DNA from: a bacterium
GTDB taxonomy: Bacteria; Cyanobacteriota; Vampirovibrionia; Gastranaerophilales; Gastranaerophilaceae
Direction: 5' to 3'
DNA length: 32,462 nucleotides
Assembly (NCBI GenBank): GCA_014803505.1
Contig: JAAVBM010000111.1
Coordinates: 1 to 32,462, forward strand
This document shows positions 1 through 32,462 of the stretch, piece after piece. How positions within the stretch are numbered: position 1 is the first letter of the stretch; each line of letters begins with the position of its first letter. Below the pieces are notes generated by a model. It made no database searches and was not told where the DNA came from. It was given only the letters and a program-made list of their open reading frames with translations. The position numbers were made by a program, and so were the translations under genes.

Positions 1-1299
1 GCACAAGAAGAGACCACTAATATTCTATTTGCAGAACAAGGCTTAAAAGATAACGTAAGAACTACAGTAGAAGAAGTTGCTTATTCTCCAATATATAAAT
101 ATACAGTAAGCTACGATAACAGAGATGATGGTGGTTATTTTGTATTCAGTCGACCATCAACAGCTGCAAGTTCGGGAGGGAATAATACTTCAGGAGGAAA
201 TAATCCTTCAGACGCATTCAATCCAAGTGTTCTAGCTGCACCTGTTTCAAGCGTAGCTGCAGCCAAAGCTACTGTCAATGAAACTTTCAAATACGTTTTT
301 GAACATGCAGACGCATTTACTAAAATGCCACAAATAGAACGTATGGCAAAAATAAACGCCAACAAATACACTCTTTCAACAGATTTCAATGGAAACAGAG
401 GTTCGTTATGCTACGAACACAATAACAAAGCAGCTTGGTTTAGACCTTATGTAACCTTCGAAAACTTACATCTCAAAAATGGTCCAAAAGTAAATACTAT
501 TTCATATGGATCTTTAGCTGGATTCGATACGAATTTTAATGAACACAAATACGGATGGCACAGCGTTGGTACAGGATACATCGGGTACAATGGTTCTAAC
601 TTACACTATAAAAGCGTTGATACAACTACGAATGGAGGATTACTTGGTTATACTCATACTATGTATAAAGGAAACTTCTGGTCTGCGTTAACACTATCTG
701 CAGGGGCAAGTGTTGGTGAAAGCAGAACAATGTATGGCAAAGAAGAATTCACAAGCTTAATGGCAGGTGTTGGCTCTAAAACAGGATATAACCTAGAATT
801 TAAAGAAGGTAAATATATCTTACAACCAATAATGTTTATGAGCTATACAATGGTAAATACCTTTGATTATACAAATGCCGCAGGAGTAAAAGTAAAACCA
901 AGTCCGGCACATAGCATTCAAATAAACCCAAGCATTCGCTTCATAACAAACACAAAAAATGGTTGGCAGCCATATGCAAGTGTTGGTATGGTATGGAATG
1001 TATTAAACGAAAACAAAGTAACTGCCAATAGTGTACGCTTACCGGAAATGGGAATGAAGCCATATGTAGAATATGGAATAGGTATACAACGTAATTGGAA
1101 AGATAAATTCACCGCTTTTGGACAAGCTATGTTACGCAGCGGCGGACGTAATGGTATATCACTAACAGCAGGATTCCGTTGGGCGTTAGGTAAAGATAAG
1201 GAAGACAAGGTCGAAAATATAAACAAAACGAAGAAAGTTATAAAACAATATAATAAAACAACAAGATCAGCAACATCAGCTGTATTGAAACAATTGTAA
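1..1299 (+). CDS. Autotransporter-like outer-membrane beta-barrel protein, 3' part (5' end outside window)
   Basis: The reading frame is open from base 1, so the internal ATG at 325 is not the true start. The visible part has a Ser/Gly/Asn-rich linker (about bases 145-200), a helix-like stretch (about 235-350), then about 280 residues of alternating aromatic and polar strands typical of an autotransporter-type beta-barrel (for example WFRPYVTFENL and GWQPYASVGMVWNV), ending in GISLTAGFRWALG. The role would be translocating or anchoring a passenger domain at the cell surface; the passenger lies upstream of the window. Oddly, the chain does not end at the last strand: about 35 Lys/Asn/Thr-rich residues follow FRWALGK. 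The family call rests on barrel character and length, not on a signature motif. Confidence 0.75.
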   Translation, partial: AQEETTNILFAEQGLKDNVRTTVEEVAYSPIYKYTVSYDNRDDGGYFVFSRPSTAASSGGNNTSGGNNPSDAFNPSVLAAPVSSVAAAKATVNETFKYVFEHADAFTKMPQIERMAKINANKYTLSTDFNGNRGSLCYEHNNKAAWFRPYVTFENLHLKNGPKVNTISYGSLAGFDTNFNEHKYGWHSVGTGYIGYNGSNLHYKSVDTTTNGGLLGYTHTMYKGNFWSALTLSAGASVGESRTMYGKEEFTSLMAGVGSKTGYNLEFKEGKYILQPIMFMSYTMVNTFDYTNAAGVKVKPSPAHSIQINPSIRFITNTKNGWQPYASVGMVWNVLNENKVTANSVRLPEMGMKPYVEYGIGIQRNWKDKFTAFGQAMLRSGGRNGISLTAGFRWALGKDKEDKVENINKTKKVIKQYNKTTRSATSAVLKQL

Positions 1300-1320
1300 C
1301 CTTATTACATAAAAACAGAA

Positions 1321-1360
1321 AAAAGAGGCACAATTAAAAAATCGCGCCTCTTTTATTTTT
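1321..1360. terminator. Bidirectional rho-independent terminator
   Basis: A stem AAAAGAGGC / GCCTCTTTT (1321-1329 with 1346-1354) is flanked by A-rich sequence on the left and T-rich sequence on the right. It lies between the converging autotransporter gene and nifJ and can serve both. Confidence 0.85.
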
Positions 1361-1373
1361 TGATGATTTAGAA

Positions 1374-4300
1374 TTATTTTACTAATTCACCAACAGCTTT
1401 GAACATAGCCATACGTTTTGCGGCATCAGCTTCAGCTTGTGAGTAAAGAGCTTCAGCAGCTGCAGGATTAGTTTTAAGTAATGACTTATAACGTCCTTCA
1501 GATCTGATAAAGTCTTGGTAATTTCCACTAGGTTCTTTAGCATCCCAAGTAAATGGATTTTCATTTGCCGGGTTGTATCTGTAAAGTGGGAAGTAACCAG
1601 CTTCAACTGCACGTTTTTGTTCAGTTTGAGTTTTACTCATATCGATACCGTGAGCAATACATGGAGCATATGCAAAGATGATTGATGGTCCGTTGTATGC
1701 TTCAGCTTCTTGGAACGCTTTAAGAGTTTGACCTCTATCAGCACCCAATGCTACTGATGCAACATATACATAACCATAAGACATACTCATTAAGCCCATA
1801 TTTTTCTTGTAAGTTGGTTTACCACCTGTAGCAAACTTAGCAACAGCACCAGTAGGTGTTGATTTAGAAGCTTGACCACCAGTGTTAGAGTAAACTTCAG
1901 TATCAAGAACAAGGATATTAACGTTTCTGTTTTGAGCAAGAACGTGGTCAATACCGCCGTAACCGATATCGTTAGCCCAACCGTCACCACCAATAATCCA
2001 GATTGATTTATCAGTGAAGTAGTCTTGAAGTTCTCTAACTTTAGCTAAATCTGGACATCCACAGTCAGCATATTTTGCAAGAACTTCTTTAGCATTATTT
2101 TGAGCTGCAACAGCTTCTTCAGTTTTTGAATTATCGAAGTGAGCCATAGCACCTTCTAGAGCTTCTTTCAAGTCAGCTGGAGTTTTTTCATTTTCAAGAA
2201 CTTTTTCAACATAAGTTTTTAAAGTATCTCTGTTTGAATCAACTGCCAATCTCATACCGAAACCAAATTCTGCGTTGTCTTCGAATAATGAGTTAGCCCA
2301 AGCCGGACCTCTGCCTTCTTTAGTTTTTGTATAAGGAATTGTTGGGAATGTTCCTGAGTAAATTGAAGAACAACCAGTTGCGTTAGCAACAATAGCATTT
2401 TCACCAAACAATTGTGATACAAGTTTAACATATGGAGTTTCACCACAACCAGCACAAGCACCTGAGAATTCGAATAATGGTTTTCTCAACATAGCGCCTT
2501 TGATAGTTTTTGTAGTATTTTTACCCATTACGTTATCAGGTAATTCATCAAAGAATTTTTCATTTACTAATTCGCAAGCTTCAACTTCTTTTTCAATAGT
2601 TGACCAAGTTAATGCTTGTTTTTCAGGATTTTTATTTGCAGGACATTGGTCTAAGCAAACACCACAACCTGTACAATCTTCACAGTAAACTTGAACTTTG
2701 AATTTTTCACCGTTTGCATTTGGTCTAGCTTCAATTGTATTGAATGAAGCAGGAGCATCTTTCAAGTTTTCAGCTTCAACCAATTTAGTTCTGATTGCTG
2801 CGTGTGGACATGCTGAAGCACAGATACCACATTGTAAACAGTTTTCTGAATTCCAGTGAGGAACACGAGGAGCAATACCACGTTTTTCTAAGCAAGCTGT
2901 ACCAGTTGGAATTACACCATCATTAGACATAGCTGAAACAGGGATATCATCACCTTTTTGTCTCATTGAAGGTTCAATGATTTTCTTAGCGAATTCTGAA
3001 GCATCGTCAGAAATCAATTTAACATCATCAACACATCCAACTCCGTCTAAAGTTGCAGGAACAGGAACTTCTTCAGTTGCGTTAACAGCAGCATCGATCA
3101 ATGCTAAGTTCATATTAACAACGTCATCACCTTTTTTCTTAAAGGTTTTCTTAGTCATTTCTTTCATACCTTCAAGAGCTTGTTCAAACGGAATAATTCC
3201 TGAAACTTTGAAGTAAGCAACCATCATAACTGTGTTTGCACCTTTACCTCTTAAACCAGGCTGTTCTTTGATAAGTTTTTCAGCATCCACGTTGTAGAAT
3301 TTGATTTTCTTATCAATGATAGTTTTTTGCATATCACGAGTTAAGTGAGCAAAAGCTTCTTCTTTTGTATATGGTGAATTTAATAAGAATGTTCCACCTT
3401 CTTTAATACCTTTTAACAAGTCATATCTGCCAACGTAAGCATGAGCTGAGCAAGAAACGAAGTCAGGAGCTGTAATTAGGTAAGTAGATTTGATGTGTTC
3501 ATCACCGAATCTCAAGTGAGAAACAGTTACACCAAATGATTTTTTAGAGTCATAAGCAAAGTATGCTTGAGCATCTTTGTTTGTATATTGACCAATGATT
3601 TTAATTGAGTTTTTGTTAGCACCAACAGTACCATCAGAACCCAATCCCCAGAACATACAGTTTGTAGTACCTGCAGGTTCAGTAACGATGTGTTCTTCAA
3701 TTTTTAAAGATTTATGAGTTACGTCATCTTCGATACCAACTGTAAATCCGTGGAAACCGATATTTTCAGAGTGTTTGTAAATAGCAAGAACCATTGATGG
3801 AGTAAATTCTTTAGAAGATAAACCATAACGTCCTCCAATAACTCTAACGTCTTTACCAGCAACAGCAGCAGTAACATCCATAAATAATGGTTCACCGATT
3901 GATCCTGGTTCTTTAGTTCTATCAAGAACTGCGATACGTTTAACAGAAGCTGGTAATGCTTCATTGAAACGCTTAACGTCAAATGGTCTGTAAAGTCTAA
4001 CTTTAACTAAACCATATTTAGTACCGCGATTAGCGTTCAAGTAAGTAATAGTTTCTTCAATAGTTTCACAAGAAGAACCGATAGCTACGATAACATCAGT
4101 TGCATCAGGAGCACCAACATAATCGAACGGATGATATTGTCTGCCTGTAATAGAAGCAACTTTATCCATGTATTCTTGAACGATATCAGGAACTGCATCG
4201 TAGTATTTGTTAACTGTTTCACGTCCTTGGAAGTAAACGTCAGTATTTTGAGCACCAACTTTACAAATAGGAGCTTCAGGTCTCAATGCACGATTTCTGA

Positions 4301-4904
4301 ATTCTTCAATGTATTTAGGTTCAACTAATTTTGCAATATCTTCGTAAGAAATTTCTTCGATTTTGTGAATTTCGTGAGAAGTTCTGAAACCGTCGAAGAA
4401 TTGTAAGAATGGAACTTTAGCTTTGTAAGTAGCTAAGTGTGCAACCAAAGCCATATCCATTTCTTCTTGAACAGAGTTAGCGGCTAACATAGCATAACCT
4501 GTGTTACGACAGCCCATAACGTCTGTATGGTCACCGAAGATTGCTAATGATTGAGCTGCTAATGCACGAGCTGTTACGTGAATTACGTGAGGAAGCATTT
4601 CCCCAGCAACTTTGTGCATTACAGGAATCATCAATAGTAAACCTTGTGATGCTGTGTATGTTGAAGTTAAAGAACCTGCAGCTAATGAACCGTGAACTGC
4701 ACCAGCAGCACCTGCTTCAGATTGCATTTCAGCTACTCGAACTTCTTTACCCCAGATATTTTTCTTACCTTGAGATGCCCATTCATCAATCCATTCACCC
4801 ATTGTAGATGAAGGAGTGATAGGGTAAATTGCTGATACTTCGCTTAATGCGTACGCAATATGCGCCGCAGCGTAGTTACCGTCAACTGTTATTGTTTTTG
4901 GCAT
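1374..4904 (-). CDS. nifJ: Pyruvate:ferredoxin (flavodoxin) oxidoreductase, single-chain PFOR
   Basis: Oxidatively decarboxylates pyruvate to acetyl-CoA and CO2 with ferredoxin or flavodoxin as acceptor; cytoplasmic. At 1176 aa it is the usual length for the fused homodimeric enzyme. Domains in order: the N-terminal pyrimidine-binding domain (YPITPSSTMGEW, near residue 25), the transketolase-C-like domain, and a two-cluster ferredoxin domain (CLQCGICASACP near 690 and CEDCTGCGVCLDQCP near 738). Then comes the TPP/proximal-cluster domain with GACAGCGETPY near 815, GGDGWANDIGYGGIDHVL near 971 and the late cluster Cys in YAPCIAHG near 1083. All 4Fe-4S ligand motifs are present. The start is fixed by AGGAGGG at 4914-4920. 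The gene is monocistronic, with its own terminator and a palindromic putative operator about 90 bases upstream. Together with Rex in the window it suggests fermentative metabolism. Confidence 0.97.
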   Translation of the reverse strand: MPKTITVDGNYAAAHIAYALSEVSAIYPITPSSTMGEWIDEWASQGKKNIWGKEVRVAEMQSEAGAAGAVHGSLAAGSLTSTYTASQGLLLMIPVMHKVAGEMLPHVIHVTARALAAQSLAIFGDHTDVMGCRNTGYAMLAANSVQEEMDMALVAHLATYKAKVPFLQFFDGFRTSHEIHKIEEISYEDIAKLVEPKYIEEFRNRALRPEAPICKVGAQNTDVYFQGRETVNKYYDAVPDIVQEYMDKVASITGRQYHPFDYVGAPDATDVIVAIGSSCETIEETITYLNANRGTKYGLVKVRLYRPFDVKRFNEALPASVKRIAVLDRTKEPGSIGEPLFMDVTAAVAGKDVRVIGGRYGLSSKEFTPSMVLAIYKHSENIGFHGFTVGIEDDVTHKSLKIEEHIVTEPAGTTNCMFWGLGSDGTVGANKNSIKIIGQYTNKDAQAYFAYDSKKSFGVTVSHLRFGDEHIKSTYLITAPDFVSCSAHAYVGRYDLLKGIKEGGTFLLNSPYTKEEAFAHLTRDMQKTIIDKKIKFYNVDAEKLIKEQPGLRGKGANTVMMVAYFKVSGIIPFEQALEGMKEMTKKTFKKKGDDVVNMNLALIDAAVNATEEVPVPATLDGVGCVDDVKLISDDASEFAKKIIEPSMRQKGDDIPVSAMSNDGVIPTGTACLEKRGIAPRVPHWNSENCLQCGICASACPHAAIRTKLVEAENLKDAPASFNTIEARPNANGEKFKVQVYCEDCTGCGVCLDQCPANKNPEKQALTWSTIEKEVEACELVNEKFFDELPDNVMGKNTTKTIKGAMLRKPLFEFSGACAGCGETPYVKLVSQLFGENAIVANATGCSSIYSGTFPTIPYTKTKEGRGPAWANSLFEDNAEFGFGMRLAVDSNRDTLKTYVEKVLENEKTPADLKEALEGAMAHFDNSKTEEAVAAQNNAKEVLAKYADCGCPDLAKVRELQDYFTDKSIWIIGGDGWANDIGYGGIDHVLAQNRNVNILVLDTEVYSNTGGQASKSTPTGAVAKFATGGKPTYKKNMGLMSMSYGYVYVASVALGADRGQTLKAFQEAEAYNGPSIIFAYAPCIAHGIDMSKTQTEQKRAVEAGYFPLYRYNPANENPFTWDAKEPSGNYQDFIRSEGRYKSLLKTNPAAAEALYSQAEADAAKRMAMFKAVGELVK

Positions 4905-4939
4905 AATAATTAACCCTCCTTATTTATGCTCTATTCTTA

Positions 4940-4945
4940 ATAGTA
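4940..4945 (-). promoter_or_regulatory. Possible -10 box of nifJ
   Basis: TACTAT on the minus strand, about 63 bases downstream of the centre of the palindrome at 4997-5015. This is the same distance as between the palindromes and the TATATA boxes upstream of the small genes at 21235 and 21724. The -35 region is weak, which would fit a promoter needing an activator. Inference only. Confidence 0.35.
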
Positions 4946-4996
4946 ACTGTACTACAACATGATAATACAAACATAAGGATTGACCAAATTTATCAG

Positions 4997-5015
4997 TTGT
5001 AAATTTATGTTACAA
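4997..5015. promoter_or_regulatory. 19-bp palindrome TTGTAA-N7-TTACAA (putative operator, nifJ copy)
   Basis: Perfect 6-bp arms with a 7-bp spacer, in the 189-base gap between divergent nifJ and the RelA/SpoT-like gene; its near edge is 92 bases from the nifJ ATG. The same arms and spacer length occur at 21336-21354 and 21811-21829, each 86-101 bases upstream of a minus-strand start codon. A dimeric regulator of the CRP/FNR, MarR or ribbon-helix-helix type could bind it; which one is unknown. Confidence 0.6.
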
Positions 5016-5016
5016 T

Positions 5017-5046
5017 TTGCTATTTTAACAAGCTTTAATGTAAAAT
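5017..5046 (+). promoter_or_regulatory. Possible promoter for the RelA/SpoT-like gene and endonuclease
   Basis: TTGCTA (5017-5022), 18-bp spacer, then TAAAAT (5041-5046) preceded by TG, ending 47 bases before the ATG at 5094. It lies directly next to the palindrome at 4997-5015, so a protein bound there could also affect this direction. Confidence 0.35.
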
Positions 5047-5093
5047 TTTAATCTTCCCTTGTATTAAATACTATGCAGAAAAAGGAAAGTAAT

Positions 5094-6341
5094 ATGAATA
5101 TCAAATTATTGACACCAATCAGAGCAAACAATTTAGAAAATAAAAATCATTCAAAGAACAATCATTACAGTAGTACTGTAATGCCTTCAAGTCAAAATGA
5201 ATTGAAGGCTGATGTCGTATCTTTCTCTGGCAGAATACCTCCTGCCGTAAATACTATGGAAGATATGTTCAGAAAATCTTATGATGCAAACCTTACAAAT
5301 CTAAAAGCAATCGGATTAAAATTTTTGGATACAATTAGTGTAATTACTGAAAAATTTAAATCTCGCGGAGTGTCTTTACCTGACGAAAAATATACAAGCC
5401 AAGGGATTGTAAAAAGTACTGATTCATTTATTTCAAAATTACTAAGAAGCGGTGAAGCATTAGATAAAGTTCGTACAACCTTATTTGTAGAAAATCCTTA
5501 TGATTTCAAGCTCATAAGAGATATTTTAAAAGAATTAGAATTAAGAGATTATAAAATCAGAACTCTTCCAAAACGAATCAATGGAAAAAAAGTTCACGTT
5601 CCGGATTTTGACATAAGACTTCCCGGAGTAACCGAAGCTCAAACTAAAGTCCTGGGTCCTGAATTACAAAAATGTATCGGAAAACCTCAAAAAACAGGGT
5701 ACGAAGATATACAAATAAGATTCGTTGATAAAAACGCTAAAGGAAAGAAAGCTCAACCTATTGAACTTTTAATTGTTTACGGTAAGAACTTTGTTGAAGC
5801 AAAAGAAGCAGAATCATATTATTCTTATGATATAAGACGTATGCTCAAAAATTTGCTTCATATCAATCAGGTAGAAAATCCACCAATCAATTCTCCTGCT
5901 CATAGAGTTAAAAACAACATAGGAATAATTTGTGATACTTTAAGTAATCATATTTCAAAGCCATTATTCTCTAATGCGAAAAATAAAGACTATTATCACG
6001 AAAAACTAGAAATGCCTGTTGAATTAACAAAACCAACAATCGAAGCTATAACAGGATTATTAGAAGGTATTCGTACAAAAATTAATATTCATTACAGAAA
6101 TGAAATTAGTCGAGTTTCAAGTGAAGAATTCAAACCTGAATTGGAAAAATTATTTAAAGCATCTCAAGAATATAAAGAACGTGAAGACAAAACCGTTTAT
6201 ATCAAAGATATTTTAACTTATAAAAATCAATTGCTAAAAAATCTTAGAACTGAAAGAAAAGATGACTTAGAAATAATCCTGCAAGCAAAAAGACGTCTTG
6301 CTGAAACTATTGATAAATACGGTGTTAAAGATACAAACTAA
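5094..6341 (+). CDS. RelA/SpoT nucleotidyltransferase-fold-like protein upstream of endonuclease
   Basis: No firm family match from memory. About residues 105-270 read like a divergent (p)ppGpp-synthetase-type fold: KSTDSFISKLLRSG (compare the K-S-x-x-S-I-x-x-K-L region), VRTTLFVENPYDFKLIRDIL (the strand-helix after the family's D-x-x-x-x-R), TGYEDIQIRFV (the family's GY-x-S-x-H strand) and PIELLIVYGKNF..EAKEAES (the E-x-Q-I-R-T...AE strand-helix). The acidic E of the last strand is kept, but the D of the D-I-x-G-x-R motif is not clearly present, so activity is uncertain. The C-terminal 110 residues are charged and helical. Near the N-terminus is VSFSG (residues 42-46). The start at 5094 is preferred over 5073 because AAGGAA sits six bases before it; 415 aa. 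Fourteen bases separate its stop from the endonuclease ATG, so the two are co-transcribed. Confidence 0.6.
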   Translation: MNIKLLTPIRANNLENKNHSKNNHYSSTVMPSSQNELKADVVSFSGRIPPAVNTMEDMFRKSYDANLTNLKAIGLKFLDTISVITEKFKSRGVSLPDEKYTSQGIVKSTDSFISKLLRSGEALDKVRTTLFVENPYDFKLIRDILKELELRDYKIRTLPKRINGKKVHVPDFDIRLPGVTEAQTKVLGPELQKCIGKPQKTGYEDIQIRFVDKNAKGKKAQPIELLIVYGKNFVEAKEAESYYSYDIRRMLKNLLHINQVENPPINSPAHRVKNNIGIICDTLSNHISKPLFSNAKNKDYYHEKLEMPVELTKPTIEAITGLLEGIRTKINIHYRNEISRVSSEEFKPELEKLFKASQEYKEREDKTVYIKDILTYKNQLLKNLRTERKDDLEIILQAKRRLAETIDKYGVKDTN

Positions 6342-6355
6342 AGGAGTTATACACA

Positions 6356-6913
6356 ATGAAAACAATTGAAATCAATGAATTTAGAGATGGTATTTTTGCA
6401 CTAAGAACTCGTAGATTTGGCAGTGTTGCTGAGATAATGATACAAAAATTATTTAACTTACAAGACTCCGGTTCGCTTGCATTTGATAAAAAATCCGGAC
6501 TCACTAACGAACGTATCGAAATTAAATTTTCTACAGTAATGAAAGAAAATGAAGACAAAATTCGTGAAGATAATATTATAGATCAATGCCTTAAAGCAAA
6601 TCTCGCAAACAGAGCAATGCTATCCACTGAAACAACTCAACACCGATTTGATTGTAATATTCAACAAGTTAAACGTAAAGAATTTGATATACTATATTAT
6701 GGACTGTTTTTTGCAGATAAAATCGAAATTTTTAAAATGAATACAACTGAAGTATTTAATTGTCCGGGTTATTCCGATAAACAACATAGAGGCAACGAAG
6801 GAGAAGGGCAATTTCATCTTAATCAAGATAACATTGACTTCCACAGAGTTCATTATTTTGTTAAATCCTTAGATTACAACGAACTATATGAATTGCTTAC
6901 AACTAATTCTTAA
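6356..6913 (+). CDS. Putative type II restriction endonuclease, PD-(D/E)xK fold
   Basis: 185 aa. The N-terminal half has the pattern of a PD-(D/E)xK nuclease: E26 in a helix (SVAEIMIQKLF), D44 (LAFDKKSG), then E55-I-K57 in a strand (NERIEIKFS), giving E...D-x10-E-x-K. There is no signal peptide or membrane segment. A clear AGGAG (6342-6346) precedes the ATG, directly after the stop of the RelA/SpoT-like gene. It ends tail-to-tail with the N6-adenine methyltransferase, the stops overlapping at 6910-6913. The pairing with a methyltransferase is the main reason for calling it a restriction enzyme; I do not recognise its specificity or a named relative. Alternatives are another small DNase or nickase. 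Confidence 0.7.
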   Translation: MKTIEINEFRDGIFALRTRRFGSVAEIMIQKLFNLQDSGSLAFDKKSGLTNERIEIKFSTVMKENEDKIREDNIIDQCLKANLANRAMLSTETTQHRFDCNIQQVKRKEFDILYYGLFFADKIEIFKMNTTEVFNCPGYSDKQHRGNEGEGQFHLNQDNIDFHRVHYFVKSLDYNELYELLTTNS

Positions 6914-8937
6914 TATAAAAAACTATTTTTAGACTTTGTTGCATTTAAAATAATTGATTGCTCAGAAGTTGTTAGGTTATAGATTTCGAAAATTTTGTAT
7001 TCCAACTTATCATAAAGATGCTCAAGTACTTGAGAGTCTGATTCACAATTGAGTTGATTAACAATATTGATTATTTCTTTTTGAACAGTTTTATCAACAA
7101 CAGGAATTGGAATTTGTTCAAGATGCGCCCTTAAAATTTTAACAGAGTTGAATTGCTTTGCGTACAAAAACTGCACAGTTCTTGAGTTAAAAATTGCCAT
7201 AATATACTTCATTTCAAGACATTTAATTCTTGGAATCAAAATATTACAACTATTTAAAGATAACATTTGTTGATTATCATAAGCAAATACAGGTTGATTG
7301 CAAATAAAACGATATAAAAGTTTTTCTTCTGAACGATAGTACTCAGTCGGAGCAACTTGTTGAAACGATTCAGAAATAAAGTTAATAAAATTATTTGAAG
7401 ATTTAATTTTATACTTATAAATATCAGAACCTTTTAAGATTGGTTCATTAACCGATGTCTTTATATCTTCAATATACTTTGCATTATCCCCTGTAACAAT
7501 CCCAAGTGCAAAATCTGCATTATTTTTAAGAGTTGCATGGTTTTCAGTTGCAAATAATTTTGATATCAACTCATATTCTTCATCTGTAATATTTAAAGAA
7601 AAAATTTCAGGATTAAGATTTCTTTTCGTTTTTATCGTAAATTGTGTTGATAAATTTTTAACAACCAATCCATAAGTTGATATTTTTTCATTTGTTCGTT
7701 TCAGTTGCAAAATAATTGCAGGGCAATGAACTCCGTCAAACGAATTCCCCAAAAATTCTAAATATTCGATATTACAGCTTTCAGAGATTATACTTCTTAT
7801 ACTTTTATGAGATTTAACATTCAAAATAGATTCCGGTAATACAAAAGAAAGAATTCCGTTTTCTGTAAGATTTTTCAACGATTCTTCAATAAAAACATCA
7901 AAGGATTCAATATTTTTATTTTGAGCCGATTTATATTTATTTTTTAGGTATATCTGATCTTCCTGAGAAAATTTAAAACCCCAAGGAGGATTTCCAATAA
8001 TAATATCCGGAACAACCTTAGAATTATCAGTCAAATAATTCGATTCCGATGCATGTTTAGACAAAAGTTTATAATCATATACTCTAAATTTTAACGCCAA
8101 ATTTATTCGGGTAAGCTTTACACTAACAGAATCTAAATCATTACCATAGACACATTCTAACCTAACAGATTCCGGTAATTGAAGTAAAAAATTACCGGTA
8201 CCGCAACAAGGGTCGAGAAACGTTTTATTATTTATAGCCTTTTGTGTGTCAAATAAATTCTTAATCAACTTTTGCACAATTCGCGTCGGCGTATAATAAG
8301 AACCTGTAGCTTTACGATTACCTATATTTTTAGTTGATAAATACAATAAGCCTAAAATATCTTCATTTTTTTCATAAATATATTTTATAGAAAATAGTTC
8401 AGGATATTTTTCAATAAAATCTAAAACTGCATTCTTATCTCGAATAAACGCATCTATAAATTCGCCAAAAGAACCAAGAACAAGCTCTCCTATTAAATAT
8501 TTAAACAACAAATTCGAACTGAAGCCATTTTGAATTTCACGCTGTGCATATAATTGAAGCGCACATTCTGCCAATAATAACTCAATTACTTCATCAGAAA
8601 TAACTAAATTACTACGACCAATTTTATTTAACAAATCCTGAATAACAGAAACATTTTGAGAACACTCAGAAACATAAGAACCATATAAACTATTTCCGGT
8701 TACACAAGTTTTGTTTCTTCGACTTTTCAAAGCAGAATTACTTCCATTCAAAATTTCTTTTTTTAACTTTGCAACAGATTCTTCCGAGAAGAATAATTCA
8801 TTATCTGCTTGTTTATCAAAAGTAATTTTATTAAGTTTCAGCCAATTTTTTCCGGTTGCATAAGATATAGACAGCTCCTTGCAAACCTGTTTGAAAGTCA
8901 AATAGTTAGTACTTTTATTTTTTACAAATTGACTCAT
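6910..8937 (-). CDS. Type II DNA N6-adenine methyltransferase with N-terminal helix-turn-helix
   Basis: 675 aa. Residues about 10-40 (YLTFKQVCKELSISYATG..W) resemble a MerR/excisionase-type winged helix. The methyltransferase core follows: the GSYYTP box near 215, motif I FLDPCCGTGNF, and motif IV NPPW (catalytic N6-adenine signature). The region after this (LPESIL...ILQLKR..., then the C-terminal third with KGSDIYKYKI and IPIPVVDK) resembles the TaqI-type target-recognition domain of gamma-class enzymes. It would protect host sites against the convergent endonuclease. An ATG at 8955 is in frame, but GGAG lies five bases before the ATG at 8937, and the promoter TTGACA-17-TACAAT just upstream predicts a transcript starting near 8949, excluding 8955. 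The HTH could give autorepression, as in control of R-M timing; that is inference. Confidence 0.9.
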   Translation of the reverse strand: MSQFVKNKSTNYLTFKQVCKELSISYATGKNWLKLNKITFDKQADNELFFSEESVAKLKKEILNGSNSALKSRRNKTCVTGNSLYGSYVSECSQNVSVIQDLLNKIGRSNLVISDEVIELLLAECALQLYAQREIQNGFSSNLLFKYLIGELVLGSFGEFIDAFIRDKNAVLDFIEKYPELFSIKYIYEKNEDILGLLYLSTKNIGNRKATGSYYTPTRIVQKLIKNLFDTQKAINNKTFLDPCCGTGNFLLQLPESVRLECVYGNDLDSVSVKLTRINLALKFRVYDYKLLSKHASESNYLTDNSKVVPDIIIGNPPWGFKFSQEDQIYLKNKYKSAQNKNIESFDVFIEESLKNLTENGILSFVLPESILNVKSHKSIRSIISESCNIEYLEFLGNSFDGVHCPAIILQLKRTNEKISTYGLVVKNLSTQFTIKTKRNLNPEIFSLNITDEEYELISKLFATENHATLKNNADFALGIVTGDNAKYIEDIKTSVNEPILKGSDIYKYKIKSSNNFINFISESFQQVAPTEYYRSEEKLLYRFICNQPVFAYDNQQMLSLNSCNILIPRIKCLEMKYIMAIFNSRTVQFLYAKQFNSVKILRAHLEQIPIPVVDKTVQKEIINIVNQLNCESDSQVLEHLYDKLEYKIFEIYNLTTSEQSIILNATKSKNSFLY

Positions 8938-8955
8938 TCTATCTCCGATTTTCAT

Positions 8956-8984
8956 ATTGTATTTTCAGATTTTCAAGCTGTCAA
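8956..8984 (-). promoter_or_regulatory. Strong sigma-70-type promoter of the methyltransferase
   Basis: TTGACA (8979-8984), 17-bp spacer, TACAAT (8956-8961) on the minus strand, just after the rlmD stop. The start point would be near 8949, giving a leader of about 12 bases. It uncouples the methyltransferase from rlmD and lets it be expressed independently of the endonuclease. Confidence 0.8.
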
Positions 8985-8987
8985 TAT

Positions 8988-10343
8988 TTAAATTTTTGAT
9001 ATAATAGCCACATTTTCTATATGGAATGTATGCGGAAACATATCAAAAGACTGAACAGATTTTACAAACCAACCTTTTTCCTGTGTAAGATATTTCAAAT
9101 CCCTAGCCAAAGTTGCAGGATTACAACTTACATAAATTATTGTATTATTACTTAATCTGCAAGCTTCATTAAGCGATTCAACAGAACAACCTTTTCTCGG
9201 CGGATCAAGAATTATCACATCAAATTGTCTTTTTTCTTTTTGAAAAAATTGTGCAGCATCCTCATTATGAATTTCCAGATTTTTAATCTTATTCATTACA
9301 ACAACATCTTTCGCCAAATCGCATGAATCTTTATTTTCTTCAACGCTTACAACTTTTTTACTAACATCAGATACACAAATACCAAAAGAGGAAATTCCGG
9401 CATAAGCATCTAATACAAGTGGTGATTCAAAATTGTTTGCAATATATTCTTTTACATATTTAAAAATATTTTCCGCACTCTTAGGATTTATTTGGAAAAA
9501 AGTGTTTGCTCCGATTTTGAAAGTCTTATCAATCATTTGCTCTTCAACAAAATCTTTCCCAAAAACAGACTCAGATTTTTTTCCCATTATTACATTAGTT
9601 CTCTTAGAATTATAATTTACACAAACACCATCAACGCATTCAAATTCATCATAAATACATTTCGCAAAGTCTTTCAGTCTGTCAAATATTTTAGTAGCGT
9701 TTACTACCAAAGTCACCAAGACTTTATTAGTTTTCTCAGAGCATCTTATAACAACATGTCTAAGATCTCCCGAATGTTTTTTTTCGTTATATCCGCTAAT
9801 TCCAAAATCAAAAGCTCTTTGTCTGATAAATTCTATTATTTCATCACAAATTTGAGGTTGTATAGGACAATACTTTATATTAATAATCTCATGACTTGCA
9901 GGCTTGTAATATCCTGCTAAAATTCTTTTAGAATTTTTAGTTTCAGATATTGGATATTGTATTTTATGTCTGTAATTTTGAGTTTTAGGACTGGCAATTG
10001 TATTAGGTATTTCTAAATCCAATCCGGCAATATTATTCATTGTTTCTTGAACAATCTGCCTTTTTAATTCCAATTGATATTCATAATCAATAAATTGAAG
10101 CTGGCATGCTCCACAAACTTTTTGTATTGGACAAATCGGCTGAGTCCTAAAAGGAGAAGGTTCTATTATTTCTAAAATTTCTCCATATGCAAAATTTTTG
10201 TTAATTTTTGTTATTTTAATTCGAAGTTTATCTTTCGTACAAGAATTCTTTACGAACACTACAAAACCATCAATTTTAGCAAGTCCTGCACCTAAATTTG
10301 TTACTTTTTCTATTTCAACTATAAATTCATCATTAATTTTCAT
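8988..10343 (-). CDS. rlmD: 23S rRNA (uracil-5-)-methyltransferase, RlmD/RumA family
   Basis: 451 aa from the ATG at 10343. The N-terminal TRAM domain (residues about 1-60, with GAGLAKIDGFVVFVKN) is followed by the iron-sulfur Cys motif C71-x5-C77-x2-C80, then the SAM-dependent core. The core shows FFQINPKSAENIF, the SAM loop VLDAYAGISSFGI, IILDPPRKGC and the catalytic VSCNPATLARDL. It methylates C5 of a uridine in 23S rRNA; whether U1939, U747 or both cannot be told from this family. The frame extends to an ATG at 10382, but the TRAM domain begins normally at 10343, and TATAAT ends exactly six bases before it, implying a leaderless mRNA. There is no Shine-Dalgarno at either start. Confidence 0.9.
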   Translation of the reverse strand: MKINDEFIVEIEKVTNLGAGLAKIDGFVVFVKNSCTKDKLRIKITKINKNFAYGEILEIIEPSPFRTQPICPIQKVCGACQLQFIDYEYQLELKRQIVQETMNNIAGLDLEIPNTIASPKTQNYRHKIQYPISETKNSKRILAGYYKPASHEIINIKYCPIQPQICDEIIEFIRQRAFDFGISGYNEKKHSGDLRHVVIRCSEKTNKVLVTLVVNATKIFDRLKDFAKCIYDEFECVDGVCVNYNSKRTNVIMGKKSESVFGKDFVEEQMIDKTFKIGANTFFQINPKSAENIFKYVKEYIANNFESPLVLDAYAGISSFGICVSDVSKKVVSVEENKDSCDLAKDVVVMNKIKNLEIHNEDAAQFFQKEKRQFDVIILDPPRKGCSVESLNEACRLSNNTIIYVSCNPATLARDLKYLTQEKGWFVKSVQSFDMFPHTFHIENVAIISKI

Positions 10344-10349
10344 ACTTAA

Positions 10350-10355
10350 ATTATA
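10350..10355 (-). promoter_or_regulatory. -10 box TATAAT of rlmD; predicts leaderless mRNA
   Basis: TATAAT on the minus strand, with six bases (10344-10349) between it and the ATG at 10343, so the expected +1 is the A of the ATG. No convincing -35 was found. The same geometry occurs for the thioesterase and rex genes. Confidence 0.55.
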
Positions 10356-10375
10356 ACTTAAACATTCTTTATAAA

Positions 10376-10404
10376 TTAACATACTAAAAAAAATATGTTA
10401 TTAT
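10376..10404 (+). promoter_or_regulatory. Promoter of the lipoprotein gene
   Basis: TTAACA (10376-10381), 17-bp spacer, TATTAT (10399-10404), with the predicted start near 10411 and an AGGAG Shine-Dalgarno before the ATG at 10434. Confidence 0.55.
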
Positions 10405-10433
10405 ATTTTTATTAAGACTTAAGGAGAGGATTT

Positions 10434-11294
10434 ATGAAAAAGATAATTATATCATTACTTTTGTTAGTTCCAATACTAACAGGATGCGCAAATATTGACA
10501 GCCAACTTACAATAAATGATGATAATACTGCATCTATAGTAAGTTCTGTAACTTATATGGGGAACTTGGCAGACAAATCAGACGCTGACGCATTGACTAT
10601 TGTTGAAAACTATAAAAAATATTTAGATCCGTTATACACACTTGAAAATGCCTATGGTTCTAAATTTTCAACAATTACAGCAACTAAAACTGTTAAAGAC
10701 TTAAGACATGGTGATATTGATTTATCATCTTTAGGCTTTAAATCAAACTTAAAAAGCGGTAAATTTGTAGAAATCAAGAAAAACATGTTTGTAACTTCTT
10801 ACAATATTGATTTAACTTATGACTTACCTGCACAATCAGATAAAGTTAAATTTATAGAAGCAGAAATTGCAAGCAACAAAGCTCCAGACCTAAATGCTGA
10901 ATATTTCCAAAAATATTCTGACCCAGCTGAATTTGGTTCTGACGCTACAAATACAAGAGAAAACTTTATTGATAACTTAGATGAAGAAACAAGAAAATTC
11001 ATGGAAACATCATCTACAGATTCAGTACAAGAAACTGCACCTGTTAACACTTCATTTAATGCATCTTTCAGTATCAAAGTTCCATCATTTGCATCTTATA
11101 ACAATGCAGATTCGTCAGAATTAAATGTTTATACTTGGAACATCAAAAAAGATGCACCAACTGAAATCAAACTGCAATATGTTAAATATAGCGGTTCTGC
11201 AATAATTTTAATGCTTTTAGCAGGTGTATGCTTACTTATTCTTTTAGCTAGAAGAATCCTTAAACACGATTCACAAAAACGTATTGACAACTAA
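10434..11294 (+). CDS. Membrane-anchored lipoprotein, LppM-like
   Basis: 286 aa. The N-terminus has a lipoprotein signal peptide (MKKIIISLLLL...LTGC, lipidated Cys at residue 18). The mature part begins NIDSQLTINDDNTASI, which resembles the LppM-type domain found in lipoproteins of many phyla: a short beta-strand pair with an N-D-D turn. A long, mostly beta region follows, then a C-terminal transmembrane helix (SAIILMLLAGVCLLILLARR, about 255-275) and a basic tail. Two anchors, lipid and helix, would hold it in the inner membrane with the domain outside the cytoplasm. The function is unknown. A perfect 14-bp hairpin starts inside its stop codon. Confidence 0.8.
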   Translation: MKKIIISLLLLVPILTGCANIDSQLTINDDNTASIVSSVTYMGNLADKSDADALTIVENYKKYLDPLYTLENAYGSKFSTITATKTVKDLRHGDIDLSSLGFKSNLKSGKFVEIKKNMFVTSYNIDLTYDLPAQSDKVKFIEAEIASNKAPDLNAEYFQKYSDPAEFGSDATNTRENFIDNLDEETRKFMETSSTDSVQETAPVNTSFNASFSIKVPSFASYNNADSSELNVYTWNIKKDAPTEIKLQYVKYSGSAIILMLLAGVCLLILLARRILKHDSQKRIDN

Positions 11295-11324
11295 TATTCG
11301 GGAGCATTTTTGCTCCCGAATATT
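11293..11324 (+). other. 14-bp perfect hairpin overlapping the lipoprotein stop codon
   Basis: Arms 11293-11306 and 11311-11324 pair fully (AATATTCGGGAGCA with its complement) around a TTTT loop. There is no T tract after it, so it is not a standard terminator. The next gene's GGAG begins eight bases downstream. It may be a processing or stability element, or an attenuator between the two genes. Confidence 0.7.
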
Positions 11325-11342
11325 ATACAACTGGAGCAACAT

Positions 11343-11747
11343 ATGAAAAAATTTTTAAAATTAACATTATTAAGTGTATTTCTATTACAATTATTTATTT
11401 CTGCAAACGCTGCAGGATGTCCTTCCAGAGCGGAATTCGAAGTTATAAACAATTCTTATCCTCAAAAAATGATGGAATTACAAGCTAAAGGTTCAACATT
11501 AGAAGAGGTAAATAAAATTTTAGATGAACAAATGGCATTTTACGAAAGCTTACTACCGGCTTGTGTTCAGTACTTTAAAACTACACAAAACCCTGATTGT
11601 ACTAAGCTAAGTATGTTTTCTGTAAGTTACATGTTAATGGATGCAAATAAGCGTTCTTCCACAAAAGCTCAAATTTTGAATGCTGTAACTCCGGTTATAA
11701 AAAAATGTCCTAATGAGTATCAAGCATTAATGATGTTTATAAAATAG
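11343..11747 (+). CDS. Small secreted Cys-containing protein, unknown function
   Basis: 134 aa, not recognised. It has a clear Sec signal peptide (MKKFLKLTLLSVFLLQLFISANA, cleavage after ANA likely). The mature part is helical with four Cys (GCPSR, LPACV, PDCTK, KKCPNE), consistent with one or two disulfides in the periplasm. The start is the ATG at 11343, with GGAG seven bases before it; a TTG at 11310 in the same frame lies inside the hairpin and is not used. It follows the lipoprotein gene with only the hairpin between them, so it is probably the same transcription unit. Confidence 0.75.
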   Translation: MKKFLKLTLLSVFLLQLFISANAAGCPSRAEFEVINNSYPQKMMELQAKGSTLEEVNKILDEQMAFYESLLPACVQYFKTTQNPDCTKLSMFSVSYMLMDANKRSSTKAQILNAVTPVIKKCPNEYQALMMFIK

Positions 11748-11794
11748 ATAATCTTAGCATAGCAAAAAATATTATTTTTCATTTTTAATACAAT

Positions 11795-12109
11795 ATGCAA
11801 TTAAGACCATTAAAACTTACCATACCCATAATAACTTTCGGTGTTGGAATGATATCACTAGGTATTATTGCAGATTTGAAGCGTCCAAAAAACACAACAG
11901 CTGAAGATTTACAACACGCTAAAGAAATAGTAAAAAAACATAATCCGTATAAATATATAGATATTTTAGAAAACGATGATTGTCTAAATAGCTGGAAAAA
12001 TGCAGCAAAAGAAATAGAAGATTCAATAATAAGAACAGACAGCCTTTGCCACAAAGCATACATTGAAGGTAGTCAACTTATAAATAAAAACTTAAAAAAA
12101 ATACATTAA
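11795..12109 (+). CDS. Small single-helix membrane protein, unknown
   Basis: 104 aa, not recognised. Residues about 7-26 (KLTIPIITFGVGMISLGIIA) form one membrane helix; the remainder is charged and helical, with two Cys. No good Shine-Dalgarno is visible, and the start is the first ATG of the frame. It follows the secreted-protein gene by 47 bases on the same strand. It is kept because of its plausible composition and membrane segment, but it is the least certain gene in this block. Confidence 0.5.
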   Translation: MQLRPLKLTIPIITFGVGMISLGIIADLKRPKNTTAEDLQHAKEIVKKHNPYKYIDILENDDCLNSWKNAAKEIEDSIIRTDSLCHKAYIEGSQLINKNLKKIH

Positions 12110-12138
12110 AGTATAAATTTTGCTAGCAAATAACAAAT

Positions 12139-12258
12139 ATCACCCTGAACTAACTAGAAAATAGCGAAAGCGTAATTTTCTGTTCCTACTTGGTGATTCA
12201 GAGTCTATTAATGCTAATTGAAATTGATAGATTCTAAGTCAAGCTCAGAATGACAAAT
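12139..12258. repeat. Hairpin-rich intergenic repeat-like element (REP/MITE-type)
   Basis: Two adjacent foldback units. The first (12139-12197) has nested arms ATCACC/GGTGAT, GAAC/GTTC and AGAAAAT/ATTTTCT. The second (12200-12235) has a 13-bp stem with two G-T pairs around a 10-base loop. An imperfect palindrome (ATTCT...AGAAT) then runs to about 12252. The wording TCACCCTGAA...TCAGAGTCTATTAA...GAATGACA resembles short dispersed intergenic repeats in many bacterial genomes. Copy number cannot be judged from this window. Confidence 0.55.
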
Positions 12259-12291
12259 AATAAAAGCCAGAAAATTATCAGGTCTTTTAAA

Positions 12292-12440
12292 CTGGGCGTG
12301 AAGAGACTACTCCTCTTGACATGTTCGCGTATAACATGCCTACGTACCCGAAACTATGTCCTTCGGACCGATTGTTATCGTTTCGGACACTGCGCACTCA
12401 GCTAGCAGGTTACCGAACTCTAAATTAAACTTCTCTTCCA
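12292..12440 (-). ncRNA. Candidate structured non-coding RNA, unidentified
   Basis: This stretch is visibly richer in G+C than its surroundings and has no open frame. On the minus strand it folds as a rod: closing stem GAAGAGA/TCTCTTC (12432-12438 with 12300-12306), then GTTCG/CGAAC, then GTAACCTGCT paired with GGCATGTTAT (one mismatch, wobbles at both ends). A 12-base internal loop follows, then the 11-bp stem GTGTCCGAAAC/GTTTCGGGTAC and a small apical hairpin GTCC-GAA-GGAC. Four pairs are G-U on this strand and would be A-C on the other, which favours minus. The overall topology is like 6S RNA, but I cannot match it to that or any known family. Its 3' end repeats the 3' end of the neighbouring tRNA. 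Confidence 0.45.
12293..12308. repeat. 16-nt direct repeat of the tRNA-Leu 3' end (distal copy)
   Basis: TGGGCGTGAAGAGACT here is identical to 12493-12508, the T-stem/acceptor end plus discriminator base of tRNA-Leu. The copies are exactly 200 bases apart. Duplicated tRNA 3' ends usually mark site-specific integration or its remnant. Confidence 0.8.
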
Positions 12441-12453
12441 TATTCACAACAAT

Positions 12454-12487
12454 AAAACAGACAATAACAAAAGTTATTGCCTGTTTT
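12454..12487. terminator. Terminator-like hairpin downstream of tRNA-Leu
   Basis: A 15-bp stem with one mismatch (12454-12468 with 12473-12487), AAAA loop, A-rich on the left and TTTTATATT on the right. On the minus strand it would terminate the tRNA transcript; it can work in both directions. It separates the tRNA from the candidate ncRNA. Confidence 0.75.
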
Positions 12488-12492
12488 ATATT

Positions 12493-12571
12493 TGGGCGTG
12501 AAGAGACTCGAACTCCCACGCTTTCGCACTAGTTCCTAAGACTAGCGTGTCTACCATTCCACCACACGCCC
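12493..12571 (-). tRNA. tRNA-Leu, anticodon UAG
   Basis: On the minus strand the acceptor GGGCGTG pairs with CACGCCC and is followed by discriminator A; CCA is not encoded. The anticodon stem CTAGT/ACTAG encloses the loop CTTAGGA, giving anticodon TAG, which reads CUN leucine codons. An extra arm (TGCGAAAGCGT) and the T arm with loop TTCGAGT are present. It is slightly short for a class II tRNA. Confidence 0.93.
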
Positions 12572-12606
12572 AACTTGTGGAACTTCCTCAATGAGGATAT
12601 TTATAA

Positions 12607-12633
12607 TTTATAATAACCAAATCAGATTGTCAA
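12607..12633 (-). promoter_or_regulatory. Promoter of tRNA-Leu
   Basis: TTGACA (12628-12633) and an AT-rich -10 (TATAAA at 12607-12612, spacer 15; TAAATT at spacer 17) on the minus strand, upstream of the tRNA. Its -35 box overlaps the plus-strand -35 TTGTCA (12627-12632), so the two promoters cannot easily be occupied together. Confidence 0.5.
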
Positions 12634-12654
12634 GGACATATTCATTTTTATGAT
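12627..12654 (+). promoter_or_regulatory. Promoter of the alpha/beta hydrolase gene
   Basis: TTGTCA (12627-12632), 16-bp spacer, TATGAT (12649-12654), ending 26 bases before the ATG at 12681. It overlaps the divergent tRNA-Leu promoter. Confidence 0.45.
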
Positions 12655-12680
12655 AAAATAAAAACGAGAGAGATAGAATT

Positions 12681-13652
12681 ATGAAAGTTGAAAATACTAC
12701 ATTTAAGCCCCAAATTCCCATTCAAAAATTTACTTATAATAATAGTAAGCATGTAAAAATTTCCGCAAAAAATTTACATCATGATACATTTATAAACAAC
12801 CAAACACTGCTCAAGACCTCGGATAAAATTAATTTTCAAGGAAACTCAATTGGTACAAACCTTATTATAAATTTCTTAAAAAACATGTGTTATAACCGTT
12901 CAATAAAAGGTTCCAAACGCCCTTATATTCCAATTGAAAATGAGCTAAAAAAAATAACAAAAGAAATTACAATTCCTGTATCAAAAACAGAATCTATAAA
13001 TGCTTTAGATATAAATCCTAATAACTATAACCAATATATTATATTTCTTCATGGATTTTCTCATAATATAACCAGCAATCAACCTCTTTACAAAGCTTTA
13101 TCCGAAAAAAAATACGGAATTCTTGCTATAGACTATAGAAGTTACGGAAAAAATAAGCCCTCAAAACATATTAAAGAAAATGACATTACAAATGATATTC
13201 TAGCTTCTATTAAATATCTAAAAAACAAAGGAATTAAAAATCTTGGAATAATCGGGCATAGTTTTGGCGGCTATATGTCAGCCAAAATATCCAAGCTTGA
13301 AAATTTTAATTTCCAAATTCTTGTTGCCCCGCTTACATCATTGGATTTTTGGCTGCGAAACGTCCTAAAACATCCTAAAAAATACAATACAGAAAGCCTA
13401 CTAATAAAATATATCCCAGGCTTTAAAGAACAATATAAAAAAATTTTTAACATAAAAGAACACTTAGCAGCAAATAAAACTCCAACTTATATAGTACAAG
13501 CGCAGCATGACAGATATATAAGAACACCTGAAATTAACGAACTGACAAAATTCATACAAAATCTTAAAAAATACATTATAATCCCAACCGGAGGTCACCG
13601 CATGGATGATTTAAAAATAGAAAAAATCTCAGATATTATAGAACATTTGTAA
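12681..13652 (+). CDS. Alpha/beta hydrolase (serine hydrolase) with N-terminal FxG motif
   Basis: 323 aa. The hydrolase fold begins near residue 115: oxyanion strand IIFLHGF (120-126), DYRSYGKNKP, and nucleophile elbow G192-H-S194-F-G-G. The acid D277 (QAQHD) and the catalytic H306 (TGGH) complete a normal Ser-Asp-His triad. It is probably an esterase or peptidase acting in the cytoplasm; the substrate is unknown. The first 110 residues are outside the fold and contain INFQG (50-54), a motif shared with two unrelated proteins in this window. No cleavable signal peptide is evident. A GAGAGAGAT stretch serves as Shine-Dalgarno. The next gene, the ABC exporter, starts 49 bases later on the same strand. 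Confidence 0.85.
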   Translation: MKVENTTFKPQIPIQKFTYNNSKHVKISAKNLHHDTFINNQTLLKTSDKINFQGNSIGTNLIINFLKNMCYNRSIKGSKRPYIPIENELKKITKEITIPVSKTESINALDINPNNYNQYIIFLHGFSHNITSNQPLYKALSEKKYGILAIDYRSYGKNKPSKHIKENDITNDILASIKYLKNKGIKNLGIIGHSFGGYMSAKISKLENFNFQILVAPLTSLDFWLRNVLKHPKKYNTESLLIKYIPGFKEQYKKIFNIKEHLAANKTPTYIVQAQHDRYIRTPEINELTKFIQNLKKYIIIPTGGHRMDDLKIEKISDIIEHL

Positions 13653-13701
13653 ATACTAAATTTTCATGTGATAATCAAAGAAAAGGGGATAGGAAGAGAT
13701 T

Positions 13702-15519
13702 ATGGAGTATAAATTAAAAGATACATTATCAAAAGACGCTTTCAGATATGGATATTTAGTCAATAAAGTTTTTCCATTTGTAAAGCCACATATGGCAAGA
13801 ATTATTTTAAACATGATTTTAGCAGTTCCGTTAGGATTGCTGGACAGTGTTGTTGCATATTCTTTAAAACCTTATATGGATTGTGTTATCAACGGTAGAA
13901 CCTTTACTATTGGTAACTATTCAATAGAACAAAATACTCTTGCTATTATTATTCCATTCGGTATAGTATTATTTGCTCTCGTTCAAGGTTTGTTAAAATA
14001 CACTAATAACTACCTTACAGATTGGACAGGAAATAAAATATCTAACTCATTAAAAGTAGATTTATTTAAAAAGTTGACTTCTTTGGACCCAAAATTCTAT
14101 GATATTAACTCTTCAGGGCTTGTTTTAACAAGATTTTTTACAGATCCCGAAACAGCGTCAAAAAACATAATCAATACTATTAAAAGTTTTATTATGAGCA
14201 TTTTCGGCATAACAGGCCTTGTTGCAGTATTGTTATTCAACTCTTGGAAGCTTGCAATTATCGGTGTTGGAGTTATGGCAATTGCAATCACCCCAGTTAC
14301 ATTAATCAGAAAAAAAATTAAAAAAGTATCTAACGCAACAATGGTTGTTGGCGGAGATATGACAACAAACTTTAACGAAACTTTTGCAGGAAACAAGATT
14401 ATGACTGCTTATAATCTACAAAAACTGCAAAATAATAAATTTGAAGAACAAATCAAGACTCAATTCAATTTAACGATATCTTTAACAAAAAGAGTAGGAT
14501 GGATGTCACCGATTATGTATTTTATATGTTCTATCGGGATTGCACTTGTAATGTTTTACGGAAACCATCTTATTATTAGCGGGCAAATGACAGCCGGAAG
14601 CTTTGCTTCATTTGTAACATCATTACTGTTATTATATAAACCGGTTAAAGATTTAGGCAGAACTCTTACAGATTTACAAACTACATTTGTTGCACTTGGT
14701 CGTGTATTTGAATTATTTGATTTGGTTCCTTACATAACAAACAAAAAAGATGCAGTGAAATTAGAAGGCTTAAATAATTGCATAGATTTTGAAAATGTTT
14801 GTTTTGAATATGAAAATAATGTTCCGGTTTTGAAGAATTTCTCATTACATATAAATAAAAGCGAAACTATTGCTCTTGTAGGAAACTCCGGCGGTGGAAA
14901 GAGTACAACCGTAAATCTTTTACCAAGATTTTATGATATAAAAAGTGGCGAAATAAAATTTGACGGAATTAATATAAAAGAATTTGAATTAAATTCATTA
15001 AGAGATAATATCTCATTTGTTTTTCAGGATAATTTCTTATTCTCAGGAACAATCAAAGAAAATATTCTTATGGGTAAACAAAATGCTACAGAAGAAGAAA
15101 TTCAAAACGTAATAAAAATGGCTCATCTTGATGAATTTTTAAACACCTTAGAAAATGGCATTGATACTTTCGTTGGGGAACGTGGAGCGTCATTATCAGG
15201 TGGTCAAAGACAAAGAGTAGCAATAGCAAGAGCAATGATTAAAAATGCTCCAATTGTAATCCTTGATGAAGCAACTTCAGCACTGGATAACGAATCTGAA
15301 GCAATTGTACAGAAAGCATTAGATAATCTTATGCAAAATAAAACAGTTTTTGTAATAGCTCACAGACTTTCTACAATCAAAAATGCCGACAGAATTGCTG
15401 TTATCAATGAAGGTGAACTTGTTGAACTTGGAACTCACGAAGAATTGATGTCTATTCCAAACGGAAACTACAAACACCTATACGATATGCAATTCAAAAC
15501 TCAGGAGACTGTTGCTTAA
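13702..15519 (+). CDS. ABC exporter half-transporter, MsbA-like (permease fused to ATPase)
   Basis: 605 aa. The N-terminal membrane domain has six helices (about residues 30-320). The ATPase shows Walker A GNSGGGKST (about 394-402), the ABC signature LSGGQRQR (about 499-506), Walker B IVILDEATSALD and the H-loop IAHRLST. All catalytic elements are intact, so it should dimerise and export a hydrophobic substrate. The length and order fit MsbA (lipid A-core flippase), but multidrug and peptide exporters look alike, so no symbol is given. The start is supported by GGATAGGAAGAG. Its stop TAA overlaps the ATG of the next gene by one base, so the two are translationally coupled. Confidence 0.92.
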   Translation: MEYKLKDTLSKDAFRYGYLVNKVFPFVKPHMARIILNMILAVPLGLLDSVVAYSLKPYMDCVINGRTFTIGNYSIEQNTLAIIIPFGIVLFALVQGLLKYTNNYLTDWTGNKISNSLKVDLFKKLTSLDPKFYDINSSGLVLTRFFTDPETASKNIINTIKSFIMSIFGITGLVAVLLFNSWKLAIIGVGVMAIAITPVTLIRKKIKKVSNATMVVGGDMTTNFNETFAGNKIMTAYNLQKLQNNKFEEQIKTQFNLTISLTKRVGWMSPIMYFICSIGIALVMFYGNHLIISGQMTAGSFASFVTSLLLLYKPVKDLGRTLTDLQTTFVALGRVFELFDLVPYITNKKDAVKLEGLNNCIDFENVCFEYENNVPVLKNFSLHINKSETIALVGNSGGGKSTTVNLLPRFYDIKSGEIKFDGINIKEFELNSLRDNISFVFQDNFLFSGTIKENILMGKQNATEEEIQNVIKMAHLDEFLNTLENGIDTFVGERGASLSGGQRQRVAIARAMIKNAPIVILDEATSALDNESEAIVQKALDNLMQNKTVFVIAHRLSTIKNADRIAVINEGELVELGTHEELMSIPNGNYKHLYDMQFKTQETVA

Positions 15520-15863
15520 TGAAAAGTATTATAATTACCAAATGGATTGAACCATATAAATTATTAGAAACAATAAAAGAAGATTACACATATCAAGATT
15601 TTACTTTTGATACAATCTCTAAAAATATAGAAAAGAAAAAGTTTCTAAAAGAACTTGAAAGTTCCCAATATTCCATTGGATTGTATATGAAAAACGTTAA
15701 TAAATATTACCTATTCAAAAAAGATTGTGAATTTGATGTTTGGTCTAAACTGGAACAAGTATTTGATTTTACGGATTCCGATTTTATTATAGACACAGAT
15801 TTGGAACAACCTTTTAATATGGTAGATCTAGGCAAAGCTGAAGCTGGGATTATATTTGCTTAA
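15519..15863 (+). CDS. Small soluble protein coupled to the ABC exporter, unknown
   Basis: 114 aa, not recognised. It has no signal peptide or membrane segment and is rich in Lys, Asp and aromatic residues. The ATG overlaps the last base of the exporter stop (TAATG), and its Shine-Dalgarno (AGGAGA) lies in the exporter coding region, a strong sign that it is real and made together with the transporter. Its 3' end overlaps the convergent coaE gene by 14 bases. Confidence 0.75.
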   Translation: MKSIIITKWIEPYKLLETIKEDYTYQDFTFDTISKNIEKKKFLKELESSQYSIGLYMKNVNKYYLFKKDCEFDVWSKLEQVFDFTDSDFIIDTDLEQPFNMVDLGKAEAGIIFA

Positions 15864-16422
15864 CCAAACTTAGAATTTCTTTTTCTAAATCTTCAACTGT
15901 TGAATTATTATATATAACCCAATCTGCTTTATGTATTTTTTCGTCCTGCGAAATTTGAGAGTCCATGCGAATCTTAGCATACTCTACTGAATAGTTATTA
16001 CGACTTATTAGACGCTTTAATCTTATATCATCATCTGTATAAATAAATAAAATCTTATCAAACAGCTCCTCCATGCCGGCCTCAAAAAGAAGCGGTATGG
16101 ATACGAATACTAAATTTTCATTATTTTTTTGTTCAAAAAATTTTTCTATTTCTACTCTAACCAAAGGATGAAGAATATTTTCAAGCTTAAATTTCAATTC
16201 AGGATTAAAAAAAATCAACTGTCCAAGCTTATCTCGGCAAATATTTCCACCAGAATCGAAAACATCAAATGCTTTAAATTCCTTTTTGACAATCTCAGAA
16301 TCTGACAATAATTGATGTGACACTTTATCAGTATCTAAAACCGAATAACCTAAAGAATATAAAACTTTTTCTGCAGTCGATTTTCCACTAGCAATATTTC
16401 CAACAATTGCAATTTTAAGCAT
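15850..16422 (-). CDS. coaE: Dephospho-CoA kinase
   Basis: 190 aa. Last step of CoA synthesis: ATP-dependent phosphorylation of the 3'-OH of dephospho-CoA. The P-loop GNIASGKST (residues 8-16) is followed by DTDKVSHQLL, the LENILHPLVR helix and VSIPLLFEAGME, all characteristic of CoaE. A TTG at 16434 could extend the frame by four residues, but the ATG at 16422 places the P-loop at the normal distance. This start overlaps the end of rluB by eight bases (ATGCTTAA), consistent with coupled translation. With coaX in the window, two CoA genes lie within 4 kb. Confidence 0.93.
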   Translation of the reverse strand: MLKIAIVGNIASGKSTAEKVLYSLGYSVLDTDKVSHQLLSDSEIVKKEFKAFDVFDSGGNICRDKLGQLIFFNPELKFKLENILHPLVRVEIEKFFEQKNNENLVFVSIPLLFEAGMEELFDKILFIYTDDDIRLKRLISRNNYSVEYAKIRMDSQISQDEKIHKADWVIYNNSTVEDLEKEILSLVKQI

Positions 16423-17152
16423 TCTTTTTTGCAATCCTATTTAAAAAATTTCTTAATTCTTTAATTTGTTGAGGTTTAATAGGTTTAATCATACCGCGTT
16501 TCAAACCATCCAAATTTAAAGTTGCATGCTGAATTCGTTTCAACGTCAAAACTTCAAATCCTAAATGTTCAAACATCTTACGAATTTGTCTATTTAAACC
16601 TTGGTAAAGCATAATTTCCATTACGGTATGAGAATTATCAACATCCAAAACATCTACTTCAGCATACGCAATTTTTCCTGGCTCAATCTCAATACCTTTA
16701 TACATGGTATTAATATCATTCTGAGAAATCTTTCCATTGATAGATACTCTGTATAATTTTGGAACTTTTACTGACGGATGAGTTAAATCATTTATCAAAT
16801 CACCATCATTTGTCAAAATAATCAAACCTGTAGAATCTTTATCTAATCTACCAACAGGCTTAAGGTGATGAAGATTCTCTGGAATTAAGTCGTAAATAGT
16901 TTTTCTTCCATTTTCATCATCAGCAGTAGTAATATATCCAGCGGGCTTATAAAATCTATAATATTCGTGTTTTACAGGATGAATCATTTTACCTTTAACA
17001 AAAACCTTGTCTTTAGGTTTTACAGAATACCCAAGTTCGGTAACTTTTTTACCATTTACTAGCACAACGCCACTCTCGATAAGCTCATCCGCCTTTCTTC
17101 GAGAACACAAACCTGAAGATGCTATATATTTATTTAAACGAGTACCGGACAT
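16415..17152 (-). CDS. rluB: rRNA pseudouridine synthase, RsuA/RluB family
   Basis: 245 aa. The N-terminal S4 RNA-binding domain (RLNKYIASSGLCSRRKADELI) is followed by the synthase domain with the catalytic Asp in PVGRLDKDSTGLIILTNDG and the later GLNRQIRKMFEHLG box. It isomerises a uridine in rRNA; the RluB-like choice (23S) over RsuA rests on general resemblance. Shine-Dalgarno AGGCGG. The start overlaps the upstream thioesterase gene by 19 bases and the end overlaps coaE by 8, making a tightly packed thioesterase-rluB-coaE operon. Confidence 0.92.
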   Translation of the reverse strand: MSGTRLNKYIASSGLCSRRKADELIESGVVLVNGKKVTELGYSVKPKDKVFVKGKMIHPVKHEYYRFYKPAGYITTADDENGRKTIYDLIPENLHHLKPVGRLDKDSTGLIILTNDGDLINDLTHPSVKVPKLYRVSINGKISQNDINTMYKGIEIEPGKIAYAEVDVLDVDNSHTVMEIMLYQGLNRQIRKMFEHLGFEVLTLKRIQHATLNLDGLKRGMIKPIKPQQIKELRNFLNRIAKKNA

Positions 17153-17559
17153 TTTACCGCCTCTTCAAAAGAATTTGCCAAGATTTCTGGCATTTTTCTA
17201 TATAATTTTCCATCATTGTTAATAGCAACAACCACAACATCCGCTTCTACAAAAGTTTTACCTGTTTCTTTTGATTTAATACATTGTTTAAATGTTACTG
17301 TAAAACCTTTGAACTCAGATATCTCAGTTTCGATAATCATTTCATCTTCTAATCGTGCAGACATCTTATATTTAAGATTAAGATTAACAACAGGTAGCAC
17401 AATATCATGATTTTGAGCTAAATCTGTAATACTAAAACCCATCATTGCACAAAGTTCTACTCTGCCCATCTCAAGCCAGCGAAGATAAGCTCCATGCCAT
17501 ACAACACCGTAAGCATCGGTATCGGAATAATAAACTTTTTGTTCAAATATATGTTTCAT
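17134..17559 (-). CDS. Acyl-CoA thioesterase, YbgC/4-hydroxybenzoyl-CoA type
   Basis: 141 aa single hot-dog domain. The family signature is at the N-terminus: YYSDTDAYGVVWHGAYLRWL..GR, with catalytic Asp15 and the GVVWH turn. It hydrolyses acyl-CoA thioesters; in many bacteria such a protein accompanies the Tol-Pal envelope system, but no tol genes are present here. First gene of the operon with rluB and coaE, which ties it loosely to CoA supply. TATAAT with a TG extension lies six bases before the ATG, so the mRNA is probably leaderless; no Shine-Dalgarno is visible. Confidence 0.9.
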   Translation of the reverse strand: MKHIFEQKVYYSDTDAYGVVWHGAYLRWLEMGRVELCAMMGFSITDLAQNHDIVLPVVNLNLKYKMSARLEDEMIIETEISEFKGFTVTFKQCIKSKETGKTFVEADVVVVAINNDGKLYRKMPEILANSFEEAVKCPVLV

Positions 17560-17565
17560 AACTGA

Positions 17566-17571
17566 ATTATA
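17566..17571 (-). promoter_or_regulatory. Extended -10 (TGGTATAAT) of the thioesterase operon; leaderless
   Basis: TATAAT on the minus strand with an upstream TG-N extension, exactly six bases before the ATG at 17559. Confidence 0.6.
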
Positions 17572-17593
17572 CCATTAAAATTAAATTTTTATG

Positions 17594-17599
17594 TATAAT
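17594..17599 (+). promoter_or_regulatory. -10 box TATAAT of rex; leaderless
   Basis: TATAAT on the plus strand with six bases (17600-17605) before the rex ATG. The expected transcription start is the A of the ATG. The -35 is weak. The divergent thioesterase promoter lies in the same 46-base gap. Confidence 0.6.
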
Positions 17600-17605
17600 T
17601 AGAAT

Positions 17606-18220
17606 ATGGATAAAAAAATATCAGAAAAAGTAATAAACAGACTAACCCTGTATCATTGTATACTACAGGACTTTATTGATAGTGGGAATGAATATATTTC
17701 AAGTAAACAAATCGCAACACTTTTACGAATTGATGATTCGCAAGTCAGAAAAGACATCAATATGTTAAATAACTCTGGTAAATCTCGTGTTGGTTATGAT
17801 GTTAAAGAATTAAAAAAATCTATAGAAACAACTTTAGGTTTTGCAAAAACAAAAAGAGCCTATATTATAGGTGCCGGAAATCTCGGAATGGCACTAGCAA
17901 AATATAACAATTTCACAAACTACGGACTAAATATCATAAGTTTATTTGACAACGATAAAACAAAAATAGGCAAAGAAATTAATGGTAAACAAATTCTGGA
18001 CATAAACACCCTTCCGGAATTCACAACAATCAATGACATTGATATAGCTATTCTAACAGTACCGGGAAAAATTGCACAACAAACAGCAGATTATTTAGTA
18101 CAATCAAACATTAAGTATATATGGAATTTTTCTCCAACCGTTCTAAATGTTCCAGAGGATGTCCAAGTATGGAACGAAAATCTAATGGGAAATTTCCTAC
18201 AATTCACATTTCATATCTAA
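17606..18220 (+). CDS. rex: Redox-sensing transcriptional repressor Rex
   Basis: 204 aa, the usual size. The N-terminal winged helix (residues about 8-75: RLTLYHCILQDF, ISSKQIATLL, DSQVRKDI) is followed by a Rossmann NAD(H)-binding domain with GAGNLG (89-94) and LFDNDKTKIGKEI. The C-terminal helix for domain swapping ends in LMGNFLQFTFHI. Rex releases its operators when NADH is high and usually controls fermentation and electron-transport genes. No exact Rex box (TTGTGAA-N4-TTCACAA) was found in this window. No Shine-Dalgarno; the start is predicted leaderless. Ends four bases from the convergent coaX stop. Confidence 0.95.
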   Translation: MDKKISEKVINRLTLYHCILQDFIDSGNEYISSKQIATLLRIDDSQVRKDINMLNNSGKSRVGYDVKELKKSIETTLGFAKTKRAYIIGAGNLGMALAKYNNFTNYGLNIISLFDNDKTKIGKEINGKQILDINTLPEFTTINDIDIAILTVPGKIAQQTADYLVQSNIKYIWNFSPTVLNVPEDVQVWNENLMGNFLQFTFHI

Positions 18221-18224
18221 TAAA

Positions 18225-19022
18225 TTAACCATTTAAACTAAAAGATTTCTGTTCAAAAGCTTTTGAATGTTTAGTATTTAAGTCGTAAATCACTCTTAAT
18301 CCTTCTAATGTCAAGATAGGATTAACAACGTCAAACGGACGTTTTAAATAGTTTGAAATTAACCCGCAATAACCACCGGTAGCAACTAAAGTAATTGATT
18401 CACCCAATTCACGCTCACACTGTTCCACCAATCCGTCAACCATACAAGCAGTACCTCGAATCACACCAGAAAGTATTGCATCAGTAGTATTATGCCCAAT
18501 TGCATTTGGAGAGATTGAAACATCAATACGTGGCAATTTTGAAGTTGAACTTTTCAAACATTTCATTTGAGTACTTATACCGGGCGCAATAACCCCTCCA
18601 AGGAATTCTCTTTTAGAATTTATAATATCGAACGACGTAGCCGTTCCAAAATCAATTACAATAACAGCACCTTCATAAAATTTAGCTGCAGCAACAGCAT
18701 TTGCAAGTCGATCTGCTCCAACCTCTGAAGGGTTATCTGTTGAAATTTTGATACCAAGATTTATATCGTGAGCAACAAATACAGAAGTTATTTCAAAAAC
18801 ATTATCAACTGCACGTTTAAATTTAACATTTAATTCTTCAACAACAGAAGCAATAACACATCCGTCAATTTTGTATTCTTTAAACAATGATTTTAATAAT
18901 ATCTCATACTCTTCACCGGACAAATCCTTATCTGAAGCTAAACGAAATTCGTTAATGTATTTATTGCCGTCAAATAATGCCAGTGTAATATTTGTATTTC
19001 CAATATCTGCTGTTAATAACAT
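18225..19022 (-). CDS. coaX: Type III pantothenate kinase
   Basis: 265 aa. First step of CoA synthesis, pantothenate to 4'-phosphopantothenate. The ASKHA-fold signatures are intact: ADIGNTNITLALF at the N-terminus (phosphate 1), GADRLANAV (102-110) and VIDFGTATSFD (122-132, phosphate 2), plus GGVIAPGI and ATGGY later. The Shine-Dalgarno GAGG lies 11 bases before the ATG, farther than usual, at the edge of a 12-bp hairpin that ends directly at the start codon. Type III enzymes are not feedback-inhibited by CoA, so control at the mRNA level is conceivable. Confidence 0.95.
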   Translation of the reverse strand: MLLTADIGNTNITLALFDGNKYINEFRLASDKDLSGEEYEILLKSLFKEYKIDGCVIASVVEELNVKFKRAVDNVFEITSVFVAHDINLGIKISTDNPSEVGADRLANAVAAAKFYEGAVIVIDFGTATSFDIINSKREFLGGVIAPGISTQMKCLKSSTSKLPRIDVSISPNAIGHNTTDAILSGVIRGTACMVDGLVEQCERELGESITLVATGGYCGLISNYLKRPFDVVNPILTLEGLRVIYDLNTKHSKAFEQKSFSLNG

Positions 19023-19060
19023 AATAGAATAGTCCTCACATATCTGAAGACTATTCTATT
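19023..19060 (-). promoter_or_regulatory. Leader hairpin abutting the coaX start codon
   Basis: Arms AATAGAATAGTC (19049-19060, minus strand) and GACTATTCTATT (19023-19034) pair perfectly over 12 bp with a 14-base loop. The 3' arm ends at the base before the ATG. The Shine-Dalgarno GAGG spans the loop/stem border. It could control ribosome access. Confidence 0.6.
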
Positions 19061-19085
19061 ACAAACATAGTTTTATGTAAAACAA

Positions 19086-19277
19086 TTATTTATAACGAGC
19101 AGCAGCAGTATCTTGCGTTGATGTTGAAAAGTGCTGACTGTAGTTAGCCAATAAATTAGGTAAATTAGCTTGAGCTCCTGCGGCATTAGCAGTTTTATTC
19201 TTCGCTTTATACTGTTTTATAAAATCAACAGAATTTGTACTAATATTGCCTATTATTTTAGGTATTGAATCGCCCAT
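19086..19277 (-). CDS. Small protein, unknown (63 aa)
   Basis: 63 aa, not recognised; Ala/Asn-rich, hydrophilic, with no signal or membrane segment. An excellent Shine-Dalgarno (GGAGG) lies eight bases before the ATG, the main evidence that it is real. Its upstream region shares AAATACTTTATATATAT and an upstream GCAATT with the promoter of the ribbon-helix-helix gene at 21235, and a TTACAA half-site lies at about the expected distance, so it may be co-regulated with that group. Confidence 0.65.
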   Translation of the reverse strand: MGDSIPKIIGNISTNSVDFIKQYKAKNKTANAAGAQANLPNLLANYSQHFSTSTQDTAAARYK

Positions 19278-19417
19278 ATTATAATCCTCCGTATCATAAT
19301 CTTAACTTATATATATAAAGTATTTCTTAATTATTGAATTGCAGAATATCAAAAATTTTGTTACATATCTTAATAAAATTACAATTAAATTAAAAATTTC
19401 TAATTTCAATTATAATC

Positions 19418-19445
19418 TTGACAAAAATTTATGAGCGAATAGAAT
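19418..19445 (+). promoter_or_regulatory. Promoter of tuf
   Basis: TTGACA (19418-19423), 16-bp spacer, TAGAAT (19440-19445), preceded by an A/T-rich UP-like region. The leader is about 60 bases. Directly before the ATG the Shine-Dalgarno lies in the palindrome GAGATTAATCTC (19499-19510). Confidence 0.65.
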
Positions 19446-19510
19446 TAAGATATCGTAGAATACTAATTTATAGTAGTATATAGTAGACAGAAAAAAAGGA
19501 GATTAATCTC

Positions 19511-20719
19511 ATGGCACGTGAAAAGTATGAACGTACGAAACCGCACGTTAACGTAGGTACAATCGGCCACGTTGACCACGGTAAAACTACATTAACAGCA
19601 GCTATTACCGGTACATTAGCTGCAGCAGGTAAAGCAGATGCTAAAAAATTCGATGAAATCGATGCTGCTCCGGAAGAAAAAGCAAGAGGTATTACCATCT
19701 CTACAGCTCACGTAGAATACGAAACAGATTCTAGACACTACGCACACGTTGACTGCCCAGGCCACGCTGACTATGTTAAAAACATGATTACAGGTGCTGC
19801 TCAAATGGACGGTGCAATTCTTGTAGTTGCTGCAACTGACGGTGCTATGCCTCAAACTCGTGAACACATCTTGCTTGCTCGCCAAGTTGGTGTTCCTAAC
19901 CTTGTTGTATTCTTAAACAAATGCGATATGGTTGACGATCCAGAATTATTAGAATTAGTAGAAATGGAAGTTAGAGAACTTCTTTCTTCTTACGAATTCG
20001 ATGGTGACAACATCCCATTCATCCACGGTTCAGCTTTAAAAGCTTTAGAAGCAGTTCAAGCTAACCCATCTGTTGCTCGTGGCGACAATGAATGGACAGA
20101 TAAAATTTGGGACTTAATGGATGCTTTAGATTCATACTTCCCAGAACCAGAAAGAGAATTGGACAAACCATTCTTGATGCCTGTTGAAGACGTATTCTCT
20201 ATTACAGGTCGTGGTACAGTTGCTACTGGTAGAGTAGAACGTGGTATCGTTAAAGTTGGTGACGAAGTTGAATTAGTTGGTTTAGGCGAAACTAAGAAAA
20301 CTACAGTTACTGGTGTTGAAATGTTCAGAAAATCTCTTGATCAAGGTCAAGCTGGTGACAACGTTGGTGCTTTACTTCGTGGTGTTGATAAAACTGAAAT
20401 TCAAAGAGGTCAAGTTCTTTGTAAACCAGGTTCAATCCACCCACACACTAAATTCACAGCTAACGTTTACGTATTGACTAAAGATGAAGGTGGACGTCAC
20501 ACTCCATTCTTCCCAGGATACCGTCCTCAGTTCTACATCAGAACAACTGACGTAACTGGTTCAATCAAATTCGAAGGTCAAATGGTAATGCCTGGTGATA
20601 ACGTAGTTATGGAAGTTGAACTTATCAACCCAGTAGCTATCGAAGAAGGTATGAGATTTGCTATCCGTGAAGGTGGCAGAACTGTTGGTGCCGGTGTTGT
20701 TGACAAAATTATTGAATAA
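19511..20719 (+). CDS. tuf: Translation elongation factor Tu
   Basis: 402 aa; delivers aminoacyl-tRNA to the ribosome with GTP hydrolysis. The G domain has GHVDHGKT (19-26), the switch I RGITIST, DCPGH with the catalytic His, and NKCD. Domains II and III follow with [26 protein letters not shown] and the C-terminal [12 protein letters not shown]. It stands alone here, with its own promoter and terminator, and not in the str operon with rpsL, rpsG or fusA. Codon use is clearly more selective and GC-richer at third positions than in its neighbours, as expected for a very highly expressed gene. Confidence 0.99.
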
Positions 20720-20737
20720 TAATTTTTAAAAACACTT

Positions 20738-20776
20738 AAAAAAGACTTGATCATTTGATCAAGTCTTTTTTCTTTC
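20738..20776 (+). terminator. Terminator of tuf
   Basis: A 16-bp stem (20738-20753 with 20756-20771, AAAAAAGACTTGATCA) is followed by TCTTTCT. It is symmetric enough to also end the minus-strand transcript from the small genes at 20840-21235. Confidence 0.9.
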
Positions 20777-20839
20777 TATAACAAATTTCCTAATATAACC
20801 ATTTACCTGAGAAAAAGTCCAATGAAGACTTCTTAATAT

Positions 20840-21016
20840 TTAACCTAACAAAACTTCTAAAAGCTTAGCATTAGTTTGAGCCCTGCGAGAATTTAACAAA
20901 TATTTTTCGACATTTGCTCTAATTTCTTTAGAGTCATTGTCTATATATTTAACCTCATTATCGAGCATTTTTACATAGTCGTAAACTGTAATCATTTGAT
21001 ATGCGTTATTTTTCAT
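20840..21016 (-). CDS. 58-aa protein with MITVYDY motif and ...LLG tail
   Basis: Starts MKNNAYQMITVYDYVKML and ends QTNAKLLEVLLG. It belongs with its neighbours: MITVYDYVKML matches MITVNEYAESLK and LITVKDYVKTLK of the 99-aa protein at 21425-21724, and the tail TNAKLLEVLLG matches SSNAEILDALLG of the ribbon-helix-helix protein just upstream. That two-sided similarity is the evidence that it is a gene. GGTGGGGAA precedes the ATG (as TGGGGAA does at the 99-aa gene). It starts 30 bases after the ribbon-helix-helix stop, so one transcript is likely. No known function; mostly helical, with no membrane segment. Confidence 0.8.
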   Translation of the reverse strand: MKNNAYQMITVYDYVKMLDNEVKYIDNDSKEIRANVEKYLLNSRRAQTNAKLLEVLLG

Positions 21017-21046
21017 TTCCCCACCAATTTTCTTTATTATTTAGTA

Positions 21047-21235
21047 TTACCCAAGTAAAGCATCTAAAATTTCAGCATTTGAAGAAGCTTTTTGAGTATT
21101 TCTTAATTGACTTCTATACATATATGTTCTTAATGCTTCGCGAATCAATTCAGAACGTGTACGATTTTCTGCATCTGCAACTGAATCGATTTCATCTAAA
21201 AATTTTTCGGGCATTGAAATTAATACTCTAGCCAT
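21047..21235 (-). CDS. Ribbon-helix-helix (CopG/ParD-like) DNA-binding protein
   Basis: 62 aa. Residues 2-45 have the RHH pattern: strand RVLISMP, helix EKFLDEIDSVADAE, turn NRTRSELIREALRTYM. Dimeric RHH proteins bind DNA through the paired strands and often act as antitoxins or autoregulators. After the RHH core comes a short linker and the tail SSNAEILDALLG, shared with the 58-aa protein encoded next. AGGAG precedes the ATG. The promoter carries the palindrome at 21336-21354. No classic toxin (RelE, ParE, MazF or PIN) is encoded beside it, so a standard toxin-antitoxin label is not supported. Confidence 0.85.
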   Translation of the reverse strand: MARVLISMPEKFLDEIDSVADAENRTRSELIREALRTYMYRSQLRNTQKASSNAEILDALLG

Positions 21236-21274
21236 TGTTTTCTCCTTTAATTTTTCCTAAATATTTATCCCCTG

Positions 21275-21310
21275 ACATATATATAAAGTATTTGTATAAT
21301 AAAAAATTGC
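21275..21310 (-). promoter_or_regulatory. Promoter of the ribbon-helix-helix operon
   Basis: Minus strand: GCAATT (21305-21310) as the -35 position and TATATATA around 21277-21284 as the -10. The centre of the palindrome at 21336-21354 is 38 bases upstream of GCAATT, the same distance as in the promoter of the 99-aa gene. Confidence 0.5.
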
Positions 21311-21335
21311 TATTTTTTAAACAAAAAGTATATAA

Positions 21336-21354
21336 TTGTAATATATGTTTACAA
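21336..21354. promoter_or_regulatory. 19-bp palindrome TTGTAA-N7-TTACAA (small-gene copy 1)
   Basis: Perfect arms with a 7-bp spacer, 100 bases upstream of the ribbon-helix-helix start codon and about 63 bases upstream of its -10. Similar to the sites at 21811-21829 and 4997-5015. Confidence 0.7.
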
Positions 21355-21370
21355 TATAAAATATGCTCAA

Positions 21371-21401
21371 AATAAAAAGGGAACCGTATTTACGGTTCCC
21401 T
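21371..21401 (-). terminator. Terminator of the 99-aa gene
   Basis: An 11-bp GC-containing stem AGGGAACCGTA (21378-21388 with 21391-21401), followed on the minus strand by TTTTTATT. It lies just after the 99-aa gene and upstream of the ribbon-helix-helix promoter, so the two are separate transcription units. Confidence 0.9.
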
Positions 21402-21424
21402 AAATTTTGTATTAGATTTTAAAA

Positions 21425-21724
21425 CTAACCCAAAAGTCTTTCTAAAGTTTGAGCATCTTTTTCAGGTTTAGTTAATTTCTTTTCTATAGTTGATTCAATT
21501 TGGGCTTCTAAAATTTCTTCTAAAGGAGTTACATATCTTTGAGCTTTTAATGTTTTCACATAATCCTTAACAGTAATTAATGATGCTTTTTGTTTTTCAG
21601 CCAATTGGGCTTGAATCTCATGAGCATAATCTTCCGCTCTTAGCATTGGTGATGTATAATAAGCACCGCTTTTTAAAGATTCTGCATATTCATTAACTGT
21701 AATCATGTCATTTTGATATTTCAT
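21425..21724 (-). CDS. 99-aa protein with two ITVxxYxxxLK units and ...LLG tail
   Basis: Not a family I recognise. It contains the same unit twice: MITVNEYAESLKSGAYYTSP near the N-terminus and LITVKDYVKTLKAQRYVTPL near residue 50, each followed by an acidic/amphipathic helix. It ends DAQTLERLLG. The 58-aa protein at 20840-21016 has one unit and the same kind of end, so this looks like an internal duplication within one small-protein family. Soluble, helical, no Cys. GGGGAATTTT precedes the ATG. The promoter carries the 19-bp palindrome; the gene has its own terminator. Confidence 0.8.
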   Translation of the reverse strand: MKYQNDMITVNEYAESLKSGAYYTSPMLRAEDYAHEIQAQLAEKQKASLITVKDYVKTLKAQRYVTPLEEILEAQIESTIEKKLTKPEKDAQTLERLLG

Positions 21725-21810
21725 AAAATTCCCCAGTAATCATCCCTTACACATATATAAAAAAATTATTATCAAAAAAATTGCTAAATTTATATTGAAA
21801 CAATATATAT

Positions 21811-21829
21811 TTGTAATATAACGTTACAA
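21811..21829. promoter_or_regulatory. 19-bp palindrome TTGTAA-N7-TTACAA (small-gene copy 2)
   Basis: Perfect arms, 86 bases upstream of the 99-aa start codon and 38 bases upstream (centre to centre) of a GCAATT box at 21780-21785; TATATAT near 21753-21759 is the likely -10. Spacing matches copy 1. Confidence 0.7.
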
Positions 21830-21897
21830 ATATAAGAATAGCAAAAAATTATTTTACGAGTATTATAATAAACAACAATCAGAAAGAAGGCAACTAA

Positions 21898-22527
21898 ATG
21901 TTTTTTTTAGCAAGTATTCCGAATACAAATCCAGCATTAGGACCCATTGAAAAAAACAAACAAGCCGTAAGTGTATATGATAGACGTTTAGGGAACGTAC
22001 GCACAGTCATAACAACTCCGGAAAAAGCCGATGAATATATAAAAAAACGCGAAGAACAAGTAACAGCTGCAACAAAAAAAGGATGGGTATTAACGGGAAT
22101 AACAACAGGTTCAGGAGCAATTGTCGGTGCATACTTAAATACATTAATCGACAGAAATAAAGCAAAAAAACTCAACGAACTGGTTGATATTATTAATCCC
22201 GAATACAAAACTGCTTATGATCAAGCTTTTGATGCTCACAAGTCACGCTGGGGAAACACTTATACTTTCAATGATTTAGGTATAAAATCAAATTTATTAG
22301 ACAAAGAAAAATATAAAAATTTCGAATTTGAATTAAGAAGACTATTTTCTTCAGAACTAAACAATTTCAAAAAGGCAGATATAAAAACTGTTACTAAAAA
22401 AGCAATAAAAACTGGTGCAATAACAGGAAGTGTCCTAGCTTTCTGCTTTGGAATTGCGGCACCATATTTAAAAGCAAATAAAGCTGATAGAAAAATAACA
22501 GAAGTTTTCATACACGAAAATAAATAA
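21898..22527 (+). CDS. Two-helix membrane protein, unknown
   Basis: 209 aa, not recognised. Two Gly/Ala-rich hydrophobic segments, about residues 63-85 (WVLTGITTGSGAIVGAYLNTLI) and 168-188 (GAITGSVLAFCFGIAAPYL), bracket a charged middle part containing an aromatic patch (KSRWGNTYTFNDLG). A coiled, charged N-terminal part precedes the first helix. AAGGC precedes the ATG. It stands alone and is followed by its own terminator. Confidence 0.7.
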   Translation: MFFLASIPNTNPALGPIEKNKQAVSVYDRRLGNVRTVITTPEKADEYIKKREEQVTAATKKGWVLTGITTGSGAIVGAYLNTLIDRNKAKKLNELVDIINPEYKTAYDQAFDAHKSRWGNTYTFNDLGIKSNLLDKEKYKNFEFELRRLFSSELNNFKKADIKTVTKKAIKTGAITGSVLAFCFGIAAPYLKANKADRKITEVFIHENK

Positions 22528-22550
22528 AAAACATTACATAATACTAAGCT

Positions 22551-22592
22551 AAAAAAGGAAATCGAAATAAAAGATTTCCTTTTTTAATTTTT
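22551..22592 (+). terminator. Terminator of the two-helix membrane protein gene
   Basis: Stem AAAAAAGGAAATC / GATTTCCTTTTTT with a nine-base loop, followed by AATTTTTTT. Confidence 0.88.
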
Positions 22593-22641
22593 TTGAAGTA
22601 AAATCAAAGTATTGATACAGCCGAAAAAAGGAATTATATAA

Positions 22642-23739
22642 ATGCTTAGAACAGGAATAGTAGGATTACCGAACGTAGGAAAATCAACTTTATTTAATGC
22701 ACTTACAAATACTAGAAATGCACAAAGTGCAAACTACCCGTTTTGTACTATAGAACCGAATATAGGTGTAGTTGAGGTTCCCGATGAAAGACTTGAAATT
22801 TTATCTAAATTATGCAAAGCTCCAACAATTATCCCAACAGCAATTGAATTTGTTGATATTGCAGGATTAGTAAAAGGCGCCAGCAAAGGTGAAGGTCTTG
22901 GAAACCAATTTTTACAAAACATTAGAGAAGTTGATGCAATCATCCAAGTTGTAAGATGTTTTGATGATGAAAACACAATTCACGTAGAAGGAAAAGTTGA
23001 TCCTATAAGTGATATTGAAACTATCAACACAGAACTTGCACTTGCAGATATGGCATCAGTTGAAAGACGTCAAGCAAGAATTGCTAAAACTGTTAAATCA
23101 GGAGATAAAGATGCTGTACTTGAAGATAAGGTTCTAAAAAAACTAATGGAACTACTTTCTGATTGCACATTTATCGATTTGCAAGAACATTTTACAGAAG
23201 AAGAAATTCCTGTTGTTAAAATGTTAAACTTAATGTCAGTAAAACCTGTTATTTACTGCGCAAATGTATCAGAATTCGACCTGAAAGACGGAAATGACTA
23301 TACTAAAAAGGTTGGCGAATACGCTAAATCTCATGGCGCTGAAATGGTAATAATCACAGCAAAAATAGAAGAAGAACTTGCTGAATTAGGTAAAGAAGAA
23401 GCTGAAGAATACTTAAAAGAATTAGGAATTGAAGATAGCGGAATTAACAGAATGATTAAATCTGTTTACAATTTGCTAAACCTTAGAACATTTATAACTG
23501 CAGGCGAAAAAGAAGTTCATGCCTGGACAATTACAGCAGGTACTAAAGCTCCGCAAGCTGCAGGTGTGATTCACACAGATTTTGAAAAAGGCTTTATCAG
23601 AGCAGAAATCACACCTTATAAAGACTTTGCTGAACTTGGTTCATACGCAGCTTGTAAAGAAAAAGGAGTTACTCGTCTTGAAGGAAAAGATTATGTTATG
23701 CAAGATGGTGATTTAGCTCACTTCAGATTCGCTCTATAA
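22642..23739 (+). CDS. ychF: Ribosome-associated P-loop ATPase YchF (Obg family)
   Basis: 365 aa, full length. It begins with the G1 motif GIVGLPNVGKSTLFNALT, then the YPFCTIEPN switch region, G3 FVDIAGLVKGASKGEGLGN, and in place of the usual NKxD the ATP-preferring YCANVSE characteristic of YchF. A helical insertion (roughly 130-200) and the C-terminal TGS-like domain (FITAGEKEVHAWTI to YVMQDGDLAHFRF) complete the family. It binds ribosomes and is linked to translation and stress responses. AAGGAATTATATAA precedes the ATG. Confidence 0.98.
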   Translation: MLRTGIVGLPNVGKSTLFNALTNTRNAQSANYPFCTIEPNIGVVEVPDERLEILSKLCKAPTIIPTAIEFVDIAGLVKGASKGEGLGNQFLQNIREVDAIIQVVRCFDDENTIHVEGKVDPISDIETINTELALADMASVERRQARIAKTVKSGDKDAVLEDKVLKKLMELLSDCTFIDLQEHFTEEEIPVVKMLNLMSVKPVIYCANVSEFDLKDGNDYTKKVGEYAKSHGAEMVIITAKIEEELAELGKEEAEEYLKELGIEDSGINRMIKSVYNLLNLRTFITAGEKEVHAWTITAGTKAPQAAGVIHTDFEKGFIRAEITPYKDFAELGSYAACKEKGVTRLEGKDYVMQDGDLAHFRFAL

Positions 23740-23757
23740 TTTAAAAACATTTATCAT

Positions 23758-23790
23758 AAAAAGTCTCCTAATTTAGGAGACTTTTTTGTT
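23758..23790. terminator. Bidirectional terminator between ychF and the GH13-like gene
   Basis: AAAAAGTCTCCTA pairs with its complement around a short AT loop, with T6 on the right and A-rich sequence on the left, between converging genes. Confidence 0.88.
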
Positions 23791-23811
23791 ATAAATATTA
23801 TATTTAGTTCA

Positions 23812-26800
23812 CTATTTTAATAAAGCTAATTTTGTTCCACAATCTTCAGAACATTTGTTTGAATAAACATTAGTTACGAATTTCACAGGAAGTTTAACAT
23901 CTAAATTACCTGTAAAAGAAAGTGGTGTACCTTTTGGAACATGATACAAGATAAGAGTTGAATCGTTAATTGTTATTCTGCCACCATCTGTACCACGTTT
24001 TATAACATATTTACCATCACATTCATTAACATAGTAGAAATCATTTGGATCATTAGCATTCACAAATACAGTATCGTGTTTTAGCCCCGTAATACCGGCT
24101 CCAACATCTTTACCATGCATCATTATAATTTCATTTTCTCTATTTTCGCGAGGTATAGCTTCAAAATTCAAATTCAAAGAATCTAATACTAATGTATTTT
24201 GGTTATATTTTGCTTCAAAATTATCATGAAGTCCTGAAGTATTGAAAATTGAAATAGCCATTCTTCCATCTGTACTTTTACGCAAAATTGCAGGGCAAAT
24301 CTCACCGCTATTCGCATGTTGAGGCGGAAGCATAAATGGCGCACCATTATTCAACGCATTACATTCAGGTTTACGACGCACAGCCATTACCATATCTAAT
24401 TCTTGTTTATGTTTTCCGATAAAATTCTTATATTTATCAGACCATTCATCATGTATTCTTTGTCTACCTTGCAAATACATATTCTTAGTTTTAGAATCGT
24501 AACCCGTTGCTCCCATATCATCACCATCAAACATTGTTGGCATACCAGGCAGAGCAACCAGATACTTCATAGCTCCTAACAATTTTGTTATTGCCGGCTC
24601 TAATGTAAATTCAAAAACATCGCCTTCAAACTTCTCTGCCAAATCTTGCGGCAAATCTAAGTGATATCTATCTTTTGCATGTTTTAAAACCATTGCAATA
24701 GTTACATCAAAAGGTTTAATACCAAAAGCATCCGGATCAAAACGTTTTCCTTCAAATTTGCCTTGAGATAAATCTGAAACAGATTTACTTACAGCTTCAA
24801 AAGCTCTTGTAAATTGTGCATCAGATAATCTGTTATCTTGTTTATATTTTTCAAGAACGGAAATAAACGACCTTCTTAAAGCTAATCCCATCGCCATTGC
24901 TTTTGGAGATACGGCAGAGAAATCGTAATTATTCACTTCTTGAGGATCAATATAATCCATAAATTTATCTTTAATAAGCTGATAAGCTTTAAATCTATTA
25001 TCGTAATTATCTGGATATGTCAAATCCGTATAAAACATACCCATATCCATTGCCATAGAGTGCAATGCTCGAGGTTTATCATGGTTTCCGATAAACATAT
25101 AAGAATACATTATTGAATCCAATGAAGCAGATTTTAAATAATTTCCAGGACTCATCATTATATCATATAACATCCATTGTCTTTTATTATTATCAGTTCC
25201 CAAAGAAGCACCGTCTTCAAACTGTTTAGCAAACAATTTCGGAATATCATTAAAGAAGAATGAATAATTGGCAGTAGAAGTCATACCGGTTTCACGTTGG
25301 AATTTAGAAATAATATCATACTTTGCCCCAAATTTTTCGGAACGATTTCCATATCCTAAATCATACAAACTACCCTCATCTGTAATTTCAGCAACAGTAT
25401 AAGCGTTAGGATTTTTTGAGATAACTCCGTGATTAAATTTTTGCCAGAAATCAATAACTTTTTGCCAAGTATAATCAAAATCATTGTTACCATTACGCAA
25501 AGCTTCTATATCAGCAATATCTTTTGTAGCATCGATTCTCCAATCAAGTCCGGCTTGATTTTTATCAATTATTAAATCTGCTAATTTGAAGCTTTCGGCC
25601 GATGTTCCTTTAAAAGTTTTTATAATTGATTTTACAATTTTATCTTCATCAGAAACCCCTAGAGTTTGAACCCCTTTTCTCAATTTAGAAATAAGCATAT
25701 CTGCTTCGTCTTGAGGTGAAGATGGGTTCGTTATATTCAATGATTCTAAAGTAATATCTTTTAAAGCTTTATAATCATATGAAATTTCTCCAGAATTCTT
25801 ATCAACAGAAATTTTCACATTTGGCGCAAGAGTTTTAACAAACGCATATTTGGTAATTTCCGGCATTACAAGAGGTAAAACATATTTACCAAACTCAGTT
25901 ACATTATCTTCATCAAAAAATTTAATTGCGCCATTACTTTTTTCTTCAACAGTTTTCAAAACCTTTTCTGCATATACAGACAATTCATTAGTATAAAGCT
26001 CATTCATCTTTTCATAAGACAATTTATACTGTGGTAAAAGGTTTTTATCTCCACTTTTGAAAAGTTCATATCTTGAAACACCAATTTCAGACGGAACAGA
26101 AGCTCTTTTTGTTATTAACGGAGACGCTAAAACTGCAACCAAATTATCGCCAAATTCAAAAGAATCAAGCGGAGTATTCATTAAGCCTTTTAATATCTGA
26201 CTTTTTTTATCTTCATTAGAAAGTTCACGTTTATGATTATATAAATCAAATAAAACATTTTCTACTTCATCTTTAGAAACTTCATGTTTTAATGTTTTAG
26301 GAAAAACTTGTCCATTTGATTTTGAAACGATGGTATCAAAAACCAATGATGGGTTACTTGTATCAATATTTTTCAATTCACGAGCAACTGCAAGTCTTAG
26401 AATATCATCAGTTTTTTGAGTCCAATATTGACCGGAAGTTACGGCATAATCTTGAACCTGACAATTAGAGTTTAAAATCTCTCTGATACGCTGTTTACGT
26501 TCTGCTGAAGGTACATTTTTAAGAGCTTTTGTATCAGCATGAGAATATACAAAATTCAACTTGGCAATATCCGGATTGGCATCCCAAGTTTCGAAACCGC
26601 TTTCGAATTTACCATCAACATCTGCATATCTAAATTTTGAAAGAATTCTCGCAGCCATAGGAGATTCCAGAGATACACGCTCATCTTTTGGTAAAGAAGC
26701 ATTATATTCATTTAAACGTTTAACGTTTTCATTGTAAGTTTTTGGATCTATCTCAAAAGAATACAAGTAAACAGAATCATTATGTGTATGTAGATCAAAC

Positions 26801-27948
26801 ACATTATCTGTACTCATTTTTGCATAAGTTTTAATTAGGGATTTATTATCGTTTCTTTCTTCATCCGTAACTAATCGAGTATCAAAATATTGAATATAAG
26901 TAGGTTTTGTCTTATCAAAATTAGGGTTATTCTTTATAGAAACTTTACCGGAATTTGGATTTTGAACATAACGATATGGAGAGTTTACAACTTTGTGAGA
27001 AATATACTTTTTATTCTTGACAAAAACGCCTAATGAAAGAGGTCCATCATTTAAAGCTTGAGCTTTAAACCAATTGAAATATGGAGATTCATCTCCCCAT
27101 TTCAACATATGCTTAAAGTGTACACCTTGCAGCCCTTCATTAACAAACGCTCCATCTGATACAAAATTCAAACCGTGAGCAAACATTTTACGCTGTAATG
27201 ATGCATAATTATTGATATTTCCTAAAGAACTTGCCATCTGCATACAGTTTTTATTCCAATATGCGTGAGCTGTAAAATCATCATCAGTAAAAACAGGAAG
27301 TGAAATAATACGGTTATAAGCATCATATTCACCATCTTCAACTGCTTTTTCCAACCCCGCAAGAGTTCCGCCAAACTTATTAGCTATCGTCTTTATACCC
27401 TTTTGTGCTCGCTGCAAAACTCGTTCATCTTTGACAATTTGGTTTTGATCATTATAAACATAACCGACTTTCTGAGAGTCGATTATAACTAATTTCATAT
27501 TACCGCCACGCGACATATTTGATTTTGTTGGCATAACGATATTAAAAATCGAACTATCATCATTATTATTGTGTTTGAAATTTATAATATCGCCCGCATC
27601 AACCATAACTTCTTCGTTATTATTATTTTTATTTTTCAATACATAGTGATATGCAAACGGAACATTATCATCAATCCCAAACATTTTAGACATATCAATA
27701 CGATTTGAACCGGATTTCATTCTATAGCGATCAGAACCGTTACGAGCATATAACTTGCCTTCAGGAAAATAATTATTATTTCTATCTTTTCCAAGTTTAA
27801 AAACTTCTAAATAGCAGTCATCCCTGTTTTCATCAAAGACGTAAGAAAATTCGTAATTTTTAAACCCCTCATCTGATTTTACAGGTTTGAAACCTTTAAA
27901 TGAAACATTTCTTACATTATCATGCTTATTTTCTAACGATACTTTCAC
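23812..27948 (-). CDS. Very large GH13-like glycosidase/glucanotransferase, cytoplasmic
   Basis: 1378 aa. Alpha-amylase (GH13) catalytic landmarks are present in order but far apart: a GH13-like segment HGLNFVSDGAFVNEGLQG (near residue 250), WRID806A (nucleophile), VAE854 (acid/base), GNHD957KPRA (transition-state Asp) and LPGMPTMFDGDDMG (near 1135). The distance from the first landmark to the nucleophile, more than 500 residues, is far more than in ordinary family members, so a large helical domain is inserted in the barrel. No signal peptide: it starts MKVSLENKHDNVRNVSFKGF, with the VSFKG motif (15-19). The C-terminus looks like the usual beta-sandwich. It probably acts on intracellular alpha-glucan or malto-oligosaccharides; the reaction cannot be specified. 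AAGGAGT precedes the ATG. Confidence 0.85.
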   Translation of the reverse strand: MKVSLENKHDNVRNVSFKGFKPVKSDEGFKNYEFSYVFDENRDDCYLEVFKLGKDRNNNYFPEGKLYARNGSDRYRMKSGSNRIDMSKMFGIDDNVPFAYHYVLKNKNNNNEEVMVDAGDIINFKHNNNDDSSIFNIVMPTKSNMSRGGNMKLVIIDSQKVGYVYNDQNQIVKDERVLQRAQKGIKTIANKFGGTLAGLEKAVEDGEYDAYNRIISLPVFTDDDFTAHAYWNKNCMQMASSLGNINNYASLQRKMFAHGLNFVSDGAFVNEGLQGVHFKHMLKWGDESPYFNWFKAQALNDGPLSLGVFVKNKKYISHKVVNSPYRYVQNPNSGKVSIKNNPNFDKTKPTYIQYFDTRLVTDEERNDNKSLIKTYAKMSTDNVFDLHTHNDSVYLYSFEIDPKTYNENVKRLNEYNASLPKDERVSLESPMAARILSKFRYADVDGKFESGFETWDANPDIAKLNFVYSHADTKALKNVPSAERKQRIREILNSNCQVQDYAVTSGQYWTQKTDDILRLAVARELKNIDTSNPSLVFDTIVSKSNGQVFPKTLKHEVSKDEVENVLFDLYNHKRELSNEDKKSQILKGLMNTPLDSFEFGDNLVAVLASPLITKRASVPSEIGVSRYELFKSGDKNLLPQYKLSYEKMNELYTNELSVYAEKVLKTVEEKSNGAIKFFDEDNVTEFGKYVLPLVMPEITKYAFVKTLAPNVKISVDKNSGEISYDYKALKDITLESLNITNPSSPQDEADMLISKLRKGVQTLGVSDEDKIVKSIIKTFKGTSAESFKLADLIIDKNQAGLDWRIDATKDIADIEALRNGNNDFDYTWQKVIDFWQKFNHGVISKNPNAYTVAEITDEGSLYDLGYGNRSEKFGAKYDIISKFQRETGMTSTANYSFFFNDIPKLFAKQFEDGASLGTDNNKRQWMLYDIMMSPGNYLKSASLDSIMYSYMFIGNHDKPRALHSMAMDMGMFYTDLTYPDNYDNRFKAYQLIKDKFMDYIDPQEVNNYDFSAVSPKAMAMGLALRRSFISVLEKYKQDNRLSDAQFTRAFEAVSKSVSDLSQGKFEGKRFDPDAFGIKPFDVTIAMVLKHAKDRYHLDLPQDLAEKFEGDVFEFTLEPAITKLLGAMKYLVALPGMPTMFDGDDMGATGYDSKTKNMYLQGRQRIHDEWSDKYKNFIGKHKQELDMVMAVRRKPECNALNNGAPFMLPPQHANSGEICPAILRKSTDGRMAISIFNTSGLHDNFEAKYNQNTLVLDSLNLNFEAIPRENRENEIIMMHGKDVGAGITGLKHDTVFVNANDPNDFYYVNECDGKYVIKRGTDGGRITINDSTLILYHVPKGTPLSFTGNLDVKLPVKFVTNVYSNKCSEDCGTKLALLK

Positions 27949-28030
27949 ACCAAATACTCCTTAGTCACAATTATAACAACCATAAAAGAAAATTTTTGTT
28001 AGACATGTCGGCATTATTAAGAAAATTTTA

Positions 28031-28056
28031 CAAAGGTTTCAATTAATTAACCTTTG
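28031..28056. promoter_or_regulatory. Operator-like palindrome CAAAGGTT-N10-AACCTTTG before ahcY
   Basis: Perfect 8-bp arms with a ten-base AT spacer that is itself partly palindromic (AATTAATT). The right arm overlaps the likely -35 (TTAACC, 28047-28052) of the ahcY promoter, the position expected for a repressor. It also lies in the gap shared with the divergent GH13-like gene. Confidence 0.6.
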
Positions 28057-28076
28057 ATTTTTATTTTGGCTATAAT
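28047..28076 (+). promoter_or_regulatory. Promoter of ahcY
   Basis: TTAACC (28047-28052), 18-bp spacer, consensus TATAAT (28071-28076). The leader of about 43 bases contains a small hairpin TACAATTA-TT-TAATTGTA (28092-28109), then AAGGAG before the ATG. Confidence 0.6.
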
Positions 28077-28087
28077 ATGGAGTGTAG

Positions 28088-29395
<1,308 letters not shown>

Positions 29396-29414
29396 TAAAT
29401 AAATTTCAACTCCG

Positions 29415-29457
29415 AAAAAAGAACCCTTGAACATATGTTCAGGGGTTCTTTCCTTTT
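29415..29457 (+). terminator. Terminator of ahcY
   Basis: GAACCCTTGAACATATGTTC begins a long stem that closes with AGGGGTTC, flanked by AAAAAA on the left and TTTCCTTTT on the right; also usable by the convergent TerC-type gene. Confidence 0.88.
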
Positions 29458-29468
29458 ACATATAGGAT

Positions 29469-30506
29469 TTAAACACCTTTTTTATTATGAATAATTGAAG
29501 AAACCAATGCTGCTACTATAAAGAATAAACCAATTAAACCTGTAACAACTTCGGGAACTTCTTTTACCGTAGTAATTAACATTATTACAGCCAAAGCGCC
29601 GATTGCCCAATGTGCACCATGTTCAAGATATAAAAACTTAGCAAGAGTTTTAGTTTCAACAAGCATTATAGTCAATGAACGAACAAACATAGCACCAATT
29701 GCAAGCCCTATAGTAATAATGATTACATCACTACTAAGTGCAAATGCCCCTAAAACACCATCCAGTGAAAATGATGCATCAATAAGCTCTAAATAAATAA
29801 AACTAATCAATCCTGTACATTTTAGAGCATTGGCTCCAGCTTTTGCCATTTGCATTTCCTCATGTTTTTCAAGATAATGAGAAACACCCTCTATAGCAAG
29901 AAAAGTTATAATACCTGCTAAACCGGACATTATAACAGGAATTTTAACATCTGCAGGCATAAATGATTGTAAAAACATAACAATCGACAGAGATATTATT
30001 ATTTCAATACCTTTAATATTATCTAAATGAGATAATGGAGCCTCAATAAATTTAATCCAATGAACTGTCTTTTCATGATTAAAGAAATAATTCAAAAATA
30101 ACATAATTAAGAATAAACCGCCGAAAGTTACAATCGGAGCATGAGTAGCATGCAAGTATTCTGCGTATTTGTGAGAATCTGTTAAAGCAATATTTGTAAC
30201 CGTTAACATATCTAACTTAGCGAATATGGAAACTACTAATATTGGGAATAAGAAACGCATTCCAAAGACAGCAATAGCAATTCCCCATGTTAAAAATCTA
30301 TGCCTCCAAACTTCAGACATATGCTCAAGCTTCATAGCATTTACAACAGCATTATCGAAAGATAAACTTGTTTCTAACACTGCCAAAATTGCAGCGATAA
30401 ACACACACATTAAACCTGTTCCACTGTGTACATGTTCACCCCACAAATATCCAGCAATAAATCCTATAATTGTCAAAAAATAAGATCCAATAAAATATTT
30501 ATGCAT
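29469..30506 (-). CDS. TerC/DUF475-type integral membrane protein
   Basis: 345 aa with about nine membrane helices. Two acidic signature helices are shared with the TerC superfamily: LETSLSFDNAVVNAM near residue 45 and ELIDASFSLDGVLGAFA near 240, the inverted repeat typical of these proteins. The size and the FDN...HRFLTWGI wording fit the DUF475 branch. TerC proteins are linked to metal-ion handling (manganese efflux, tellurite resistance, metalation of exported enzymes); the substrate is unknown here. A GAGGTAATATT Shine-Dalgarno precedes the ATG. Confidence 0.88.
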   Translation of the reverse strand: MHKYFIGSYFLTIIGFIAGYLWGEHVHSGTGLMCVFIAAILAVLETSLSFDNAVVNAMKLEHMSEVWRHRFLTWGIAIAVFGMRFLFPILVVSIFAKLDMLTVTNIALTDSHKYAEYLHATHAPIVTFGGLFLIMLFLNYFFNHEKTVHWIKFIEAPLSHLDNIKGIEIIISLSIVMFLQSFMPADVKIPVIMSGLAGIITFLAIEGVSHYLEKHEEMQMAKAGANALKCTGLISFIYLELIDASFSLDGVLGAFALSSDVIIITIGLAIGAMFVRSLTIMLVETKTLAKFLYLEHGAHWAIGALAVIMLITTVKEVPEVVTGLIGLFFIVAALVSSIIHNKKGV

Positions 30507-30578
30507 AATATTACCTCTTTCTCTGACAATTTTATTATAAAACTCTAAACAATATATCCTTTAAACATATTAAACAAG

Positions 30579-30612
30579 AAAAGGCGGGCGAATATCGCCC
30601 GCCTTTTACATA
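30579..30612. terminator. Terminator downstream of the exported-protein pair
   Basis: A 13-bp GC-rich stem AAAAGGCGGGCGA with its complement around an ATA loop; on the minus strand it ends in TTTTCTTGTTT. It closes the operon of the two exported paralogues. Confidence 0.92.
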
Positions 30613-30633
30613 AAATTTTCAATACTGATAATT

Positions 30634-31050
30634 CTAGTTCATATCACTAACACTTGGAACATAATATTGGAAAGTGTCAGGACCATTATCAGGGAATACA
30701 AGCATAAATGGTTGATTTTGTCTTACTAGACCAGCACGACCTTTATATGTTGCAGGATACTCTTTAGTAATTGGTAAGCTTTCTTCTTGAAAATTAACAT
30801 AGCTTACTGGTACAAAATAGAAACCGCCGCCTTGAATAGGAACAACTTTACCTGTTACTTGGAAACCTTGAAACAACATTAAATCATAATCTAATCTTGT
30901 ATTTGCATTCATTTGAACATGCAAAACTTGTGGAGGATTAGATGTATTAAAGTTTTCTAACGCTGAAACTTGTACTGTTTTTGCTTCTACAGATTGTAGT
31001 AAACTTACTGAAAGTACTAAACCCATAAATGCCATAAATAATTTTTTCAT
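30634..31050 (-). CDS. Exported protein, paralogue 2, unknown (138 aa)
   Basis: Sec signal peptide MKKLFMAFMGLVLSVSLLQS with likely cleavage after VEA. The mature N-terminus KTVQVSALENFNTSNPP matches KTVKVEALSDMSTANPP of the upstream gene product, and both continue into a beta-rich segment with a G-x-x-V/I-x-G turn, so they are paralogues. This copy is shorter. Its Shine-Dalgarno AAGGAG overlaps the stop of the upstream gene (GGAGTAA), giving coupled translation. No known function; a periplasmic or surface role is likely. Confidence 0.8.
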   Translation of the reverse strand: MKKLFMAFMGLVLSVSLLQSVEAKTVQVSALENFNTSNPPQVLHVQMNANTRLDYDLMLFQGFQVTGKVVPIQGGGFYFVPVSYVNFQEESLPITKEYPATYKGRAGLVRQNQPFMLVFPDNGPDTFQYYVPSVSDMN

Positions 31051-31057
31051 CTTTCAA

Positions 31058-31687
31058 TTACTCCTTTTCTATTGTATAAGTATTATTTTGTCTTCTTTTT
31101 GAATTTTTTGTTTTACTTGGATTTGGAAATTTCAAATAAAATATTTGATTCCTACTAATATCAATATCTTCACCTTTTTCAACATAAGATAGAGGAGAAG
31201 ATTCATATACCGAAACCACTGACGATTTCAATCTGTTATCTTCGGTATTTTTCACAGCCCCTTCGATGGCTGCAACCCCGACAGATAAACCTTTAACAAA
31301 ATAACTTCCAACACCCAGTGCTGCATTTTTTGCAAGATCCTTTTTATTAGTCGGAACCTTATAAGATGCTACAATATTATCTTCTATACTGTATGTTTTT
31401 CCATTTTCATCTGTATAAGATTTTAACTTAACAGAAAAACGTGCATCTCGTTTCAACCTTTTTGGGCTGATTATATCGATAATATCACCTTCAATAGCTT
31501 CTCCTGTTTTTAACTGAATATCATCAGTTAAATCAAGAGGATCTATTAACTTTAAAATTACCGATGATGGAGGATTCGCTGTTGACATATCAGATAGCGC
31601 TTCCACCTTAACAGTTTTAGCATATGCTTGAGAAAACATAGCCGATAATATAAGAAAAAAAACTAAATATATTTTTTTTTGCCACAT
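31058..31687 (-). CDS. Exported protein, paralogue 1, unknown (209 aa)
   Basis: The start at 31687 (MWQKKIYLVFFLILSAMFSQ) gives a proper signal peptide cleaved after AYA, and AGG lies seven bases before it; a farther in-frame ATG at 31720 would add a hydrophilic stretch before the signal. The mature part has the KTVKVEALSDMSTANPP domain shared with the next gene. A Gly/Ala-rich segment (GVGSYFVKGLSVGVAAIEGA, about 130-150) resembles a membrane-interacting or lipoprotein-like helix. A strand-rich part (FYLKFPNP) and a basic tail follow. First gene of a two-gene operon. Confidence 0.8.
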   Translation of the reverse strand: MWQKKIYLVFFLILSAMFSQAYAKTVKVEALSDMSTANPPSSVILKLIDPLDLTDDIQLKTGEAIEGDIIDIISPKRLKRDARFSVKLKSYTDENGKTYSIEDNIVASYKVPTNKKDLAKNAALGVGSYFVKGLSVGVAAIEGAVKNTEDNRLKSSVVSVYESSPLSYVEKGEDIDISRNQIFYLKFPNPSKTKNSKRRQNNTYTIEKE

Positions 31688-31755
31688 ATTATTACCTGTT
31701 ATTTGAAAACATAATAGCAAAATTTTAAAAAAATATCAAACATGCAGTAATATCG

Positions 31756-32462
31756 CTATTTTTTCAAATACTTAGCAAGATATTTTCCCGTATAAGATTC
31801 TTTACATTTCATAATATCATCAGGAGTACCGCTAGCAACAATACTTCCGCCATCAATACCACCCTCAGGTCCTAAATCAATAATATGATCAGCAATTTTA
31901 ATTAAATCAAGATTGTGTTCTATCATTAGAATAGTATTTCCCTGATCAGCAAGAGTTTGTATAATTTTAGCCAACTTGTCCAAATCAGCCCAATGCAACC
32001 CAACTGATGGTTCATCCAGCAAATAAAGAGTTTTTCCGGTTGAGCGTTTATTTAACTCGGAAGCCAATTTAATTCTCTGAGCTTCACCGCCCGATAAAGT
32101 CGTAGCACTTTGACCAAGCTTCATATAATCTAGCCCGACATCATTAAGAGTTTGAAGCTTATTTTTTATTGCTGGAATACTGTCAAAGAATTCTAAAGCT
32201 TCTTTAACACTCATATCAAGAACATCAGCAATAGTTTTTCCTTTATATTTAACTTCTAAAGTTTCACGATTATAACGATTCCCCTTACAAACATCACATT
32301 TAACATAAACATCTGATAGGAAATTCATCTCAATCTTAACTAATCCATCACCTTTACAAGCTTCGCATCTGCCACCTTTGACATTGAAACTAAATCTACC
32401 CGGCTTATAACCTCTAACTTTAGATTCATTAGTTTTAGCAAACAACTCACGAATTGGAGTAA
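31756..32462 (-). CDS. uvrA: UvrABC excision repair ATPase subunit A, C-terminal part (gene continues past window)
   Basis: The frame is open to the right edge, beginning (x)TPIRELFAK, so the 5' part of the gene is outside. Visible: the zinc-binding module CEACKGDG...CDVCKGNRY (four Cys), then the second ABC ATPase half with the signature [12 protein letters not shown], Walker [18 protein letters not shown] and the His switch [10 protein letters not shown], then the usual ending [19 protein letters not shown]...SYTGKYL. UvrA recognises DNA lesions and loads Uvr[10 protein letters not shown] replaces the common DEPTTGLHF, a conservative change. Confidence 0.97.

Follow-up and report, generated by a model that had tools for sequence, protein, structure and literature searches.

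Among bacterial proteins, the C-terminal peptide of FtsZ is an example of a short linear docking motif. Among ribbon-helix-helix (RHH) proteins, CdrS is a haloarchaeal regulator (PMC7439475), and in Bacillus subtilis, the small neighbor protein SinI is proposed to disrupt multimers of the regulator SinR (PMC6123443). For the lineage studied here, our literature searches found nothing on RHH proteins in Gastranaerophilales, on CopG or other transcription factors in Melainabacteria, or on promoter motifs in Vampirovibrionia, and for small proteins of Gastranaerophilales, they returned only work on cyanobacterial proteome maps.

The window, the whole stretch of 32,462 nt that we analyzed, comes from a Gastranaerophilaceae genome of 2.26 Mb (128 contigs, 94% complete), and the relatives with informative records are mostly gut or rumen assemblies of Candidatus Gastranaerophilales or Melainabacteria. 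An earlier note, made from the window alone, had pointed to three neighboring minus-strand ORFs encoding proteins of 58, 62, and 99 aa that end in LLEVLLG, ILDALLG, and TLERLLG, respectively, and our analysis bears this out at the sequence level. The 58-aa gene, which we call D (20840..21016, minus strand), lies downstream of the RHH gene and encodes a short motif termed the box here, followed by helix A, helix B, and a C-terminal tail; the 62-aa protein, RHH-A (21047..21235, minus strand), was assigned by Pfam; and the 99-aa protein (21425..21724, minus strand) has three boxes, the middle one degenerate, along with a helix-B-like stretch and the tail. A two-way terminator-like hairpin lies between D and tuf (20738..20771), and since another terminator-like hairpin follows the 3' end of the 99-aa gene (21378..21401, minus strand), the latter is probably on a separate transcript. 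A divergent 209-aa ORF (21898-22527, plus strand), which had no notable match in Pfam or PADLOC, shares an intergenic stretch with the 99-aa gene.

The 62-aa protein had been read as an RHH protein, and it indeed matches RHH_1 (PF01402) with 36.7 bits against a curated cut-off of 20.5 (E 3.5e-9, Pfam), as expected of a member of the RHH_1/CopG core profile, while the NCBIfam models aCcr1, NikR, and CdrS match it below their cut-offs. At least one RHH relative was found in 140 of 146 genomes of the bacterial family (E <= 0.01), mostly two to four per genome and three in the window's own, and the RHH profile matched 219 of 240 sampled genomes of the class, the window's own family included (E <= 1e-5). 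The pN/pS of RHH-A is 0.13 (16 sequences). The best of its three PDB matches is the antitoxin EndoAI (4me7, E 6.1e-9), a similarity limited to the core that would suit a toxin-antitoxin module or its remnant. However, we consider such a module very improbable, since the RHH family is present in nearly all genomes of the bacterial family, a scan of viral contigs gave one short match, and neither the neighboring ORFs nor family searches revealed a toxin family or a toxin gene adjacent to RHH-A as in a type II system. PADLOC likewise returned 0 hits for four proteins of the locus, in keeping with the earlier remark that no recognizable toxin is present.

Is the 58-aa ORF a gene at all? It has no Pfam family above cut-off and no NCBIfam or PADLOC match, as would be expected if it were not a gene and its similarities were due to chance. 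This explanation is hardly credible given a pN/pS of 0.25 (91 pairs from 14 orthologues, last 52 codons) and conserved synteny. Along the gene, pN/pS falls to 0.13 over the last 14 codons, which include the tail; the box region has 0.26, and the stretch separating the two has 0.35. By this measure, D is under purifying selection that is strongest in the tail. The orthologues of D start from a few to about 75 nt after the RHH gene. An RHH gene was found within the fetched stretch of 29 of 41 named loci, with tuf beyond it in 21 of these 29, and no RHH gene was found in the fetched stretch of the other 12, some of which end at contig ends. A pattern search recovered D in 36 of 53 loci, a count that misses L005 and L008 though both have D, and the D-family profile matched 121 of 241 genomes, in some possibly through the membrane protein alone.

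Profile comparisons indicate where D came from. The D orthologues of genus g38 have an RHH core together with a NAKIVEALL tail, and even with the tail cut, they match the RHH family in hhalign with an E of 2.8e-8, the best of 60 column shuffles reaching 5.9e-4. D orthologues of other genera that lack the tail match the RHH core with an E of 7e-6 (best of 60 shuffles, 0.015), and the window-type 58-aa family, taken whole, matches RHH with an E of 3.6e-6 (best of 100 shuffles, 1.9e-3). Thus, the 58-aa family has a profile similarity to RHH beyond that of shuffled columns, but in the window-type D, this similarity is carried by the C-terminal part only, since cutting the tail leaves no significant similarity to RHH (E 0.039; best shuffle 0.0053). 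Pfam assigns no RHH family to the 58-aa protein, which does not pass as a member of the RHH_1/CopG core, and there is none among the matches displayed for the 30 members of alignment A1 (25 of 32 families). Taken together, the series of orthologues and the constant operon place, rather than the window sequence alone, make it well supported that D is a tandem offshoot of RHH-A in which, in the window's genus, the DNA-binding beta-strand and the greater part of helix A have disappeared. It is equally well supported, on the same alignments, that D has retained helix B and the tail and carries the box at its N-terminus.

Structure prediction agrees with this picture. The AlphaFold model of the 58-aa protein (pLDDT 80, pTM 0.40) has an extended start and helices at residues 11-21 and 27-57, the second of which extends into the tail, and the model of the g38 form (pLDDT 67) has a low-confidence N-terminus followed by helices at residues 30-38 and 45-74. 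Both models fit a strand-helix-helix order. However, the 58-aa model matched nothing in the PDB by Foldseek, no match of the g38 model reached E <= 0.001, and searches of PDB profiles with the D families gave nothing credible; their best match, calbindin (E 0.19), was judged to be due to chance.

The tail itself was examined in RHH-A (SSNAEILDALLG, 21050..21085, minus strand), in the 58-aa protein (TNAKLLEVLLG, 20843..20875, minus strand), where it falls in the most constrained part, and in the 99-aa protein (DAQTLERLLG, 21428..21457, minus strand), a relative of which has NAQLLESLLA. In an alignment of 16 hand-chosen RHH sequences, A50, N53, A54, L57, L60, and L61 of RHH-A are invariant. The tail nevertheless varies among RHH members, reading NAEILEEILN in the third copy of the window's genome and NAELIDAMLG in L055, and class-level relatives retain forms such as NAELIEALL and SAEILESLL, while several lack it. 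Outside the RHH family, it is rare: among 697 distinct C-termini of ORFs of at least 100 aa in the fetched loci, a set that excludes RHH and includes spurious ORFs, the tail pattern occurred once, in a relative of the 99-aa protein. Since the tail is recognizable in class-level RHH relatives, it belongs to the RHH protein and predates the loss of the core in D. Outside g1 and g38, the D proteins of the aligned genera have no tail and thus cannot depend on one.

These alignments bear on what the earlier note had made of the tail. Relatives carrying it on both RHH and ITV-type proteins were found, as expected from that note. However, the view that the tail argues for a shared partner over ordinary homology is not supported: judged from the alignments, the NAxxLExLL tail, strongly conserved in the RHH family, is inherited within it by ordinary homology, and some orthologues of the 58-aa protein still possess the rest of the RHH core. 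A different explanation would be that the tail is a C-terminal degradation signal by which three short-lived proteins are fed to a protease such as ClpXP, and the LLA and LLG ends do resemble the LAA end of ssrA. We find this improbable because the conservation spans about 12 residues, N, A, and E among them, many RHH homologues end in LLD, LLE, LLK, or LLS, and the tail is modeled as part of a long helix.

The 99-aa protein is related to D, as the profile of the 58-aa family scores 26.6 bits against it and at most 10.8 bits in 1,000 shuffles. The earlier count of one ITV unit in the 58-aa protein and two in the 99-aa protein was right for the clear ones, which in the latter are box 1 (DMITVNEYAESL, 21674..21709, minus strand) and box 3 (LITVKDYVKTL, 21548..21580, minus strand), both aligned with relatives, but it missed a degenerate box 2 (MLRAEDYAHEI, 21614..21646, minus strand) that aligns with MITAADYAKSL in a relative. 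When the 99-aa protein was used as the query, only its own genome was matched among 146 (E <= 0.01). Counting that of the window, the fetched loci contain six members of this type, in which the pattern picks out two or three boxes about 20 residues apart; one of them (L152) lacks the tail, and in three loci (L145, L146, and L150), the gene lies directly upstream of RHH-A. No convincing family was found for the 58-aa and 99-aa proteins in Pfam, NCBIfam, PHROGs, or PADLOC. The best match, obtained with a relative of the 99-aa protein, was phrog_2066 (E 0.001), a family without known function.

The ITV unit is real, and the alignments place it as one form of a wider family of boxes, which the earlier note had missed, roughly YxM[ST][ST][LIV]xEY[FLV]. 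In the 58-aa protein, the alignments place the box at residues 6-20 (YQMITVYDYVKMLDN, 20957..21001, minus strand), and by eye, some form of it is present in all 26 D-type sequences of alignment A4. One early box pattern excluded serine after Met and says little on box number. The D profile also matched the interior of large ORFs that encode a protein of about 600-790 aa. In the window's genome, this membrane protein has hydrophobic segments at residues 7-25 and 344-362 and a box near residue 610, and because of this layout, the box is predicted to be in a cytoplasmic linker. Its gene was located at L136:1024-2976 (minus strand), the own-genome copy being in L184, and the protein has a conserved C-terminal stretch; the gene adjoins what we take to be a gene with an Era-like start and another for a sugar-binding lipoprotein. 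No Pfam family was assigned to P0001, a relative of this membrane protein.

A homologue of the membrane protein was found in 24 of 28 genomes queried. Across the 14 homologues with the strongest whole-protein matches, chosen without the box pattern, mean identity is 52% over the 15 box columns, compared to 15% just before them, 22% just after, and 29% overall, and equally conserved stretches are limited to the N-terminal region, the surroundings of residue 399, and the C-terminal region. When regions were instead selected with the box pattern, the figures were 58% versus 8-13%, a result inflated by that selection, as is the E of 2.3e-14 between D and such regions. We rejected any similarity of D to the membrane protein past the box, as the stretch after it gave an E of 0.11. 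Conservation within this poorly conserved linker is thus confined to the box, an island that, in sequence, looks like a docking motif. The idea of a shared partner appears to fit the box better than the tail because the box recurs, as an island of conservation, in a membrane protein that is unrelated in other respects. By pattern, the box is present in 13 of the 24 homologues, and G020 has a further, degenerate one that emerged from the alignment. D is present in 12 of these 14 genomes (none was found in G045 and G035) and in one of the 10 genomes without a box in the membrane protein (G009), its absence in G002, G012, G037, and G040 resting on the orthologue search and fetched loci. This co-occurrence tracks phylogeny and is no independent evidence.

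The same island in the membrane protein, together with the range of one to three boxes per protein and the location of box genes away from RHH in 12 of 41 named loci (some ending at contig ends), would also suit an alternative in which the box docks to an unrelated hub, such as one of cell division, a chaperone, or a protease. D and the 99-aa protein would then be adaptors or competitors, and the RHH protein would regulate their genes without binding to them. We give this an appreciable chance but on the whole doubt it, since a pure adaptor would account neither for the RHH ancestry of D nor for the persistence of helix B and the tail. A solo box gene elsewhere in the window's genome (in L072, C128:12000-17000) faces another gene, which appears to resemble clpB.

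RHH and ITV genes mostly have one common promoter architecture, judged from their upstream sequences, a feature that the earlier note had overlooked. A promoter-like element, GCAATTTTT-N14-TTTATATA, was located by genome pattern counts before both RHH-A (21280..21310, minus strand) and the 99-aa gene (21754..21784, minus strand). TATATAC, a candidate -10 box or operator, lies 17 nt upstream of the first (21328..21334, minus strand), and in the promoter comparison, TATATAT lies 18 nt upstream of the second (21803..21809, minus strand). An inverted repeat, TTGTAA-N7-TTACAA, is upstream of both RHH-A (21336..21354) and the 99-aa gene (21811..21829), and TTGTAA-N16-TATACT can be read as an ordinary sigma-70 promoter. 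More widely, TATATA[CT] precedes the element at a distance of 7 or 17-18 nt, spacings about one helical turn apart, in 25 of 26 ITV, 48 of 62 RHH-A, 8 of 18 other RHH, and 13 of 34 unclassed promoters, the last of which include at least six RHH-A promoters (L005, L006, L034, L046, L050, and L055). This count supersedes one of TATATAC with too narrow a spacing (16 of 81 RHH and 21 of 26 ITV promoters). None was found at these spacings at eight other element sites of the window's genome, which has 11 sites in all (10 with N14 and one with N13) and none of the reversed pattern. All 146 genomes of the family have at least one site, while reversed matches are rare. The element was rejected as an RHH operator, since it precedes unrelated genes too and is found in G025 and G060, where no RHH gene was detected. 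Its nearly fixed spacing may instead mark an undescribed class of sigma factor.

How might these parts act together? The explanation that we favor, tentatively and with a little less than even confidence, is that the small proteins modulate the RHH regulator through mixed assembly, while the box docks to a partner in common with the membrane protein. RHH-A is a small DNA-binding regulator that probably controls both its own promoter and the promoters of the relatives that bear boxes. We infer that D and the 99-aa protein join it through helix B and the tail, so that its binding to DNA would be weakened or redirected, in the way that SinI acts on SinR. The box would dock to a partner that the membrane protein, too, contacts through its cytoplasmic linker; this partner may be RHH-A itself, and the state of the envelope could alter the amount of free regulator. 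In favor of this explanation are the orthologue series with its synteny, the order of elements in the 58-aa model, the constraint on the tail, the box island in the membrane protein, and the TATATA[CT] sites. Against it stand the loss of RHH similarity when the tail of the window-type family is cut, the Foldseek results, the genera in which D has no tail, the genomes in which D and the box do not go together (G009, G045, and G035) or the box is degenerate (G020), and the occurrence of the promoter element before unrelated genes and in genomes without detected RHH. A more elaborate version, which we regard as rather unlikely, is a two-module code between envelope and transcription, in which proteins with one, two, or three boxes would compete with the one-box membrane protein for a common partner, the tail would admit the small proteins to RHH complexes, and the membrane protein would set the amount of free regulator.

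If modulation by mixed assembly is correct, the locus would encode an RHH regulator alongside decayed relatives that are its putative antagonists, and small proteins and a membrane protein would have a new docking motif in common, in a lineage for which metagenomes are the main source. Since both kinds of protein carry the box, gene control may be connected to the cell envelope. The box offers a concrete bait for its partner, and the common promoter architecture offers a testable regulon.

Compared to described systems, RHH-A possesses the same RHH core as the RHH_1/CopG regulators EndoAI, NikR, haloarchaeal CdrS, and aCcr1. Unlike these, it has a conserved C-terminal NAxxLExLL tail, no toxin partner was found for it, it is near-universal in its bacterial family, and it is accompanied by truncated tandem relatives that carry the box. 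The box resembles the C-terminal peptide of FtsZ in being short and conserved while the linker around it is not well conserved, and to our knowledge, its sequence is unlike any known bacterial docking motif. The folds of SinI and SinR are not known to be related to those of D and RHH-A. The likeness is that of a small neighbor protein beside a DNA-binding regulator, and antagonism at our locus is suggested by analogy. The two systems differ in that the small protein here descends from the RHH regulator itself.
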